Shown one piece after another: positions 1 through 64,000 of a stretch of DNA of 64,000 bases (within the stretch, counting starts at the first letter, position 1; each line of letters opens with the position of its first letter). This DNA comes from Leisingera sp. ANG-M1 (GTDB taxonomy: Bacteria; Pseudomonadota; Alphaproteobacteria; Rhodobacterales; Rhodobacteraceae), in the NCBI RefSeq assembly GCF_000813745.1, contig NZ_JWLC01000011.1:87418-151417 (forward strand). The letters are read 5' to 3'. Below the pieces are notes generated by a model. It made no database searches. It was not told where the DNA came from and saw only the letters and a list, made by a program, of their open reading frames with translations. A program made the position numbers and the translations under genes.

Positions 1-1
1 G

Positions 2-355
2 GGATCCGGCGGCACCAAGGGCTCCGGCGGCACCAGGGGTTCGGGTGGAACCAAGGGCTGCGGAACCAAGGGCCATCACGGCAAGAAGCATTGGTGGTAC
101 CGCGAAGAGGATGACTGGAACGACGGCTCTGGCGGCACGCGCGGTTCTGGCGGTTCCGGAGGCACCCGCGGGTCTGGCGGCTCCGGCGGAACCCATGGCT
201 GCGGCACCGGCACCCGGGGCTCCGGCACTGGCGGTTCCGGGACCGGCGGCACCAAAGGCAGCGGCGGCACCAAGGGCTCCGGCGGCACAAAGGGTTCCGG
301 TGGAACCAAAGGCACTGGCGGCACCAAAGGGACCGGCGGCGACGGCGGCAATACC
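2..355 (+). repeat. Tandem GSGGTK-type codon repeats
   Basis: Imperfect 15-18 base units such as GGCTCCGGCGGCACCAAG recur through this stretch and encode the Gly-Ser-Gly-Gly-Thr-Lys/Arg units of the partial protein. Such repeats are prone to copy-number change and assembly error. Confidence 0.7.
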
Positions 356-1042
356 GGCGGCGACAAGACTTCGGTCTTCTTCGAGATCGGCGGCAACGGC
401 GATCCGAGCGTCACTGTCGAAGTCCTGCAGACCCCGGAAAACCAGCTGTTCATCAAGCTGCAGCCCACCTCCTTTGACGGCGAGGTCGCAGATATCGACG
501 GGGTGTTCTTCAACTTCGCGAATGAAGCCAAGCTCGATGGGCTGAACTTCTTCCCGGATGAGAACGCTTTGCCGGTCACTGGCCATGAGGCCAATGCAAA
601 TGCAGTCAACCAGCTAGACGACGGCGCCACAGTGCCGGAAAACTTTGACGCGATGGTGCAATTCGGCCAGGTGCCGGACAGCACTGACGGCACCGTCAAC
701 GCTGCCAACTTCACTCTGTGGTCCGATGCCGGGCTGTCGCTCGAGGATATCGACCTCAGCAGCATGTCGCTGGTGGTGAGCAATCCGGACGGCTCGCAAG
801 AGGTTCTGGAGGGCGGCTATGATCCGGCGGCGGCGGCCAGCACCGGTACAGGCTATGCCAATGGCGGGGTGACCGGAGACGGGCTCAGCAACTGGTATGA
901 CGCCAATCTGGCGGACCAGTTCAGCGGCAGCTCAGAGCCCGGCACCGAGGACATCATGGCGCTGATGAACCAGCCGGTGGGCGGCACCATGCCCGGCACC
1001 GGCGCCAGCGGCGGCACCGGCGAGATCTACGACCTCGCCTGA
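2..1042 (+). CDS. Gly/Thr/Lys-repeat protein, 5' end outside window
   Basis: The frame is open from base 2 to the stop at 1042, so the gene starts upstream of the window. The first ~115 visible residues are low-complexity copies of Gly-Ser-Gly-Gly-Thr-Lys/Arg, interrupted once by a His/Lys/Trp/acidic stretch (codons near bases 80-120). The remaining ~230 residues are a non-repetitive acidic region (many Asp, Asn, Gly, few Lys) with no motif I recognise. Composition suggests a surface or secreted protein; no signal peptide can be judged because the N-terminus is missing. A strong terminator follows. Function unknown; the open frame itself is clear. Confidence 0.75.
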   Translation, partial: GSGGTKGSGGTRGSGGTKGCGTKGHHGKKHWWYREEDDWNDGSGGTRGSGGSGGTRGSGGSGGTHGCGTGTRGSGTGGSGTGGTKGSGGTKGSGGTKGSGGTKGTGGTKGTGGDGGNTGGDKTSVFFEIGGNGDPSVTVEVLQTPENQLFIKLQPTSFDGEVADIDGVFFNFANEAKLDGLNFFPDENALPVTGHEANANAVNQLDDGATVPENFDAMVQFGQVPDSTDGTVNAANFTLWSDAGLSLEDIDLSSMSLVVSNPDGSQEVLEGGYDPAAAASTGTGYANGGVTGDGLSNWYDANLADQFSGSSEPGTEDIMALMNQPVGGTMPGTGASGGTGEIYDLA

Positions 1043-1067
1043 GCTCAAGCGGTTCTGTGAACACCAA

Positions 1068-1096
1068 AGAGGGCGCCTGCGGGTGCCCTCTCTTTT
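1068..1096 (+). terminator. Rho-independent terminator
   Basis: Stem AGAGGGCGCC pairs with GGTGCCCTCT (one G-T pair) around a short GC loop and is followed by CTTTT. It ends the Gly-rich gene on the plus strand and abuts the stop codon of the convergent LysR gene, so it may serve both. Confidence 0.75.
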
Positions 1097-2010
1097 CATT
1101 TCCGCAGCAAGTAGTCCGGCACGATCTTTCCCGCCTCCTGCAGCAGCCAGGCCGCCACCCGTTTGGTAAGCGGCCGCGCGGCTTCCAGAGCACTTGCTTG
1201 CAGCCCGTGGAACTTGCCCGGCAGCCGCTTTCCCGGCTGGATTTCCTGCAGTTCGCCTGCCTTGATTGCTGCATTGGCAAAGGGATGCGCCACCAGCGCG
1301 GCACCGGCCCCGGTGCGGGCCAAGTCCAGGGCGGCGGCCATAGAGTTCACCTGCAGTACCCGCCCGTCCAGCCGCATCTGGCCGCCGGTGGCGGCGCGCC
1401 AGGCGGGCCAGGTGCCGCGGGGCCCAGCAGTCTCGATCAGCACGCCGCGGCCCCAGTTTTCACCGTATTCGGCAAGGTAGGCTGGCGCGCAGACAGCCTG
1501 CAGGCTTTCGCGCACAAAAGGCAGGAAGGCGGAGCTGGCGGCCTGCTCGTAGGTGAACACCAGATCATCCCGCCCGCTGCGGCTGCCGCTGGCCTGGTAG
1601 TCGATGGTGAGGCTGATCTCGGCCTCGGGGATATCCGCCATCAGCCGCCGCAGCCGCGGCATTACCCAAAGGCTGGCGAAGGTGGGAGAATAGCAGCCGA
1701 TGCTGACCACATTGCGGCGCGAGCCGGTGAACAGCCGCGAGGTGGAGACCGACAGCGCCTGCAAGGCGTCGGCCACATGCGGGTGATAGGCCAGGCCTTC
1801 GTCGGTCAGCACCACATGGCGGCCGCGGCGTTCGAACAGCGCCGCATCCAGCGCCTGCTCCAGCTTGCGGATCTGGATCGAGATCGCGCCTTGGGTCAGC
1901 TGCAGTTCCTCGGCCGCCTTGGTGAAGTTCCGGTGCCGGGCGGCAGCGTCAAAGGCAGCCAGCCACGATAGATTGAGATTCGAGTCACTCCACACCGCGG
2001 GCCGTCCCAT
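1096..2010 (-). CDS. LysR-family transcriptional regulator
   Basis: 304 aa, the usual LysR length. An N-terminal winged HTH (roughly residues 10-70) has the typical pattern AARHRNFTKAAEEL, then LTQGAISIQIRKLE. The effector-binding domain follows (about 95-300). The GcvA-like features are the short N-terminus and the LQVNSMAAALDLARTGAGAALV segment. The frame is open further upstream (to 2352), but the ATG at 2010 puts the HTH at its normal place; the upstream part would be non-homologous. The gene is divergent from the peptide-type ABC transporter, so it probably controls it. Inducer unknown. Confidence 0.9.
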   Translation of the reverse strand: MGRPAVWSDSNLNLSWLAAFDAAARHRNFTKAAEELQLTQGAISIQIRKLEQALDAALFERRGRHVVLTDEGLAYHPHVADALQALSVSTSRLFTGSRRNVVSIGCYSPTFASLWVMPRLRRLMADIPEAEISLTIDYQASGSRSGRDDLVFTYEQAASSAFLPFVRESLQAVCAPAYLAEYGENWGRGVLIETAGPRGTWPAWRAATGGQMRLDGRVLQVNSMAAALDLARTGAGAALVAHPFANAAIKAGELQEIQPGKRLPGKFHGLQASALEAARPLTKRVAAWLLQEAGKIVPDYLLRK

Positions 2011-2278
2011 TAATAATTTCGCATCTAGCGATGAAAATACCCGCGCCAAACCCCGTTTTGACAGGGGGTGAGTGTGAAGCTTTTGTGAATTTATTGAAGG
2101 CCTTAGCAGCGCCGAACTGCGCAACGCCTTGAAAACAAGGGGCTTGAGGCGCTGCCTGCTGCCGGCGCACCTGAAGCCCCCCTGCCCCGTCACAAATCTG
2201 TCACCGCTTCCGGCAATCCCCTGCGGCAGGCAATCACGCCACCACTTATTCCAGCGGGCCACGCCCCAAGGTAGACCC
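2011..2278. promoter_or_regulatory. Divergent intergenic region, LysR / ABC transporter
   Basis: The 268 bases between the two divergent start codons contain no convincing gene and are the natural place for both promoters and a LysR binding site. I could not pick a single unambiguous T-N11-A operator. Confidence 0.4.
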
Positions 2279-3775
2279 ATGAAAAAGCCGCTTTTGCTTA
2301 CCGCTGCCATCGCCATGGCCAGCTCTGCCGCCACCGCCGAAACCCTGCGCATCCCGCATGAGCTGGGCTATGGCGGCTCGGAATCGATCGACCCGATCTC
2401 GCCGCAGCGCTTCTATGAAGCGATCCAGAACGTCTATTCCCGCCTGGTCCGCCAGGGCGAGGACGGCCGCCCCTCCGCCGATCTGGCGCTGGAATGGTCG
2501 GCCACCCCGGACGCCAAGGAGTGGACCTTCAAGCTGCGCCCGGGCGTGACCTTCCACAACGGCAATGCTTTCACCGCCGAGGATGTTGCGTTTTCGCTGA
2601 TGCGCACCCAGTCCGAGACCATCGACAGCCCGACCAAAGGCGTGATGGAAGTGATCGACCACGTCGAAGTGGTGGATGAGCTGACCGCCAAGGTGGTGCT
2701 GAAACAGACCCACGCCGACTTCCCGCTGCTGGTGATGGACTACCGCATCAAGATGCTCGACGCCGAGACCTGCAATGGCGACCTGGACGCGCTGTGCGAA
2801 AGCGGCATAGGCACCGGCCCGTTCCAGCTGGTGGATTACGACCCGCTGGGCACCACGACGCTCAAGCGTTTCGGCAACTACTATGGCGGCACAGTTGGCA
2901 CCGAAAACATGGAGCTGATCGCGATTGCGGATCAGGACGCCCGTGTGGCGGCGCTGCAGGCCGGTCAGATCGACTTTATCTATGCGCTGTCGGCCGAGCA
3001 GGTTCCGCTGTTTGAGGGCAACCCCAACTTCACCGTGCAGTCGGTTCCCACCGGCCGCTGGGTTGGCCTGGTGATGAACACCCAAACCGAGCCTTTCAAC
3101 GACCCGCGCGTGCGCAAAGCGATCCGCATGTCGGCTGACCGCGACGCCCTGGGCAAGCTGGTCTATGGCAAGGACGGCTATATTACCTCCTGCGACCACC
3201 CGGTCTGGTCCGGCGACCAGTACCGTACCGAGATCGACTGTGCCCGCGACATCGAAGGCGCTAAGGCGCTGCTGGCCGAGGCCGGTTACGCTGAAGGCCT
3301 GACCGTTGAGCTGTTCGTCTCCGACATTTCCGAAGGTGCGGTGAAGATGGCCGAGGTTCTGCAGAACCAAGCCAAGGACGCAGGCATCAAGATCGAGCTG
3401 GTTCCGGCGCCCTCCGACGGCTACTGGGGCGACGTGTGGATGAAGGAAGCCTTCTTTGCCACCGGCTGGTCGCAGCGCCCGGCGGATCAGATCCTCAATG
3501 AGGCCTACCGCTCCACCGCGGCCTGGAACGAGACCGCCTGGAACAGCGGCGACTTCGACGCCAAGCTGGACGCGGCCCGCGCCGAGCTGGACTTTGACAA
3601 GCGCAAGGCCCTCTACGGTGAGCTGCAGAAAGAACTGTGGGAAACCGGCGGCTCCTTCATTCCGGTCCACCTGAACACTGTCCGCGCCTTCAGCTCCAAG
3701 CTGTCGGGCATCGAAGCAGTCGAGGACTTCTCGATCCGCTATGAGGACGTGGTTAAGGCCGGCTCCGGCTCCTAA
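2279..3775 (+). CDS. ABC transporter periplasmic binding protein, peptide/nickel family (SBP_bac_5)
   Basis: 498 aa. The N-terminus is a Sec signal peptide (Lys-Lys, hydrophobic core, Ala-Thr-Ala-Glu cleavage area near residue 20). The family signature is seen near residue 90 as FKLRPGVTFHNGNAFTAEDV. It is the first gene of a five-component importer and would capture a peptide-like solute in the periplasm for the permeases that follow. The frame is open upstream to 2129, but the ATG at 2279 has an AAGG site and gives a clean signal peptide. Substrate (dipeptide, oligopeptide, opine or other) cannot be told from sequence alone. Confidence 0.9.
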   Translation: MKKPLLLTAAIAMASSAATAETLRIPHELGYGGSESIDPISPQRFYEAIQNVYSRLVRQGEDGRPSADLALEWSATPDAKEWTFKLRPGVTFHNGNAFTAEDVAFSLMRTQSETIDSPTKGVMEVIDHVEVVDELTAKVVLKQTHADFPLLVMDYRIKMLDAETCNGDLDALCESGIGTGPFQLVDYDPLGTTTLKRFGNYYGGTVGTENMELIAIADQDARVAALQAGQIDFIYALSAEQVPLFEGNPNFTVQSVPTGRWVGLVMNTQTEPFNDPRVRKAIRMSADRDALGKLVYGKDGYITSCDHPVWSGDQYRTEIDCARDIEGAKALLAEAGYAEGLTVELFVSDISEGAVKMAEVLQNQAKDAGIKIELVPAPSDGYWGDVWMKEAFFATGWSQRPADQILNEAYRSTAAWNETAWNSGDFDAKLDAARAELDFDKRKALYGELQKELWETGGSFIPVHLNTVRAFSSKLSGIEAVEDFSIRYEDVVKAGSGS

Positions 3776-3784
3776 GCGATAATC

Positions 3785-3804
3785 AAAGGGGCGTCTCCCC
3801 CTTT
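3785..3804 (+). terminator. Intra-operon hairpin
   Basis: AAAGGGG pairs with CCCCTTT over a 6-base loop, just after the binding-protein stop codon. There is no long T tail beyond the stem. It is probably an attenuating or mRNA-stabilising hairpin that lets the binding protein be made in excess over the membrane subunits. Confidence 0.55.
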
Positions 3805-3873
3805 CAAACTGGCGCGGCCTGCCCCCCACGATCTGCAGGCCGCGCCGCTTTCTTTTCCGGAAAGGGCCAGCCA

Positions 3874-4824
3874 ATGCCATCCCTGATCCTGCGCCGCTTC
3901 GGCTTTGCGGCCTTCACCATCGGTTTTGTGTCGATTGTCATGTTCGCCGCTGTCGAGGCGCTGCCCGGCAATGTCTGCACCTCCTTCCTGCAGCGGTTTG
4001 CCCAGGGCCCTCGGCTGGAGCGCTGCATTGAGCAGCAGGGGCTGGACCGTTCCGCCCTGGCCCGTTACGGCGATTGGGTCGCCGGGGCTGCGCAAGGCGA
4101 TTTCGGCTATTCACTGAAGAAGCGCAAACCGATCAACGAACTGATCTGGGAACGCTTCCGCAACACCGCCCTGCTGGGCGGGCTGGCGGCACTGCTGGCC
4201 ATTCCCTTCGCTATCTTCCTGGGCATCGCTGCCGGGGTCAGGCGGGACAGGCCTTTGGACCTGTCGCTGTCCGGCGCCGCAATGCTTGCGATGACAGTCC
4301 CTGAGTTCGTGACCGCCACCGCGCTGATCTATGTTTTCGCCATCTCGCTGCAGTGGTTCCCGGCTGTGACGATCGTCTCCCCTGGCGCCGGTTTCCTGCA
4401 GATGCTGCCCAACATCGTGCTGCCGGTCATTGTGCTGAGCGCGGTGCTGATCGCCCATATCATGCGGATGATGCGGGCCTCGGTGATTGACGTGATGGCG
4501 TCCGACTATGTGCAGATGGCGCGGCTCAAGGGCGTGCCGGAGCGCCAGATCATCTGGAAGCACGTGGTGCCGAACGCGATGATCCCGGCGCTGAATGTGA
4601 TCGCGCTGACCATCGCCTGGCTGCTGGCCGGTGTGGTGGTGGTCGAGAAAGTCTTCAACTACCCGGGGCTTGGCACGCTGATGATCCAGGCGATCTATGA
4701 CCGCGACCTGCCGATGGTGCAGGCCATCGCGCTGATCTTTTCCGTCATTTATGTGGGGGTGAATCTGCTGGCAGACCTTACCGCACTCGCCCTGGACCCG
4801 CGGCTGCGCCGGAAAGGGCACTGA
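3874..4824 (+). CDS. ABC transporter permease, DppB/OppB type
   Basis: 316 aa, with about six membrane segments; the first is residues 7-27. The cytoplasmic EAA loop, which docks the ATPase, is recognisable near residue 210 as YVQMARLKGVPERQIIWKHV. The C-terminal part ends in FNYPGLGTL, typical of DppB. It lies between the binding-protein gene and the second permease, one base before the latter, so the two are translated together. It forms the inner-membrane channel with the next protein. Confidence 0.93.
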   Translation: MPSLILRRFGFAAFTIGFVSIVMFAAVEALPGNVCTSFLQRFAQGPRLERCIEQQGLDRSALARYGDWVAGAAQGDFGYSLKKRKPINELIWERFRNTALLGGLAALLAIPFAIFLGIAAGVRRDRPLDLSLSGAAMLAMTVPEFVTATALIYVFAISLQWFPAVTIVSPGAGFLQMLPNIVLPVIVLSAVLIAHIMRMMRASVIDVMASDYVQMARLKGVPERQIIWKHVVPNAMIPALNVIALTIAWLLAGVVVVEKVFNYPGLGTLMIQAIYDRDLPMVQAIALIFSVIYVGVNLLADLTALALDPRLRRKGH

Positions 4825-4825
4825 T

Positions 4826-5668
4826 ATGCTGAAACTGCTTGCAACCATCGCCTCGAAACCTTCCGGCGCGCTTGGCCTCGGCCTCACCCTGTTTCACCTG
4901 GCGCTGGCGGTGCTGGCGCCCTGGATTGCGCCGTTCGACCCGACCGCACAGAACGCCGACGCGATCCTGCTAGCGCCCAATGCCACCCACCTCATGGGCA
5001 CCGACACGCTGGGCCGCGACGTGTTTTCGCGCGTGGTCCATGGCGGGCGGTTGGCGATTGCGGTGACCTTCACTGCCGCTGTGATCGCCACCCTCTGGGG
5101 CGGTTTTGCCGGCATCTTCTTTGGCACCGTGGGCGGCCGGGTGGATGAATACTCCATGCGTATCGTCGATGCCTTCCTGTCGATGCCGTGGCTGCTGTTC
5201 CTCTTGCTGATCATCTCGATCGGCGGTGCCGGGCCGCTGACCATCATCCCGAATTTGGGCTTTTTCTATGGCGTCGCCGTGCTGCGGGTGGTGCGCGGTG
5301 CGGCGATGCAGGTATCCGCCCGCGACTTTGTCACCGCCGCCAAGGCACGGGGCGAGGCCCTGTGGCCAATCCTGACGCGTGAGATGTTCCCGAACCTCTC
5401 GGACATCCTACTGGTTGAGGGTGCGATGCGCTGGAGCTGGATGCTGCTGGCCTTCTCCTCGCTGTCGTTCCTTGGCTTCGGGGCAACCCCGCCGACGCCC
5501 GACTGGGGCCTGATGGTGGCGCAGGAGCGCGGGCTGCTGAGCACCGCACCCTGGGGCGTGTTCTGGCCCTGCGTCGCGCTGAGCTCGCTGATTATCGGGA
5601 TCAACCTGCTGGCGGACGCCGTGGGCAAAGCCCTGGGCCTGGACCGCGCAACCGCTGTCGCCGTCTGA
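4826..5668 (+). CDS. ABC transporter permease, DppC/OppC type
   Basis: 280 aa. The N-terminal segment has the DppC pattern LAPWIAPFDPTAQN and then HLMGTDTLGRDVFSRVVHGG, which is diagnostic of this permease class. About six membrane helices follow, with an EAA-type loop near residues 165-185 (ARDFVTAAKARGEA). It pairs with the preceding permease. The fused ATPase gene starts 22 bases downstream after a GGAGGAAA site. Confidence 0.93.
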   Translation: MLKLLATIASKPSGALGLGLTLFHLALAVLAPWIAPFDPTAQNADAILLAPNATHLMGTDTLGRDVFSRVVHGGRLAIAVTFTAAVIATLWGGFAGIFFGTVGGRVDEYSMRIVDAFLSMPWLLFLLLIISIGGAGPLTIIPNLGFFYGVAVLRVVRGAAMQVSARDFVTAAKARGEALWPILTREMFPNLSDILLVEGAMRWSWMLLAFSSLSFLGFGATPPTPDWGLMVAQERGLLSTAPWGVFWPCVALSSLIIGINLLADAVGKALGLDRATAVAV

Positions 5669-5690
5669 GGGGCCGTGTGGAGGAAACACC

Positions 5691-7724
5691 ATGACCGAAC
5701 CATTGATCAAGATCGAAGACCTGTCCCTGGGGTTCACCGCCAAGGACGGCCGCCAGGCGCCGATCCTGCGCGGCCTTTCGCTGGAGCTGGCGCCGGGCGA
5801 AACCCTGGGCATCGTCGGCGAGAGCGGCTCCGGCAAATCCACCGTGGCGCTGGCGATGATGGGCTACCTGAAACCCGGCCTCTCGGTGTTCCGCGGGCGG
5901 GCGGTGTTTGACGGCAACGACATGTTTGCCCTGCCTGAGAAAGAGCGGACAAGCTTGCGCGGCTCGTCCATTGCGCTGATCCCGCAGAACGCGGGCCAGG
6001 CGCTGACGCCGACGCTGAAGATCGGCCAGCAGATCGACGAGGCGCTGCGGCTGCACACGGCGCTGAACGCCGATGAGCGCAAGATCAAAGTGCTGGAGCT
6101 GTTGAACCGGGTACGCCTGCCCAGCCCTGAGGACATCGCCGAACGCTATCCGCATGAGCTATCGGGCGGCCAGCAGCAGCGCGCTGCTGTCGCCATGGCG
6201 TTGGCAGGCAACGCCAAGGCGCTGCTGCTGGATGAGCCGACCACCGGCCTGGATGTGACCACCCAGGCCCATATCCTGGAGTTCCTGCGCAGCCTTGCCA
6301 AGGAACTGGGGGTGGCGATGATCTATGTGAGCCACGACCTGGGCGTGATTGCCCGCGTCGCCGACCGGGTGGCGGTGATGTATGCCGGCATGCTGGTCGA
6401 GGAAGGCCCGACGCGGGACGTGCTGCGGGCGCCGAACCATCCCTATACCCGGGGGCTTCTGGCCTCGATCCCGCGGCTGGGCGAGCCGGGCATTCCCGCC
6501 TCGATGCCCGGCGTGCCGCCTGCCGTCGGTTCAGAGCTGACCGCCTGCGCCTTTGCGGACCGCTGCCCGCAGGTGCGGCCGCATTGCAAGGACGGTGTGC
6601 CAGTGCTGGAGCCCCGCGGCGAATGTCAGGTGCGCTGCCCCTTTGCAGGTGAACCGGCGCCGGATCATCTCAGCACCCTGCGCGAACCGCAAGTGCGGGA
6701 GGCGCGCGCGCTGGAGCTGCAGGATGTCGCCATCAGCTATCACAAGCCCGGCTTCATGAACCGCTGGCTGAAGAAGCCGGAGCCCGCCCCCACCGTGGAT
6801 CGTGCTGGCTTCGTGCTGAAGAAAGGCGAGACGCTGGGGCTGGTCGGTGAATCGGGTTCGGGCAAATCCACCATCCTGCGCGCCATTGCCGGCCTCGCGG
6901 GCACCCGCAAGGGTTCGGTGACCTTGGGCGATGGAGAGAGCCTGAATGCGCCGGTGGCGGGCCGCAACCGCGAGACGCTGCGCCGGGTGCAGATGATCTT
7001 TCAGAACGCCGACGCCTCACTCAATCCGCGCCAGAGCATCGGCGAGATCCTGATGGCGCCGCTAAAGCTGTACTTCGGCCTCAAAGGCGCGGAGGCGCAG
7101 GCGCGGGCCGAGGCGCTCTTGGAGGCCGTGCGCTTGCCTGCGCGCTATATGTCGCACTTTCCTGGACAGTTGTCAGGGGGCGAGAAGCAGCGGGTCGGGG
7201 TGGCCCGGGCCTTTGCCGCCAATCCCGAGGTCACGCTCTGCGATGAGGTGACCAGCGCGCTGGATGTTTCGGTTCAAGCAGCGGCACTGGCGCTGCTGAC
7301 GCGGCTGCAAAGGGAGAACGGGTCCTCCTATATCTTCGTCAGCCACGATCTGGCGGTGGTGCGCGCTGTCTCGGACCGGGTGGCGGTCCTGTACCAGGGG
7401 CGGATTTGCGAGAGCGGCCCGGCGGAGCAGGTCTATGCGCCGCCCTATCACCCCTACACTCAGACGCTGATGGGCGCGGTGCTGGAGCCCGATCCGGATA
7501 CCGCCCCTACCCTCCTGGCCAATGACATGAGCGAAAAAGCCCCGCCGGCCACCGGCTGCCCGTTCCAGCGCCGCTGCGCCAAACGGATCGGGTCTATCTG
7601 TGATACAATGGTGCCGCCCGCGCAGGAATTGGCGGACGGGCATGTCATCCACTGCCATATCCGGATGAGCGCTGCCGGGTGTCAAGAAGCGGCCGCGGTG
7701 CCCGAATTGATGCCTGCCGAGTGA
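5691..7724 (+). CDS. Fused double ATP-binding protein of the peptide-type ABC transporter (DppD-DppF)
   Basis: 677 aa containing two complete ABC domains, so one chain replaces the usual separate D and F subunits. Domain 1: Walker A GESGSGKST at residues 43-51, signature LSGGQQQR near 155, Walker B LLLDEPTTGLD. Domain 2: Walker A near residue 386, signature LSGGEKQRVG, Walker B TLCDEVTSALD. Each domain ends in the oligopeptide-transporter C-terminal extension with clustered Cys (CAFADRCPQVRPHC and CPFQRRCAKRIGSIC), which in this family can bind an Fe-S cluster. It energises import by the two permeases. Confidence 0.94.
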   Translation: MTEPLIKIEDLSLGFTAKDGRQAPILRGLSLELAPGETLGIVGESGSGKSTVALAMMGYLKPGLSVFRGRAVFDGNDMFALPEKERTSLRGSSIALIPQNAGQALTPTLKIGQQIDEALRLHTALNADERKIKVLELLNRVRLPSPEDIAERYPHELSGGQQQRAAVAMALAGNAKALLLDEPTTGLDVTTQAHILEFLRSLAKELGVAMIYVSHDLGVIARVADRVAVMYAGMLVEEGPTRDVLRAPNHPYTRGLLASIPRLGEPGIPASMPGVPPAVGSELTACAFADRCPQVRPHCKDGVPVLEPRGECQVRCPFAGEPAPDHLSTLREPQVREARALELQDVAISYHKPGFMNRWLKKPEPAPTVDRAGFVLKKGETLGLVGESGSGKSTILRAIAGLAGTRKGSVTLGDGESLNAPVAGRNRETLRRVQMIFQNADASLNPRQSIGEILMAPLKLYFGLKGAEAQARAEALLEAVRLPARYMSHFPGQLSGGEKQRVGVARAFAANPEVTLCDEVTSALDVSVQAAALALLTRLQRENGSSYIFVSHDLAVVRAVSDRVAVLYQGRICESGPAEQVYAPPYHPYTQTLMGAVLEPDPDTAPTLLANDMSEKAPPATGCPFQRRCAKRIGSICDTMVPPAQELADGHVIHCHIRMSAAGCQEAAAVPELMPAE

Positions 7725-7740
7725 CCGCTGGTCCGCTGCC

Positions 7741-8859
7741 TCAGGGCAGCGGATCCGTTTTGAACATGCGGATTTTCAGGCCGCCATGGGCGACCGGGGC
7801 GCCAAAGGGCAGAAACGGCAGGTTGGTGGCCTTGGCCAGGGAGGTTTCCGAAGTGACGATCCCCACGCGCCAGCCGGAGAACCGCTCCATCAGCACCTGC
7901 CCCAAGGCGCCGTAGAGGGCGTAGAGCAGTTTCTTGTTGCCGATCCGGGCGCCGTAGGGCGGGTTGACGATCACCAGGCCCGGCCGGCCGTCCGGGCTCT
8001 GCAGATCACTGACCGCGGCCTGGGCAAAGCGGGTGTTCTCCGCCACGCCAGCGCGGTCTGCGTTGGCGGCGGACATCTCCGCCGCGCCTGCGTTGCGGTC
8101 GGAGCCGTGGAACAGCAGATCCGTTTCGCGTGGTTCCCCCTGCTGTTTCATGCCTTCCCAAGCAGCGGCGTCAAAAGTGGCCAGCTTTTCAAAGGCAAAG
8201 CTGCGGCTGCGGCCGGGCAGCAGACCTTTGGCGATCTCGGCGGCCTCGATCACAAAAGTGCCGGAGCCGCACATAGGGTCCACCACCGGCTCAGTCCCGT
8301 CAAAGCCGCATTCGCGCAGGAACAGGGCTGTCAGGTTCTCGCGCATCGGCGCCTTGCCGACGGCGGATTTGTGGCCGCGCTTGTGCAGACCCTCGCCGGA
8401 GGTATCGACGCTGAAGACGCAGAGGTTGTCCTCGATGCGCAGCTTCACCGTCAGCTCCGCGTCCTTGGTGACCGGCGCGCCGAGGGTCTCGGCGATCGCC
8501 TTTTCCACCCGCTGAGCGGCAGCGCCGGCGTGGTAGATCTTGGACTTCTTGTTGGTGGCAACCTCGACCTTCACCGGCACATCCGGGCGCAGCACATCAC
8601 CCCAGGGGAACTTGCGCGACCGCTTGTCGAGCTGCGCCAGATGGAAGGCGCGGAACTCGCCGATCCGGGCCAGCACCCGGGCTGCACCGCGCAAGGAGAG
8701 ATTGGCGCGCCAGACCTCGGACCAATTGCCCTGCACCGTGACCCCGCCAGGCACCGCCTTGGGGGCGGCAAAACCCAGTTCTTTGGCTTCAGCCAGCAGC
8801 GCCGGCTCCAGCCCCGGCGGCGCGGTCAGGAAGATCTCGAATGTGTTTTCAGCTGTCAT
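7741..8859 (-). CDS. THUMP-domain class I SAM-dependent RNA methyltransferase (RlmL N-half type)
   Basis: 372 aa. An N-terminal THUMP-like RNA-binding region (about 1-155) precedes a Rossmann methyltransferase domain. The SAM-binding segment VDPMCGSGTFVIEAAEIAKG and the catalytic NPPYG at residue 299 mark an N-methyltransferase of the RlmL/Trm14 type that modifies guanosine in rRNA or tRNA. The start at 8859 has an AAGGAGG site directly upstream; the frame extends a further nine codons without one. It faces the peptide transporter operon tail to tail, 16 bases apart. Exact target nucleotide is not readable from sequence. Confidence 0.88.
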   Translation of the reverse strand: MTAENTFEIFLTAPPGLEPALLAEAKELGFAAPKAVPGGVTVQGNWSEVWRANLSLRGAARVLARIGEFRAFHLAQLDKRSRKFPWGDVLRPDVPVKVEVATNKKSKIYHAGAAAQRVEKAIAETLGAPVTKDAELTVKLRIEDNLCVFSVDTSGEGLHKRGHKSAVGKAPMRENLTALFLRECGFDGTEPVVDPMCGSGTFVIEAAEIAKGLLPGRSRSFAFEKLATFDAAAWEGMKQQGEPRETDLLFHGSDRNAGAAEMSAANADRAGVAENTRFAQAAVSDLQSPDGRPGLVIVNPPYGARIGNKKLLYALYGALGQVLMERFSGWRVGIVTSETSLAKATNLPFLPFGAPVAHGGLKIRMFKTDPLP

Positions 8860-9124
8860 GCCCGCCTCCTTAGCTGCAAAGCGCAAGCGCGGCGACCGCT
8901 TTCTTGCGCCCTGAAACCGTAAAAATTCCGCTGCGTCACAAGGCCGGGCAATGCAGCAGCACCACCTGCCTCACGCGCAAACGAAACAATTAAATGTTCA
9001 AAATCAATATATTAACAGTTACTAAAAAATTAGTTTGACAACAACTTCCAACCTATGAAAGCTCTAGGGCAGTCAGATGCAGCCAATGCACAACTGGCCT
9101 TTATTGACTTTCAGGGAGGGAAAG
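8860..9124. promoter_or_regulatory. AT-rich divergent promoter region before the glycerol-type transporter
   Basis: Between the divergent methyltransferase and binding-protein genes the sequence becomes strongly AT-rich (about 8985-9060). A TTGACA at 9035-9040 is a -35 candidate, but a well-spaced -10 element is not obvious (TATGAA follows after only 13 bases). No clear repressor operator was identified. Confidence 0.35.
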
Positions 9125-10858
9125 ATGCGCAAGTATCTTTTGTCCGCAGCCGCCGTTTGCGCCGTGGTTGCGGGATCAATGGCGTATGCCGATGAGACGG
9201 CCGCCAGGAAATGGATTGACGAAGAATTCCAGCCGTCGGTGCTGACCAAGGATGAACAGCTGGCCGAGATGCAGTGGTTCATCAAGGCCGCGCAGCCCTA
9301 CAAGGGCATGGAGATCAACGTGCTGTCGGAAGGCATCCCGACGCATAGTTATGAATCCGAAGTGCTGACCAAGGCGTTTGAGGAAATCACCGGCATCAAG
9401 GTGAACCACCAGATCCTTGGCGAAGGCGAAGTGGTTCAGGCCGTGCAGACCCAGATGCAGACCAAGCGGAACCTCTATGACGGCTATGTCAATGACTCCG
9501 ACCTGATCGGCACCCATTCCCGTCTGCAGCTGGCCTATAACCTGACCGACATGATGGCAGGTGAGTTCAAGGACGTGACCAACCCGGGCCTCGACCTGGA
9601 CGACTTCATGGGCACCCAGTTCACCACCGGTCCGGATGGCGACCTGTACCAGCTGCCCGACCAGCAGTTCGCCAACCTCTACTGGTTCCGCAAGGACTGG
9701 TTCGACCGTGAAGACCTGCAGGCGGCGTTCAAGGAAAAGTATGGCTATGACCTGGGTGTGCCGGTCAACTGGTCCGCATATGAGGACATCGCCGAGTTCT
9801 TCAGCGAGCAGGTGAAGGAAATCGACGGCACCGCGATCTATGGCCATATGGATTACGGCAAGCGGGCGCCGGACCTGGGCTGGCGGATGACCGATGCCTG
9901 GCTGTCGATGGCCGGTGCCGGCTCCAAGGGTGAGCCGAACGGCCTGCCGATCGACGAATGGGGCATCCGCATGGAAGCCGGCACCTGCAACCCGCAGGGC
10001 GCCAGCGTGACCCGCGGCGGTGCCGCCAACGGCCCGGCGGCGGTTTATGCGATCCGCAAGTGGGACGAATGGCTGCGCAAATACGCGCCTCCGGGTGCCG
10101 CGTCTTATGACTTCTACCAGTCGCTGCCGGCACTGGCGCAAGGCAACGTGGCGCAGCAGATTTTCTGGTACACTGCGTTTACCGCCGACATGGTGAAGCC
10201 GCAGTCCGAAGGCAACAACACTGTCGACGAGACCGGCACTCCGCTGTGGCGGATGGCGCCGAGCCCGCATGGCCCCTACTGGGAAAAAGGCCAGAAGGTC
10301 GGCTATCAGGACGTGGGCTCCTGGACCTTCCTGAAATCCACTCCGGTGGACCGTGCGCAAGCGGCCTGGCTTTATGCCCAGTTCGTGGTCTCCAAGACCG
10401 TCGACGTGAAGAAGTCGCACGTGGGCCTGACCTTCATCCGCGACAGCTCGATCAACCACGCAAGCTTTACCGAGCGCGCACCCAAGCTGGGCGGCCTGGT
10501 CGAGTTCTACCGCTCGCCTGACCGTGTGGCATGGTCGCCGACCGGTGTGAACGTGCCGGACTACCCGAAGCTGGCGCAGATCTGGTGGCAGCAGATCGGC
10601 GACGTGAACTCGGGCGCCTTCACCCCGCAGGAAGCGATGGACCGTCTGGCCGAGGAAATGGACATCACCATGGCCCGGATGCAGCGTGCAGACGAGCAGG
10701 CGAATGTCTATGGCGGCTGCGGCCCGCGCCTGAACGAGGAGAAGGACGCAGATTGGTGGTTCGCCAATGGCGGCGCCAAGCCGAAACTGGAGAACGAGAA
10801 GCCGCAGGGCCAGACCGTCAACTATGACGAGCTGGTGACCCGCTGGGCAACTCAGTAA
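9125..10858 (+). CDS. glpV: Glycerol-type ABC transporter binding protein (GlpV family)
   Basis: 577 aa, long for a carbohydrate-type binding protein but normal for this family. A Sec signal peptide covers about residues 1-21 (ending SMAYADE). The early GMEINVLSEGIPTHSYESE segment and the FTRE/QIFWY-type ligand-pocket aromatics resemble the GlpV proteins of rhizobial glycerol importers. The ATG at 9125 has GGAGGG five bases upstream; the frame opens 16 codons earlier without one. First of six co-directional genes, whose set matches the rhizobial GlpSTPQUV system. Substrate glycerol is inferred from family; no glpK or glpD is in the window. Confidence 0.82.
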   Translation: MRKYLLSAAAVCAVVAGSMAYADETAARKWIDEEFQPSVLTKDEQLAEMQWFIKAAQPYKGMEINVLSEGIPTHSYESEVLTKAFEEITGIKVNHQILGEGEVVQAVQTQMQTKRNLYDGYVNDSDLIGTHSRLQLAYNLTDMMAGEFKDVTNPGLDLDDFMGTQFTTGPDGDLYQLPDQQFANLYWFRKDWFDREDLQAAFKEKYGYDLGVPVNWSAYEDIAEFFSEQVKEIDGTAIYGHMDYGKRAPDLGWRMTDAWLSMAGAGSKGEPNGLPIDEWGIRMEAGTCNPQGASVTRGGAANGPAAVYAIRKWDEWLRKYAPPGAASYDFYQSLPALAQGNVAQQIFWYTAFTADMVKPQSEGNNTVDETGTPLWRMAPSPHGPYWEKGQKVGYQDVGSWTFLKSTPVDRAQAAWLYAQFVVSKTVDVKKSHVGLTFIRDSSINHASFTERAPKLGGLVEFYRSPDRVAWSPTGVNVPDYPKLAQIWWQQIGDVNSGAFTPQEAMDRLAEEMDITMARMQRADEQANVYGGCGPRLNEEKDADWWFANGGAKPKLENEKPQGQTVNYDELVTRWATQ

Positions 10859-10910
10859 GGACTCCTCCCGGTCCGGCCAGGCTGCCCCATCGCCCGGCCG
10901 GGCTGAAACA

Positions 10911-10949
10911 GGCCCCGGAGACTCTTTCCCGTCTTCCGGGGCCTTCTTC
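10911..10949 (+). terminator. Terminator-like hairpin after the binding-protein gene
   Basis: GGCCCCGGA (10911-10919) pairs perfectly with TCCGGGGCC (10935-10943), followed by TTCTTCC. It probably lowers read-through into the ATPase and permease genes so that binding protein is in excess. Confidence 0.65.
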
Positions 10950-11014
10950 CCCCTAAGATTGCGTGCCCGTGACCCAGGGCGCAAACAGGCCGCCTGCCGG
11001 AAAGTCAAAGCAAG

Positions 11015-12079
11015 ATGGCACTCGAACTTATAGACGTGACCAAGCGCGTCGGCGCCATTCAGCACATCAAGGAAACCTCGCTGCTGCTGGAACCCGGTCA
11101 CTTCAACGTCCTCCTGGGTGCCACCGGCTCCGGAAAGACCTCTCTGATCAAACTGATGGCGGGACTGGACCCGATGGCCAGCGGCCAGGTGCTGATGGAT
11201 GGCGAGGATGTCAGCCGTCTCAGCACCCAGAAGCGCAACATCAGCCTGGTGCATCAGTTCTTCATTAACTACCCGCACATGACGGTGTTTGAGAACATCG
11301 CGTCACCCCTGAAAGTGGCCGGGATGGCGAAATCGGAAATCGCGGGCCGCGTTGAGGAAGCTGCGGAGATTCTGCAGCTGAAGCCGATGCTGCACCGCCG
11401 CCCGCATGAGCTGTCGGGCGGCCAGCAGCAGCGCTGCGCCCTGGCCCGCGCTATTGCCAAGGAAAGCCGCGCGGTGTTCCTGGATGAGCCGCTCGCCAAC
11501 CTCGACTACAAACTGCGCGAGGAGCTGCGCGACCAGCTGCCCGAACTGTTTGCCGGCCGCGGCGCAGTGGTGGTCTACGCCACCTCGGAACCGGAAGAGG
11601 CGCTGCTTCTGGGCGGCAAGACCGCGCTGATGCGCGACGGCCGCGTGACCCAGTTCGGCCCCACCGCCGAAATCTACCGAAACCCCGGCAATGTCGATGC
11701 GGCACGGGTGTTCTCCGACCCGCCGATTAATACCGCCGAGATCACCAAGCAGGGCAGCATGGCGCGTCTTGGCGCAGGCGTCACCTGGGAGCTGAGCGGC
11801 GATGCCGCAAACCTCAGCGACGGCACTTACACCATCGCCATCCGCCCGCACCACGTGCTGCCGCTCTCCAGGAACGGCACCCATGTGCAGCTGTCGGGCC
11901 AGGTGCAGGTGACCGAGCTTTCCGGCTCTGAAAGCTCTGCCCATTTCGACATGGGCTCGGGAAGCTGGGTATCGCTGGCCCCTGGCGTTCACCCCTACCA
12001 GGTGGGTGAGTTGCACGACTTCTACATGGACCCTGCGCAGGCATACTTCTTTGCCCCCGACGGCAGCCGCGCGGCGTGA
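11015..12079 (+). CDS. glpS: ABC transporter ATP-binding protein, glycerol-type (GlpS)
   Basis: 354 aa. ABC domain in the first ~230 residues: Walker A GATGSGKT near residue 36, signature LSGGQQQRCALARA near 132, Walker B AVFLDEPLANLD. The C-terminal ~120 residues form the TOBE/MalK-like regulatory region. It differs from textbook MalK in having HQFFINYP in the Q-loop region, as in this family. It acts with the next gene as an ATPase heterodimer at the cytoplasmic side of the permeases. Confidence 0.85.
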   Translation: MALELIDVTKRVGAIQHIKETSLLLEPGHFNVLLGATGSGKTSLIKLMAGLDPMASGQVLMDGEDVSRLSTQKRNISLVHQFFINYPHMTVFENIASPLKVAGMAKSEIAGRVEEAAEILQLKPMLHRRPHELSGGQQQRCALARAIAKESRAVFLDEPLANLDYKLREELRDQLPELFAGRGAVVVYATSEPEEALLLGGKTALMRDGRVTQFGPTAEIYRNPGNVDAARVFSDPPINTAEITKQGSMARLGAGVTWELSGDAANLSDGTYTIAIRPHHVLPLSRNGTHVQLSGQVQVTELSGSESSAHFDMGSGSWVSLAPGVHPYQVGELHDFYMDPAQAYFFAPDGSRAA

Positions 12080-12086
12080 GGCATCA

Positions 12087-13222
<1,136 letters not shown>

Positions 13223-13223
<1 letters not shown>

Positions 13224-14086
13224 TGAAAACCGAAAACCAGAAAGCCTGGCTGTTTGTGCTGCCGGTGCTGGCGCTGGTCGCCTTCAACGCGCTCATTCCG
13301 ATGATGACGGTGGTCAATTACTCGGTGCAGGAGACCTTTGGCGATAACGTGTTCTTCTGGCAGGGGCTGGACTGGTTCCAGCAGATCCTGCGCTCCGACC
13401 GCTTCCATGCCGCGCTTGGACGCCAGTTCCTGTTCACCTTCCTGATCCTGATCATCGAAGTGCCTTTGGGCATCGCCATTGCGCTGTCGATGCCGCGCAA
13501 GGGGCCCTGGGTGCCGGTCTGCCTGGTCACCATGGCGCTGCCGATGCTGATCCCCTGGAATGTGGTCGGCGCCATGTGGAACATCTTCACCCTGCCCGAC
13601 ATCGGGCTGCTGGGGTATTTCCTGAACCACGTGCTGGGCATCTCCTATGACATGACCCAGGACCCGGTTGCGGCTTGGGTGACCATTGTCACCATGGACG
13701 TCTGGCACTGGACCTCGCTGGTGGTGCTGCTGGCCTATGCCGGCCTGGTGTCGATCCCCGACGCCTATTACCAGGCGGCCAAGATCGACGGCGCCTCCAA
13801 CTGGGCGGTATTCCGGTTCATCCAGCTGCCGAAGATGAAAACGGTGCTGACCATCGCCATCCTGCTTCGCTTCATGGACAGCTTCAACATCTACACTGAG
13901 CCCTTCGTGCTCACCGGCGGCGGCCCCGGCAACTCGACGACGCTACTGTCGATCGACCTGGTGAAAATCGCGCTTGGCCAGTTCGACCTCGGCCCCGCCG
14001 CCGCCATGTCGCTCATCTATTTCGCAATCACACTCCTGGTCTCCTGGCTGTTCTACACGCTGATGACCAAGGACGACCTGAACTAA
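13223..14086 (+). CDS. glpP: ABC transporter permease, glycerol-type (GlpP)
   Basis: 287 aa with about six membrane segments, the first at residues 9-30. The EAA loop is visible near residues 185-205 (DAYYQAAKIDGASNWAVFRF). It is a MalF-type permease of the carbohydrate uptake subfamily. Translation is coupled to the ATPase gene by a one-base overlap, and the partner permease follows after 12 bases with a GGGAGGG site. Confidence 0.87.
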
Positions 14087-14098
14087 GGGAGGGATCAC

Positions 14099-14896
14099 GT
14101 GCAGAAACGATCTATTGTCCCCGTCGTCTATATCCTGTTCCTGATGCTGCCGATCTACTGGCTGGTGGCGATGAGCTTCAAGACGACCAATGAAATCCTC
14201 GCGGGCTTCTCGCTGTTTCCGCAGACCTTCACGCTGGACAACTACAAGACCATCTTCACCGATCCCAGCTGGTACTGGGGCTACATCAACTCGATCCTCT
14301 ATGTGTCGATCAACACCGTGGTCTCGGTGGCGGTGGCGCTGCCCGCGGCCTATGCCTTCAGCCGCTACCGCTTCCTCGGCGACAAGCAGCTGTTCTTCTG
14401 GCTCTTGACCAACCGGATGGCGCCGGCTGCGGTCTTCGCCCTGCCGTTCTTCCAGCTCTACTCGGCGGTGGAGCTGTTCGACACCCACCTCGCCGTGGCG
14501 CTGGCCCACTGCCTGTTCAACATCCCCCTTGCGGTCTGGATCCTCGAAGGCTTCATGGGCGGCGTGCCCAAGGAGCTGGATGAAACCGCCTTTGTCGACG
14601 GCTACTCCTTCCCGCGCTTCTTTGCGACGATCTTTGTGCCGTCGATCAAGGCAGGCGTCGGCGTCGCCGCCTTCTTCTGCTTCATGTTCTCCTGGGTCGA
14701 GCTTTTGCTGGCCAAGACCCTGACCGCCGTCGCCGCCAAACCGATTGCCGCCACCATGACCAAGACCGCCTCCAGCGCGGGCTATGAATTGGGTCTGTTG
14801 GCAGCGGCCGGCACTTTGACCATCATTCCGGGCGCCATCGTGATCTGGTTTGTCCGCAACTACATCGCGAAGGGCTTCGCGATGGGGAGGGTTTAA
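14099..14896 (+). CDS. glpQ: ABC transporter permease, glycerol-type (GlpQ)
   Basis: 265 aa, starting at a GTG with GGGAGGG upstream. MalG-type permease: first helix at residues 7-25, then FSLFPQTFTLDNYKTIF, and the EAA loop near residue 160 (GGVPKELDETAFVDGYS). It completes the membrane channel with the preceding permease. The small membrane-protein gene starts on the base after its stop codon. Confidence 0.87.
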   Translation: MQKRSIVPVVYILFLMLPIYWLVAMSFKTTNEILAGFSLFPQTFTLDNYKTIFTDPSWYWGYINSILYVSINTVVSVAVALPAAYAFSRYRFLGDKQLFFWLLTNRMAPAAVFALPFFQLYSAVELFDTHLAVALAHCLFNIPLAVWILEGFMGGVPKELDETAFVDGYSFPRFFATIFVPSIKAGVGVAAFFCFMFSWVELLLAKTLTAVAAKPIAATMTKTASSAGYELGLLAAAGTLTIIPGAIVIWFVRNYIAKGFAMGRV

Positions 14897-15175
14897 ATGT
14901 TTTCATGGATGGCCTGGACTTGGCCCACTGCCCTGCTCTTCATCGGTATCTTCAGCGCCATCGGCGTGCTGATCCTGGCCGAGATCCGCACCCCCGGCGG
15001 CAACGCCCGCAAAGGCGCGCTTGGCCTCACCACCACCCGCGGCGACCGTTTGTTCATCAGCCTGCTGGGCACCGCCTATATCTTCCTGGCCTGGCTCGGC
15101 CTCGTCGGCATGCCTCTCTGGTGGCCTTTGGGCCTGTCACTCGCCTGGGCTGTCTTCTGTTTCTGGAAGGTCTGA
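14897..15175 (+). CDS. glpU: Small membrane protein, DUF2160-like (GlpU)
   Basis: 92 aa with three hydrophobic segments: about residues 5-28, 50-68 and 72-90. It begins directly after the permease stop codon, so it belongs to the same transcript. Small DUF2160-type proteins accompany this transporter class, and GlpU of the rhizobial glycerol system has this position; the function is unknown. It may be an accessory subunit of the importer. I am confident it is a gene, less so about the symbol. Confidence 0.75.
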   Translation: MFSWMAWTWPTALLFIGIFSAIGVLILAEIRTPGGNARKGALGLTTTRGDRLFISLLGTAYIFLAWLGLVGMPLWWPLGLSLAWAVFCFWKV

Positions 15176-15279
15176 CGCCTGCGGGCCCATCTTTGGCGCT
15201 GACCCTGCGGGTCAAGGAGGCCGCAGGCCCCGCGCAGCGGCTTGTCCTTGACGCGCAAGAAAAACACACAATCGAGATA

Positions 15280-15314
15280 GGCCTTGAAGGCAAACCTGCC
15301 CTTCAAGGCCTTCT
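15280..15314 (+). terminator. Terminator of the glycerol-type transporter operon
   Basis: An 11-bp perfect stem, GGCCTTGAAGG (15280-15290) with CCTTCAAGGCC (15300-15310), is followed by TTCTC. It lies 105 bases after the last gene of the operon. Confidence 0.65.
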
Positions 15315-15515
15315 CAGCAGAATATCAGACTTACCCCAAAGCACCTGCCTCAGGGCGGCATAGCACCTCCCGTCTTGCTGAACAGACTCGCGCGGAAGCG
15401 CGCATTTTGGCAACAGCAGCCTCGCTGCCGCTTGTCTCTTAAAAAAATAGTTTTCACATAGGCCCCCATCCCCTAGCATGGCCTGAAACCTGAAACGGAC
15501 CGGACCGCCGACCTC
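15315..15515. other. Non-coding stretch before the BlaI-type gene
   Basis: Together with 15176-15279 this makes a 340-base gap between genes. Apart from the hairpin I see only an A/T-rich patch near 15440-15460, which could hold the blaI-type promoter. I did not find the TACA-TGTA dyad of classical BlaI operators. Confidence 0.4.
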
Positions 15516-15911
15516 ATGCGCAAGAAACAGGACAATTCCCTGCTGACCGAAGTGGAGCTGGAATTCATGACCGTGGTCTGGGACCTCGGCGGCGGCACCG
15601 TGCGCGATATCCTGGCCGAGCTGAACAAGGCTCAGGAACGTGCCTATACCTCGGTGGCCACGGTTCTCAAGATCATGGAGCAGAAGGGCTTCCTCACCAG
15701 CGAGCGCAAAGACCGCTCCCTGGTTTACCGCCCCGCCGTTCCCAAGGCAGAGTATCAGAAAACATCTCTGAAAAACCTTTCGAGCAAGCTTTTCAACGGC
15801 GCACCCGCCGCCCTGGTGGCGCGGCTGGTCGATGATGAGGATGTGACCGACGAGATGCTCGAGGAGATGCGGGCGCTCTTGGAGGAAAGGCTGGGGGACA
15901 ATGCCAACTGA
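15516..15911 (+). CDS. BlaI/MecI/CopY-family transcriptional repressor
   Basis: 131 aa, normal for this family. The N-terminal winged helix (about 10-80) shows the pattern LTEVELEFMTVVWDLGGGTV, then TSVATVLKIMEQKGFL, matching BlaI/MecI recognition helices. The C-terminal ~45 residues would dimerise. In known pairs the repressor is cleaved by, or after activation of, a BlaR1/MecR1 membrane protease, and that partner overlaps its 3' end by 11 bases here. Confidence 0.9.
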   Translation: MRKKQDNSLLTEVELEFMTVVWDLGGGTVRDILAELNKAQERAYTSVATVLKIMEQKGFLTSERKDRSLVYRPAVPKAEYQKTSLKNLSSKLFNGAPAALVARLVDDEDVTDEMLEEMRALLEERLGDNAN

Positions 15912-17043
15912 TGTTCTGCTGAATGCCTATATCGATCTGAATATCCTGCTCTTGGCAGGTGCCACCTTGTGGATCGGGGCGCGCAAGCTGCTGGCCCGCA
16001 GCAAACTTGGCCGCGCCTACCAGCCGCAGCTGCGGCTGCTCAATGGGATGACAGTGCTTTTGGCCCTCTGCCCGGCACTGATCCTCGCCTTTACCCATTT
16101 TGTTGCCGCTCATCCGCCGAACTTCTCCGACCTGCTGGTCTCGCAGTACCTGCAGGGCAATGTCCGAATGAGTGCGGGGGAATTCGAAGCCCTGCTTGGC
16201 CTGCGCGAGGACGCGGTGCGGGACCTCACCACCCTGCAGCCGCTTTGGGCGCAGGTCCTTGCCGCTGGATTTGCTGCAGGCGCCGCGGCCTGCTGCCTGC
16301 ATGTGGCGGTCTCCGTTTTCCGGCTGCGCCAGAACCTGGCAACCGCTTTCACCTGGAAACGGATTGGCCGGGTTCAGTTGATGGTTTCCGACACCATCCG
16401 TGTCGCCTATTCCACCCGCGGGCTGTTCCGCCGCTATGTGGTGCTGCCTGCCGCCCTTCTGAATGATCCGCGCGACCTGCGCCTGACCGTGGCCCATGAA
16501 TTGCAGCACTTCCGCCAGCGCGACATCGAATGCGAGTTCCTGCTGGAGATGCTGCGCCCTCTCCTGTTCTGGAACCCCGCTTTTTACCTGTGGCGCCGCG
16601 AAGTGCGGCTGCTGCGCGAGTTTGCCTGCGATCAGGCGCTGATGGCGCGGCCGCAGTTCGATGTGCGGGCCTATTGCGAATGCCTGATCCGCGCCTGCGC
16701 CCATGCGGCGCGCGGGCCCGCCCTGTTCATGCGCCGCAGCCCCGCGGTGGCACTGGTCGACCGCCGTGAGACCCGCCGCGGCGCCGCACTGCAGCGGCGC
16801 ATCCTGGCCGTGACCGCACCGCAGCCGGGCGCGCAGAACCCGCTGGGCTGGACATTGGTCGCCACCGGCATGGCCGGGCTGGTGCTGTCCATGGCGATGC
16901 TGCTGCAGCGGCCTGGCGACTGGAGCCATGACCGCATCATGCTGTCGACCATCGTCAACCTGGAACGGATGGCCAGCCGCAACAGCGCCTCAGAGCTGGC
17001 CGTGAGCGCCCTGAGCGGCGGCTTTACAGTCCCCAGCCAATAA
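15901..17043 (+). CDS. M56-family membrane metallopeptidase (BlaR1/MecR1-like, no sensor domain)
   Basis: 380 aa. Hydrophobic segments near residues 10-25, 48-68, 118-140 and 315-335 flank a zinc-peptidase core. The catalytic HELQH is at residues 199-203, and a further conserved REFACDQALM segment (about 239) supplies the third ligand. The chain ends about 60 residues after the last helix, so the C-terminal penicillin-binding sensor of BlaR1 is absent. It probably cleaves or signals to the preceding BlaI-type repressor after some envelope stimulus. No beta-lactamase or copper gene is adjacent. Confidence 0.85.
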   Translation: MPTDVLLNAYIDLNILLLAGATLWIGARKLLARSKLGRAYQPQLRLLNGMTVLLALCPALILAFTHFVAAHPPNFSDLLVSQYLQGNVRMSAGEFEALLGLREDAVRDLTTLQPLWAQVLAAGFAAGAAACCLHVAVSVFRLRQNLATAFTWKRIGRVQLMVSDTIRVAYSTRGLFRRYVVLPAALLNDPRDLRLTVAHELQHFRQRDIECEFLLEMLRPLLFWNPAFYLWRREVRLLREFACDQALMARPQFDVRAYCECLIRACAHAARGPALFMRRSPAVALVDRRETRRGAALQRRILAVTAPQPGAQNPLGWTLVATGMAGLVLSMAMLLQRPGDWSHDRIMLSTIVNLERMASRNSASELAVSALSGGFTVPSQ

Positions 17044-17433
17044 CCCGGCCCTGCATCCGCAGCTGCGATTCCCGCGCGCTTCTTCCGCCCGAAACACTGA
17101 GTCGGGAACAGTAGAAGCTTCTTTTCCTGTTTTGTTCCCACCCTCTGCAGGGGGGCGTTTTGCAGCAGGCCGGAAACCGCCGAGCCAGTACGCACGTAAA
17201 AGCAGTGCGCAACACGCCGCAACTCAACCCTGACCGCCAGAAACCTGACGCTAATTGGCTTCAACTCCTGGTTTGCGGGGAATTTTCAGCAAGTTTTCAC
17301 CAACTCTGCCTGTGCCGCTTGGCGGGTTCCCGCTGTGGCGCCGGAACCGCCCGCTTCGGCGGCTTCCAATCTGATAGCCCTCAAGGCCACAAGAAGCGCA
17401 ACAGTGCAATGTGCAAAGTATGAGGTAACAGGC
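17044..17433. other. Non-coding region before the RTX lyase-like gene
   Basis: 390 bases without a supportable gene. The following frame is open from 17335, but composition before 17434 is unlike the protein. GC-rich inverted patches occur around 17340-17375. Promoter elements not resolved. Confidence 0.4.
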
Positions 17434-18804
17434 ATGTACCAGACGGACTACAAACGCATCGACGCAGAGACCATCATCCAGCTGCAGGACGGCCGGATCG
17501 ACATCTCCGACGACGGCAACGTCACCCTGATGCGGGCGGGTTCCGCGGGCTCCAAGGTTGGCAAATCGACCTACAGCACCGCCATCGACTCCACCGACAA
17601 TTCCGGCCTGATCACGGCCGAGTTCGATTTCATGATCCCCGACGGGATGCCTACCAGCCACATCTACCTGGCCGACATCGAAAGCGCCTCCGCCAGCAGC
17701 GGCTACAACCCCGGCGTCCGTATCCAGGTCCGTGACGGCATCATCCGCGTCGAGCGCGGCAAGATCGGCATCAAGGAACTTTGGCCGGCCGACATGGAGG
17801 AACTGGAGACCGGCCGCTGGTATTCGCTGAAAGTGGAACTGCGCCCGGGCCGCGGCGACGACGGCGAAGTCCGGCTGTATCTGGACGGCGAGAAGGTTGT
17901 TGACGAGAATGGCCAGACCGTCGACACCACTTCGTCGAACTCCTGGATCGACCGCGTTCAGGTTGGCCTGACCGCCAACGTCAACGACTATGACGCCGCC
18001 CTGGCCGTGCGCAACATCGAAATCAGCACTGACGAGCCGGGCACTGCCAACGACAGCTTTTACCGCGTGGATCCAATGGACTCGCTGCAGTTTGCCGAGG
18101 AGATCTACCGCACCGGCACCGAGGCCAACCCGGTTTACGTCAACGAGATCAACCCGAACCAGCCGCCGGCCAACCCGGACCCGATCGAGCCCGAGCCGGT
18201 TGATCCCGCCCCGGTCGACCCTGCTCCGGTGGATCCCGAGCCGGTGGATCCCACTCCGCCTGCGGGTGAGACCGAATACAATGACATCGCTGGCACCCGT
18301 CAGGCGGATGTTCTGAGCGGCACGTCCCAAAACGACGCCATCCAGGGCTATAAGGGCAGCGACGTGCTGCGCGGCCTGAACGGCAACGACATTGTCCGCG
18401 GCGGCGGCGGCCACGATACCGTCTATGGCGGTGCCGGCGACGACAAAGTCTATGGAGGCAACCGCGGCGACGAGCTTTTTGGCCGGTCCGGCGACGACAA
18501 GCTTTGGGGCGGCAACGGCAATGACAATCTGGACGGCGGCTCCGGCAATGACACTCTGAAGGGCGGCAAGGGCAACGACACCTTTGTGTTCGGCGCCGGC
18601 AGCGGCGATGATGTGGTGCTTGATTTCACCGTTGGCGACGACAAGGTGTTCATGGACTTCGACGCGAACGAGCTGAACTCGGTGCGGGTTCAGCAGCAGA
18701 GCGGCGAAGAAGGCGGTGTGCTGATCTCCTACGGCGACGACTCGCTGCTGCTGCAAGGGGTCAACTACAACGAACTGTCGTCCAGCGACTTCATCCTGGC
18801 CTGA
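17434..18804 (+). CDS. Secreted RTX protein with polysaccharide-lyase-like jelly-roll domain
   Basis: 456 aa, no Sec signal peptide. Residues ~10-215 form a beta-rich domain with NPGVRIQVRDGIIRVERGK and RVQVGLTANVN, resembling jelly-roll polysaccharide lyases (heparin-lyase I type). A Pro/Asp/Val linker (about 245-275, PVDP repeats) leads to about eight RTX nonapeptides of the GGxGxDxLxG type (about 290-385), which bind calcium. The C-terminal tail has the LDFTVGDDKVFMDF pattern typical of type I secretion substrates. It is likely exported by an ABC/HlyD/TolC system that is not in the window. The same N-terminal domain recurs at 34079-34852, so it probably acts on, or binds, the polysaccharide made by this locus. 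Confidence 0.82.
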   Translation: MYQTDYKRIDAETIIQLQDGRIDISDDGNVTLMRAGSAGSKVGKSTYSTAIDSTDNSGLITAEFDFMIPDGMPTSHIYLADIESASASSGYNPGVRIQVRDGIIRVERGKIGIKELWPADMEELETGRWYSLKVELRPGRGDDGEVRLYLDGEKVVDENGQTVDTTSSNSWIDRVQVGLTANVNDYDAALAVRNIEISTDEPGTANDSFYRVDPMDSLQFAEEIYRTGTEANPVYVNEINPNQPPANPDPIEPEPVDPAPVDPAPVDPEPVDPTPPAGETEYNDIAGTRQADVLSGTSQNDAIQGYKGSDVLRGLNGNDIVRGGGGHDTVYGGAGDDKVYGGNRGDELFGRSGDDKLWGGNGNDNLDGGSGNDTLKGGKGNDTFVFGAGSGDDVVLDFTVGDDKVFMDFDANELNSVRVQQQSGEEGGVLISYGDDSLLLQGVNYNELSSSDFILA

Positions 18805-18833
18805 TCCCTACGCCTGTCAGGCTGCAGAAAATG

Positions 18834-18868
18834 CCCCGTCCGCGGTTCAGGTCCGCGGGCGGGGTTTT
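18834..18868 (+). terminator. Strong Rho-independent terminator
   Basis: CCCCGTCCGCGG (18834-18845) pairs with CCGCGGGCGGGG (18853-18864; one T-G pair) and is followed by TTTT. It ends the RTX gene; its loop contains the stop codon of the convergent acyltransferase gene. Confidence 0.85.
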
Positions 18869-19947
18869 GCCGTGCGCAGCACCTGCCGGATGCCCTTCAG
18901 CCGCTCTGCCATTGCCAGGCGCAGCCGTGGCACGGCCCCCTTGCGGCAAATCGAGAGAGAAGCTGTTTCACGGGTGCCGGTTGCCAATTGGTTCAGATGA
19001 CCGCGAGTTGCCCACAGATCATAGACGCAGTTCCCCCTCTCCAGAGCATTCTGCACCGCCATGAAGACCAGGGCCGCCCCGGCGCCAAGCCGTAAATGCT
19101 CCGGCCGGTAGGCGGTAAAATAACCGTGGTGGTGGCCGGTTTCGTCAGCAAGCTCAATGGTGAACGCCAGCGGCCTGCCCTCCCTGCTGGCGAACCAGAC
19201 TCCCAAGGTTCCGTCCCGGGCCGTGCCCAGCACCTGCTCCTCATAAAGCCGCATGCCGATGTGCTGCATGCGGGAATCAAACTTCCAGCTATGCTTCAGC
19301 ACGTCCCGCATCATTGGCAGGCAAGCCTCGTAATCGTCCTGATGCGTGAACAGGTCGATCCGGCAGCTTTCCCGCACGTGGCGTTCCTTCCGCTTCCAAT
19401 TGCGCCGGTGGCGGCCCTTCAGATGCGCCAGGTACTCGGCATTGTCCTTGAAGCCTTCAACCATCATGTAGCTTAGTCCGGGAGGGCGGCTTATCTGGCA
19501 GCCCTGCCGCCGGAACACCCGGCCCAGGCAGTGTCCCAGCCGGTTGTGATCCGGCAAGTTGGCAAAGGTCAGATCAAGCCACCGCCTCCGCTCAAGCGCT
19601 TGGGCCAGCAGCACGCAGGCTTCTGTTTCCTCTTCCGAGGGCGACAAGAGCAAGTCAAAGGCCGGGGAAGAGCCGAACACCGGAAACCCGCCTCTGCGTG
19701 CCAGCAACGCTTTGCGGTCGCGCCGGAAGAACAGCGGCAGGAAACCTTTCAGGTCCGTGCCGCGGAACAGGCACAGGCAGGCGGGCAGCTGGCCGCTTGC
19801 GACAGCGGCCCGCATCCAGGGCAGAAAGAACCCGGGCCGGTCGAACACGCCGGCACCGCAGGATTTGGCAAGCAGCTCCAATTGCCGGTGCAGCCCGTCC
19901 AGCTTTGCAGGGCTTTCGATTATCTCCAGTCTCAACGCGGGTTTCAT
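18847..19947 (-). CDS. CelD/BcsL-type GNAT acyltransferase of the polysaccharide locus
   Basis: 366 aa. The family pattern is a variable N-terminal half and a C-terminal GNAT fold: HLKGRHRRNWKRKERHV near residue 160, then VWFASREGRPLAFTIELAD, a YFTAYRPEHLRLGAGAALV segment, and DLWATRGHLN near the end. Such proteins are soluble acyl- or aminoacyl-transferases often found in cellulose and EPS clusters. It is the last gene of a ten-gene minus-strand operon, 10 bases after the sulfotransferase gene. Its acyl donor and substrate are unknown. Confidence 0.78.
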   Translation of the reverse strand: MKPALRLEIIESPAKLDGLHRQLELLAKSCGAGVFDRPGFFLPWMRAAVASGQLPACLCLFRGTDLKGFLPLFFRRDRKALLARRGGFPVFGSSPAFDLLLSPSEEETEACVLLAQALERRRWLDLTFANLPDHNRLGHCLGRVFRRQGCQISRPPGLSYMMVEGFKDNAEYLAHLKGRHRRNWKRKERHVRESCRIDLFTHQDDYEACLPMMRDVLKHSWKFDSRMQHIGMRLYEEQVLGTARDGTLGVWFASREGRPLAFTIELADETGHHHGYFTAYRPEHLRLGAGAALVFMAVQNALERGNCVYDLWATRGHLNQLATGTRETASLSICRKGAVPRLRLAMAERLKGIRQVLRTAKPRPRT

Positions 19948-19957
19948 CTGCGGTTTC

Positions 19958-20890
19958 TCACTCCTGCTGGTTCAACTGGCGCCGGACGCCGGCCGGCGCC
20001 GCGCCTTCTGCCCAGACCCACTGCGGAAAGGCGCGCGGGCGGCGGCGGGACAAATGGCGCTGCAGCATTTCCAACACCGCCTGCGGTACCGCCTCGGCCA
20101 GTCTTTCTGCGGCCCGGGCCAGCGGCACATCGGCCCGGGCCAGGGCCCGCCGCCGCTGGCCCGGGCTCGCGAAGCTGGAATTCGCGGCGAATTGCGGCGG
20201 CTGCAACCGGCCCGGTTTCAGGCCGATCTCTGCGAGCAGCGGTGCAAGCGCTGTGCCCGGTGCCGTGCGCAGAGTTTCGAAACTTGTCAGAAACACCCGG
20301 TGGCGGCCCAGGATCCCGGGCAGGCAGCGCATGTAGCGGCGGTGGAAGACATTTGAGGCACAGGCCCGGGCAATCAGTGCCGCCCGGCGCGGATAAGCCG
20401 GCGGCTGCCGCCCGTAGGACCACAGCCGGGAGCGCAGGAAGCCTGGTGTTTCGCGCATAACGCAGAGAAAACGCGCCTCAGGCAGGCTGGCGGCGATTTC
20501 AGCGGCCAGCAAAGTGTGATGCGGTGATTTTTCGACCCAGGCAGACGCCCCCCGTCGCCAGGCCAGTTCCTCCATCACCCGGCTGAACAGCTCCGCCGGG
20601 CTGACGCTGGCCTCGGCTGCAGCTTGCCCCCAGCCTGCTGCAAGGCCGCTCAGCCGGTAGTACTCGCTGGCCAGAAAGCCGCGGGCGGCAGCCGCGCGGC
20701 GGCCCGCGGCGGGCCAGGGCTCCATGGACCTGGCAAAATGCGAGAAGAAGACGCTCTCATGCACGCCCTGGTGCTGTTTCGCGGTCACCGCGGCGATGCC
20801 CGGCTGAGCAGCCAGAAGATTGGCCGCCAGCGTGGTGCCGCTGCGCTGCAGGCCCAGCACAAACACCGGGATCGCCCGTTGCCCGCTCAT
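19958..20890 (-). CDS. Sulfotransferase family protein
   Basis: 310 aa. The 5'-phosphosulfate-binding loop is seen as GLQRSGTT at residues 13-20, a strong sulfotransferase signature. Further on, WVEKSPHHTLLAAEIAASLP (about 118) and FLCVMRETPGFLRSR match the strand carrying the catalytic/3'-phosphate residues of PAPS-dependent enzymes. In an EPS operon it would place sulfate on a sugar hydroxyl. Its ATG (20890) overlaps the stop of the upstream gene, with GGAGG five bases before it. No PAPS synthesis gene (cysD/N/C) is in the window. Confidence 0.85.
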   Translation of the reverse strand: MSGQRAIPVFVLGLQRSGTTLAANLLAAQPGIAAVTAKQHQGVHESVFFSHFARSMEPWPAAGRRAAAARGFLASEYYRLSGLAAGWGQAAAEASVSPAELFSRVMEELAWRRGASAWVEKSPHHTLLAAEIAASLPEARFLCVMRETPGFLRSRLWSYGRQPPAYPRRAALIARACASNVFHRRYMRCLPGILGRHRVFLTSFETLRTAPGTALAPLLAEIGLKPGRLQPPQFAANSSFASPGQRRRALARADVPLARAAERLAEAVPQAVLEMLQRHLSRRRPRAFPQWVWAEGAAPAGVRRQLNQQE

Positions 20891-21987
20891 TGGTGCCTCC
20901 AGGCTGCGCGCAGGCCGCGGACTTGCTGCCGCAAGCCGAATAGCAGCGCATGATCCGGCTGGCGCAGCGGCAGCACATGGGCGGGCACCAGCGGTGTCAC
21001 ATCCGGGTTGAAGGCCGATTTGAACTGATCCCGATTGCGGGCGGCGGTATCCGCAACACCGGAAACGGACGGCACGCCAGCCATATCGTAGGCGGCAAAA
21101 CCCTGCGCCTGGGCCAGCTTCAGCGCTTCCCAGATCAGCGGGTAACCTGCCGCTGCTGCTGCCTTGTCTCCCTCGGCCCGGGCCAGAACCAGCCAGAACG
21201 CCCGGTCGCCGTCACTGATCATCACATGGCCGCCGATCAGGCGGTCCTGCTGCCAGGCCAGCAGAAAGGCGCCGCGCTCCCGGGTCATCGCCCATTGCCG
21301 TTCCACTGGCGGCACCGAGTCCAGCCCCAGCCCGCGGGCCTGAAAGAAGCTCTGCATCAAGGCGCCAAAGGCCTGCGCCTGCGCCTCCGTTTGCGCCGGG
21401 CGTACATCCAGCCCAGCCTTGGCCGCCTTGCGGATCTGCCGCCGGCAACGCTGTTTCAGGCGCCCCATCAGATCCTCGGGGCGGCCGCTGAGATCCACCA
21501 GCGCGGTGGCCGCATGCAAAGATTGCGCGGGCGCCGGCAGTTCGATAGCCCCGGCCTGGCGCAGGATCCGGGCAACCTTCGCCACTTCTCCGGCGCCGCT
21601 CCAGCGCGGATTCAGCTGCATCGAGCAGCAGCCCATCTGGCGCAGCCGGGCCGCGAACCCGGGCAGGATACGGGCCAAATCCTCAGGCGAGCGTGTCACC
21701 GGGCCGCGGCGGAAGCTGGCCAGGTAGCGGCCAGGAACCAGCCTCGACAGCCGGGCCAGACCAAATCCGGCCAGCTGGCCGTGCCGTTCCAGCGCGCTCA
21801 GCATCACATAGCGGTGGCGCGCCGACGGCGGGCAGCGGCGGGTGAACTCGGGGCATTGCAGCCAGCTGGCCGGCGGGCAGGCCGCCAGAAATTCCTGCAG
21901 CCGCCGCTTTGCCTTGGGCGTCAGGCTGCGCTCCATCCGGACACGCAGGCCCGAGGAATTGCAATGCAGCCTGTGCAGCATGGTCAT
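20887..21987 (-). CDS. FemAB-like GNAT acyl/aminoacyl-transferase
   Basis: 366 aa. The C-terminal half carries the FemAB/CelD GNAT pattern: LMGRLKQRCRRQIRKAAKAG near residue 200, FLLAWQQDRLIGGHVMISDG, AGYPLIWEALKLAQAQGF, and YDMAGVPS. FemAB-type enzymes add amino acids or acyl groups to glycans or cell-wall precursors. The start at 21987 (Met-Thr-Met-Leu) overlaps the upstream stop by an ATGA; a much longer open frame upstream lies antisense-like to the neighbour and has no family content. Confidence 0.78.
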   Translation of the reverse strand: MTMLHRLHCNSSGLRVRMERSLTPKAKRRLQEFLAACPPASWLQCPEFTRRCPPSARHRYVMLSALERHGQLAGFGLARLSRLVPGRYLASFRRGPVTRSPEDLARILPGFAARLRQMGCCSMQLNPRWSGAGEVAKVARILRQAGAIELPAPAQSLHAATALVDLSGRPEDLMGRLKQRCRRQIRKAAKAGLDVRPAQTEAQAQAFGALMQSFFQARGLGLDSVPPVERQWAMTRERGAFLLAWQQDRLIGGHVMISDGDRAFWLVLARAEGDKAAAAAGYPLIWEALKLAQAQGFAAYDMAGVPSVSGVADTAARNRDQFKSAFNPDVTPLVPAHVLPLRQPDHALLFGLRQQVRGLRAAWRHQ

Positions 21988-23162
21988 GCCTCCCCGCCTC
22001 CGGCCCCAAGCACATCGGCGCGGCGCAGCTTCCGGCGTCCCGGCAGGCTGCGGCCGCCGGAAGCCTTGTGCAGGACCGCCGTTGCCTTCAGCAGCCAATG
22101 GGCGAAGCTGCCCCGCGGCACCGCCCGCAGGCGGCGCACCTGATATGCACTCGTGGCGAAATCTTTGAGAAAATGCGTCCAGCGCATCAGTTCGATCCGC
22201 TCCTGCGTCCCTTTCGCAACCAGCGTCTGCAAGCCGCCGCAAACAGTCAGCCGCCCCGGTGACAGCGTGGCAAAGGCTTCGTCGAAATCGGAAAACAGGC
22301 AGTACCAGGTGCTGTCCTGGCGCAAGGCAAAGAATGAAGCGATATCCTGCGCGCGGCATTGCAGCATCACAATGCAGGCGTCGCCGCGGGCGGAATAACG
22401 TGCCCAAAGGCCCTCAAGGAACGGCCCGGCTCCGGGCAAAGCCGCCAGACCGGTGCCTGTCCGCTGCTTCCAGGACCGGCGTGCCAGTGCAAGCATGCGG
22501 CGCGGTGCGTCTTCCTGGCTGGAGCTGTCCAGCACGGACAGCCCGGCACCGGCGTGCTCCGCCCGGCTGCGGCCCCGGCGCAGCTTCCTGCGGAAGGACG
22601 TGCTGCGGGTTTCGAGATAGCCGTCCCAGCAGCTGACATTCTCGGCAATGGCGCAGCCCAAAGTCCTGTCCTGCCACAGGCGGAAGCCCTCCATCCGCAG
22701 GCTGCGGGTGATAAAGGCGTCTCGGGTGCAGATGCGGAAGATTTCCAGCTCCAACCCTGCCTGCGGCGCCGCCGCCGCAACAGCCTTCAAAAGCGCCCGC
22801 AGGGTGTCCCGGCTGGTGGCCAGGAATTCGAAGAATCCTGTGTAGTTGCAGGTCCATCCGGCCAAAACCCGCGGGCAGTAGAAGGGCAGCAGCTTGCTGA
22901 TCCGTCTGCGGACCAGGCACATTGGCGCCGCCGCCACCATGTCGGCACCTTGCCAGATGGTGACAAACCGCAATTCCCCTGGCACGCCGAACCCCGCGTG
23001 CTGCGCAGCCAGCCAATCGAAAGAAGAATAGAGCCGGCCGCGGCAGCGTCTGTGCATGCTCCGCCATTCGGCTTCGAGCCCGGCGACAGCCTCCCAGCTG
23101 CTCAGCACCCGGGACTCCAGCGCGGTGCCTGACGCGCCGCAGATGGCCGCACAGTCATTCAT
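21984..23162 (-). CDS. CelD/BcsL-type GNAT acyltransferase
   Basis: 392 aa. Features shared with the other acyltransferases of this locus are YSSFDWLAAQHAGFGVPGEL near the N-terminus, then TRSTSFRRKLRRGRSRAEHA near residue 200, and LFSDFDEAFATLSPGRLTV near 315. The last phrase recurs almost word for word in the 37416-38546 protein (LILDFDERFRKLSPGRIMSW), showing common descent. Start chosen at 23162, overlapping the end of the GT2 gene by 8 bases. Substrate unknown. Confidence 0.78.
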   Translation of the reverse strand: MNDCAAICGASGTALESRVLSSWEAVAGLEAEWRSMHRRCRGRLYSSFDWLAAQHAGFGVPGELRFVTIWQGADMVAAAPMCLVRRRISKLLPFYCPRVLAGWTCNYTGFFEFLATSRDTLRALLKAVAAAAPQAGLELEIFRICTRDAFITRSLRMEGFRLWQDRTLGCAIAENVSCWDGYLETRSTSFRRKLRRGRSRAEHAGAGLSVLDSSSQEDAPRRMLALARRSWKQRTGTGLAALPGAGPFLEGLWARYSARGDACIVMLQCRAQDIASFFALRQDSTWYCLFSDFDEAFATLSPGRLTVCGGLQTLVAKGTQERIELMRWTHFLKDFATSAYQVRRLRAVPRGSFAHWLLKATAVLHKASGGRSLPGRRKLRRADVLGAGGGEA

Positions 23163-24318
23163 CCGCCATCCTCCGTGCCGGGGACCAGCGCACGCTGCGC
23201 ACCCCGGCCATTGCCCGCAGAATGCCAATTCCCATTGCGGCATGGCCGATCACAAAAAAGCGGCAGAGCCCGGATCCCGGCAGCCGCGCCAAAGGCGCCA
23301 GCAGCAAGGAGCCCGCGCCGATGCTGTAGACCAGCACTTGCGCCAGCAGCACTGCGGTATAGATGCCGCCCTGTTCTGCGGCTGCCGCCAGGCTGAGCAG
23401 CAAAAGCACCGGCAGCAAAAAAGCCACCAGCCGCCGCAGCCCTTTGTGGCACAGCAGCTGCAGCGCATAGAGCCCGTGGCGGCCGGGGTTCATCAGCTGC
23501 CGCATCCGCATCAGGCCGCGCCAGCCGCGTTCGGTGGAGCGCACCCGGCGCATGAATTCGTCGCCCGTGCGGCTGGTGACCGCCTCTTGAGCCACCGCGC
23601 GCGGCTCGAACACCAGGCGGCAGTGATGCGCCGGCGCCTGCACCGAGATGTAGAAATCATCCGCCACATCGCCGGGCACCCGGTCCGGAACCAGCTGCCG
23701 CCGCATCGCGTACAGCGTGCCCTGCGCCGAAACCGCGCCGCCGAGACGGTTTTCAGCCGCCTTGAGGCCCGAGTCATAGGCCCAGAACATACGCTCTGCC
23801 CGCGCAAGCCAGCCGCCGCGGCCCTTGCGCTGCTGCGGCTGCAGCCGCCCGCACACGCCCCCGGTATCCTCGACGGCAAACGGCGCCAGAAGATACCGCA
23901 AAGCGCCCGGCGCCAGCATGCTGTTGGCGTCCGAAAAAATCACCGTGTCCGCCTCGATCCGCGCCAGCCCGGCTGTCAGCGCCTGCGCCTTGCCACCGTG
24001 CTCCGGTGTCTGGAAGGCGCGGATGCGCGGGCTGTTCAGCGACAGCGCCTGCTCCAGCGTTGCGTCCTCGGACCCGTCCGAGACCACCAGCACGTCGACC
24101 CAATGCGGGCCGCAGTCCTGCGCCAGGATGGTTTCCAGCTTGGCGCGGATGGCCGCTTCCTCGTTGCGGGCAGCAATCAGCACCGTTGCCCGCACCGGCT
24201 GCTCGGGCGGCAGCGGCGCCCGGCGCCCGGCAACAGCGGCCAGCAGGCACCACAGCAGCCCGTATCCGGCCAGCGAAAACAGGATCAGCCCGGCGCATAT
24301 CCAGAACAACAGGATCAT
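23155..24318 (-). CDS. Membrane-associated family 2 glycosyltransferase
   Basis: 387 aa. An N-terminal membrane helix (residues 2-28) precedes a GT-A domain: ATVLIAARNEEAAIRAKLET (nucleotide-binding strand), VVSDGSEDAT, then a DxD-like IFSDANSML near residue 130, and TERGWRGLMRMRQ (the Q/RxxRW-like acceptor region) near 245. Three C-terminal hydrophobic segments follow. It would transfer a sugar from a nucleotide donor to the lipid-linked repeat unit at the inner membrane. Start and stop overlap both neighbours (ATGA upstream). Confidence 0.87.
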   Translation of the reverse strand: MILLFWICAGLILFSLAGYGLLWCLLAAVAGRRAPLPPEQPVRATVLIAARNEEAAIRAKLETILAQDCGPHWVDVLVVSDGSEDATLEQALSLNSPRIRAFQTPEHGGKAQALTAGLARIEADTVIFSDANSMLAPGALRYLLAPFAVEDTGGVCGRLQPQQRKGRGGWLARAERMFWAYDSGLKAAENRLGGAVSAQGTLYAMRRQLVPDRVPGDVADDFYISVQAPAHHCRLVFEPRAVAQEAVTSRTGDEFMRRVRSTERGWRGLMRMRQLMNPGRHGLYALQLLCHKGLRRLVAFLLPVLLLLSLAAAAEQGGIYTAVLLAQVLVYSIGAGSLLLAPLARLPGSGLCRFFVIGHAAMGIGILRAMAGVRSVRWSPARRMADE

Positions 24319-25538
24319 TCCGCCGCCCTCCCCATCGCCGCAGCCGAGTGAGCGCGGAACAGGTTGAACTGCCGCTGCGCATTGACCGACAGCGAGAACT
24401 CCTGCTCGACCAGCGCCCGCCCCTGCCGGGCAATGGCATAAGCGCCGCCCGGGTCCGCATGCACCCCCTCCAGCGCATAGAGCAGCTCGGCCACCGAGCC
24501 CGGCTCGATCAGGAAACCAGTCTGGCCGGGGCGGATCAGCTCGGGGATGCCCGACACATTTGTCGAGATAACCGGCCGCTGAAACGCCAGGCCCTCAATA
24601 GCCACATTGGGAATGCCTTCCGTGCGCCCGGACGGGCCGATCACCGAGGGCGCCGCAATCACATTGGCGCTTTCGTAAAGCTTGCTGACCGCGGCAAAAT
24701 CCTGCTTGCCCAGGAAGGACACCCGGCCGCCCAGGCCCAGATCGGCTGCCAGGCCCTCCAGCGTTTCGCGTTCGGGCCCGTCGCCTGCCAGCGAGCAGCG
24801 CCAGTCCGGGATCTCCAAAGCCGCCAGCGCCCGCAAGAGCAGATCAACGCCTTTGCGCACCTGCAGGGAACCCACATAGACCACATGGAACGGGCCTTTC
24901 TGCGGCGGCGGACCCAGCTGCGGGATGGCCTCCACATCGACGCTGGAGTGGATCACCTGGATTTCTTCAGAACGCAGGCCGCGGACGTGATTGGCCAGGA
25001 ACTCCCGGCCGTAGTTGCTGATGGTGCGCACAAAGGACGCCTCACCCAGCTTTTCGGCCAAGAGGCGCTGGGTGCGGAAAATGTCATGCGCCCGGCAGCT
25101 CACCGAATAGGGGATGCCGGTGAGCCGGTGGATCACCCAGGCCGCGGTGGCCGGGTGGCCGGCAAATTCCGCATGCACGTGATCGGCACCCCAGGCCGCC
25201 AATTCGCGGGCGATGGCGCTGGCCGCAACCGAGACCACCGCGGACTTGCCTGCCAGCACCGGCTTGCCGCCCTGCTGCGCGCCGATCAATGCCAAAGGCC
25301 CGGCCATCCTGCCGAGGCGGGCACCGAAACTGGCCAGGGTGCGCGGGCTGACCAGCCCGACATGACGCGCAATGGCGCGGGTCGGCTTGGCGAAGTCATG
25401 CAGCACTTCCCCGGTGTTGTAGGGCGACAAGTGGTACAGCCTCACTTCGGCGCCGAACTCGAGAAACTTCATCACATCCCGCAGGATGAAGGTTTCGGTG
25501 AATTTCGGATATTCTGTGACGATGACCGCCAGCCGCAT
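24315..25538 (-). CDS. Family 4 glycosyltransferase
   Basis: 407 aa. GT-B fold: N-terminal TEYPKFTETFILRDVMKFLE (typical of colanic-acid type GT4 enzymes), a linker, then a C-terminal domain with VYVGSLQVRKGVDLLLRALA near 200 and the nucleotide-sugar site APSVIGPSGRTEGIPNVAIE near 290 (an E-x7-E-type element). The start at 25538 has GGGGGGA upstream; the frame extends upstream without family content. It extends the lipid-linked oligosaccharide in the cytoplasm. Confidence 0.88.
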   Translation of the reverse strand: MRLAVIVTEYPKFTETFILRDVMKFLEFGAEVRLYHLSPYNTGEVLHDFAKPTRAIARHVGLVSPRTLASFGARLGRMAGPLALIGAQQGGKPVLAGKSAVVSVAASAIARELAAWGADHVHAEFAGHPATAAWVIHRLTGIPYSVSCRAHDIFRTQRLLAEKLGEASFVRTISNYGREFLANHVRGLRSEEIQVIHSSVDVEAIPQLGPPPQKGPFHVVYVGSLQVRKGVDLLLRALAALEIPDWRCSLAGDGPERETLEGLAADLGLGGRVSFLGKQDFAAVSKLYESANVIAAPSVIGPSGRTEGIPNVAIEGLAFQRPVISTNVSGIPELIRPGQTGFLIEPGSVAELLYALEGVHADPGGAYAIARQGRALVEQEFSLSVNAQRQFNLFRAHSAAAMGRAAE

Positions 25539-25539
25539 G

Positions 25540-26988
25540 TCAGATCCCCCCATCCCCGCTGCCCGCTTGGCCCAGTCCCTTTGGGCCTGTGTCCGCTGTG
25601 CCAGCGCCGGTGCCGGAGCCTTTCCCAAGGCTGAGATGCCGTGCCGCCACGCACAGCGCGGGCAGGATCCACATAAATTTAGTGTCCTCGTTAGGCATGA
25701 ACAGCGACGCGATCAAAAAAGCGCCAAAGCCGTAGGCCAGCGCCCTGGCAAAGACCGACAGCCCGGCAACCTCTGCGCGGGCGGCCTGGACTGCGGCTTT
25801 CATGGCGCTGAACATCACACCCAGAAACAATGCCAGGCCGATCAGTCCCAGCTCGGCGGCAACCTCCAGATAGCTGTTGTGCAGCTGCCGCGGCGCCGGC
25901 TCGCGGCCCGGGTACCAGCGGAATTCATCACCGGCATAGAAATTCGGGTAATTGCCGGGGCCAACGCCGAACACCGGGTTTTCCCACAGCAGCTGGAGCC
26001 CGATCAGATTGTAGGAAAACCGCCGCAGCAGCGTCCGGTCCGACCCCTGTTCGAACATCGTGCCCATCCGCTCCCAGTAGACTTCGGGCACGAAGGGCAG
26101 CGCGGCCGCAGCGGCGGCGGCCAGACCGAAGAGCATCAGCGGGAACAGGCGGTGCTGGCGGTGCTGCCACATGTAGATCAGCGCAGTCAGCATCAGAGCA
26201 ATTGCCGCCGAGCGCGCCAGGGTCAGCACCAGCCCGGCCATGCCAATCAGCACCACGGCGCCGCTGAACCAGCGCAGAGATTTATGCTCAAAGAACAAAA
26301 CGGCGGCAACCACCACCGTGCACAGCAGCATATGCGCCGCTGTCGTCGGGTTGTAATTGGAGGCGCCGGCGCTGCGGGCCTGGCCCTCGAATTGGGCGGT
26401 CGTAGCCGCGGCTTCGGTCGCAACCAGCCGGACGCCAAGGACGCTTTCAGCCAGCACAAACAAGCCCGAGACCAGCCCGGTGCCAACCAGGATCCAGACC
26501 AGGCAGCGCAGCCGGCGCGGCGTGTCGGCCAGCGCCACGATCAGGAAGAACAGCACGATGACACTGGCAAAGCCGATCACGTGATCCTTGCCCGCGCCTG
26601 GATACTTGCAGGTGAGGAAGGAGATCCCCAGCCAGATCAGGAACAGCAGCACCAGCGATTTGGTCCGGCTGGGAGGGCCCAGCCGCAAACGCCGCGGCTT
26701 GCGGTAGCTTTTCAGCATCATGCCGCCGACAGCTGCCACTGAGAGCAGTTTGAAGGCCGAAAGCGGCAGCGCCTTGGACAGGATGCTGGCAAGCGCATCG
26801 AGATGCGAGAAGGCGACCAGCAGCAGCAGCGCTGCAAACGGGTTGAGGGTGACCAGACCTCCGGCTGCCAGTCCCGGCACCAGCACGGCCCCCATCTTCG
26901 GCGAGACCGAAGAAAAGGCAATCAGCATCAGCGCCAGAAAGCCAAGAACACCGGCCAGGAGCAGATATCCGGCCAGCCGCAAAATCAT
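25540..26988 (-). CDS. O-antigen ligase / Wzy-like polymerase family membrane protein
   Basis: 482 aa with about eleven hydrophobic segments. The large periplasmic loop of the Wzy_C/O-antigen ligase family is recognisable near residues 330-385, containing GVGPGNYPNF and HNSYLEVAAELGLIGLALF, the family hallmark. In a polysaccharide locus with flippase and Wzc-like protein it is most likely the polymerase joining repeat units in the periplasm. The ATG at 26988 overlaps the deacetylase stop (ATGA); the longer upstream frame is antisense-like and lacks membrane character. Confidence 0.85.
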   Translation of the reverse strand: MILRLAGYLLLAGVLGFLALMLIAFSSVSPKMGAVLVPGLAAGGLVTLNPFAALLLLVAFSHLDALASILSKALPLSAFKLLSVAAVGGMMLKSYRKPRRLRLGPPSRTKSLVLLFLIWLGISFLTCKYPGAGKDHVIGFASVIVLFFLIVALADTPRRLRCLVWILVGTGLVSGLFVLAESVLGVRLVATEAAATTAQFEGQARSAGASNYNPTTAAHMLLCTVVVAAVLFFEHKSLRWFSGAVVLIGMAGLVLTLARSAAIALMLTALIYMWQHRQHRLFPLMLFGLAAAAAAALPFVPEVYWERMGTMFEQGSDRTLLRRFSYNLIGLQLLWENPVFGVGPGNYPNFYAGDEFRWYPGREPAPRQLHNSYLEVAAELGLIGLALFLGVMFSAMKAAVQAARAEVAGLSVFARALAYGFGAFLIASLFMPNEDTKFMWILPALCVAARHLSLGKGSGTGAGTADTGPKGLGQAGSGDGGI

Positions 26989-28286
26989 GCCACCCGCGCC
27001 CCCTGGCGCTGCTGCGCCTGCTGCCGGCGCGGCTTCAGGCGTTTGCAAATGGCCTTGCACAGGCCGGCAGCAAGGATCAGGAGGTACCAGTAGTAATTGC
27101 CCTGGAAGCAGCGCACGGTGGCGCGGAAGTGCCAGGAGTCTATCCGGGCGCTTTGGAAACCGGCGGCGTTTTCGCCGGCGTGCACCCGGCTCACCACCGC
27201 CGGGTCCTCGCCCGCGCGGTTGCTGCCCGGCCCGGCTGTTGTGGCTAAATAGCCTTCCTCGGCGGCAATACTGCGGGCCAGGGCCGAGGTCCGGTTCTGC
27301 GGCCAGCAGAACAAGGCCGGCGCCTTGCCCAGACGGGCCTTGAACTCGGTCCGGCAGCGGGCGAGTTCGGCGCGGACGCGGGTGCTGTACTCCGCTTCGG
27401 TTTCGTAGCGGCCGCCAGCATAGGCCGGTGCGGCCAGGGCGGCCTCGCTTTCCGGGATGCTTGTCCCCGCAGGCACAGCAGGCGGGTGTTCCGCCAGGTA
27501 CCAATCATGCTTGCTGCCGCGCATCGCGGCCCATTGCATCCAGGCGTGACGCTTCCAGTTCTCGCGCGTCAGCCGCCCGGCCGAGCGCGGGCCGGCCGCC
27601 ACCCGGATGTGGTCCACGCCATGCGGCTGCACGTCAAAGACCTTTTCTGCGCCGGCCTGGTCCAATGCCCGGATCTCGCCCCAGCTGAGGTAGCCGTCCC
27701 AGCGCGAGGGTCGGCTGGTGTCGTCCAGGCTTTGCGGGGCGGGACGCTCGGGCGCGGCGAATTCCAGTGACACAAACAGCGTAGCGCGCATGCCATGGCG
27801 GCGCAGGATTGGTGCTGCCGCCACCCAGTTATCCAGGTAGCCATCGTCGAAATGCAGCAGCACGGTGCCTTCAGGCACCGGCTGGCAGGCGCAGCGGCGG
27901 CGGATGAATTCGGCGGTGTCCATCACCTGGCAGCCCATCTGCCGCAGCAGCGTCAGCTGGCGGTCCAGGGTTGCCGGGCGCACCGAAGTCTCGGCGGCCC
28001 AGGGCAGCCAGGAGGCATCCTCGCTGACGCTGTGCCATGTCAGGCAGGGCACCCCGCCAGGCCGCCGCATCCAGCCGTCGGCAATCCACAGCCAGCCTGC
28101 CAGAGCCGGAAGCACGCACCAGCCGGGTGCGACCGCCGCCGGCACCGCGTACCATTCCGCCAGCCCCCAAAACAGCATAATAACCGCCAGCCCCGCCGCC
28201 CACAGCATCAGCGCCCAGCGCCGCTCCGCCTTGCGTCCGCGCAGGCCCGGCCGGCTGGCGGCAAACGATGTGTAGTGCTGCTGCAC
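26985..28286 (-). CDS. Polysaccharide deacetylase (NodB-homology) with N-terminal membrane anchor
   Basis: 433 aa, starting at GTG behind GGAGGGGAG. Two hydrophobic stretches (about 25-45 and 50-70) anchor it. The NodB core follows: CLTWHSVSED near 81, then the metal/catalytic FDDG at residues 146-149, and DVQPHGVDHIRV near 215 in place of the HxxxH metal pair (pattern H-x3-H is present as HGVDH). The C-terminus has another hydrophobic segment (about 395-415). It would remove N- or O-acyl groups from the polymer in the periplasm. Confidence 0.85.
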   Translation of the reverse strand: MQQHYTSFAASRPGLRGRKAERRWALMLWAAGLAVIMLFWGLAEWYAVPAAVAPGWCVLPALAGWLWIADGWMRRPGGVPCLTWHSVSEDASWLPWAAETSVRPATLDRQLTLLRQMGCQVMDTAEFIRRRCACQPVPEGTVLLHFDDGYLDNWVAAAPILRRHGMRATLFVSLEFAAPERPAPQSLDDTSRPSRWDGYLSWGEIRALDQAGAEKVFDVQPHGVDHIRVAAGPRSAGRLTRENWKRHAWMQWAAMRGSKHDWYLAEHPPAVPAGTSIPESEAALAAPAYAGGRYETEAEYSTRVRAELARCRTEFKARLGKAPALFCWPQNRTSALARSIAAEEGYLATTAGPGSNRAGEDPAVVSRVHAGENAAGFQSARIDSWHFRATVRCFQGNYYWYLLILAAGLCKAICKRLKPRRQQAQQRQGARVA

Positions 28287-28303
28287 GCCCCGCTCCCCTC
28301 CTG

Positions 28304-29749
28304 TCAGCCTTTCAGAAATACGCCAAAAATATTCTCCACGCCCTGCGCGTGCAGCCGGGCAGCAGTGCCCTGCAGCGTCTCTTCGGACACGGTGCCGGGG
28401 CGGATGCCGATCACCACCCAGTTGAAGCCTTCCGCCTTGGTCATGGAAAAGCTCTCATCCGAGCCGCCGAGGTCGGCCACCTTGACACCGTTGGTCGGCA
28501 CAGGGCCGCGGCGCCCGGCCAGCGGACGGCTGAGCGGAATGACCGGGCGGTTGCCTGGCACCGCCTGCAGCCCGGTGGCGGCAGCTTGCTCCTGCGCCTG
28601 CCCGGCGGCCTCGGCTGCCGCGTCCTGCAAGCGCCGGACATTGACCCGCTGCCAGCCTTTCAGGCGCCGCAAGGCAACTTCGACCACCGCGGTGAGGCGA
28701 CGGCTTTCCTCGTCACTGCCGACAACGGTCACCGCGCCCTGGCAGGGCATGGCATTGCATTGCAGGTTCATTGTCTTGGCCATCTCAGCCAGCTTGGCCC
28801 GTTTGGGCCGCCGCAGCGGCATCGTGCCCAGCGTCCGCGGCCCAAACAGCCTTTGCAGATCGCTTTCCGTCTTTATGGTGCTGGAAAAGGTATCGGCGCT
28901 GATCACCAGGAAGGCCGAGGCCATGATCCAGCCGGCAATTGCAAAAACTGTAAAGACGATCACTTTCGGAAAGCTGGGATAAACCGGCTCCACCGCCGGA
29001 TCGATCACCCGCAGCATGGCAAAGTTGTTGGCCCGCGCCAGCCGGAGTGTGTTGATCTGGTCCTCAAGCTCGGTGAAATTCCCATCCCCCTTGGCGATTT
29101 CCTGGCGCAACACGGCCTCAAGCCGGAGCGAGGCGGCATCCGCCTGGGCGCGCAGATGGGCGACATATTCCTCGGCCAGCAGATTGGCTGCCAGCGCCGC
29201 CACCTCCGGCCGGTCCCAGGTCACCTTGATCTCCATGATATAGGTGCCTTCGATCATCTCGACGCCAATGGCATCCTGCAGCGTCAGAACCGCATCTGTG
29301 AGCGGGTCCCGGATCACGTGCTTGCCGGAATTCAGCGTGTTGTAGATGCGCCGGAAGTTGCGCCGGAAGCTGGTGAAATACTGGGCGACCTGATCTTTCA
29401 GCCCAGGCGCCTCAGATGGCCCAGCCGGGTCGGCCGGCGGCTGGCTGGGCGGCAGTTCTCGACTCAGCCGGTCCACTGTTTTTGCAGCAATTTCCCGGCT
29501 TAGCAGGTATTCCACATGGGTCTGGGTCAGCAGGTTTGCCGGATTGATGGTAGTCGAGCGCACAAAGGTCTGGCTGTAGGCGAGCTCGGTCTGGGTCGGC
29601 AGCAGCGAGACTTTGGCCGCGCTGGTGTAAAGCGGCGAAACAAACAAGAAAAAGGTGCTGAGCGCGGCGGTGCCGCCGACCAGGACCAGGAAGGTGAAGG
29701 CGATAAGCCCGCGGTAGTAGATCAGCAACTGCCGGTAATGCGCTGTCAT
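28304..29749 (-). CDS. Wzc/ExoP-like co-polymerase with degenerate BY-kinase-like domain
   Basis: 481 aa. Wzz architecture: helix at about 12-38, a long periplasmic coiled region, a second helix near 285-305, then the cytoplasmic TESDLQRLFGPRTLGTMPL link seen in BY-kinases. The cytoplasmic domain keeps the fold's outline (VTVVGSDEESRRLTAVVEVA; later FNWVVIGIRPGTVSEETLQG) but has no Walker A glycine-lysine loop and no Tyr-rich tail, so kinase activity is unlikely. It would set chain length together with the polymerase and ExoF-like protein. The ATG at 29749 has GGGGAGGG; the ATG at 29800 does not. Confidence 0.82.
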   Translation of the reverse strand: MTAHYRQLLIYYRGLIAFTFLVLVGGTAALSTFFLFVSPLYTSAAKVSLLPTQTELAYSQTFVRSTTINPANLLTQTHVEYLLSREIAAKTVDRLSRELPPSQPPADPAGPSEAPGLKDQVAQYFTSFRRNFRRIYNTLNSGKHVIRDPLTDAVLTLQDAIGVEMIEGTYIMEIKVTWDRPEVAALAANLLAEEYVAHLRAQADAASLRLEAVLRQEIAKGDGNFTELEDQINTLRLARANNFAMLRVIDPAVEPVYPSFPKVIVFTVFAIAGWIMASAFLVISADTFSSTIKTESDLQRLFGPRTLGTMPLRRPKRAKLAEMAKTMNLQCNAMPCQGAVTVVGSDEESRRLTAVVEVALRRLKGWQRVNVRRLQDAAAEAAGQAQEQAAATGLQAVPGNRPVIPLSRPLAGRRGPVPTNGVKVADLGGSDESFSMTKAEGFNWVVIGIRPGTVSEETLQGTAARLHAQGVENIFGVFLKG

Positions 29750-29861
29750 GGCCGGGCCCTCCCCAAGTTGCGGCCCTGCCCGCCCGGCGGCGTTTGACAT
29801 GCGGGGCTTTGCCTTGCTGGATCACTGCGGGCGGCTGCCCCCCGCTGCCGCCCGCGCCAGG

Positions 29862-31064
29862 TCATGAGGAAATCACCGAAGACTGCAGCAGGTACCTCTC
29901 GATGAAATGCCTCGCGGCCATGGAGGTTGTGGAATAGGTGGCAAAATTGGCAAAGCCGCTCTGGCCGATGCCGACCGGTTCGCTGTGCTCGATTTTGGCC
30001 CGCACTTTCAGGCGGCAGACCCGGCCCGATTTGCGCTTGCGGGTCAGCATCACGAAATGCTCGCCCTGCGGAAACGGGCGGGTCGAGACAAACTGCAGCA
30101 CTTCGTCCGAAATGCCGCAGATTGCGCCGACATGGGTGCTGTTGCCCTCGTCAAGCTCCACCCGGCTGTCGGGCGGGCAATTGAAACCGGTGCGCAGCCA
30201 CCTGTGCTCGGCCAATGGCCGGAACTGGCCCGCCAGACCGGAGACGGCAAGCCGGATGGATTTGCTGAGCACGCAGATCCCGACATAGGCGAGGAAGCCG
30301 AAGGCAGCGCCATAGCGGATCGGAGTGCGGCAGCACATCCGGTTGAAACGGGCGCGCAAGGCCTTGGGTGTTTCATGGGTCATCAGCGCCTGGGCAAAGC
30401 CGACCAGCCCGGGACGGATGCGGAACCGCTCTTCGTAGCCGGGCACTTCCTTGCGGTAGAGGTCCTCGATTTCCGGCCGGATCGGGCGCGGTCCGAAAAA
30501 CACCATGTCGCCGCGCAGGATATTGAAAAGCTGCGGCAGCTCGTCGAGGCGCGAGCGGCGCAGGTAGATGCCGATACGGGTTTCCGTCATTGAGCGGCGC
30601 GGCAAAGTCTGGTCGCGGGTCACAGTGCCGGCCTTGAAGCTGAGCGTGCGGAACTTGAGAATGTTGAACTCCTTGCGGTCTTTGCCGAGGCGCCGGCCGG
30701 CATAGAACACCGGGCCACGCACCAGCATCTTTTGCAGCAGGACGATCAGCAGCAGCAGCGGGCTGACCAGCGGCAGCAGGAGCAAAGCCAGGCCGCGGTT
30801 GACGCAGGCATCCAGCCAGGGGTTCGCCGGGGCATAGCCGGTGCGCAGTTCGGCGCCGCTCAGCAGCCCTCTGGGTGCAGCCGCAACGGGCCTGGTTTTG
30901 AAAGGCCCGCCCTGCATCCGGCCGCCCGGCCTGCGGCTGCGCCCGGATGTGTCTGTCGGCCTGTCCCCTGATCTGACTGGCCCGGCTGGCATTGATTGTT
31001 CGCCATTGATTGATTTCGCGCCGCCAGCCCCCCCGGCCGAACCGCGCACAATAACCCGGTTCAT
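29862..31064 (-). CDS. Initiating sugar-1-phosphate transferase with C-terminal PilZ-like extension
   Basis: 400 aa. After a basic N-terminus, a hydrophobic segment (about 95-115) leads into the bacterial sugar transferase core: KEFNILKFRTL, then RRSRLDELPQLFNILRGDM and FFGPRPIRPE. This enzyme loads the first sugar on undecaprenyl phosphate. Unusually, about 105 further residues follow the end of the core (after SGLAGQFRPL). They form a beta-rich stretch (THVGAICGISDEVLQF, QGEHFVMLTRKR) that looks like a PilZ-type barrel. The ATG at 31064 has AGGGGG six bases upstream; a GTG at 31106 in the same frame is less likely. Confidence 0.85.
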   Translation of the reverse strand: MNRVIVRGSAGGAGGAKSINGEQSMPAGPVRSGDRPTDTSGRSRRPGGRMQGGPFKTRPVAAAPRGLLSGAELRTGYAPANPWLDACVNRGLALLLLPLVSPLLLLIVLLQKMLVRGPVFYAGRRLGKDRKEFNILKFRTLSFKAGTVTRDQTLPRRSMTETRIGIYLRRSRLDELPQLFNILRGDMVFFGPRPIRPEIEDLYRKEVPGYEERFRIRPGLVGFAQALMTHETPKALRARFNRMCCRTPIRYGAAFGFLAYVGICVLSKSIRLAVSGLAGQFRPLAEHRWLRTGFNCPPDSRVELDEGNSTHVGAICGISDEVLQFVSTRPFPQGEHFVMLTRKRKSGRVCRLKVRAKIEHSEPVGIGQSGFANFATYSTTSMAARHFIERYLLQSSVISS

Positions 31065-31397
31065 TGCATCCCCCTGTACAATTCCCAGTATTTTCGGTAA
31101 TTTCACGCAATTAGCTGCGCCGCGCGATTAATTCGGCGCGGTGCGGCTTGCGCAATCCCCCACCCTCAATGGAACGAAACGGGGTGATTCGTGTCAATTG
31201 GCCAAGCGGCATACGCCAAAGGACTTACCCCCACACAAGGTATTGAAATATAACAAAACAAAAAGTTTTCCCTCGGAAGGTCCGCCGCATCTCCTGCCCC
31301 GACGGGCAAAAAGAATTATTTTAATGGCCAAGCCCTTGAAGGGCGCTAATTTGAATCGCTGGTACGGAAATTTGGGGACGTCCGGAAAGCGCTGCGC
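31065..31397. promoter_or_regulatory. Divergent promoter region of the polysaccharide locus
   Basis: 333 bases between the two divergent operons and without a gene. It contains an A-rich block (about 31240-31270), unlike the GC-rich surroundings, and a small palindrome CCCTTGAAGGG (about 31335-31345) in the leader of the plus-strand operon. It must hold the promoters of both operons; individual -35/-10 boxes are not clear. Confidence 0.45.
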
Positions 31398-32972
31398 ATG
31401 AAACAAAACGGGACATTGCGCAATATCATTTCGGTGACGTTCTGGAAATCAGTCGGAATGGGGCTGAGCCTGGCCATTGCGCTGGCAATTGCCAATCTTT
31501 TTGGTGCGGGTGCGGCCTCGGATGCGTTCTTCCTTGCCCGGCGGGTGGTGTCCAACATCGCCGCCGGGGTGGAGCGCACTTTCCAGTTTCTGCAGGTGCC
31601 GCCGCTGGTCCGGATGGCCGAGACCCAGGGGCTGGAGGTTCTGTCCCGGCACTTGCGCAAACGCAGCTGGCAGATCCTGCTGGCAGCGGCGGTGCTCTGC
31701 GCCGCCGCTTTTGTTTTTGCACCCGCCCTTGCCCGGTTTTTGGCGCCGGGGTTCAGCCCGGAACAGCAGGCCAGTGCCACAGTCTATCTGCGGATCCTGC
31801 TGGCGGTGCTGCCGCTGTCAGCGGCCACTGCGCTGTCAGGGGCGGTGCTGAATGCGCTGCGGATGTTCCGCCTGCCAGTGATCGCGCGGCTGCTGCCGCG
31901 GGCCTGCGCAGCCGTGGCGCTGGCCCTGGTGCCGGTCTTTGCCTACGGGCTGGGCGCGGTGGCACTCGCAATTGCCGCCGGCACCGTGGTGATGGCGGTG
32001 TTTTTCGGGATCTGTATCCGCCGTGCGCTGGCGCAGGACTGGCAGCCGGAGCCAGGCGGCACAGTCAGCAGCAGCCGGCTGCCCTACTCCCGCAGCCGGA
32101 TCTGGGCAATGCTGCTGGCGCAGTTCCACTTGTTCGGCGCCGGCTGGATCGACATGGCGATGGCCTCGCTGACCGGGGCTGGCAGTGTCGCAACGCTCGA
32201 GTTTGCCCAGCGGATGACCAATATGGCGCCGGGGGTTGTGACCAGCAGCGTCATCACTGTCTACTACACCGAGTTTTCCAGCCACTTGGCCCGCGGCCGC
32301 CAGGAAGCCTTCCGGAAGAGCGTCCAGGACGCGATGCGGGCCACGCTGCTGTTTGTCATGCCAGCGGCCGTCGTGCTGTTCATGCTGAACCGGCCAGCGG
32401 TCTCGGTATTGCTGGGCCATGGCGCGTTTGAACCCTGGGCGGTGCAGCAGACCGCCAGCATCATCGCGCTGCTGGCGCCGCTGCTGGTGGTGAATGCCCT
32501 GGTCGGCACCCTGGCTTCGGCTCTGTTTGCCGACCCGGGCGTGCCGCATCTGAAGATCGTCACCACCAGCATCGCAGCGGCGCTGATCGTGCGGATCGGG
32601 CTGAACTGGCTGCTGCTGCCGGTCTACGGCGTGCTGGCGGTGCCGATTGCATCGCTGAGCGCGCTGACGGTGATGCTGCTGATCTTCTACCTGCGGCTGG
32701 TCCAAGCCTTTGGCACGCCGGTACGGCTGCGCGAAGCCGGGCCCTTTGCGGCCATGGCCCTGGCGTCTGCGGCTGCCGCAGCAGCCATATGGCTGGTACA
32801 GGCCGCAGCTGCCCGCGAGTTGGCCGGGCGGCTCGAGATGCTGTCGGTTGCGGCGCTGTCGGCGCTATGCGGCGGGCTGGCCTTTGCGGCTGTAGCCACT
32901 GCGCTGAAAGTGCCCGAGATGGCGCGGGTCCGCGGCGTTTTGCGCAAGGCCGTCGGCCGGGGCACCGCATGA
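31398..32972 (+). CDS. MurJ/MviN-family lipid-linked oligosaccharide flippase
   Basis: 524 aa with about fourteen hydrophobic segments. The N-terminal segment (ISVTFWKSVGMGLSLAIALA, then ANLFGAGAASDAFFLARRV) matches the MviN/MurJ family, as does EFAQRMTNMAPGV near residue 275. Because the gene sits inside an EPS locus and leads an operon, I infer a dedicated flippase for the polysaccharide repeat unit rather than the housekeeping lipid II flippase. Its stop overlaps the start of the DegT-like gene (ATGA). Confidence 0.83.
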   Translation: MKQNGTLRNIISVTFWKSVGMGLSLAIALAIANLFGAGAASDAFFLARRVVSNIAAGVERTFQFLQVPPLVRMAETQGLEVLSRHLRKRSWQILLAAAVLCAAAFVFAPALARFLAPGFSPEQQASATVYLRILLAVLPLSAATALSGAVLNALRMFRLPVIARLLPRACAAVALALVPVFAYGLGAVALAIAAGTVVMAVFFGICIRRALAQDWQPEPGGTVSSSRLPYSRSRIWAMLLAQFHLFGAGWIDMAMASLTGAGSVATLEFAQRMTNMAPGVVTSSVITVYYTEFSSHLARGRQEAFRKSVQDAMRATLLFVMPAAVVLFMLNRPAVSVLLGHGAFEPWAVQQTASIIALLAPLLVVNALVGTLASALFADPGVPHLKIVTTSIAAALIVRIGLNWLLLPVYGVLAVPIASLSALTVMLLIFYLRLVQAFGTPVRLREAGPFAAMALASAAAAAAIWLVQAAAARELAGRLEMLSVAALSALCGGLAFAAVATALKVPEMARVRGVLRKAVGRGTA

Positions 32973-34066
32973 GCGCCGCAGCCTTGATCCAGAAATCACC
33001 GCCACTGCAACTGCGGCTGCCGCGGACCGCTTTGCCCTTTCCGTTTGGCAGTTCCGCCACCCATCTGACCAGCAACGGCCGTTTTGCTATCCGCGAGGGG
33101 CTGCGGGCGCTGGGACTGGCAAAAGCGAGCAAGGTGCTGCTGCCCGCCTGGCACTGTGGCTCCGAAGCCGATGCGGTGCTGGCAGCCGGGCTTCAGGTCG
33201 CCCTCTACCGGCTGCGCCCGGACCTGAGCGCTGATCTGGAAGACGTCGAGCGGCAATTGGCAGCGGGCGGTGTCAGCGCTGTCTACGCCATCCATTACTT
33301 CGGATACGGCCAGCCGGTTGCAGCGCTTCGGGAGCTTGCCCGCGCACAAGGGGCTGCACTTATTGAGGATGTGGCACTGGGGCTGTTTTCCGTTTCCCAG
33401 GACGGCAGGCCGCTGGGCAGCCGGGGCGATATGTCGGTGTTCAGCCTGGTCAAGACTCTGCCGCTGCCTGACGGCGGCGCCCTGTGGCTGCGTGAGCCGC
33501 AGCCCAGTGCCTTGTCCCGGCTCGGGCCGCCCCCGCTGCGGCCGGTGCTGGCCGGGGTCAAGGGTATGCTGCGGCGCAGTTTTGGGGCCGGCCGCCCAAC
33601 CCAGGCCGCCGCCTTGGATAACAGACAGTTGGAGGCCTGGCAGGACCGCGCCGGCATTGCGCCCGGCGACATGAAAGGGCGGATGTCCGCGGTGACCCGG
33701 CTGCTGCTGCGTACGGCAGACGCAGGGGCCGTAGCCGCCGCGCACCGGCGGAATTACCAGTTGCTGCAGGCAAATGTGCCGCGGCGGGCGGGAATGCGGC
33801 CGCTATTGCCGGATCTGCCCGCCGGCGCCTGCCCTGCTTTCTTTCCGCTGTTCACACCGGATGCGGACCATGTGCATCAGCACCTGCAGGCGGCGGGCAT
33901 TCAGACGGTGCGCTTCTGGCGGCAGTTCCACCCGGCGGTGGATCTGTCTGCCCACCTCGAAGCCCAGAAGCTCAAACGCTGCGTATTGCGGCTGCCCGTG
34001 CATGCCGGTCTGCAACCTGCCGAAATGCGGCGGATCTGCGATGCGCTTGGCCGGGCTCTGAACTGA
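32969..34066 (+). CDS. DegT/DnrJ/EryC1-like PLP-dependent aminotransferase homologue
   Basis: 365 aa. The fold-type I pattern is seen: VLLPAWHCGSEADAVLAAG (family equivalent of VPSxTFVAT), VYAIHYFGYGQP, ALIEDVALGLF (the Asp that binds the pyridine nitrogen) and SVFSLVKTLPLPDGGAL with the Schiff-base Lys position retained. The HxKxxxxGEGG consensus is replaced by VKTLPLPDGG, and the sequence is distant from sugar aminotransferases, so substrate is open. It might make an amino sugar for the polymer or an acyl-acceptor. Start at 32969 overlaps the flippase stop. Confidence 0.72.
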   Translation: MSAAALIQKSPPLQLRLPRTALPFPFGSSATHLTSNGRFAIREGLRALGLAKASKVLLPAWHCGSEADAVLAAGLQVALYRLRPDLSADLEDVERQLAAGGVSAVYAIHYFGYGQPVAALRELARAQGAALIEDVALGLFSVSQDGRPLGSRGDMSVFSLVKTLPLPDGGALWLREPQPSALSRLGPPPLRPVLAGVKGMLRRSFGAGRPTQAAALDNRQLEAWQDRAGIAPGDMKGRMSAVTRLLLRTADAGAVAAAHRRNYQLLQANVPRRAGMRPLLPDLPAGACPAFFPLFTPDADHVHQHLQAAGIQTVRFWRQFHPAVDLSAHLEAQKLKRCVLRLPVHAGLQPAEMRRICDALGRALN

Positions 34067-34078
34067 TCCCGCTCCAGA

Positions 34079-34852
34079 TCACAGCCGGCAGAAACGGACA
34101 TCGTCCAGGAACATCCCCACGGCCTGCTTGTTGGAGTTGGCTGTAAGCCCGACCTGAAACCGGTCGACTTGCTCCTGCACCCTGATATCTGCGTGCTGCG
34201 ACACAATCTCCTGCGACAGGATCGTGGTGCCGCGGGCGTCGCTGACCACTTCTCCGTCCAGCGTTACCAGAGAATGGCCTTCAGTGCCTTTGCCGAGGGT
34301 CACCTGCCAGGTGATATGGTGCCAGATGCCCGGCTGCAGCAGCCGCGGCACGGTGGAGAGGAACGGCTGGCGGATACCGATCTTGGAGCGGTCCACCCTT
34401 AGAAGCCCCTTGCGCAGGTAGAGGCGGATTCCCGGATTGGTGTCCATGCCGCAGGAGGCGCATTCCAGATCCATCAGAATAATGCTGTTGAGCGGCGTGT
34501 CCGGCGGGAAGAAAAACCGCGCCTGCATCGAGATCACTGTGCCCGCCTGCAATGGCTCGAACCGGTGCACATAGTCAGCCTTGCCCACCTTGCCCCGTTT
34601 CTTGGGGCCTGCCGTAAGATGCGCCACCCGGTTGCCGGGCCCGGCCGGGTCCTGCACCTGGTCCGCTTCGCCCCGCTGCAGCTGCACAAAGGCAAAGCCC
34701 GCGTTTTCTTGCGCTTCCTCGAACAGCCAGTGGCGGTTATCCTGGCCGCAGGCCTCTTCTGCATCCGCAGCAGCAGGCGTCAGCACCAGGCCGGCCAGCG
34801 CGGCAAGTGTGAAAATCCCCGGCAGCGGCGGGATGCCCTTGAGCATGTTCAT
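34079..34852 (-). CDS. Secreted lyase-like jelly-roll protein
   Basis: 257 aa with a Sec signal peptide (hydrophobic 12-26, cleavage near AAADAEE). The mature part is one beta-rich domain clearly related to the N-terminal domain of the RTX protein at 17434-18804: NPGIRLYLRKGLLRVDRSK here against NPGVRIQVRDGIIRVERGK there, and RFQVGLTAN against RVQVGLTAN. It has no RTX repeats. Two Cys pairs (CASC, and the C-terminal CRL) suit a periplasmic protein. Likely role: periplasmic lyase or binding protein for the locus polysaccharide. Catalytic residues not identified. Confidence 0.75.
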   Translation of the reverse strand: MNMLKGIPPLPGIFTLAALAGLVLTPAAADAEEACGQDNRHWLFEEAQENAGFAFVQLQRGEADQVQDPAGPGNRVAHLTAGPKKRGKVGKADYVHRFEPLQAGTVISMQARFFFPPDTPLNSIILMDLECASCGMDTNPGIRLYLRKGLLRVDRSKIGIRQPFLSTVPRLLQPGIWHHITWQVTLGKGTEGHSLVTLDGEVVSDARGTTILSQEIVSQHADIRVQEQVDRFQVGLTANSNKQAVGMFLDDVRFCRL

Positions 34853-34960
34853 GGCAGACCTACTCTCAACTCAACACTCTGAACGATATAGCGCCCGATT
34901 GGCGCCCGGCCCGGGATTTTGCAGCCGGCGCGCAACTTGAAGGAACCGAGGACGGCAAAG

Positions 34961-36112
34961 ATGACATCAAATCACCCCCGCCGGATTGCCTTTGCCTTGC
35001 CGCATCTGAAAGCCGGCGGGATCGAGGTGGTGGTTCGGTCGCTGCTGGGCGGTCTGGAGCGCAGCCGCTGGGCGCCGATGCTGATCCTGAACCGCTGCGA
35101 AGGGGAGTTGCTGGACAGTGTCCCGGCGGATGTCCCGGTTCTGAGCTGCGGCGGCCAGGGGATGCTACCGCGGGCCCGGGCGCTCGCTGGACTGCTGCGC
35201 CGGCAGCGGGTCGAGCTGCTCTATTCCGGCACCAATGCAATAAACCTGTCGGCGGTGCTGGCGGTTGCGCTCATGCGGCGGCGGTTCCGGCCGCGGCTGG
35301 TGATCTCGGAGCATACCACGGCGGAGAGCTATCTGGCCAAGGCACGGCAGCCGCGCTTGCGGCGGCTGCTGATCCGGATGCTGTACCCGCAGGCGGACTG
35401 CCTGGCGGTGCCGCTGGAAGGCATCGGCAAAGGCTGGCAGCAAGCGCTGCGCCTGCCGGGGCCGCCTCTGGCCTGCCTGCCAAACCCGGTGCTGGAGGAA
35501 GCCGCCCTGGCCCGCCTGCAGGCAGAGCCGCCAAAGCGGGTGCCGGGCCGCATCGTAGCCGCCGGGCGGCTGATTGAGGACAAGGGGCACGGTGTGCTGA
35601 TAAGCGCCTTTGCCGAAGTTCTGAAGGCACACCGGCATGCGGAGCTGCTGATCTACGGCTCAGGGTCCGGGCAAGCCGCACTGGAAGCGCAGGCGCAAGC
35701 GCTGGGGATCGCGGACCGGGTGCATCTGATGGGCTACTCCAAGGATCTGCTGCGGGACTTTGCCCGGGCCGAGCTGGCGGTGCTGCCTTCGTTGCGCGAA
35801 GGATTCGGCAATGTGGCAGTGGAGGCTTTGGCGGCAGGAACACCGCTGGTTGCCAGCCGCTGCCTGGGGCCGGAGGCAATCCTGCAGGGCGGCAAGCTCG
35901 GCATTCTGGTGCCTCCGGGCGATGCGCCGGCGCTGGCCGCCGCAGTAACCCGTGCGCTTACACAGCCGAAAGACGCGCGTGTTTTGGAAGAAGCCCAGGT
36001 CGCAGCGCAGCACTATCTTGCCCAAACTGCTGTACAGTGTTTCGACAGCTTTGCCAGCGGGATGCTGGCCCCGGTCCGCGCATCGCGCCTGACACCCGAA
36101 GCCGCCCGTTAG
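34961..36112 (+). CDS. Family 4 glycosyltransferase
   Basis: 383 aa. N-terminal FALPHLKAGGIEVVVRSLLG has the Gly-Gly loop of GT4 enzymes. The C-terminal half has IVAAGRLIEDKGHGVLISAF near 200, GYSKDLLRDFARAELAVLPS near 255, and REGFGNVAVEALAAGTPLVA, the E-x7-E donor site. The ATG at 34961 was preferred over the TTG at 34919. It is divergent from the lyase-like gene (108-base gap) and converges on the ExoF-like gene. Confidence 0.87.
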   Translation: MTSNHPRRIAFALPHLKAGGIEVVVRSLLGGLERSRWAPMLILNRCEGELLDSVPADVPVLSCGGQGMLPRARALAGLLRRQRVELLYSGTNAINLSAVLAVALMRRRFRPRLVISEHTTAESYLAKARQPRLRRLLIRMLYPQADCLAVPLEGIGKGWQQALRLPGPPLACLPNPVLEEAALARLQAEPPKRVPGRIVAAGRLIEDKGHGVLISAFAEVLKAHRHAELLIYGSGSGQAALEAQAQALGIADRVHLMGYSKDLLRDFARAELAVLPSLREGFGNVAVEALAAGTPLVASRCLGPEAILQGGKLGILVPPGDAPALAAAVTRALTQPKDARVLEEAQVAAQHYLAQTAVQCFDSFASGMLAPVRASRLTPEAAR

Positions 36113-36164
36113 TGCGCACCTGTCTTCCCTAATTAAGCTGAGACCCCGACGGAAGCGCTGCGGT

Positions 36165-37394
36165 CTAGCCGGGTTCCAGCTCGGCAAAGCCGCCGCGGCG
36201 GACCTCCACTAGATCGCCGGGCAGCACCCGTGTCTCCAATGCGGCCGGCAGGATCACCTCGCCTGAGCGGGTGTTGCGGCGGATGCGGTATTCGGCGGGC
36301 AGCAGCGGCCCGGTGGCCGGCACCGCCCCCAGTGCTGCTGACAGTGCCCGGATCAGCTCGCGGGAGGCTTCGATCTCGGCCTCTTCGGCCCGGATGCCGG
36401 ACATGACCGAGGAAAGCTCCGAAGCGATTTCCTCGCGGCGGACCCGGTAGGCATCTTCAATCGAGGACAGCAGATTGACCTCGCTTTGGCGGGCGCGGGC
36501 TTCATAGCTGGCGGCCAGCATCATTTCGATGTTCTCGTCGTTGTAGATAGTGCGCAGCTGCCGCACCCGCTCGGTGCTGGTCAGCCCGCGGTCCAGCAGC
36601 CCTTCGAGATCGGCCAGTGCCTTGGCGCTGGTTTCGATCTGCTCACGCAGGATCTGCTGCTGCCGGGCCAGCGCCTGGGCCTCCTGATCGGCCAGCTCCG
36701 CCTGTGCCTGGGCAGCGGCTGCGCGGACACGGGCCCGGTCATGGCGGCTGTGCAGGATCTCCAGTTGCTCGGCCATCAGCTGATCGGCTTCCGGACCAGC
36801 CAGGGCCGAGAACTGCGCGTCAGGCGCAATATCAAGCGCGCCGGAAGATTCTGCCAGCAGCCGCAAGCGCTGAGAATGCAGTTCCACCAGGGTAGAGCGT
36901 CGGACAGTGATACGGGCCTGCTCGTCGGCGATACGGATATCCAGCTGGCTGGAAGCGCTTTCGCTTTCCCGGGGATAGAGACCGCCGGAAACCGCCAGGA
37001 TGCGGCCAACGGTCAGCCCGTCACGAAAGGCGATCTCACCCGGGATGACAACATCGCCCAGTGCATAGACCGGTCGCCAGGAGGCAACGCTGATCGCCAC
37101 CGAGGCCGGCAGGCCGGTGCGCTCCGTCAGCTGCTGCTCCAGCCAGAGCTCCAGCTCCGCCGCAGTCAGGCCCTCGGCACGGACGCTGCCCGCCAGATGA
37201 AGCGATACATGGCCGTCCTGGCGCAGCTTGTAGGTCTGGGTCAGGTCTTCGCGGTTCAGCACCGAAACGCTGATCTCATCGCCTGGCCCGAGGAGCAGTT
37301 CGCTCCCATTCACCGGCAAAGCAGCGCTCCACAGAATAGCGGCAACGGCGCTTAGCCCGGCGGCTTTGCGTGGCCAGTTCCTTGTCCGGATCAT
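36165..37394 (-). CDS. Polysaccharide export protein, ExoF/Wza-like (Poly_export + SLBB, coiled coil)
   Basis: 409 aa. A signal peptide (about 1-30) is followed by the Poly_export motif LLGPGDEISVSVLNREDLTQ, then an SLBB-type beta-grasp region (about 105-155). A long alpha-helical coiled-coil stretch follows (about 190-330, rich in Glu/Ala/Gln/Arg), and a short beta region (VRRGGFAEL) ends it. The length and layout fit ExoF of Sinorhizobium-type succinoglycan loci better than the 350-380-residue Wza lipoprotein: no lipobox Cys is present. It would link the inner-membrane co-polymerase to the export path. AAGGGGG precedes the start. Confidence 0.83.
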   Translation of the reverse strand: MIRTRNWPRKAAGLSAVAAILWSAALPVNGSELLLGPGDEISVSVLNREDLTQTYKLRQDGHVSLHLAGSVRAEGLTAAELELWLEQQLTERTGLPASVAISVASWRPVYALGDVVIPGEIAFRDGLTVGRILAVSGGLYPRESESASSQLDIRIADEQARITVRRSTLVELHSQRLRLLAESSGALDIAPDAQFSALAGPEADQLMAEQLEILHSRHDRARVRAAAAQAQAELADQEAQALARQQQILREQIETSAKALADLEGLLDRGLTSTERVRQLRTIYNDENIEMMLAASYEARARQSEVNLLSSIEDAYRVRREEIASELSSVMSGIRAEEAEIEASRELIRALSAALGAVPATGPLLPAEYRIRRNTRSGEVILPAALETRVLPGDLVEVRRGGFAELEPG

Positions 37395-37415
37395 GGTACC
37401 CCCTTTTCGCGCTGG

Positions 37416-38546
37416 TCAGTTGACAAAGGCCGACCGCTTGCGCGTGCGCAGCTGTTTCAGTTTGCGTGCTTTGGCCCCTACCGGGCGCAACAGTTCCTGC
37501 GCGGCGAGCAGCAGATCGGCATAACCGTAGCGGCGGCAGATGCGCAGGCGCTGAAAGCTTTCAAACTCATCCGCCAGCCGGTCCAGGAACGGCGTCGAAC
37601 GCAGCAGGTTGGAATAGTGAATGCCCCGGTCAGCCGCGGCCGTCACACCCTGCCAGGACATGATCCGCCCCGGCGACAATTTGCGGAAACGCTCGTCGAA
37701 ATCGAGGATCAGCCCATAGGTAGTGTTGCCCGCATCCAGGCAGATGCAGCTCCCCGCTTCCTGGCCATCTATCACCAGCAGCTGCACAACCATCGTGCCG
37801 CGGGGCGACATCCGCCGCCAAAGCTCTTGAAAAAACTGCCGGGTGCGGGCGTCGGTGCCTATGTCGGTGCCCATCCTGGCCTTCCAGGTCCGCGCCGACA
37901 AATCCAGCGCGGCCTCCAAGATGCGTTTCTGTTCGGCGCCCGGAGCGGCAGCCATCAGAATGCTGTGCTCCTGTTTCTGCAGAGCGCGCTTGCAGGCGCG
38001 CAGAGATTTGCGGAAATCCCGGCTGCGGCGGGCAAGGCAGGCTTCCCAGCCATCGTCGTGACGGCAGACACCCGCGCGGATCTCGCCGCGCTGGCGGCTG
38101 CGGAGCCGGCCACCGGAAAGGCTGGCCCGGATCCACCCGTAACCGCCCGCCGTCCGCATCGGCGTCAGATCGGAGACGTCCCAGTCGCGGGCGGCGAGGA
38201 GGTCCTCCATCAGCGCAGCGGCATCCGCCTCCTGACCCGGCGCGGCCAGCACGTCGTGAAATCCGGCCCGGTCGCTGCAGAGCATTGACAGTCTGCGCAG
38301 GTGGGGGCCGCCGTTCCACAACGGCGCGCGCTTTATCCCCAGCGGCAGTGCAGCCGTAAGCTGCCCGTCCCGCCAGCTGCAGCCGAACCTCGGCTGTGCG
38401 CCCCTGCCGAAGGCGGTGCTCCAGGCCAGGATCCAGTCCATCGAAGAAAACGGTCCCCCGCCTGACGCCTGGTGCAGCTCATCCCATGCAGGCTGCAGCG
38501 CCTCCAGCGCGCCAAGATCCGTTATGATTTCCGTCCTCGCAGCCAC
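37416..38546 (-). CDS. CelD/BcsL-type GNAT acyltransferase
   Basis: 376 aa from the GTG at 38546; the frame is open to a GTG at 38648, and neither start has a good ribosome site, so the N-terminus is uncertain. Family features: FSSMDWILAWSTAFGRG, then RRSRDFRKSLRACKRALQKQ near residue 180, DGQEAGSCICLDAGNTTYGL and LDFDERFRKLSPGRIMSW near 295. It is the fourth enzyme of this type in the locus and is transcribed with the ExoF-like gene (21-base gap). Confidence 0.76.
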   Translation of the reverse strand: MAARTEIITDLGALEALQPAWDELHQASGGGPFSSMDWILAWSTAFGRGAQPRFGCSWRDGQLTAALPLGIKRAPLWNGGPHLRRLSMLCSDRAGFHDVLAAPGQEADAAALMEDLLAARDWDVSDLTPMRTAGGYGWIRASLSGGRLRSRQRGEIRAGVCRHDDGWEACLARRSRDFRKSLRACKRALQKQEHSILMAAAPGAEQKRILEAALDLSARTWKARMGTDIGTDARTRQFFQELWRRMSPRGTMVVQLLVIDGQEAGSCICLDAGNTTYGLILDFDERFRKLSPGRIMSWQGVTAAADRGIHYSNLLRSTPFLDRLADEFESFQRLRICRRYGYADLLLAAQELLRPVGAKARKLKQLRTRKRSAFVN

Positions 38547-38588
38547 AACACCCGCCGCACACCTATACACACCCCTTAGCAACCTAGA

Positions 38589-38600
38589 GGGCAATTGCCC
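38589..38600. promoter_or_regulatory. 12-bp palindrome upstream of the acyltransferase/ExoF operon
   Basis: GGGCAATTGCCC is a perfect palindrome 43 bases upstream of the likely start of the acyltransferase gene, in an otherwise featureless gap (38547-38930). It could be an operator; no regulator is identified. Confidence 0.35.
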
Positions 38601-38930
38601 CTTGTCCACGCGCAGGCGCCAGAAAACGCAGCCGCCGCTGCTGCGCACCGCAGTCAGGGCACAGTTTGCAAGGGCTGCTGCAGCTCATTTGCCGGGCGCA
38701 GGCAGAAACTTGCGAAACCGGGTCTGGCGCTTGAGCGGAGAAAGGACCAGCGTTCAGGCGGAGCGGCAAAATGCCGAAGCCAAACCCTGGTTCCGGCAGG
38801 GCAGCGCCGGAATTTGCCGATTGGGCACAAGGGGATAGCGGTGGCAGCAGGCAGGCCCTAGCTCTAGGCCACGGCACGCGGAACACCGCGGCCTCAGGAA
38901 GAAAACTAAAACATGAATGGAGTGTCTCAC

Positions 38931-39179
38931 ATGAAAAAATTCGCGCTGACCGCCGCCGCCCTTGCTGTTCTCGCCGCCTCGCCGCTGGCAGCGATGGAAG
39001 CCATCACCGAAGCCGATGCTGATGGCAACGGCACCTATTCGCTGGAAGAGCTGCAGGCGGCCTTTCCGGATCTGACCGCAGAAACCTTTGCCACCATCGA
39101 CGCCAATGCTGATGGCGAAGCCGACCTGGCCGAGGTTCAGGCAGCGGCAGAAGCCGGCCTTCTGGCAACTGCCGGCTGA
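38931..39179 (+). CDS. Small secreted EF-hand calcium-binding protein
   Basis: 82 aa. A Sec signal peptide (about 1-20, ASPLAAMEA region) is followed by two EF-hand loops. The first, DADGNGTYSLEE near residue 28, has all acidic/oxygen ligands including the terminal Glu; the second, DANADGEADLAE near 57, is also complete. The start at 38931 has GGAG eight bases upstream; the upstream ATG at 38913 is less likely. Acidic, small, periplasmic. It is a stand-alone gene with its own terminator. Possibly a calcium buffer or sensor; partner unknown. Confidence 0.82.
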   Translation: MKKFALTAAALAVLAASPLAAMEAITEADADGNGTYSLEELQAAFPDLTAETFATIDANADGEADLAEVQAAAEAGLLATAG

Positions 39180-39257
39180 TGCCGCGGCAAGGCGGCTCCC
39201 CCCAATACCCCGGGCCGCCTTGCCACCTCTTGTCCCGCCCGATGGTAAATGGTGTCC

Positions 39258-39286
39258 AGGCTCTGCTTTTTGCAGGGCCTTTTTTC
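39258..39286 (+). terminator. Rho-independent terminator of the EF-hand gene
   Basis: GGCTCTGC (39259-39266) pairs with GCAGGGCC (39272-39279; one G-T pair), loop TTTTT, then a run of six T. It is a classical strong terminator. Confidence 0.85.
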
Positions 39287-39300
39287 CGTTTCAGCCGTGT

Positions 39301-39525
39301 TCAGCTGCCGCCGGCCTGCTGCTTCAGAAGCTCGATGTGGCGGGCAAAGGCGGAGGTGACCGGCACGCCCAGCAGCAGCCCCCAGGCAACAGATTCATGC
39401 GGCGTCAGCACCCGCCCCCCGATCCAGCTGGCGATCAGCGAAGCAAAGAAGATGTTGACCGCTGCCGCACCCGCCCCGAACGGGTAGAGCGCCGCCAGCA
39501 GCCGCCAGGAGGGCTGCGGGGTCAT
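39301..39525 (-). CDS. Small membrane protein at the end of the nor operon
   Basis: 74 aa with two hydrophobic segments (about 8-32 and 42-60). It is the last gene of norCBQD and its ATG overlaps the stop of the 57-aa gene before it (ATGA). Rhodobacter-type nor operons end in two small genes (nnrT, nnrU) and Paracoccus types in norE/norF, so it may be one of these; I cannot decide from sequence alone. It is likely a membrane accessory of NO reductase assembly or NO response. Confidence 0.7.
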   Translation of the reverse strand: MTPQPSWRLLAALYPFGAGAAAVNIFFASLIASWIGGRVLTPHESVAWGLLLGVPVTSAFARHIELLKQQAGGS

Positions 39526-39695
39526 CGCCGGCTCACCAGGTATTGCACCAGGCCAAGGCTGATGATCAGGGCAATCGAGGCTGCCAGGAACCAGATCTCT
39601 GCGGTTTCGGTCTGCGGCTGCGGGATGGGGCGTTCAAAGGTGGCGGCAAAGGCGCTGTAGGGGGCCAGCAGGGCCAGAGCGAGGAAATGTTTCAT
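39522..39695 (-). CDS. 57-aa secreted or single-span membrane protein in the nor operon (NnrT-like?)
   Basis: 57 aa: signal-like N-terminus (about 1-17, ending AFAA), a short Pro/Gln linker (RPIPQPQTETAEIW) and a membrane helix (about 32-50) with a basic end (SRR). It begins one base after the norD stop codon and overlaps the next gene by ATGA, so it is translated with the operon. It is easily missed because of its length. The layout resembles the small NnrT-type protein of Rhodobacter nor operons, but that is a tentative assignment. Confidence 0.65.
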   Translation of the reverse strand: MKHFLALALLAPYSAFAATFERPIPQPQTETAEIWFLAASIALIISLGLVQYLVSRR

Positions 39696-39696
39696 C

Positions 39697-41577
39697 TCAG
39701 TGCTCCATGGTTAGGGATTGATAGATCTCCGGCAGCGCGCGCGGCAGCCGGGCCGGATCAGGCAGCAGCGTGAACCCGGCGCGCCCGAAGATGCGGGCAA
39801 ACCAGTCCTGTCCGTCGGCGTCAATCACCACGCCATGCACGGATTGCCCCAAAGCGCGGGCTTCGCGCACCGCCATACGGCTGTCCTCGATGCCGTGCAC
39901 GCCCTCATAGTGATCCAGATCGTTGGGTTTGCCGTCAGTCAGCACCAAGAGAAGGCGGCGTTCGGCACCTTCCTCGGCCAGCTGGGCGGAGGCATGGCGG
40001 ATAGCAGCCCCAAGCCTGGTGTAATGGCCGGGTTTGAAGCCGCCGATCCGGGCGGTGACGATGTCAGACATCGGTTCCGCGAACGCCTTGGCGCGGGTCA
40101 GGAACACGCGGTCGCGGCGCAGGGAAGAGAACCCCCAGATGCCCAGCCGGTCGCCCGCGGTGGCGATGCCGCCTGCCAGAGCCGCAAGAGATTCGCGGGC
40201 AGTTTCGATGACCGGGCGGTCGCCAACCGTGGCCTCGGTGGAGCGGGAGCAATCCATCAGCACCGCCACGCTCAAATCGCGGGCCATCGGGCGGCTGGCC
40301 TGCCAGACCCGGTCGCTGCCCTGCTGGCCGCAGGCCAGATCGACATGGGATTTCACCACCGCTTCCAGATCCAGCTCGTCGCCGTCCAGCTGCCGAGGCA
40401 GCATCACCCGGCGCGGGTGCAGCGGCGCAAACTGACGGCGCACGCGGGACACCAGCCGCGGATCGGGATGGAAGCTGTCGGCGGATTTGCCTTCGGCTTC
40501 CAGGACGCAAGTGTGCGCGGGCATGTGCTTGCCCAGCCGGTGGTTCCATTCGGGATAGGTGAACTGCCCCGCCAGCCGCTCATGCTCAGCATCCAGCGGC
40601 GACAGGTCCAGCGAGACGCGCAGCCGCGAGGCCGCCCGCTTCATATGCTGCGAGAGGGTAAGGTTGTCCTGATCCTCCGCCGCTTTCTGCGCATTCTCGT
40701 TGTCGTCGTCATCGACCATGCGGTTGATGTTCAGACTTTCGGCCCAGGACAGGATGGATTCAAACCGGTGGACGATAAAGCTGTCCTTGCGCCGGGTCTG
40801 GTCCTGATCCTGGCGCTTGGCCGTTTTGCGGCTGGAGATGGCGAGGCCAGGGGTTTTCATCTCCTCATCCGCTGCGGGGGCCGCCCCCCTGCCCGCCTGC
40901 GGTGCGGTCAAACGCAGCCAGAAGGGCACCGGCTGATAAGTCCGGTAGCCGCGCGGCGCGGTGCAGGTGCAGGGCTCGGCGATCCGGCAGTCAGAACCGA
41001 TCTGATCCAGCACCATCCGCTCGATCCGGGCTTCGAACCTCGGCAGGCCGCTGCGTTTGCGGGTTTCGGCGATATGGGCACAGAACCCAGCATGGGCAGA
41101 CCGCAGCCCTGGACAGGCGGCAAATACCTTGTCCGCGGCACGGGCATTGGCTGCGACTTCGAGCTGATCAGCCTGATAGCGGTCTTCATTCCGCTCAGGC
41201 AATTCGACCGAGGCGGCCATTGCAGCCAGCCACAGATAGGCCTGGCGGTTCAGTTCCCGGCTGGGAAAGGCTGCAATCTCCGGCGGCAGGCGCAGACGTT
41301 CACCGTCGAAGCTGGCCACATGTACCATTTCCCGCGGGGTTCCGATGCGGCGCAGCCGGTCCGGACGGTGGTCCGACAGCACCGCCGGCGCCGCTTGGAT
41401 CTCCACGCCTCCGCCGCCGCCCACTGCCCGGAACAACGCCGCCACGCTGGCGCGCATGTCCTCGAACCGGATAGTGTGTCCGGCCCCGTCATCAGCGGCG
41501 CCGATCCGTGTGGCCATGCCGTGCCACAGATTGCCAACCGTCTCCTCGGGTTCCAGCAGGTCGCGCGCATGGATCAT
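39697..41577 (-). CDS. norD: Nitric oxide reductase activation protein NorD
   Basis: 626 aa. A large N-terminal region precedes a C-terminal von Willebrand A domain (about 430-626) with the MIDAS motif in LSVAVLMDCSRSTEATVGD (DxSxS as DCSRS), a conserved FSSLRRD segment and LVLTDGKPNDLDHYEG. NorD works with the MoxR-type ATPase NorQ to mature NO reductase, probably by inserting its non-heme iron. Start at 41577 lies 4 bases after norQ; the frame extends upstream into norQ without homology. It is the fourth gene of norCBQD. Confidence 0.92.
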   Translation of the reverse strand: MIHARDLLEPEETVGNLWHGMATRIGAADDGAGHTIRFEDMRASVAALFRAVGGGGGVEIQAAPAVLSDHRPDRLRRIGTPREMVHVASFDGERLRLPPEIAAFPSRELNRQAYLWLAAMAASVELPERNEDRYQADQLEVAANARAADKVFAACPGLRSAHAGFCAHIAETRKRSGLPRFEARIERMVLDQIGSDCRIAEPCTCTAPRGYRTYQPVPFWLRLTAPQAGRGAAPAADEEMKTPGLAISSRKTAKRQDQDQTRRKDSFIVHRFESILSWAESLNINRMVDDDDNENAQKAAEDQDNLTLSQHMKRAASRLRVSLDLSPLDAEHERLAGQFTYPEWNHRLGKHMPAHTCVLEAEGKSADSFHPDPRLVSRVRRQFAPLHPRRVMLPRQLDGDELDLEAVVKSHVDLACGQQGSDRVWQASRPMARDLSVAVLMDCSRSTEATVGDRPVIETARESLAALAGGIATAGDRLGIWGFSSLRRDRVFLTRAKAFAEPMSDIVTARIGGFKPGHYTRLGAAIRHASAQLAEEGAERRLLLVLTDGKPNDLDHYEGVHGIEDSRMAVREARALGQSVHGVVIDADGQDWFARIFGRAGFTLLPDPARLPRALPEIYQSLTMEH

Positions 41578-41581
41578 GGCA

Positions 41582-42376
41582 TCACCCGTAGACGCTGGCG
41601 GCGAGATCGCGCAGCGCTTGGCAGACGTCCTCCTCGTCGCTGAGAGGTTCGATGATGGCGGCTTCGACCGCACGCTCGACGCGCATGCCCTTGGCGATCA
41701 GCGTCGCGGCGTAGATCAGCAAGCGGGTGGAGACACCTTCCTCCAGGTCCATGCCTGAGAGCCTGCGGATATGGCCTGCCAGCCGTACCAGCGCGGCGGA
41801 GCGGTCCTCGTCCAGCCCGCTCTCAGAGGCAACCACCGCGGTCTCGGCAGAGGCTTCCGGGAAGCCGAAGCTGACCGACAGGAACCGCTGCCGGGTCGAG
41901 GGCTTCAGCTTTTTCAGGATGTTCTGGTAGCCGGGGTTGTAGCTCGCGACCAGCATGAAGGGTTTGGGCGCGGCCAGTTCCTCGCCGGTGCGGTCGATGA
42001 CCAGGCGGCGGCGGTCGTCGGTCAGCGGGTGCAGCACCACCGCCACGTCCTTCCTGGCCTCGACCACCTCATCGAGGTAGCAGATGCCGCCCTCGCGCAC
42101 CGCACGGGTCAGCGGGCCGTCGGTCCAGACCGTCTCGCCGCCCTTCAAGAGGTAACGCCCGATCAGGTCAGCGGCCGACAGGTCGTCGTGGCAGGCAACG
42201 GTGTGGAGGGGCAGCCCGAGCCGGGCTGCCATATGTTCCACGAACCGGGTTTTGCCGCAGCCGGTGGGCCCCTTCAGAAGAAGGGGCAGACCGTTGGCTT
42301 GGGCCATCTCGAAGACGGTGAATTCATCGCCTGCGGGACGGTAGAAGGGGACGGAGGGCATGTTCATCGCGTTCAT
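41582..42376 (-). CDS. norQ: Nitric oxide reductase activation ATPase NorQ (MoxR-type AAA+)
   Basis: 264 aa. Walker A GPTGCGKT near residue 37, Walker B GICYLDEVVEARKDV near 100, sensor-1 type MLVASYNPGYQ near 145, and arginine-finger region KKLKPSTRQRF. This is the chaperone-like AAA+ partner of NorD needed for active NorBC. The first ATG (42376) has GGGAGAG six bases upstream; two further in-frame ATGs follow closely. It sits 3 bases after norB. Confidence 0.93.
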   Translation of the reverse strand: MNAMNMPSVPFYRPAGDEFTVFEMAQANGLPLLLKGPTGCGKTRFVEHMAARLGLPLHTVACHDDLSAADLIGRYLLKGGETVWTDGPLTRAVREGGICYLDEVVEARKDVAVVLHPLTDDRRRLVIDRTGEELAAPKPFMLVASYNPGYQNILKKLKPSTRQRFLSVSFGFPEASAETAVVASESGLDEDRSAALVRLAGHIRRLSGMDLEEGVSTRLLIYAATLIAKGMRVERAVEAAIIEPLSDEEDVCQALRDLAASVYG

Positions 42377-42379
42377 GGC

Positions 42380-43723
42380 TTACTCTCCCGGTACGGCCGC
42401 GGGGCCGGGTTTGATTATCTCGCGGCGGACCACGACGGTTGCATAGATGAACAGCAATGCGCCGAGGACCACGGCAACGCCAGAGCCGAGACGCATCAGG
42501 TAGAAGATGCCGAGCTGGTCCTGCACATCCATGTAGTAGTCGCCGATGATGCGCTGCATGTGGGTCTGGATGGTGCCGGCAAAGGTCAGCACGAAGGTCA
42601 TGAAGGCCATGCCGCCGGTCATCAGCCAGAAGGAGGCCATGTTCAGCACCTGGTTATAGGGGTCGCGGTTGCGCAGTTGCGGCATCGCATAGGTGAACAT
42701 CGCCAGGTTCATCGCCACATAGGCGCCATAGAAGGCCAGGTGGCCGTGGGCGGCGGTGATCTGGGTGCCGTGGGTATAATAGTTCACCCCGTGCAGCGTG
42801 TGCAGGAAACCCCAGACGCCGGCCCCGAAGAAGGCCACGGTGGAGGCGCCGAGCGACCACAGCAATGCGGCCTTGTTCGGGTGATTCTTGCGGCCTTTCC
42901 ACACCATGACGAAGGCAAAGCTCATCATTGCGAAGAACGGTATCACCTCAAGGGTCGAGAAGATCGAGCCGATCCACTGCCAGTAGCCAGGGGTGCCGAT
43001 CCAGAAGAAGTGGTGGCCGGTGCCGAGGATGCCGGAGAACAGCGCCAGGGCAACGATGACATAGAGCCATTTCTCCACAACTTCGCGGTCGACGCCGGTC
43101 AGTTTCAGCATCAGGTAGCCGAGGATCGCGGCCATCACCAGCTCCCAGGTCGCTTCCACCCACAGGTGGACGACGAACCACCAGTACATCTTGTCGAGCG
43201 ACAGGTTGTCGGGGTTGATAAAGGCAAAGATCCACAGGAGCGACAGCAGCCACAGGCCCATCAGCAAGATGTTGGTGATCGCGGTCTTGCGGCCCGCCAG
43301 CACGGTGAGCGAGATGTTCACGAGGAAGATCACCGCCGCAACCAGGATGCCGAACTTGACCCACAGGGGCTGCTCCAGGAACTCCCGCCCGCCGTGGATG
43401 CCGGCCAGGTAGGAGACCACCGCGCCCAGCGTGCCGACGACCAGAATAGCCAGCTGGATATAGGCCAGCTTGACCGAAAAGATCTCACGCTCGGATTCCT
43501 CGGGGATTAGATAGTAGGCAGCGCCGAAGAAGCCCAGCAGCAGCCAGACTACCAGCGCGTTGGTGTGCAGCATCCGCACAATGTTGAATGGCAGAAGCTC
43601 GCTCAGCGTGTTGGGCCAGACATAGATCCAGCCGGCCAGCAGCCCGCCCAGAACCTGAACGGCAAACAGGGCCATCGCCACCATGAAATAGGCGTAGGCC
43701 ACTTTTTGTGATTGGTATTTCAT
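42380..43723 (-). CDS. norB: Nitric oxide reductase large subunit NorB
   Basis: 447 aa, the usual cNorB length, with twelve membrane segments. Heme-copper oxidase family without the Tyr-His crosslink: the metal-binding histidines are seen in RMLHTNALVVW near residue 53, LWVEATWELVMAA (the Glu-rich active-site region) and GTGHHFFWIG near 255 (HH pair), and in HGHLAFYGAYVAMN near 345. It reduces 2 NO to N2O with electrons from NorC, at the cytoplasmic membrane. Starts behind GGGAGA. Confidence 0.95.
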   Translation of the reverse strand: MKYQSQKVAYAYFMVAMALFAVQVLGGLLAGWIYVWPNTLSELLPFNIVRMLHTNALVVWLLLGFFGAAYYLIPEESEREIFSVKLAYIQLAILVVGTLGAVVSYLAGIHGGREFLEQPLWVKFGILVAAVIFLVNISLTVLAGRKTAITNILLMGLWLLSLLWIFAFINPDNLSLDKMYWWFVVHLWVEATWELVMAAILGYLMLKLTGVDREVVEKWLYVIVALALFSGILGTGHHFFWIGTPGYWQWIGSIFSTLEVIPFFAMMSFAFVMVWKGRKNHPNKAALLWSLGASTVAFFGAGVWGFLHTLHGVNYYTHGTQITAAHGHLAFYGAYVAMNLAMFTYAMPQLRNRDPYNQVLNMASFWLMTGGMAFMTFVLTFAGTIQTHMQRIIGDYYMDVQDQLGIFYLMRLGSGVAVVLGALLFIYATVVVRREIIKPGPAAVPGE

Positions 43724-43735
43724 AGCTTTTCTCCC

Positions 43736-44188
43736 TCAGCCCGCGTCATTCGGCGGCCAGTTCTGGGTATCGGTCTGATCTGCCCAGCGCAGGAATTCGG
43801 ACAAGGCCTTGGTCTCTTCCTCGGTGAGTTCAAAGAACGGCATCTGGCGGCGGCCCTCGACGCCGGAGGGCTGCGACTTCATCCAGCCGTCGAGCATCTC
43901 ATAGGCGCCTTCGGGGTCGTCCAGCACGCCCCAGCGGGTCATCACGTTGCCAACCTCGGGGGCGAAATAGGCGCCCTCGCCATGCAGCGTGTGGCAGTTG
44001 ATGCAGGAGTGCCGCTCCCACACGTGCTTGCCCTGGCGCACCGCATTGGTCAGCTCCATGCCGGCTGTGGAGGTGTTCACGATGTAGCGGTGGCTGTGAA
44101 CGGTCATGGCCAGAAACACGACGACGAAGAACAGGGAGCCCCCGTAAAACACGTTTCTGGCCCGCGACTTGGTAAGGATCTCTGACAT
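43736..44188 (-). CDS. norC: Nitric oxide reductase cytochrome c subunit NorC
   Basis: 150 aa. A single N-terminal membrane anchor (about 13-31), then the heme c site CINCH at residues 62-66, and an axial Met candidate in RRQMPFFELTEEE near 115. The length and layout are typical of NorC. First gene of norCBQD, 12 bases before norB. A TTG-N8-CAA site lies 62 bases upstream of its start, so it is probably induced by NO through the NnrR-type regulator nearby. Confidence 0.95.
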   Translation of the reverse strand: MSEILTKSRARNVFYGGSLFFVVVFLAMTVHSHRYIVNTSTAGMELTNAVRQGKHVWERHSCINCHTLHGEGAYFAPEVGNVMTRWGVLDDPEGAYEMLDGWMKSQPSGVEGRRQMPFFELTEEETKALSEFLRWADQTDTQNWPPNDAG

Positions 44189-44249
44189 ATCGCCATCCTG
44201 AAAGCAGTTGCGGATGTGCTATGCCTACCCCCGCACCGGGCCGCGGATG

Positions 44250-44263
44250 TTGTTTGAACGCAA
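44250..44263 (-). promoter_or_regulatory. Candidate NnrR/Fnr-type box upstream of norC
   Basis: On the norC strand the site reads TTGCGTTCAAACAA, i.e. TTG-N8-CAA with a TTGCG left half as in NnrR sites. If it acts as a class II activator site (centre at -41.5), the transcript would start about 27 bases before the norC ATG. The rest of the 426-base gap 44189-44614 shows no gene. Confidence 0.6.
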
Positions 44264-44614
44264 AGAGCGCACGTTTCTGCTGCACGCAAAATGCTGGAAA
44301 AGCCGATATCCCTGCGCGCGCCGGTTCCGACAGCTCCGGCCTGCCGCGCTCTGAGTTGATCCACCATTTGCCAGCTGCGCGGGTGGGGCCTGCGGCGTCA
44401 GATACTTTACAGCGCCTGCCCGGCCGCCCTGCTCCACAGGCTTATCAATGCTTGCCGGGACTCAGGCTGGAAGAGAAGGAGCTTCGGGTGCAGCCGAGCG
44501 GGTGCAGCTGCGTGCAGACCGCTTGCTGGCAGGAATGACCGCTGCGAGCCCAAGTGACAAATTCTGCACATACTCTCAATGTCTGCTTTCAGACCGCAGC
44601 AATGACACGAGGTG

Positions 44615-45049
44615 ATGATTGACATGTTTGGATTTAGCCGGCGTTCAAAGGCTATGCCCGCCCTTGAGGGTCACTTGAAATGGTGGGTCATCGAAAGCGA
44701 GCGGTTTAACCTCGCCTCGAAAACATCGTTTAGAGTCTTCGAAGCTGTGGTTGCGCAGAGCCAAGAAATGGCAATCGAGAATTTGAGGGTTTCCGATGAG
44801 AAACTGGATGAATCCCTCATGGCAGCTGCGATTCAGGCGGGCAAGATCGAAGATGAATTCGATTGGGAACCCGTCAGTACACTTGTGCGACACATGTCAG
44901 TGTCATCGGTGACGACCCAAGCAGAAGTTGCTGAACGCGATGAGGTTCTTCTAGACATGCTTCGTGATCACGAATTCTATTTGGACGACTTTCGGGACGA
45001 TCCGCAAATGTCCGTCGGTGGCGGAGTGTACGACTTGCCAAAAACCTAA
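44615..45049 (+). CDS. Unknown acidic protein between norC and nnrR
   Basis: 144 aa, start uncertain (GTG 44612, ATG 44615 or ATG 44624). It is acidic and alpha-helical by appearance, with two amphipathic stretches (about 25-75 and 90-125), no membrane segment and no motif I recognise. Its GC content is clearly below that of the neighbours, which suggests later acquisition. It is transcribed away from norC and toward nnrR (tail to tail with nnrR). Function unknown; the coding call rests on the open frame and a GAGG element near the start. Confidence 0.55.
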   Translation: MIDMFGFSRRSKAMPALEGHLKWWVIESERFNLASKTSFRVFEAVVAQSQEMAIENLRVSDEKLDESLMAAAIQAGKIEDEFDWEPVSTLVRHMSVSSVTTQAEVAERDEVLLDMLRDHEFYLDDFRDDPQMSVGGGVYDLPKT

Positions 45050-45105
45050 GCAGACTCTTTAGAGGTTCCAGCCTGCATGCGCGGCGAACTGCTTTAAAAG
45101 CCTGG

Positions 45106-45801
45106 TTACGCCTGCGCCCCGGTCAAGGCCTCCAGCCTCTGCACGTCCGTGACAACGATGTGCTTACGGGTGGAGTGCACGATGCCGTCTTTCTCCCACG
45201 CCGACAGCAGGCGGCTGACTGTGTGCAGCGTGGTGCCGGTCATCTCAGAAATATTGCGGCGGGTAACCGGGAAGGCGATCTCGATCCCCTCTGCCACCGG
45301 GCGGCCCGACTGCTGCGTCATCCGCAGCAGCGCCGCTGCCACCCGCTGCTCCACTGCTTGGGTGGCAAGCTCGGCGATACGGGTCTGCATCTCGCCCAGC
45401 CGGGCTCCCAGGGTCTTATAGCTTTCGGTGGCAAAGCCCTGGTATTTGGCGGTGAACTCCGCCCACAGCCGTACCGGCCATGACAGTGCCAGCACTTCCG
45501 ATGCCGCCACCGCAGTGGCCGGGTAGGTGTCCCGGTTCAGGGCCGGTGCAATGCCGAACAGCTGACCAGGAGAGATATGCAGCGCGATGATCTGCTCTCC
45601 TTCAAGCGTCGTTTTCACCACCCGGATATGGCCGTCCAGCAGCAGGTGGAACCGATCTGCGTCGTGACCTTCACGGAAGATCTCGCTGCCCTCGTCGTAG
45701 CGTTTGGGCAGCGCCTGATCGAGGATTTCGCGGATCTGCACGCGGGACAGCAGGCTGAAGGGGGGCAAGCCGGTCAGGAGGCTTTCATCGAGCTTTGGCA
45801 A
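45106..45801 (-). CDS. nnrR: Crp/Fnr-family regulator, NnrR/DNR type
   Basis: 231 aa from a TTG start; upstream the frame closes 45 bases earlier and offers no ATG or GTG. A cyclic-nucleotide-binding-like domain (about 15-120) is joined by a long helix to a winged HTH (about 155-225) with NISEMTGTTLHTVSRLLSAW as recognition helix. The N-terminus lacks the Cys cluster of true Fnr, as expected for NO-responsive NnrR/DNR proteins. Its position, facing nnrS and close to norCBQD, supports a role as NO-dependent activator of both. Symbol is by context. Confidence 0.8.
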   Translation of the reverse strand: MPKLDESLLTGLPPFSLLSRVQIREILDQALPKRYDEGSEIFREGHDADRFHLLLDGHIRVVKTTLEGEQIIALHISPGQLFGIAPALNRDTYPATAVAASEVLALSWPVRLWAEFTAKYQGFATESYKTLGARLGEMQTRIAELATQAVEQRVAAALLRMTQQSGRPVAEGIEIAFPVTRRNISEMTGTTLHTVSRLLSAWEKDGIVHSTRKHIVVTDVQRLEALTGAQA

Positions 45802-45816
45802 AAAGGCACCGCAAGT

Positions 45817-45830
45817 TTGAGGAAGGACAA
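45817..45830. promoter_or_regulatory. Weak TTG-N8-CAA site between nnrR and nnrS
   Basis: TTGAGGAAGGACAA matches only the outer half-sites of the NnrR/Fnr consensus. It lies 16 bases before the nnrR start and about 190 bases before nnrS, so it could be an autoregulatory site; its inner bases are not symmetric. Confidence 0.35.
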
Positions 45831-46016
45831 AGTCCGGTCGCTGCGGTTATCGCATATTGGGGCTCATGGAAACAACCGCACCGGTCCCGGAAGGAGCAGC
45901 AGCAAGCCCGGCGCGGCGATCATAACGGGTGCGGCGGCAGACCGCGTCCCTGCCCCTCGCCTACGGGCGGCACCGGATACGGGCCGCCCGCAAACCCGTG
46001 CCTGACGGAGACTGAA

Positions 46017-47252
46017 ATGAGTGCGCGAACAGAATACACCGGCCCTGCCCTTTTCTCATTCGGATTCCGGCCGTTTTTCCTGGCAGCCTGCCTGTTTGCC
46101 GTGCTGGCTGTGCCGCTGTGGCTTCTGATCTGGCAGGGCGAGCTGACGCTTGGCGGCCCGTTCCTGCCCTCGGACTGGCATATTCACGAGATGGTTTTCG
46201 GCTATGGTGCCGCGGTGGTCGCCGGGTTCCTGTTCACCGCAGTGCCCAACTGGACCGGCCGGATGCCGGTTCGCGGCCGGCCGTTGGCGCTGCTGTTTGG
46301 CCTGTGGATCCTGGGCCGGGCGGCGGCGGCGGGATGGCTGGGGCTGCCCGCGCTTGGCGTCATGGCCGCGGATTGCGCTTTTCTGGCTGCCGTCATTGCC
46401 TTGATCGCGCGGGAGATCATTGCCGGTGAAAACTGGCGCAACCTGAAAGTGCTGGTGCCGGTTACCCTGCTGGGGCTGGCCAACGGGCTGTTTCATTTCG
46501 AGGCGATTACCGCTGGGTCGGCGGATGTCTCGCGCCGCCTTGGCATTGCGGTGCTGATTTTTCTGATCATGCTGATCGGCGGGCGGATCGTGCCCAGTTT
46601 CACCCGCAACTGGCTGGCCAGGAAAGGCGGTGCGGCGATGCCGGTGCCCTTTGGCAGGTTCGATGCAGTGTGCCTGGCCGGCGGCTTGGCAGCGCTGTCG
46701 GCTTGGGTGCTGGCACCCTGGTCGGAAATCAGCGGTGCTCTCCTGCTGGCGGCCGGGCTGCTGCATGTTATGCGGCTGGCGCGCTGGCGCGGGCTTGCCT
46801 GCCTGGCAGACCCGCTCCTGTTCATGCTGCATGCCGCATATGCGATGGTGCCAGCGGGGCTGGCCGCAGCTGCCGCGGTACCCTTTGGACTGCTGGAGCC
46901 TGCCGCGGCGGCCCACCTTCTGGGCATCGGTGCCATTGGCGGCATGACCCTTGCGGTGATGATGCGCGCCGCCATGGGCCACAGCGGCCGGCCGCTGATA
47001 GCCGGCAGAGCGCTGACGGCAGCCTTTGCACTGGTTCTGGGCGCTGCAGTATTGCGCATGGCCGGGGCCGGAGCGGCACTTGCGGGCTGGGACGGCATCA
47101 CCCTGTCAGCGGCCTTGTGGACCGCGGGATTTGCCCTTGCAGCGGCAAAGCTCGGCCCTTGGCTGGCCGCGCCGCGCCTTGGCCCCAAGAAGGTATCCGG
47201 GCGGCCCGAAACCAAGAACGGACCAGCCGCACAGGAAGCTCCGCCCGCGTAG
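46017..47252 (+). CDS. nnrS: NnrS family heme-copper membrane protein
   Basis: 411 aa with about twelve hydrophobic segments. The N-terminal LFSFGFRPFFLAACLFAVLA and SDWHIHEMVFGYGAAVVAGF are the family hallmark, with histidines that bind heme and copper; VAGFLFTAVPNWTGR follows. NnrS belongs to NnrR regulons and protects against NO-derived stress (dinitrosyl-iron formation in other bacteria). The start at 46017 has ACGGAG upstream; the open frame before it is not homologous. Divergent from nnrR. Confidence 0.92.
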   Translation: MSARTEYTGPALFSFGFRPFFLAACLFAVLAVPLWLLIWQGELTLGGPFLPSDWHIHEMVFGYGAAVVAGFLFTAVPNWTGRMPVRGRPLALLFGLWILGRAAAAGWLGLPALGVMAADCAFLAAVIALIAREIIAGENWRNLKVLVPVTLLGLANGLFHFEAITAGSADVSRRLGIAVLIFLIMLIGGRIVPSFTRNWLARKGGAAMPVPFGRFDAVCLAGGLAALSAWVLAPWSEISGALLLAAGLLHVMRLARWRGLACLADPLLFMLHAAYAMVPAGLAAAAAVPFGLLEPAAAAHLLGIGAIGGMTLAVMMRAAMGHSGRPLIAGRALTAAFALVLGAAVLRMAGAGAALAGWDGITLSAALWTAGFALAAAKLGPWLAAPRLGPKKVSGRPETKNGPAAQEAPPA

Positions 47253-47326
47253 TCGAAATCTTAACGGCCTTCTCAGAGAATGCCATTCCAGGTAACTAGA
47301 GACTGGATGGTAAAAGGAGGTCCTGG

Positions 47327-48328
47327 ATGCAGTGGAGAGCTGCTGCTGCCGCATTTGCGGCACTGCTGCTGTGGGCCGTCCAGAGCCTGGCGGAAACCGC
47401 CGGGCTTGACTCGTTCCGCCGCCCGGCAACCATCCCTTTCCCGGCCTCGGCCCCCTACAACCGCGAGATTGCGACGCTGGGCAAAATGCTGTTCTTCGAC
47501 CCCCGCCTGTCGGGTGGCCAGAACATCAGCTGTTCCAGCTGCCACAACCCTTCTTTCGGCTGGGAGACCCCGGTCCCCAAGGCGATCGGCGCCGGCAATG
47601 CGCCTGTGCGCCGCCATGCGCCGACGATCATCAACGCGGCCTGGATCACGCCGCTTTTCTGGGACGGGCGCGCCGCCAGCCTGGAGGAGCAGGCAATCGG
47701 TCCGATCACCGCTCCGGACGAGATGAATGCTACCTTTGACGGCATTGTGGCGCGGCTGTCGGCCGTCAGCGAATACAAAACCTGGTTCGAGCGGCTGTTC
47801 CCCGATCGCGGCATCAGCAAGGAAACCATCCTGACCGCGCTGGCCACATACCAGCGCACAATCGTCAGCGGCGTGGCGGCCTTTGACCGCTGGGTCGCGG
47901 GTGATGCCGACGCCGTGCCGGAAGCCGCCAAGCGCGGGTTTGCGCTGTTTACCGGGCGGGCAGCCTGTGCGGCCTGCCACTCCGGATGGATGTTCACAGA
48001 CAATGAGCTGCACGACATCGGGCTTCTGACAAGCGATCTGGGACGCGGCGGTGTGGCGCCGCAGGACCCGGCGCAAAACTTCCGCTTCAAAACGCCGGGG
48101 CTGCGCAATATCGCCTTGCGGGCGCCGTACATGCACGATGGATCCCAGCAGTCGCTTCGCGCGGTCATCCGCCACTACGCTCAGGGCGGCGTAGAAGGCG
48201 CCGCGCGGCAGGCGGATATCGAAGGGTTCTCTGTCACCGAGGCCGAAATATCGGATCTGATTGCCTTTCTCGATACGCTGACGGACAATGAATCCAATGT
48301 GCCCACTCCTATTCTTCCGGCCAACTGA
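47327..48328 (+). CDS. Diheme cytochrome c peroxidase / MauG-family protein
   Basis: 333 aa. A signal peptide (about 1-22) is followed by the family layout: KMLFFDPRLSGGQ, heme site CSSCH at residues 69-73 (low-potential heme), SFGWETPVPKAIG, NRRHAPT-type region, and the second heme site CAACH at 214-218. The C-terminal FKTPGLRNIALRAPYMHDGS is the diagnostic CcpA/MauG stretch with an axial Met. It works in the periplasm as peroxidase or as a protein-modifying diheme enzyme. AAGGAGG at 47313-47320 gives a strong start. It follows nnrS by 74 bases, perhaps in the same NO/peroxide stress group. Confidence 0.88.
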   Translation: MQWRAAAAAFAALLLWAVQSLAETAGLDSFRRPATIPFPASAPYNREIATLGKMLFFDPRLSGGQNISCSSCHNPSFGWETPVPKAIGAGNAPVRRHAPTIINAAWITPLFWDGRAASLEEQAIGPITAPDEMNATFDGIVARLSAVSEYKTWFERLFPDRGISKETILTALATYQRTIVSGVAAFDRWVAGDADAVPEAAKRGFALFTGRAACAACHSGWMFTDNELHDIGLLTSDLGRGGVAPQDPAQNFRFKTPGLRNIALRAPYMHDGSQQSLRAVIRHYAQGGVEGAARQADIEGFSVTEAEISDLIAFLDTLTDNESNVPTPILPAN

Positions 48329-48353
48329 TGCGTGTGTGTGAAAGCTTCCCCTC

Positions 48354-50741
48354 ATGAACATCAAACGCTCCATCGTCCTGCCGGTTCTGGTCATCGCGGT
48401 TGCTGCGCTGTTTGCAACGCTTCTGGTGGGCAGCATGGCAATGTACGCCTCCAGCCGGAAAGATGCGGTGCTGGAAGCCTCGCTGGAGGTCACCCGCCGC
48501 ACCAGCAGCGTCGCCACCGGCATCACCGCCGCGGAAACCTATGCCCAGGACGTGATCGCCATGACCCGGCTGATCCCGCAGGAGGAGGTCGCCAGCCAGT
48601 TTCAAGCCTATCTGCGCGACATTAACCGCGACCTGGGTGCCCTGCTCGCGCTGCCGCTGCCGGAACCGTTGCGGGCCGAGGCCGAGGCGTTGAACGATGC
48701 GCTGGCGGAATGGTGCGCGATGGCCGTTGTGTTGCTGGGCATTAAGCCGGCGCAGGACATCCCCACTCTCAGCGCACTGATCATGAGCAGCGAGGCGGTC
48801 ACCAAACAGGCCTCCATGGTGAGCTCTTTGGCTGCCGTGTATGCCGGACAGGCTGTCGAGGCTGCAAACCAGACATTGTCCCGGATTTTTGTGCTGGGGC
48901 TCAGCGGCACTGCGCTGATCATGGCGGCCGCACTGATCTTTGCCATGCGCAAGGCGCATGGGATTTCGGCCGCAATGCAGTCCGCCGCTTCCAAGCTGCG
49001 GCGGCTGGCCAGCCAGGAGCAGGATGGCGCGGCCCAGGACGGCAGCGAGATTGCCGCGGTGTTTGCCGCGCTTGACACGCTGGAGGCAAGCCTCAAGGAG
49101 AAGAAGCGCATCGCAGAGCGGCTGCAGCAGGAAAAAACAAGGGCTGAGGCTGCCACCGAAACCAAGTCCCGCTTCCTGGCCACCATGAGCCATGAAATCC
49201 GCACGCCGATCAACGGGGTGCTTGGGATGGCAGAGGTGCTGAGCGAAAGCGGCCTCACGGCGGAGCAGCAAGCCTGCACCGGCACCATCCTGGCCTCTTC
49301 CGAGGCGCTGCTGCGGATCGTCAACGACATTCTCGACTTCTCCAAGCTGGAGGCCGGCAAGGCGCAGATGCTGGAGCAGCCCTTTAACCTGCGCGACGTG
49401 ATCTATGACGTCGCGACGCTGATGTCGCCCAGCGCCACCGCCAAAGGGGTGGAGATCTGCATCGACATCCCCGAAGGAACTCCGGCTGTTTACACCGGCG
49501 ATAGCGGCCGGGTGCGGCAGGTTCTGATGAATCTGGTTGGCAACGCAGTCAAATTCACCCTGCAGGGCCATGTCAGCATCACGCTGAATTACGATGCCAG
49601 TCACAAGATCCCGTTGTGCATCGATGTGCGCGACACCGGCGTCGGCATCCCCGAGGACAGCATCGGCCAGATTTTCCACGCTTTCGAACAGGTTGAAAGC
49701 AGCACCGCCCGGCGGTTCGAGGGCACCGGGCTGGGGCTTGCCATTTCGTCCAGGCTGGCCGAAGCCATGGGCGGGCGGATCGATGCGGTGTCCGAACCCG
49801 GAAAGGGCTCTTGCTTCACAATCTGCCTGACACTGCCGGTGGCCGCCCCTGCGCCGCCCGCGACCCGGCCGCTGGCCGGAAAACGGGTGGCCGTGATGGC
49901 CGATCTGGCCTTTTCCCGTGCCGTCCGGCAGCGCCAGCTGGCATACTGGGGCGCGGATACCGCGTACGTGTCTACCCCGGCGCAGCTGCTGGAACAACTG
50001 GAGGCAATGGCCGCCGTCGGCGGTCAGCCCGATCTGGTTCTGATCGAGGACAGCCTGCCACCGCAGCAGGCCAGCGACCTGTGCCGCTGCATTCACAGCC
50101 TGACCAGTTGCCGGAGGCTGCCGATCGTGTTCTGTGCCGGCAGCCAGGTGATCACGCGCTACCAGGGGCTCAAGGACTGCGAAACGGTGCATGTTCTGAT
50201 GAAGCCCGCCCGCAACAAGGTTCTGCTGCGCACGCTGCAGGAGGCTCTGAACGCCAGCGCAGAACCCCAGACCGCTGCTCCTGCGGCAGCGCTGCCTGGC
50301 GCGGAACAGGCAGAGCCAGAATTGAGCCATGTGCGCCTGCTGGTGGCCGAGGACAACCGCACCAATCAGCTTGTCCTGAAGAAAATGCTGGCTCCATCGG
50401 GCATCCAGATCACTTTTTGCAGCAATGGTCAGGAAGCAGTCGAGGCCTTTTCTGCCCAGCCGTTCGACCTGGTGCTGATGGATATGTCGATGCCGGTGAT
50501 GGACGGGCTGGAAGCCACGCGGCAGCTGCGCATCCGGGAGCAGGAAACCGGCTGCCCCCCCTGCCCGATCCTGGCGCTGACCGCCAATGTGCTAAGCACT
50601 GATGAGGCCGCCTGCCGCGCTGCGGGCATGGTCGGTTTCCTGTCCAAACCAGTGCGCAAGCAGCAGTTGCTGGAACAGATCGCGAAATGGACCGGCAGCG
50701 TACCTGCACCAAGCACCGGCGCGCAGGCGCGCCAGGCCTGA
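48354..50741 (+). CDS. Hybrid sensor histidine kinase with degenerate and intact receiver domains
   Basis: 795 aa. Two N-terminal membrane helices (about 7-29 and 180-200) frame a periplasmic sensor. Then a coiled linker, the HisKA H-box in FLATMSHEIRTPINGVLG near 280 (His phosphorylated), N-box NLVGNAVKFT near 390, and G boxes DTGVGIPED and FEGTGLGLAI. A first receiver-like region (about 505-625) has VLIEDSLPPQ where the phospho-acceptor Asp would be, so the Asp seems displaced and the domain may be inactive. The second receiver (about 660-780) is intact: EDNRTNQLV, DLVLMDMSMPVMDG and a Lys in FLSKPVR. Its output partner is not in the window; the RTX heme-peroxidase gene follows. Confidence 0.87.
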   Translation: MNIKRSIVLPVLVIAVAALFATLLVGSMAMYASSRKDAVLEASLEVTRRTSSVATGITAAETYAQDVIAMTRLIPQEEVASQFQAYLRDINRDLGALLALPLPEPLRAEAEALNDALAEWCAMAVVLLGIKPAQDIPTLSALIMSSEAVTKQASMVSSLAAVYAGQAVEAANQTLSRIFVLGLSGTALIMAAALIFAMRKAHGISAAMQSAASKLRRLASQEQDGAAQDGSEIAAVFAALDTLEASLKEKKRIAERLQQEKTRAEAATETKSRFLATMSHEIRTPINGVLGMAEVLSESGLTAEQQACTGTILASSEALLRIVNDILDFSKLEAGKAQMLEQPFNLRDVIYDVATLMSPSATAKGVEICIDIPEGTPAVYTGDSGRVRQVLMNLVGNAVKFTLQGHVSITLNYDASHKIPLCIDVRDTGVGIPEDSIGQIFHAFEQVESSTARRFEGTGLGLAISSRLAEAMGGRIDAVSEPGKGSCFTICLTLPVAAPAPPATRPLAGKRVAVMADLAFSRAVRQRQLAYWGADTAYVSTPAQLLEQLEAMAAVGGQPDLVLIEDSLPPQQASDLCRCIHSLTSCRRLPIVFCAGSQVITRYQGLKDCETVHVLMKPARNKVLLRTLQEALNASAEPQTAAPAAALPGAEQAEPELSHVRLLVAEDNRTNQLVLKKMLAPSGIQITFCSNGQEAVEAFSAQPFDLVLMDMSMPVMDGLEATRQLRIREQETGCPPCPILALTANVLSTDEAACRAAGMVGFLSKPVRKQQLLEQIAKWTGSVPAPSTGAQARQA

Positions 50742-50974
50742 TCAGTCGCAGGCGGGCGGCTCTGAGGCGGCGGCCAGTCGGCCGCAAAGCCGCATTTTCT
50801 CACGAAACAACACAATCCGACACAAAAACGTGATATACTGGCAGCATGCCTGAGTCCCGGCAGGATTGCATTTTCGGGAAGCTGCAGGCGTTTGCCGGGC
50901 ACGCCCGCAGAAGGGACCTGCAGACCGTGCACGTTGGCATTTTCGGTGAAAGTAATGAGTGATTGGGGGATCAC

Positions 50975-53062
50975 ATGTCCAATTTGCAGATCGGGGCCGC
51001 GCGCCCCGCCGATGGCTATTCCACAAACCCTGAAAATCCTGACTGGGGCGCAACCGGCACCGGGCTGCTGAACCTGGCGCCAAGCGATCTGGGGCCCGGC
51101 GGCGGAATGTCAGGTGACGACCGCCCCGGCACGCGCGAAATTTCCAACGCCCTGTCTGTTCAGGACGGAAAAACCCACAACGCGGAATGCGCTTCGGATT
51201 TCCTGTGGATCTGGGGCCAGTTCCTGGACCACGATCTGTCGCTGACCAGCGCCGGGGAATACACCAGCGCGGACATTCCGGTCCCGGAAGGCGATCCCTA
51301 TTTCGACCCCTATGGCACCGGTGAAGAAGTCATCCCCTTTACTCGGGTCGATCAGCAGGACGGCAAATACATCAACGAGATCACCGCCTTTATCGACGCT
51401 TCGATGATTTACGGCTCGGATGCGAAGACCTTGGAAGACTTGCGTGCCGAGGGCGGCAAGCTGCAATTGACTGAAGACGGCTATCTGTACCGCTATGGCA
51501 AAGAACTGCTGACCGGCGATGTGCGGGCTGCGGAGAATGTCGCGCTCACCTCGATGCACACGATTTTCACCCGCGAGCACAACCGGCTGGTGGATGAACT
51601 GGCAGAACGGGATCCCTCGCTCACGGATGACCAGCTGTTTGAAGCCGCCCGCGCCCGGGTCGAGGCGCTCGTGCAGGCGGTGACGTACAAAGAGTTTCTG
51701 CCGTATTTGATCTGCGAAGACGCGCTGGAGGCATACCAGGGCTATGACGCGCAAGTGAACCCGGGGATCGCTATCGAGTTTTCGACGGTGGTCTTCCGGC
51801 TGGGCCACACACTACTGTCGGCAAATCTGCAGCTGGTTGCCGAAGACGGGACCAGTTACGATCCGCTGGCACTGCGGGATGCCTTTTTCAAACCCGAACT
51901 GCTTGAGAAGCCAGGGCTGATGGAGGACGTCATCCGCGGCGCTGCCAGCCAAACCGCCGAGGCGATCGACACCAAGGTTGTTGAAGATGTGCGCTCCTTC
52001 CTGTTCGGTCCGCCAGGGGCCGGCGGGTTCGATCTGGCGGCGATCAACATTCAGCGCGGCCGCGATCTGGGCGTTGCCAGCTATAACGATCTGCGCGAAG
52101 CGCTGGGGCTGGAGCGGGCTGAAACCTTTGCCGACATCACCTCCGACACCGGGCTGGCGGACAAGCTGGCAGAGGTTTACGGCGAGACCGATTTGGTCGA
52201 CGCTTGGATCGGCGGCCTGGCCGAAGACGCCTATGGCCACGGGATGCTGGGGGAAACCTTCACCACCGTGATGGTGGACCAGTTCACCCGCTTGCGCGAT
52301 GGCGATCCGTTCTGGAGCGAAGCACGGGAGGGCCTGCCTGCCGAGGACCTGCAAGAGCTCTGGGACACGAAACTATCCGAGATCATCAAGAGAAACACCG
52401 ATATCAATCTGCTTCAGAAGGATGTGTTTGCCGGAATGGACCGGATCATCGGCACTACTGCAGACGATGTTCTTACAGGCGGTGCGATGCGTGATTTCCT
52501 GCATGGGCGTGCAGGCGACGACGTGCTGAAGGGCCGCGCGGCCTGCGACGACCTGCAAGGCGGTGATGGCAACGATACCCTGGAAGGAAACCGCGGCAGC
52601 GATTGCCTCTACGGCGGTGCCGGCAATGACTACCTGAATGGCGGCATGGAGGACGACTTTATTTTTGGTGGCGCCAACCGGGACCATCTGACCGGCCGGC
52701 ACGGCAATGATGAGCTTTATGGCGGCATGGGCCAGGACTACCTCAGCGGCAACAGCGGCAATGACACTTTGGACGGCGGAGCGAACTACGACACCCTTAC
52801 GGGCGGCACCGGAGATGACGTGCTGACCGGCGGCGCAGGAAGCGATTGCTTCAAGTTCAAGTCCCGCCACCAAGGGGACGATACGATCACAGATTTCGAA
52901 CTTGGCGCGGATTGGATCAAGGTGACAGGCCCAATGCGCCACTCCCTTCAATTCGAAGACTTGGAAGGCGGTCTCAGGATCTCCGACGGCGATGACTGGT
53001 CAGTATTGCTGGAGAACATCAGTTTGGAAGATTGGGAGCTTTCCGGCGATCAGGTGCTCTGA
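50975..53062 (+). CDS. Animal-type heme peroxidase with C-terminal RTX repeats
   Basis: 695 aa. Peroxidase domain about 15-490: distal His86 in WGQFLDHDLSL, the region with FTREHNRL, proximal His278 in FRLGHTLLS, and INIQRGRDLGVASYNDLRE near 350, all hallmarks of the peroxidase-cyclooxygenase superfamily. Then about ten RTX nonapeptides (about 495-625, GGxGND-type) and a final acidic beta tail (DTITDFELGADWIK), a type I secretion signal pattern. There is no Sec signal peptide, in keeping with that route. Extracellular halide or phenol oxidation is the family chemistry. The start ATG (50975) has GGGGGA just upstream. Confidence 0.9.
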   Translation: MSNLQIGAARPADGYSTNPENPDWGATGTGLLNLAPSDLGPGGGMSGDDRPGTREISNALSVQDGKTHNAECASDFLWIWGQFLDHDLSLTSAGEYTSADIPVPEGDPYFDPYGTGEEVIPFTRVDQQDGKYINEITAFIDASMIYGSDAKTLEDLRAEGGKLQLTEDGYLYRYGKELLTGDVRAAENVALTSMHTIFTREHNRLVDELAERDPSLTDDQLFEAARARVEALVQAVTYKEFLPYLICEDALEAYQGYDAQVNPGIAIEFSTVVFRLGHTLLSANLQLVAEDGTSYDPLALRDAFFKPELLEKPGLMEDVIRGAASQTAEAIDTKVVEDVRSFLFGPPGAGGFDLAAINIQRGRDLGVASYNDLREALGLERAETFADITSDTGLADKLAEVYGETDLVDAWIGGLAEDAYGHGMLGETFTTVMVDQFTRLRDGDPFWSEAREGLPAEDLQELWDTKLSEIIKRNTDINLLQKDVFAGMDRIIGTTADDVLTGGAMRDFLHGRAGDDVLKGRAACDDLQGGDGNDTLEGNRGSDCLYGGAGNDYLNGGMEDDFIFGGANRDHLTGRHGNDELYGGMGQDYLSGNSGNDTLDGGANYDTLTGGTGDDVLTGGAGSDCFKFKSRHQGDDTITDFELGADWIKVTGPMRHSLQFEDLEGGLRISDGDDWSVLLENISLEDWELSGDQVL

Positions 53063-53293
53063 CCGCATGCCCGGCAGGTGGCCGGGCTGCCGTCCCTCGC
53101 ACCATTGGCCACACGCAGGCGCCGATCGGAAACTTCGCCGCCTCTGCCTGGACCGGATGTCGTAACTCCTCCTTCCGTTGACGCAATCCGGGAGCGGCTG
53201 CTGCGCGGACGCACCCTAGAATGCCCGATCAGATTTCCGTGAGGCAGCAGGGCCGGGACGGAAGGCGACAGGCATCGGGGAGGACGCGCCGCC
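53063..53293. other. Non-coding gap before the CoA-transferase
   Basis: 230 bases, no gene seen. A GGGGAGGA site near 53277 serves the CoA-transferase start. Confidence 0.4.
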
Positions 53294-55225
53294 ATGAAAG
53301 ACAAAACCACCACCACAGAGCAGGCGATGGCCCTGATCCGCGACGGGGATGTCGTAACAACCACCGGCTTTGTGCAGAGCTGCATTCCGGAGCTGCTGCA
53401 TGCAGCGCTGGAAAAACGGTTCCTGGAGGAAGGCTCCCCGCGCGATCTGACCCTGATCATGTGCGCAGGCGCAGGCGACAGCAAAGGCCTGGGCACCGGG
53501 CGGCTGCATCACGACGGGCTGCTGCGCCGGGTGATCGCTGGCAACTTCGGCCGCATGCCCAAGGTGGCGCAGGCGGCGCAGGAGGAAAAAATCTGCGGCT
53601 ACAACCTGCCCCAGGGCGTGATTTCGCAGCTTTACCGCGCCTGTGCCGCGGGCCAGCCTGGCCTGTTCTCCAAGGTCGGCCTGCACACCTATGTCGACCC
53701 GCGCCACGGCGGCGGCAAGGTCAACAAGAAAACGCAGGAGGACATCGTCCGCTTCCACGAGGTCGAGGGCGAGGAATGGCTGTTCTACAAGGCCACCAAG
53801 ATCGACGTCGCCCTGATCCGCGGCACCAGCGCCGATCGCTCGGGCAACATCAGCATGGAGCGCGAGGCGCTGACGCTGGACTGCCTGGCCCAGGCGATGG
53901 CCGCGCACAACAATGGCGGCATCGTGATCGCCCAGGTAGAACGCATCGTCGAAGACGGCTCGATCAAGCCCAAGGATGTGAAAATCCCCGGCCTGCTGGT
54001 GGACTGTGTCTGTGTCGCCGACGATCCGGAGATGCACCGGATGAACTACGGCGTGCAGCACAACCCAGCGCTCTCGGGCGAAATCCGGGTGCCGGTCGAA
54101 GGCATCGCCAAGATGCCGCTGGACCAGCGCAAGATCATTGCCCGCCGCGCCGCTTTTGAGCTGCCGCCCAACGGCGCCGTGAATCTTGGCGTCGGTGCAC
54201 CGGACGGCGTTGCAGCCGTGGCCAACGAAGAGAAGGCCACCCCCTATATCACCCTCACTACCGAGGCCGGCGCGGTGGGCGGCGTTCTGGCGGGCGGCTC
54301 CAGCTTCGGCTCGTCGGCCAATGCCGACGCGGTGATCGACCAGAACCAGATGTTCGACTTCTACGACGGCGGCGGCCTCGACCTCACCTGTCTTGGTATG
54401 GCCGAGTGCGATGCTGAAGGCAGTGTCAACGCCTCCCGCTTCGGCGGCCGTTTGAACGGCTGCGGCGGCTTCATCAACATTTCGCAAAACTCCCGTGCTG
54501 TGGTCTTTGCCGGCACCTTCACCGCGGGCGGGCTGAAGGTTGCTGTCGAAGACGGCCAGCTGCGCATTGTGCAAGAGGGCCGCAACAAGAAATTCGTGCG
54601 CCTGATCGAACAGATCACTTTTTCCGGGCCCTATGCCTCAAAACGCTCGCAGCCGGTGCTTTACGTGACCGAGCGCTGCGTGCTGCAGCTGACCCCCAAA
54701 GGTTTGGAGCTGATCGAGATTGCCCCGGGTATCGACCTGCAGCGTGATATTCTCGACCAGATGGAGTTCAAGCCGATCATCGAAAACGTCACCCAGATGG
54801 ACCCGCGCATCTTCCGCGACGAGCCAATGGGGCTGCTCGATGACCTGCTGAACCTGAACCTGTCGGAACGCGTCACCTATGACGCCGCCCGCCATACCAT
54901 GTTCCTCAACCTGGAAGGCTGGAGCGTCAAGAAGAAGCGCGACATCGAGGATCTGACCCGGGTGCTGAAGGAGGCCTTTGCCAAGAGCGGCACAGGCGTG
55001 AACACGGTGGTGAACCAGAACGGCTTCCGCATTGCCGAGGATCTGCAGGACGACTACGCGGCCACCGCCGGGCAGCTTCTGGAGGCCAGCAGCGAGTCGA
55101 TCGCGCATTACACCACCAGTGCCTTCATGCGCCTGAAGATGCAGGGAGAGCTGTCCAGCCGCAGCGTCCAGCCTCATATCTTCGAAAGCGGCGAGGAAGC
55201 GCATCAGGCCATCTGGGGCTCCTGA
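53294..55225 (+). CDS. Fused alpha-beta acyl-CoA:acetate/3-ketoacid CoA-transferase (YdiF/Pct type)
   Basis: 643 aa. Family I CoA-transferase with both halves in one chain: alpha part about 1-260 (DVVTTTGFVQSCIPELL, GNFGRMPKV), beta part about 285-530 with the catalytic Glu in TLTTEAGAVGGVLAGG near 320 and GLDLTCLGMAECDAEGSVNA. Known relatives move CoA between short acyl-CoAs, acetate or propionate. A region of about 110 residues follows the usual end (after DLLNLNLSERVTYDAAR) and is discussed in the findings. No partner genes are adjacent; position downstream of the peroxidase is probably coincidental. Confidence 0.87.
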   Translation: MKDKTTTTEQAMALIRDGDVVTTTGFVQSCIPELLHAALEKRFLEEGSPRDLTLIMCAGAGDSKGLGTGRLHHDGLLRRVIAGNFGRMPKVAQAAQEEKICGYNLPQGVISQLYRACAAGQPGLFSKVGLHTYVDPRHGGGKVNKKTQEDIVRFHEVEGEEWLFYKATKIDVALIRGTSADRSGNISMEREALTLDCLAQAMAAHNNGGIVIAQVERIVEDGSIKPKDVKIPGLLVDCVCVADDPEMHRMNYGVQHNPALSGEIRVPVEGIAKMPLDQRKIIARRAAFELPPNGAVNLGVGAPDGVAAVANEEKATPYITLTTEAGAVGGVLAGGSSFGSSANADAVIDQNQMFDFYDGGGLDLTCLGMAECDAEGSVNASRFGGRLNGCGGFINISQNSRAVVFAGTFTAGGLKVAVEDGQLRIVQEGRNKKFVRLIEQITFSGPYASKRSQPVLYVTERCVLQLTPKGLELIEIAPGIDLQRDILDQMEFKPIIENVTQMDPRIFRDEPMGLLDDLLNLNLSERVTYDAARHTMFLNLEGWSVKKKRDIEDLTRVLKEAFAKSGTGVNTVVNQNGFRIAEDLQDDYAATAGQLLEASSESIAHYTTSAFMRLKMQGELSSRSVQPHIFESGEEAHQAIWGS

Positions 55226-55269
55226 TCCGGCAGTCCCCGGCCCTGGCTTCCAGGGAGCAGATTGTGCAA

Positions 55270-55301
55270 GCGGCGCAGCCAGTTCAAACCGGCTGCGCCG
55301 C
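55270..55301 (+). terminator. Hairpin after the CoA-transferase gene
   Basis: GCGGCGCAGCC (55270-55280) and GGCTGCGCCGC (55291-55301) form a perfect 11-bp stem with a 10-base loop, 45 bases after the stop codon. There is no T run behind it, so it may be a Rho-assisted or processing hairpin rather than an intrinsic terminator. Confidence 0.45.
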
Positions 55302-55513
55302 AAGTGACTCCCTCTTTGAGATGACACCGGCTCTCGCTTGGTCTCCCATCTAACCCTATAGAATTTCGGCCATTTCCCAGCCGACAACATGCCATCCGCC
55401 GAGGCGCTTCCCTGCCTTTGCCGCTTTTTTTCTGGATGGCCAAAAAAGTTCTTCTTTTTTGCAGAAACCCTCTTGCACCCCCCCGCAACAAACTTTAGAC
55501 AGCGCCTCACCGA

Positions 55514-55588
55514 TGGGGTGTAGCCAAGTGGTAAGGCAGCGGTTTTTGGTACCGTGTACCGTAGGTTCGAATCCTACCACCCCAGCCA
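55514..55588 (+). tRNA. trnQ: tRNA-Gln (anticodon TTG)
   Basis: Folds into a cloverleaf: acceptor TGGGGTG pairs with CACCCCA, D stem GCC/GGC, anticodon stem GCGGT/ACCGT with loop TTTTGGT giving anticodon TTG at 55546-55548, T stem GTAGG/CCTAC with TTCGAAT, and an encoded CCA at 55586-55588. Reads CAA (and CAG by wobble). Its 3' end is the integration site of the downstream island; the 20 bases 55573-55592 recur, inverted, at 58254-58273. Confidence 0.95.
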
Positions 55589-55924
55589 TCGGCCTCCTGA
55601 CATAGCAAAACAAGAAGCTTGGATGCCTCAGAGGCTCTAAAGTGCCCCACTTTCTGCCCCAGTTGGTTTGAGCACCCCCGAAGCACCCGTTAGCTCGTTA
55701 TGCGGGTGGTGCGGGTTGCCCCTCCCGAATTACGGGAGAGGCGGGTTAGCAATTCTAGCTTCGAGATTTTGGCATGGCCTCAGGGCTATAGCAGATTGAA
55801 GTCCACCCCGTTGCCCCGTCTCTCAAGCTCATCTCTGAAGTTATCTCCCCGATCACCGATATCGAGATGCCGAGGATTCACGCAGCGCCGGTTATGACAC
55901 CGATGACGGATCACTTGGTCGCGG
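55573..55924 (+). repeat. Left arm of a 352-bp inverted repeat (starts in tRNA-Gln 3' end)
   Basis: Reverse complement of 57922-58273, same length with no gaps. By eye there are 9 mismatches, all between about 55593 and 55741; the inner 183 bases (55742-55924) are identical. The outer end is the last part of tRNA-Gln (CCTACCACCCCAGCCA); the inner part contains the 3' end of the HNH gene. Confidence 0.93.
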
Positions 55925-56163
55925 GTGGCGGCAAGCTGGTGGAGAATGCAGTAAATAAACCTGTACGCACGATCCTGATGGCCTTGAAAGCGAACTTTCC
56001 GCGGGCCGGATGTTGGCGTGACCATGCAGCCATTCTCGTCTTCTTCTGTTTCATTCAGCAATTCCTCTACTCGCTGGTGGGCTTCTTCGTAGTGATAGGC
56101 AAATATGTCGCTGTACCATTCCTGGCTACGGTCCATGGCGACGAACAGCTCGTCCTTACTCAA
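55786..56163 (-). CDS. HNH endonuclease-like protein
   Basis: 125 aa from the TTG at 56163, chosen because GGGGAGGTGG lies at the right distance; the TTG overlaps the end of the helicase gene, so the two are translationally coupled. An in-frame ATG at 56184 is possible but lacks a ribosome site. The C-terminus has the zinc-finger HNH pattern HRCHNRRCVNPRHL, as in small phage/homing endonucleases; an upstream Tyr/Trp-rich part (DRSQEWYSDIFAYHYEEA) may bind DNA. The last 139 coding bases lie in the inverted repeat and are duplicated at 57922-58060. Confidence 0.75.
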   Translation of the reverse strand: MSKDELFVAMDRSQEWYSDIFAYHYEEAHQRVEELLNETEEDENGCMVTPTSGPRKVRFQGHQDRAYRFIYCILHQLAATRDQVIRHRCHNRRCVNPRHLDIGDRGDNFRDELERRGNGVDFNLL

Positions 56164-57655
56164 TGATTTCCACCTCCCCGTCATCCGGCCAGATTGGCTC
56201 ATCGTAGCCGTTTGGCCCGCGAACCCGTCCACCAGACACCTGATAGTCCCGGTGAACCCAGATTGCTCGGCTATGATCAACACCGCCCCATTTGGCAGTC
56301 TCAGAACGCCAGCCCAGCTCGGGCATCATGTGGCGGATCCGGTTCTGGTTGGTCTTCAGCTTCTCAATGAACAGCTTGGCAATGACTTCCAACGGAACAG
56401 CAAACACACCGAGACCAGCTAGAATCTCCTCCAGGCGAACAAGCAGTACCTCACGGGATGCCCCCATGATCTGTTGCATAACCGGTGTTTCGATCAGGGA
56501 GAGGTTCAGCGAACGAGGATTGAAGTCATTCGATAGCTGATGCTCCAGCAGCCCGCGATACAGACCTGCTATGTTCTCATCACGCTCCATCCATGCATTG
56601 AACTCAGCGATGAAACTGCCGAACTCCTCAGCATCCGGGCCAGAGGCATGACCGGAGTGATCCACGTTGATAACATAGTATCTGCGCTCATCCGCCTCGA
56701 TCCAAAGCGGCAAGTGGTTGGAAGTGAACAGAAAACAGCAAGACTGTTGTACCTTCTCGACCTCCTTCCCCTTAGCTTCTGACACGGTCACTCTTTCCGT
56801 AATGTACGTCTTGAGCGTATTGCCGTGAGGGGAGTCAGGCTTGAGTTGGAGCTCCTCAGATACGATCAGCTTGCTATCCAACAGCGGCTTGTTGAACTTG
56901 CCGGTCAGCTTGGCGATGCTGTTCTGGGCAACTGAGTTTTCTTCGCCAAACAGACGGGTGGCTAGCTGGCAGAGTGTGCTTTTACCCGTTCCTTTCTGAC
57001 GCGAATACAAGAAGATAGCCCAGTTTGGCTTATCCGCTTCATTCTTCAAGCACCAAGCAAGCCAATCGATGAATACACGACGATCTACCGCATGCTGGAA
57101 GATCCGCTGAAGGAGTGCTTCAAGCATTGCCATGTTTGGCTGAGCAGAGGTCAGATTGCGATAGGCAGGCTTGCGCCAAGTGTTGATAGCGACCATGTCC
57201 CGTACAGGGAAAACCCGGTCATCATTGCCCGGTGCGCATTGGGTGGTTCCATTCCAGAGTGGAATTTGCTGGCTCACATCGTCATGGGTTTCGATCATGG
57301 CCCGCTGAAAGACATCTCTCAGAAGCTCCGAGGTCAGCTCAATCTCCGGGAACGCCCGTTTGAACTTCTGAAGAGCAAGCTTCTTCAGGTCCGCCTGGCT
57401 AAGCGGGACATTGAGGTCATCAACGTCATGGAGTTGGTTGCGGTTTCGCACGAAGCACTTTGACAGGTACTCGCACAGAGCCGCCACGTTATCAGGCTCT
57501 ACCTTTGGTGTTGCCTCCTCAACTACCTCGTTCGCACTCTCTGCTTCTTCCTTGTTCTTACCCTGGCGTCTGGTGCGCGCTTCCAGCCACTCCGCCGATA
57601 GCATTTCTGGTACGTATTCTGCGCCATGCATGATCAGTTCTGTATTTCTTATCAT
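56156..57655 (-). CDS. Phage/satellite-type primase-helicase (DUF5906-like SF3 ATPase)
   Basis: 499 aa. The central ATPase has Walker A GTGKST at residues 222-227 (SRQKGTGKSTLCQLATRLFG), a Walker B-like DSKLIVSEELQ near 258, and the sensor-type FLFTSNHLPLWI near 310, followed by DERRYYVINVD. This is the DUF5906/D5-like family that unwinds origins of phages, satellites and some plasmids. A basic and acidic N-terminal part (about 1-130) has no recognisable primase motif, so polymerising activity is not shown. Starts behind GGAGA and ends coupled to the HNH gene. Suggests independent replication of the element. Confidence 0.83.
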   Translation of the reverse strand: MIRNTELIMHGAEYVPEMLSAEWLEARTRRQGKNKEEAESANEVVEEATPKVEPDNVAALCEYLSKCFVRNRNQLHDVDDLNVPLSQADLKKLALQKFKRAFPEIELTSELLRDVFQRAMIETHDDVSQQIPLWNGTTQCAPGNDDRVFPVRDMVAINTWRKPAYRNLTSAQPNMAMLEALLQRIFQHAVDRRVFIDWLAWCLKNEADKPNWAIFLYSRQKGTGKSTLCQLATRLFGEENSVAQNSIAKLTGKFNKPLLDSKLIVSEELQLKPDSPHGNTLKTYITERVTVSEAKGKEVEKVQQSCCFLFTSNHLPLWIEADERRYYVINVDHSGHASGPDAEEFGSFIAEFNAWMERDENIAGLYRGLLEHQLSNDFNPRSLNLSLIETPVMQQIMGASREVLLVRLEEILAGLGVFAVPLEVIAKLFIEKLKTNQNRIRHMMPELGWRSETAKWGGVDHSRAIWVHRDYQVSGGRVRGPNGYDEPIWPDDGEVEIIE

Positions 57656-57921
57656 ATAGTCTCCTCACAAGCGGGAATCCGCCTATAAAACAGTGTGTTG
57701 TAGGTTTTGGTGGAGATCCGGTTCAGGTTCAGCGTTCGCGGCTGCAACAAAGCAATCGCGTGAAAGCTGGCCCCCTGAGGCCGGGTACTGATCTTAAGGC
57801 GTTCTAAATCGACAGACAGTCGCGGACTGTATCTGGTCTAGATTTTCCAGCCCATGTTAGCGCCCTAGATTTCAGTGCGCGCCGTCTCTCATACCTTCCA
57901 TAACATGTCAACGATTTGGTG
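57656..57921. other. Non-coding gap between primase-helicase and right repeat arm
   Basis: 266 bases, lower GC than the backbone, holding the promoter side of the minus-strand helicase gene. No clear binding-site pattern or RNA seen. Confidence 0.35.
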
Positions 57922-58060
57922 CCGCGACCAAGTGATCCGTCATCGGTGTCATAACCGGCGCTGCGTGAATCCTCGGCATCTCGATATCGGTGATCGGGGA
58001 GATAACTTCAGAGATGAGCTTGAGAGACGGGGCAACGGGGTGGACTTCAATCTGCTATAG
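57922..58060 (+). pseudogene. Duplicated 3' fragment of the HNH gene
   Basis: Identical over 139 bases to the 3' end of the HNH gene, in opposite orientation, ending at the same TAG. It encodes the HRCHNRRCVNPRHL motif and tail but not the N-terminal part; the open frame preceding it (from 57875) has unrelated residues. It is therefore a truncated copy carried by the right repeat arm, not likely a functional gene. Confidence 0.75.
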
Positions 58061-58273
58061 CCCTGAGGCCATGCCAAAATCTCGAAGCTAGAATTGCTAA
58101 CCCGACTCTCCCGTAATTCGGGAGGGGCAACCCGCACCACCCGCATAACGAGCTAACGGGTGCTCCGGGGGTGCTCAAACCAACTGGGGCAGAAACCGGG
58201 GCACTTTGGAGCCTCTGAGGCATCCAAGCTTCTTGTTTTGCTATGTCAGAGAACCGATGGCTGGGGTGGTAGG
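57922..58273 (-). repeat. Right arm of the 352-bp inverted repeat
   Basis: Inverted partner of 55573-55924, no indels, about 9 substitutions confined to the outer half. Its outermost 20 bases (58254-58273) are an inverted copy of the tRNA-Gln 3' end with flank. Both arms enclose about 2.0 kb with the primase-helicase and most of the HNH gene. Confidence 0.93.
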
Positions 58274-58443
58274 AAACCTTGTGTCCCGATGAACGCTATC
58301 AACTTTTTCCAACCTCTGAAGGTTATGGGGCGGATCCTGGGGCATTTCCGGTCCGAGCGGGGAGCGAGGTGGGCAGTTCCGGGGCCGCCGGAGGCAACTA
58401 GCGCCCCTCAGTCAGAGGCGCTGGCTGGGATGTTCCGCTGACT

Positions 58444-58851
58444 TCAATACTGCTCCCACCGCCAACGCCCGAAGGCGCCCGGCGAACTCAAGCGCCCACT
58501 GCGCGGATCATAGACGCAGAGACGGGTACGGTAGGTCGCATCATCTGCCTGCTTCCGCCACCCCACTTCCACCACGATGTGCTCGTTCTTACTCCAGACT
58601 CCACTCACGAAGGACGGATTGTTGCGCGGGTAACGATTGTACTCTCTTTGAATCCAGCTTCTGCACTGGCCCTTCACGTTCTCGACGGCAGCAGCTTGGA
58701 CACGTTGCGTCTCCACTTGCTGCTCCGCCCAATGACCATAACCCAAAATAGCCACAGGAACGGCAACGAGGAGGCCTAGCAGAACTTTGTTCGCTATGAG
58801 CCTGTCGAAGTAATCTCCAAGGTTTGCCAGGAAGTAAGAAAACGCCCACAT
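58444..58851 (-). CDS. Unknown single-span membrane protein of the island
   Basis: 135 aa. One hydrophobic helix (about 22-42) follows an amphipathic N-terminus; the remaining ~90 residues carry many Arg/Trp/Tyr and two Cys (QCRSW, RLCVYD). GGGAG lies eight bases before the ATG. It is transcribed opposite to the XRE gene downstream. No motif is recognised. The gap 58274-58443 before it contains nothing I can name. Confidence 0.62.
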   Translation of the reverse strand: MWAFSYFLANLGDYFDRLIANKVLLGLLVAVPVAILGYGHWAEQQVETQRVQAAAVENVKGQCRSWIQREYNRYPRNNPSFVSGVWSKNEHIVVEVGWRKQADDATYRTRLCVYDPRSGRLSSPGAFGRWRWEQY

Positions 58852-59083
58852 CGGTCAATCTCCCTCAATAATATACGCCTGCGCGGCAAAGACGGCAGCG
58901 GCACCAGTACCGCATGATCTTCTGAGAATGCTGTTCATTGGCCCCTCGCCAACTTGCTGCATGAAGTTCTAATCTGCCCAGTTTTCAGAGCCTTCGCCCC
59001 GCGTAGTTTTGAAGCGGCACAGTCTTCAAGATCTGAATGTCTCTTAAAACCGGTAGAGCTAAAACCGTCAGTGCGCAATAGCA

Positions 59084-59320
59084 TTGAGCGTGAAGAGAAC
59101 GCCAAAAAGCCCACTCAGAGATATCGTAGCGCGGAACATGCGGCTGTTTCGGGCTGAACGCGGCTGGTCTCAGGAAAGGTTAGCTGCCGAGGCTGGGTTG
59201 AACCGCACATACCTTAGTGCAGTCGAGCGTTCAGAGCAGAATATATCAATTGATAACCTATACCGCGTTGCGGAAGGCTTAGGAATCGAAAGCTGGCGCC
59301 TTCTTAGCCCCCAGGACTAA
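59084..59320 (+). CDS. XRE-family HTH regulator, R-M controller (C protein)-like
   Basis: 78 aa from TTG 59084, or 76 aa from the GTG at 59090. Nearly the whole chain is one HTH_3 domain: LRDIVARNMRLFRAERGWSQ, then LAAEAGLNRTYLSAVERSEQ and SIDNLYRVAEGLGI. Length and sequence resemble C proteins of restriction-modification systems and small regulators of mobile elements. It probably controls the genes that follow or its own divergent neighbour. No palindromic C-box was identified in 58862-59083. Confidence 0.82.
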   Translation: MSVKRTPKSPLRDIVARNMRLFRAERGWSQERLAAEAGLNRTYLSAVERSEQNISIDNLYRVAEGLGIESWRLLSPQD

Positions 59321-59455
59321 GCAGTCCATTTAAGGCAGAACCCAACGCTCCTACACCTCTACGTCGTCAAAAACGATTGCGGTGACTACGTACCTTAGGG
59401 GCCTTTGGATACTTGTGTTTGCTTTCGGAATGCCTGATTGTACCGTCTCTCGGCG

Positions 59456-60337
59456 ATGCAACTATATGATGCAGAAATGGAAGACATCCAAATTTCCCGT
59501 CTCAATCTAACCAGCGCGGCACGCTACGCAGCTGACTTAGAAGTTTTTCTACCTAGGCAAGGAGAAACTATGTTCGCCAACTTGCCCTTTGACGTGGAGG
59601 CATCATTTGGGGAGCAAGAATTTACTGACGAGGACGGCTTTGGCTTCAAGCTCAGCTTCCGAAGGGCCTTCATTGAGGTAATTCCAGAGAACTGCGAAAT
59701 TGCTCGTGAGGGCAGATACCAGAGATCACTGCCAAGGGAAAAGTTTCAGCACTTGTTGAAAAGGGTCAGTGAAGACCATGGCTCAAGGAGAATGAACGCC
59801 TCTGGGGGCATTTCTTTGAGGTTAGCTAAGCTTTTATCAGCTGTTGGAATCGAGAGCAAACTTCACGCGGAAGTGCAACGCTCCCTTCAATCTGGTGACA
59901 TTCAATCGATTGAAAGCCAGCTAGACTTTAAGATCGTCCGATGGGTAGGAGCCGGTCGCTGGCAAATCGGTCACGAAGTCATTGGCGATCCAAACGAGCT
60001 TAGCGGTGAACTGCGCGGTGGATACTTCACCCCCCCGGGGGACGAGATCACAGAAGGTGCCCTGAATCCTCTCTGCTTTCTCAATCCAACGGGTGGCAAT
60101 GAATATACAGCAATCGTCGAGTTGCGCGCTAGAAAACGCGACTGCATCTATCAGCCCTTGGGAGAGGAGCGCAATGAAGCGCGATGGGCGAAGAAAAACA
60201 GGGTTCAAATCGAACGATTACTGACACTTAAGATGCTGGAAGAGCAAAACCGAAAGGATGGTCTTTCTCCACCAGAAGGAGAAGTGGTGCTAGCGAGAGG
60301 CGGTATCGTAGTTTGCAAATCTCAGGAAACTGAATAA
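59456..60337 (+). CDS. Unknown protein paired with a DnaB-like ATPase
   Basis: 293 aa, start at ATG 59456 or 59477; no clear ribosome site. It has a soluble mixed alpha/beta look with Trp/Arg-rich segments (RWVGAGRWQIGHEVIGDPNE near 165) and a charged C-terminal helix. GC content and codon use are lower than the chromosome. I recognise no domain. It is followed after 21 bases by the DnaB-like gene in the same direction, so the two likely form an operon. Its role can only be guessed from the partner. Confidence 0.65.
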   Translation: MQLYDAEMEDIQISRLNLTSAARYAADLEVFLPRQGETMFANLPFDVEASFGEQEFTDEDGFGFKLSFRRAFIEVIPENCEIAREGRYQRSLPREKFQHLLKRVSEDHGSRRMNASGGISLRLAKLLSAVGIESKLHAEVQRSLQSGDIQSIESQLDFKIVRWVGAGRWQIGHEVIGDPNELSGELRGGYFTPPGDEITEGALNPLCFLNPTGGNEYTAIVELRARKRDCIYQPLGEERNEARWAKKNRVQIERLLTLKMLEEQNRKDGLSPPEGEVVLARGGIVVCKSQETE

Positions 60338-60358
60338 TTTTGAAGTTTGAGCCCTTCC

Positions 60359-61648
60359 ATGACCAAAGTTAGTGAATTTTCCCCCAACCTCCCGCTCTTA
60401 AGGGCAGTTCGACGATCTAACTCTGCCATTCTATCGGATCTATGTGCTATCGCAGGCCTAGACCCCAGCAATGACTTCAAGACACTAGAGTTTTCTGATT
60501 TGGACTTTCGCGGTTCTGAGCTTGGGGACTTTATTGTGAGCTTGGACACGCCTGAATTCGCAACCGCTCAGCAGGTTACTGAGCTTGTCAACCAGCTGTC
60601 TCAAGCGGCAGAACCCCCTAATAGCCAATCGACTTCAAGCTCTCCAGTAGGTTCTTACTCTGAAGAGGTTGAGGAAACTTCTGAGGCGAGCTTTAAGCCA
60701 TTCCTACACTCGTTGGCCAGCGCAGTATCGGCAGTGGACATGGCTTACCAGCAAGGTGCTAGTGTGATTGGCCTTTCATCGGGTCTACTAGACTTGGATA
60801 AGCATCTTGGTGGCTTTCAGAAACCAGATTTAGTTGTTCTAGCCGCGGCGCCTTCAATGGGCAAAACCGCGCTGTTGACGCAAATTGCGCTCAACATTGC
60901 CAGCACGAGTTCTAATCCTTCTGCGGAAACCAACTACGAACGAGGGGGTAAAGTTGGATATTTTTCTCTTCAGTTAAGCGCTGAACAAATCGCCCAGCGC
61001 ATCTTGGCAATTGAAAGTGACGTGCCATTCGATCGTGTTCAGCGTGGTGATATGACTGAAGCAGAGTTTAGACGGTACGTTCAAGCGGCAAAAACTTTGG
61101 AGGCGATCCCTCTCTTTATTGATGACACCTTCGGAGATGTGGAGGTAGTGGCCACAAGAGCCCAGAAGCTCAAGAAGGACGTCGGCCTGGATGTTTTGAT
61201 GATAGATATGGTTGATGACATAACCGTGAACCAGTCAAGCAACTCATCGTATCCAGCGAAACTTGAAAGCGTCTTGAGGGACCTTAAGCAACTCGCCAGA
61301 GACTTGAATATTTGCGTTCTAGTGACTGCGGATATCGGAGACGCAGTACCTAAGAGAGGCAAGAAGCGCCCGAATTTAACTGATCAAGGGAGAATTGGCG
61401 CAATCAATCGGGCTGCTGATGTTGTACTTTTTTTGTATCGCGAAGAGTTTTATCTCGAGCAGCAGCGGCCCGACGACTTTGACTTAGCAGCCGTTGAACA
61501 GTGGAAATCTCACATGGAACGTGCTCATGGACGAGCTGAGATAACAGTTGCAAAGCAGCGAAATGGGCCGATCGGCTTCGTTGAGCTTAGCTTTGAACAA
61601 AGGCTGACAAAGTTCTCCAACATGGCCAAACCTTGGGACACCTATTAA
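60359..61648 (+). CDS. DnaB/RecA-like ATPase with unusual N-terminal region
   Basis: 429 aa from ATG 60359. The C-terminal ~300 residues form a DnaB-type RecA core: Walker A APSMGKT (Lys at residue 169), Walker B LDVLMIDMVDD near 280, the SVLRDLKQLARDLNICVLV segment near 310, and the end pattern KQRNGPIGFVELSFE near 400. The N-terminal domain of replicative DnaB is absent; the first ~140 residues contain GLDPSNDFKTLEFSDLDFRG, a piece I associate with N-terminal adaptors of some bacterial NTPase-effector proteins, then an acidic linker. It is not a normal replicative helicase. A terminator follows. Confidence 0.78.
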   Translation: MTKVSEFSPNLPLLRAVRRSNSAILSDLCAIAGLDPSNDFKTLEFSDLDFRGSELGDFIVSLDTPEFATAQQVTELVNQLSQAAEPPNSQSTSSSPVGSYSEEVEETSEASFKPFLHSLASAVSAVDMAYQQGASVIGLSSGLLDLDKHLGGFQKPDLVVLAAAPSMGKTALLTQIALNIASTSSNPSAETNYERGGKVGYFSLQLSAEQIAQRILAIESDVPFDRVQRGDMTEAEFRRYVQAAKTLEAIPLFIDDTFGDVEVVATRAQKLKKDVGLDVLMIDMVDDITVNQSSNSSYPAKLESVLRDLKQLARDLNICVLVTADIGDAVPKRGKKRPNLTDQGRIGAINRAADVVLFLYREEFYLEQQRPDDFDLAAVEQWKSHMERAHGRAEITVAKQRNGPIGFVELSFEQRLTKFSNMAKPWDTY

Positions 61649-61702
61649 GGGGCGCTGCCCCAGGCGCATACGGAGCGTTCCCATAAAAAAGCAAAGTGGA
61701 AG

Positions 61703-61735
61703 CCCCGGCCAGCACGAAGCCAGCCGGGGTTTCTC
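61703..61735 (+). terminator. Terminator after the DnaB-like gene
   Basis: CCCCGGC (61703-61709) pairs with GCCGGGG (61723-61729) and TTTCTC follows. It also covers the stop of the convergent 58-aa gene. Confidence 0.75.
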
Positions 61736-61911
61736 TATGGTATCTTACGGGTCAGCACGTACTCCGCCAGCCAGCGCCAGTAGTCTTCAGCGCCAGCGAA
61801 GCCCTGAGACCGAGCTGCCAGATCTTCAGCAGCCCTACGAGAAAGGCCGCCATCGTATTCAGCGATAGCGGCCCTCTCTTCGAATGCGTCTATGTCAGGG
61901 ATCTGGTTCAT
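61735..61911 (-). CDS. 58-aa mobile-element protein
   Basis: 58 aa. The integrase stop and this start overlap as ATGA, so it is translated with the integrase. The pattern FEERAAIAEYDGGLSRRAAE is a recurring motif of small proteins and protein tails on alphaproteobacterial phages and islands. Acidic, helical, no membrane segment. Function unknown. Its stop lies in the terminator hairpin. Confidence 0.7.
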   Translation of the reverse strand: MNQIPDIDAFEERAAIAEYDGGLSRRAAEDLAARSQGFAGAEDYWRWLAEYVLTRKIP

Positions 61912-63209
61912 GACCCCGGTAACCTGATCTGGTCAACGATCGAGCGTTTCTGCTCATCGCTTATGCCTGCGGAGTAGATGCCGTAAGTCAGGCCATTCTC
62001 AGAACGAGCCGACTGGTGCCCGACGAGGCTTGCCGTGAAGTGCTCAGGCACGCCGGTGCGCTCGCACTGAGTCACGAACCACTTCCTAGTAGAGTGAAAC
62101 ACCAGCCCTGGACGTTCTAGCCGCAACCGTCGACGAAGTGCCGCAAACCCCTTAGTTACATGGTTCACCGTTAGCTTCGGGAACAGTGGGCCAGCCGAGG
62201 GCAGCGCACGGAATACCTCGTCAAGTCGAGGGTGAACCGGCACGAGCCGCTCAGCAGCATCAGTCTTCAGCAATCGCAGCTGGTTAGGCCTGACATGTGC
62301 GAAACATCCCAGGTTCTCCTTCGCCACGAGGTCTTCCCGCAGCAATCCAACTGCTTCCCCGGCGCGCATTCCCGATAGCAAGCACGTCAGCAGCACGGGA
62401 TGCAGATCGTCCTGCGCCGCCAGCAGCCTTGAGACCTCCTGATCAGTCGGCACCGCATACGGCTTGGGCCGGACTTTCTGATCGAACAGAACCGTCTTGA
62501 AGGGATTAGCCTCCAGATGCCCCTCATAGACACACCAGTCGAGCCAGTGATTGACCTGAGACCAGATGCGCCGTTGAGTACGAACCGTGATCCTGGCCGT
62601 CCCGCCCTCAGAAAAGGCAACCAGCCGCTCAAGGCTAAGCCCCCTCGTCCTCTCAGACTTACCGATCAGAGGCGAAAGCCGGGCAACCAATCCCAGGAAC
62701 TCCCGACCATCGGCACGGCTCAGGCTGCAGAGTGACCGGTCGCCATACTTGGAGGCAAACAAGCCCACCGAGTACCGCACCGACTTGAACCCACCGGGCC
62801 GTAACTCGTTGCTTCTACGGTTAAGGTATACTCTGCTAGTCTCCTGAACTGAGATTTTCTGAGGCACCACAACACGCCGGAATTCCGGTGCAGCAGTGAC
62901 TCCAGAGTGTTCCAGAGTGGCCCGTAGGCGATCGAGAGCCCCTTCTAGGTTCCCCTGCCATGAAGGGGTGGAACGGGTGCCCTCTGACTCACTCAGCACC
63001 ACTTCGGCTGCCGCCCGAACTTCAGCCACCTGCACTTCGTAGCGGGCGTTGATCTCAGCGGCACGGGTCCGAGCAGTGGTAGCATCACGGGTCTTCAGAG
63101 ATTGCTTCAGGGCCTGCTGGCCCAATGCAACCGCCACGTCCTTCGGATAGTTGCGCCGATAGAGCCACGTATGGCCCTTCAAGTACGCATACTTGATCTG
63201 AGCAGACAT
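61908..63209 (-). CDS. Tyrosine recombinase (integrase) of the island
   Basis: 433 aa. An N-terminal SAM-like/arm-binding region is followed by the catalytic domain: Arg in LLSGMRAGEAVGLLREDL, the HxxR box HSTR at 372-375, His398 in LVGHQS, and Tyr409 or 412 in LTYGIYS as nucleophile. All four catalytic residues appear present, so it should be active. AAAGGAGGAGACGC precedes the ATG. It should recombine at the tRNA-Gln 3' end. Unusual for islands, it lies about 6-7 kb from the tRNA, not next to it. Confidence 0.9.
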   Translation of the reverse strand: MSAQIKYAYLKGHTWLYRRNYPKDVAVALGQQALKQSLKTRDATTARTRAAEINARYEVQVAEVRAAAEVVLSESEGTRSTPSWQGNLEGALDRLRATLEHSGVTAAPEFRRVVVPQKISVQETSRVYLNRRSNELRPGGFKSVRYSVGLFASKYGDRSLCSLSRADGREFLGLVARLSPLIGKSERTRGLSLERLVAFSEGGTARITVRTQRRIWSQVNHWLDWCVYEGHLEANPFKTVLFDQKVRPKPYAVPTDQEVSRLLAAQDDLHPVLLTCLLSGMRAGEAVGLLREDLVAKENLGCFAHVRPNQLRLLKTDAAERLVPVHPRLDEVFRALPSAGPLFPKLTVNHVTKGFAALRRRLRLERPGLVFHSTRKWFVTQCERTGVPEHFTASLVGHQSARSENGLTYGIYSAGISDEQKRSIVDQIRLPGS

Positions 63210-63241
63210 GCGTCTCCTCCTTTACAGATTTTGGATTTGGA

Positions 63242-63427
63242 TTAGCCGCGCTCGTGAACCCTGAGGATCATGTCGAACGACGGTTCGCCGTACTCTCCGG
63301 CCAAAGGGCCAGTGATCGAATAGCCACCGGCGCAGTCATCAAAGACTTCAGTTATTCGGAACAGATGCTCTGGGATGTCATCAAATGCGCCAATGACCAC
63401 GACGTCGTCGGGCTGCAGGTCATTCAT
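63242..63427 (-). CDS. Small acidic protein upstream of the integrase
   Basis: 61 aa, acidic. It has a compact beta-like pattern (DDVVVIGAFDDIPEHLF, then FDDCAGGYSITGPLAGEYGE) without membrane segment. Starts behind GGAAG and overlaps the 3' end of the 55-aa gene by eight bases (ATGAATGA), so the two are co-translated. No homologue recognised. Confidence 0.6.
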   Translation of the reverse strand: MNDLQPDDVVVIGAFDDIPEHLFRITEVFDDCAGGYSITGPLAGEYGEPSFDMILRVHERG

Positions 63428-63587
63428 CTTCCACGCTCCAAGCCAGAAACAGCGCCAGGACGGCCACTGCCGAGACGGCTGGATGGCTACGGGAAGTCGC
63501 CCAGATGACGGTGGTCAATACAGCCTTTGGCGGCGGGTTCGATAGGTACCCTTTCACGGTCAGGCCAATAGTTCTTAGGCATTTCAT
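63420..63587 (-). CDS. 55-aa membrane protein
   Basis: 55 aa, too short for most gene finders. AAGGAGT is seven bases before the ATG. A basic N-terminus is followed by one hydrophobic segment (AVSAVAVLALFLAW, about 38-51). It is the first of a chain of minus-strand genes (this, the 61-aa gene, integrase, 58-aa gene). Function unknown. Confidence 0.55.
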   Translation of the reverse strand: MKCLRTIGLTVKGYLSNPPPKAVLTTVIWATSRSHPAVSAVAVLALFLAWSVEDE

Positions 63588-63731
63588 AAGCTTAACTCCT
63601 TGTTGCTTCTAATTTAGATGCAGCAGGAGGCTCAGTTTCTTGTTGCGTGTAACTGCTATCGCAGACAAAGTTTGGCTTACGACGCATTCAGCCACAACCA
63701 ATCAGTTTCACCAATTCACTGAAGGCATAAG

Positions 63732-64000
63732 ATGATCAGAGCATTAGTAGCAGCATTCCTCGTGCTGACCTCCGTAGTAGCTGCCGCGTCAGAGCCCAGA
63801 GTCACCAATATTAGTTTGAAATGGCAGGGAAAACTGCTTCGGGAGAACGCGTGGAAGGTAAGGGTTGAACTAGATGGGCAGGAGACTAGAGCAGTTGTTA
63901 TCCGCCAAGACCGGCTAAATCCAAACATCTTCCGTGGCGGACGCGCAGGTATAGCTGTTTACTTGAATGAGAATGATATTGCCCGCATCAAAGCTGCAGC
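63732..64000 (+). CDS. Secreted protein, 3' end outside window
   Basis: Open from ATG 63732 (GAAGG seven bases upstream) to the window end, 89 residues visible. An N-terminal signal peptide (about 1-19, ending VVAAA-S) is followed by a beta-rich part with ISLKWQGKLLRENAWKVRVE. No domain recognised. Divergent from the 55-aa gene across a 144-base gap. Confidence 0.6.
   Translation, partial: MIRALVAAFLVLTSVVAAASEPRVTNISLKWQGKLLRENAWKVRVELDGQETRAVVIRQDRLNPNIFRGGRAGIAVYLNENDIARIKAA

Follow-up and report, generated by a model that had tools for sequence, protein, structure and literature searches.

An inverted, attP-like inner site in a tRNA-Gln integrative element of Leisingera sp. ANG-M1

A primase-helicase and HNH endonuclease module, enclosed by a long inverted repeat at a tRNA-Gln gene of Leisingera sp. 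ANG-M1, is, from the arrangement of its att cores, one half of an integrative element of about 11 kb at this tRNA gene, whose right end lies beyond the window (the whole stretch of 64,000 nucleotides that was analysed). As its sequence shows us at the level of cores and repeats, an inner attP-like site in inverted orientation divides the element into a replication half (E1) and a half carrying integrase, regulator and cargo (E2). We consider it probable that this is a single element with an inner inverted attP, that its circle would carry two inverted attP sites, and that its halves have flipped and its arms have been homogenised; amplification is the benefit that we would propose for it.

The inverted repeat at tRNA-Gln and the element around it

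The segments 55573-55924 and 57922-58273 form an ungapped inverted repeat of 352 bp per arm with 97% identity, which is far beyond chance, and the outer ends of the arms include the final 16 bases of tRNA-Gln. All nine mismatches (55593-55596, 55638, 55649, 55650, 55681 and 55741) fall in the outer half, and the innermost 183 bases of both arms contain none. The 3' end of the HNH gene lies inside the left arm. The features of this half are the following:

55514-55588, + strand: tRNA-Gln (TTG), integration target (ARAGORN; Rfam RF00005)
55573-55588, + strand: att core, the tRNA 3' end; the 24 bases 55573-55596 are repeated directly at contig 3 153955-153978
55573-55924, + strand: outer arm, read as the attL P' arm plus the HNH 3' end (self-comparison)
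55643-55660, + strand: putative P' arm-type repeat pair TGCCCC-N6-TGCCCC (repeat scoring, positions read from the sequence)
55786-56283, - strand: HNH endonuclease gene (Pfam below cut-off; PHROG endonuclease, 1.7e-13; start codon not fixed)
56156-57655, - strand: DUF5906 primase-helicase gene, the replication module of E1 (Pfam and PHROG)
57922-58273, - strand: inner arm, read as the P' arm of the inner attP (self-comparison)
58186-58203, - strand: putative P' arm-type repeats of the inner attP, mirror of 55643-55660
58258-58273, - strand: inner att core, inverted

The original prediction had described this repeat, and self-comparison returned exactly its arms, equal in length and without gaps (352 bp, nine mismatches); on re-measurement the mismatches were likewise confined to the outer half with 183 identical inner bases, and the last 16 bases of tRNA-Gln were present at both outer ends, which had been equated with the tRNA 3' end. 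The primase-helicase and HNH genes that it placed inside the repeat agree with the Pfam and PHROG profile matches, and its two opposed att-like sites with the inverted core order and the arm-type repeats. It also held that this was no usual transposon, and no transposase was found among the element genes of the window examined for a DDE transposon. While the repeat is real, a third core and a second inverted repeat had gone unseen. The primase-helicase itself matches DUF5906 above the Pfam cut-off, a VapE-like family just below it and a PHROG DNA primase (1e-24). Elsewhere in the window, a 699-aa ORF at 50963-53062 appears by eye to be haem-peroxidase-like, with RTX-like repeats.

The genome assembly consists of 91 contigs. 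The third copy of the core, in the direction of the tRNA, is located beyond the window at contig 3 153955-153978, 8.3 kb to the right of the inner core, so that the core order in the element is tRNA→, inner←, distal→. As in a tRNA-targeted island, the tRNA 3' end is directly repeated at both ends of the element (24-base core, 55573 and contig 3 153955). E1 measures 2.7 kb, and E2, between the inner inverted core and the distal core, 8.26 kb. The integrase half is also flanked by an inverted repeat: the terminal inverted repeats of E2 are 233 bp long and 99.6% alike, and the repeat measured between L004:4162-4424 and 12223-12484 covers 263 bp at 98.5%. Beyond the window, to the right of the distal core (L004:12456-12997), an older related element has left P' repeats and a decayed HNH 3' end; islands have therefore been stacked at tRNA-Gln. 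The part of E2 within the window comprises:

58274-58506, no strand assigned: left terminal inverted repeat of E2, read as the P arm of the inner attP (length 233 bp; identity with the partner beyond the window 99.6%)
58327-58344, - strand: putative P arm-type repeats of the inner attP, TGCCCC-N6-CGCCCC (repeat scoring, positions read from the sequence)
58444-58851, - strand: 135-aa ORF (no Pfam match; one marginal PHROG match, E 0.027)
59084-59320, + strand: HTH_3 regulator (profile match)
59438-60337, + strand: 299-aa protein (no family match)
60347-61648, + strand: DnaB-like helicase C-domain protein (profile match)
61908-63209, - strand: tyrosine recombinase (DUF6538 above cut-off; PHROG integrase, 2.7e-33)

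The integrase matches phage-integrase families in Pfam and PHROG, with Phage_integrase (8.7e-5) below the Pfam cut-off. Residues R282, H372, R375, H398, Y409 and Y412, which we take to be those of the catalytic motif, are invariant in nine sequences, and the element thus possesses an integrase gene with intact catalytic motifs, as a tRNA-targeted island does. Beyond the window, E2 encodes a 700-aa protein with sub-threshold Mrr/NERD matches. The genes adjoining the integrase differ among elements: they include an AbiP2 defence reverse transcriptase (L069:13371-14918, E 6.3e-186) and, in Leisingera sp. JC1, an AriA/AriAB-like ATPase (1e-24); neither of these two elements yielded a distal end of E2. 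The HTH regulator (59084-59320) shares 92-97% identity with its counterparts in further Leisingera contigs and in one more genome of the family, whereas the adjoining integrase is 66-75% identical, and this contrast may reflect either a mosaic or a strongly conserved regulator. In L080, E2 is 4.3 kb long and gave no integrase match, and one of its ORFs looks by eye like an IS-type transposase.

Recurrence of the layout in related genomes

Among 394 surveyed genomes of the family, 19 had a match to the integrase (1e-60) and 9 to the helicase (1e-40). A second collection comprised 78 loci, with cores in both orientations in 32, in one orientation in 5, a single core in 15 and none in 26, the last two groups containing many short contigs. 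Out of the 32 loci with both orientations, 18 were kept, L122 was omitted as a tandem of unclear order, and 13 lacked tRNA-Gln on their contig; L153, in which no inner core was found, was excluded too. The study set, defined by a tRNA core and an inverted inner core on one contig, amounts to 22 loci: the window, these 18 and three from further genomes. The core order tRNA→/inner←/distal→ recurs, and the layout was present in the 22 loci, from related genera, several of them on contigs of 0.9-4.4 Mb. Same-genus relatives with the element include Leisingera aquaemixtae and Leisingera sp. JC1. Comparing the locus in relatives, a check proposed in the original prediction, recovered the layout in 22 loci in total.

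Arm length varied between 122 and 555 bp across the 22 loci. The two arms were at least 97% identical in 18 pairs and 84-93% in the remaining four, and eight pairs were identical over their full length. For 43 of 44 arms the best bit score was obtained with the own partner, while arms from different loci were 70-75% identical over long matches, matches of 20-90 bases running higher in some cases. Of the 18 loci that have a distal core, all but L135 yielded terminal repeats of E2 (17 loci); these were 72-100% alike, and no more than 72-84% in L099, L109 and L154. These comparisons suggest that the arms are kept alike within each locus by exchange or gene conversion, the latter having been among the explanations first offered.

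Counting enriched 7-mers around the cores, we picked out TGCCCC-type repeats; in many loci their distance from the core is about +69/+81 and -71/-59. They were scored as pairs, with a background of 1.0% per 110 bp. At the tRNA site, pairs were found on the P' side in 20 of 22 loci and on the P side in none of the 22. At the inner site the P side had them in 18, the P' side in 19 and both sides in 17 of 22, so that five loci lack one or both pairs there; at the distal site the counts were 15 of 18 (P) and 6 of 18 (P'). In L149 and L150, two relatives with direct cores only, the att sites are flanked by these repeats as well, and in L144, another direct-only relative, they occur on the P side only. 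Presumably, the TGCCCC pairs are arm-type sites of the integrase. With such pairs on both sides, the inner site has the appearance of a complete attP, and by sequence the 352-bp arms correspond to the P' arms of attL and of this inner attP, the 233-bp repeats of E2 to the matching P arms.

By homology, 20 of the 22 loci encode a replication-type protein in E1, either a primase-helicase (type A, 11 loci) or another protein (type B, 9 loci). Type A proteins match DUF5906, phage primase profiles and a solved primase. Type B matches phrog_4756, to which no function is assigned, and three type B proteins had no Pfam match; one structural model (pLDDT 81) retrieves family-A DNA polymerases with a probability of 1.00, a best E of 1.2e-4 and a TM-score of about 0.3, a lead, not proof, that type B may be family-A-polymerase-like. 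E1 of the remaining two loci, L099 and L137, carries neither gene: the E1 gene of L099 encodes a Guanylate_cyc-domain protein, and L137 has a 637-aa ORF that is cyclase-like by eye. The E1 of L112 is 7.3 kb long, more than twice the usual size; it has a type B gene at one of its ends and, at the opposite end, a partial copy of 143 aa.

The integrases of elements with the inverted attP form one clade of 29 rows (support 100/100), 28 of which carry the layout, across genera. L111, within this clade, has direct cores only, so the second attP can be lost, and probably was lost in L111. Five rows, including direct-only Paracoccus and Tabrizicola elements, group beside the clade with weak support (81/55) under a midpoint root. 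In the single-attP relatives L149 and L150, integrase, helicase and HNH genes lie between direct cores; in L149 the integrase is followed by helicase and HNH, in L144 by a type B gene, and both point at the tRNA. In the simplest history that would fit, attP was duplicated in inverted orientation between the integrase and the replication module, with flips coming later.

Both halves were found in both orientations. The integrase of E2 points toward the tRNA in 14 of 20 scored loci and away from it in six; not scored were L080, for want of an integrase, and L079, whose 199-residue match (48%) points away and which has no distal core. On the integrase tree, which contains 18 of the 20 scored loci (L137 and L154, with matches in two pieces, are absent), at least five changes of E2 orientation are required. 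The window, with E2 toward the tRNA, is sister to Sedimentitalea nanhaiensis, with E2 away from it (support 97/96). Type A genes of E1 point toward the tRNA in eight loci and away in three, type B genes in two and seven, respectively, with at least three changes in type A and at least two in type B; L099 and L137, having no type A or B gene, were not scored. Combined by hand for the 18 scorable loci, the four combinations of E1 and E2 occurred 6, 6, 2 and 4 times, that is, the halves point the same way in 10 and opposite ways in 8 of 18 loci, counted across species and not in one culture. Since integration via either attP would turn both halves, the four combinations would reduce to two circle isomers. 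The trees show scattered orientations rather than fast change, and modules may have been swapped between elements.

Both orientations across related loci also speak for the flippable cassette first suggested, except that the module is not free-standing and forms half of a larger element. We infer that E1 and E2 flip by recombination between the inverted sites. In L099 (Ruegeria lacuscaerulensis HKCCC1264) one contig holds two inverted copies of E1, 100% identical over 2137 bp, the second reaching the contig end. The arm sequence of these copies switches 77-155 bp from the core, and because this switch is inside the arm, homologous recombination or conversion fits it better than an exchange by the integrase at the core only.

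A possible mechanism and its rivals

Given the geometry of the sites, excision by attL x attR recombination would yield a circle with two inverted attP sites inside an inverted repeat of about 585 bp (352 + 233). Recombination at these inverted sites would flip E1 and E2, and exchange or conversion would keep the arms alike; candidate enzymes for the flip are the element integrase, acting at the cores, and homologous recombination, acting in the arms. With lambda-type integrases, attP x attP recombination is poor. A flip during replication of the circle could set up a double rolling circle and thereby amplify the element, as FLP/FRT does in the 2-micron plasmid, and by this analogy amplification is the function that we prefer. 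A passage of PMC3147054 links double rolling circles to frequent recombination of inverted repeats, which would also account for the homogenised arms. The stronger proposal, a bacterial counterpart of the 2-micron plasmid in which two inverted attP sites and the element's own integrase form a flip-driven double-rolling-circle amplifier that integrates into a tRNA gene, is tentative, and we hold it to be possible rather than probable.

Somewhat less credible to us is that the inverted attP is a by-product with no selected role, its arms being flipped and homogenised by RecA-type recombination and the element persisting because it is nearly harmless. The exchange inside the arm of L099 would fit this, as would the patchy mismatches, arm lengths as different as 122 and 555 bp and the apparent loss in L111. 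Against it, a single well-supported integrase clade keeps the layout across genera (28 of 29 rows), and the inner site retains both repeat pairs in 17 of 22 loci. A phase switch, in which flipping E1 would place the replication genes with (sense) or against (antisense) transcription that runs on from the tRNA promoter, could draw on the even split of the E1 genes, 10 of 20 scored loci reading away from the tRNA (sense) and 10 toward it. We judge it unlikely, since E2 is likewise found both ways and E1 orientation partly tracks the module type (away in 3 of 11 type A and 7 of 9 type B loci).

The remaining two rivals concern how the locus arose. Back-to-back insertion of two unrelated islands, or a fold-back event between island ends as entertained in the original prediction, would gain from the fact that tandem insertion does occur here, as seen from the P' repeats and the decayed HNH end that come after the distal core. 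However, E1 and E2 are complementary: in L149 and L150, direct cores enclose an integrase together with helicase and HNH genes. The layout is, moreover, shared by 22 loci. Such an origin is very improbable, and it was set aside on account of these single-attP relatives, in which the complementary halves sit together. As for an assembly chimera, several contigs end at or near the repeats, which are hard for short-read assemblers. The mismatches had already been held to argue against an artefact, and rightly so: the arms are mismatched and the layout is present in 21 other loci, several of them within contigs of 0.9-4.4 Mb, so we regard a chimera as having next to no likelihood.

Known systems and significance

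The yeast 2-micron plasmid has 599-bp repeats with FRT sites, exists as two isomers and can start a double rolling circle, according to a section of PMC3147054. The likeness lies in a circle with two inverted repeats that contain the recombinase target (599 bp there, about 585 bp predicted here), a self-encoded recombinase and isomers of two halves, as far as that section of PMC3147054 describes them. The Leisingera layout likewise places the recombinase gene and a replication gene in different halves, which two site-bearing inverted repeats would separate in the circle predicted from the integrated form. It differs in being bacterial, in its attP-like sites with arm-type repeats and in its tRNA integration, and amplification is proposed here by analogy. 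Herpes simplex virus 1, too, is portrayed in part of PMC3147054 as having two unique segments flanked by inverted repeats and four isomers; here the combinations are spread across integrated bacterial elements, and no shared genes are claimed.

With tRNA-targeted islands, including the direct-only ones of Tabrizicola and Paracoccus, the element shares the core at the tRNA 3' end, terminal direct repeats and an integrase with an adjoining replication gene, but the Tabrizicola and Paracoccus relatives have a single att orientation and no inverted repeat. Shufflons and the Gin/Cin cassettes switch surface or tail proteins by means of inverted recombination sites around a coding segment. This arrangement is found here as well, except that it encloses a replication module and that its site also serves for integration. 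The integrase of Thermococcus pTN3 is another tyrosine integrase of a mobile element tied to inversions, with identical segments down to 104 bp in the portion of PMC8371274 consulted; it inverts the host chromosome, whereas in our case the element's own halves are inverted between duplicated att sites.

Among the matches listed for the module in phage DNA (20 of 71 records) and plasmid DNA (20 of 79), only the tRNA end of the query was involved. The integrase had no match among 50,697 phage records at 1e-30, no confirmed match in IMG/VR, and one among 72,556 plasmid records at 1e-60 (Paracoccus, 55%). With regard to phage satellites (PICI/P4), the element has a phage-type primase-helicase, and its integrase gave no match in the phage records at 1e-30.

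Integrative elements are usually thought to have one attP per circle. In the titles and abstract starts of the open-licence PMC literature we found no description of an integrative element with an inverted double attP, and within this scope the layout appears to be an undescribed one for a tRNA-integrating element. It would also account for the several short-read contigs that break off at these repeats. Elements that combine a pair of inverted, seemingly complete attP sites with halves lying either way and replication genes between the sites would make Futcher-type amplification testable in cultured bacteria.
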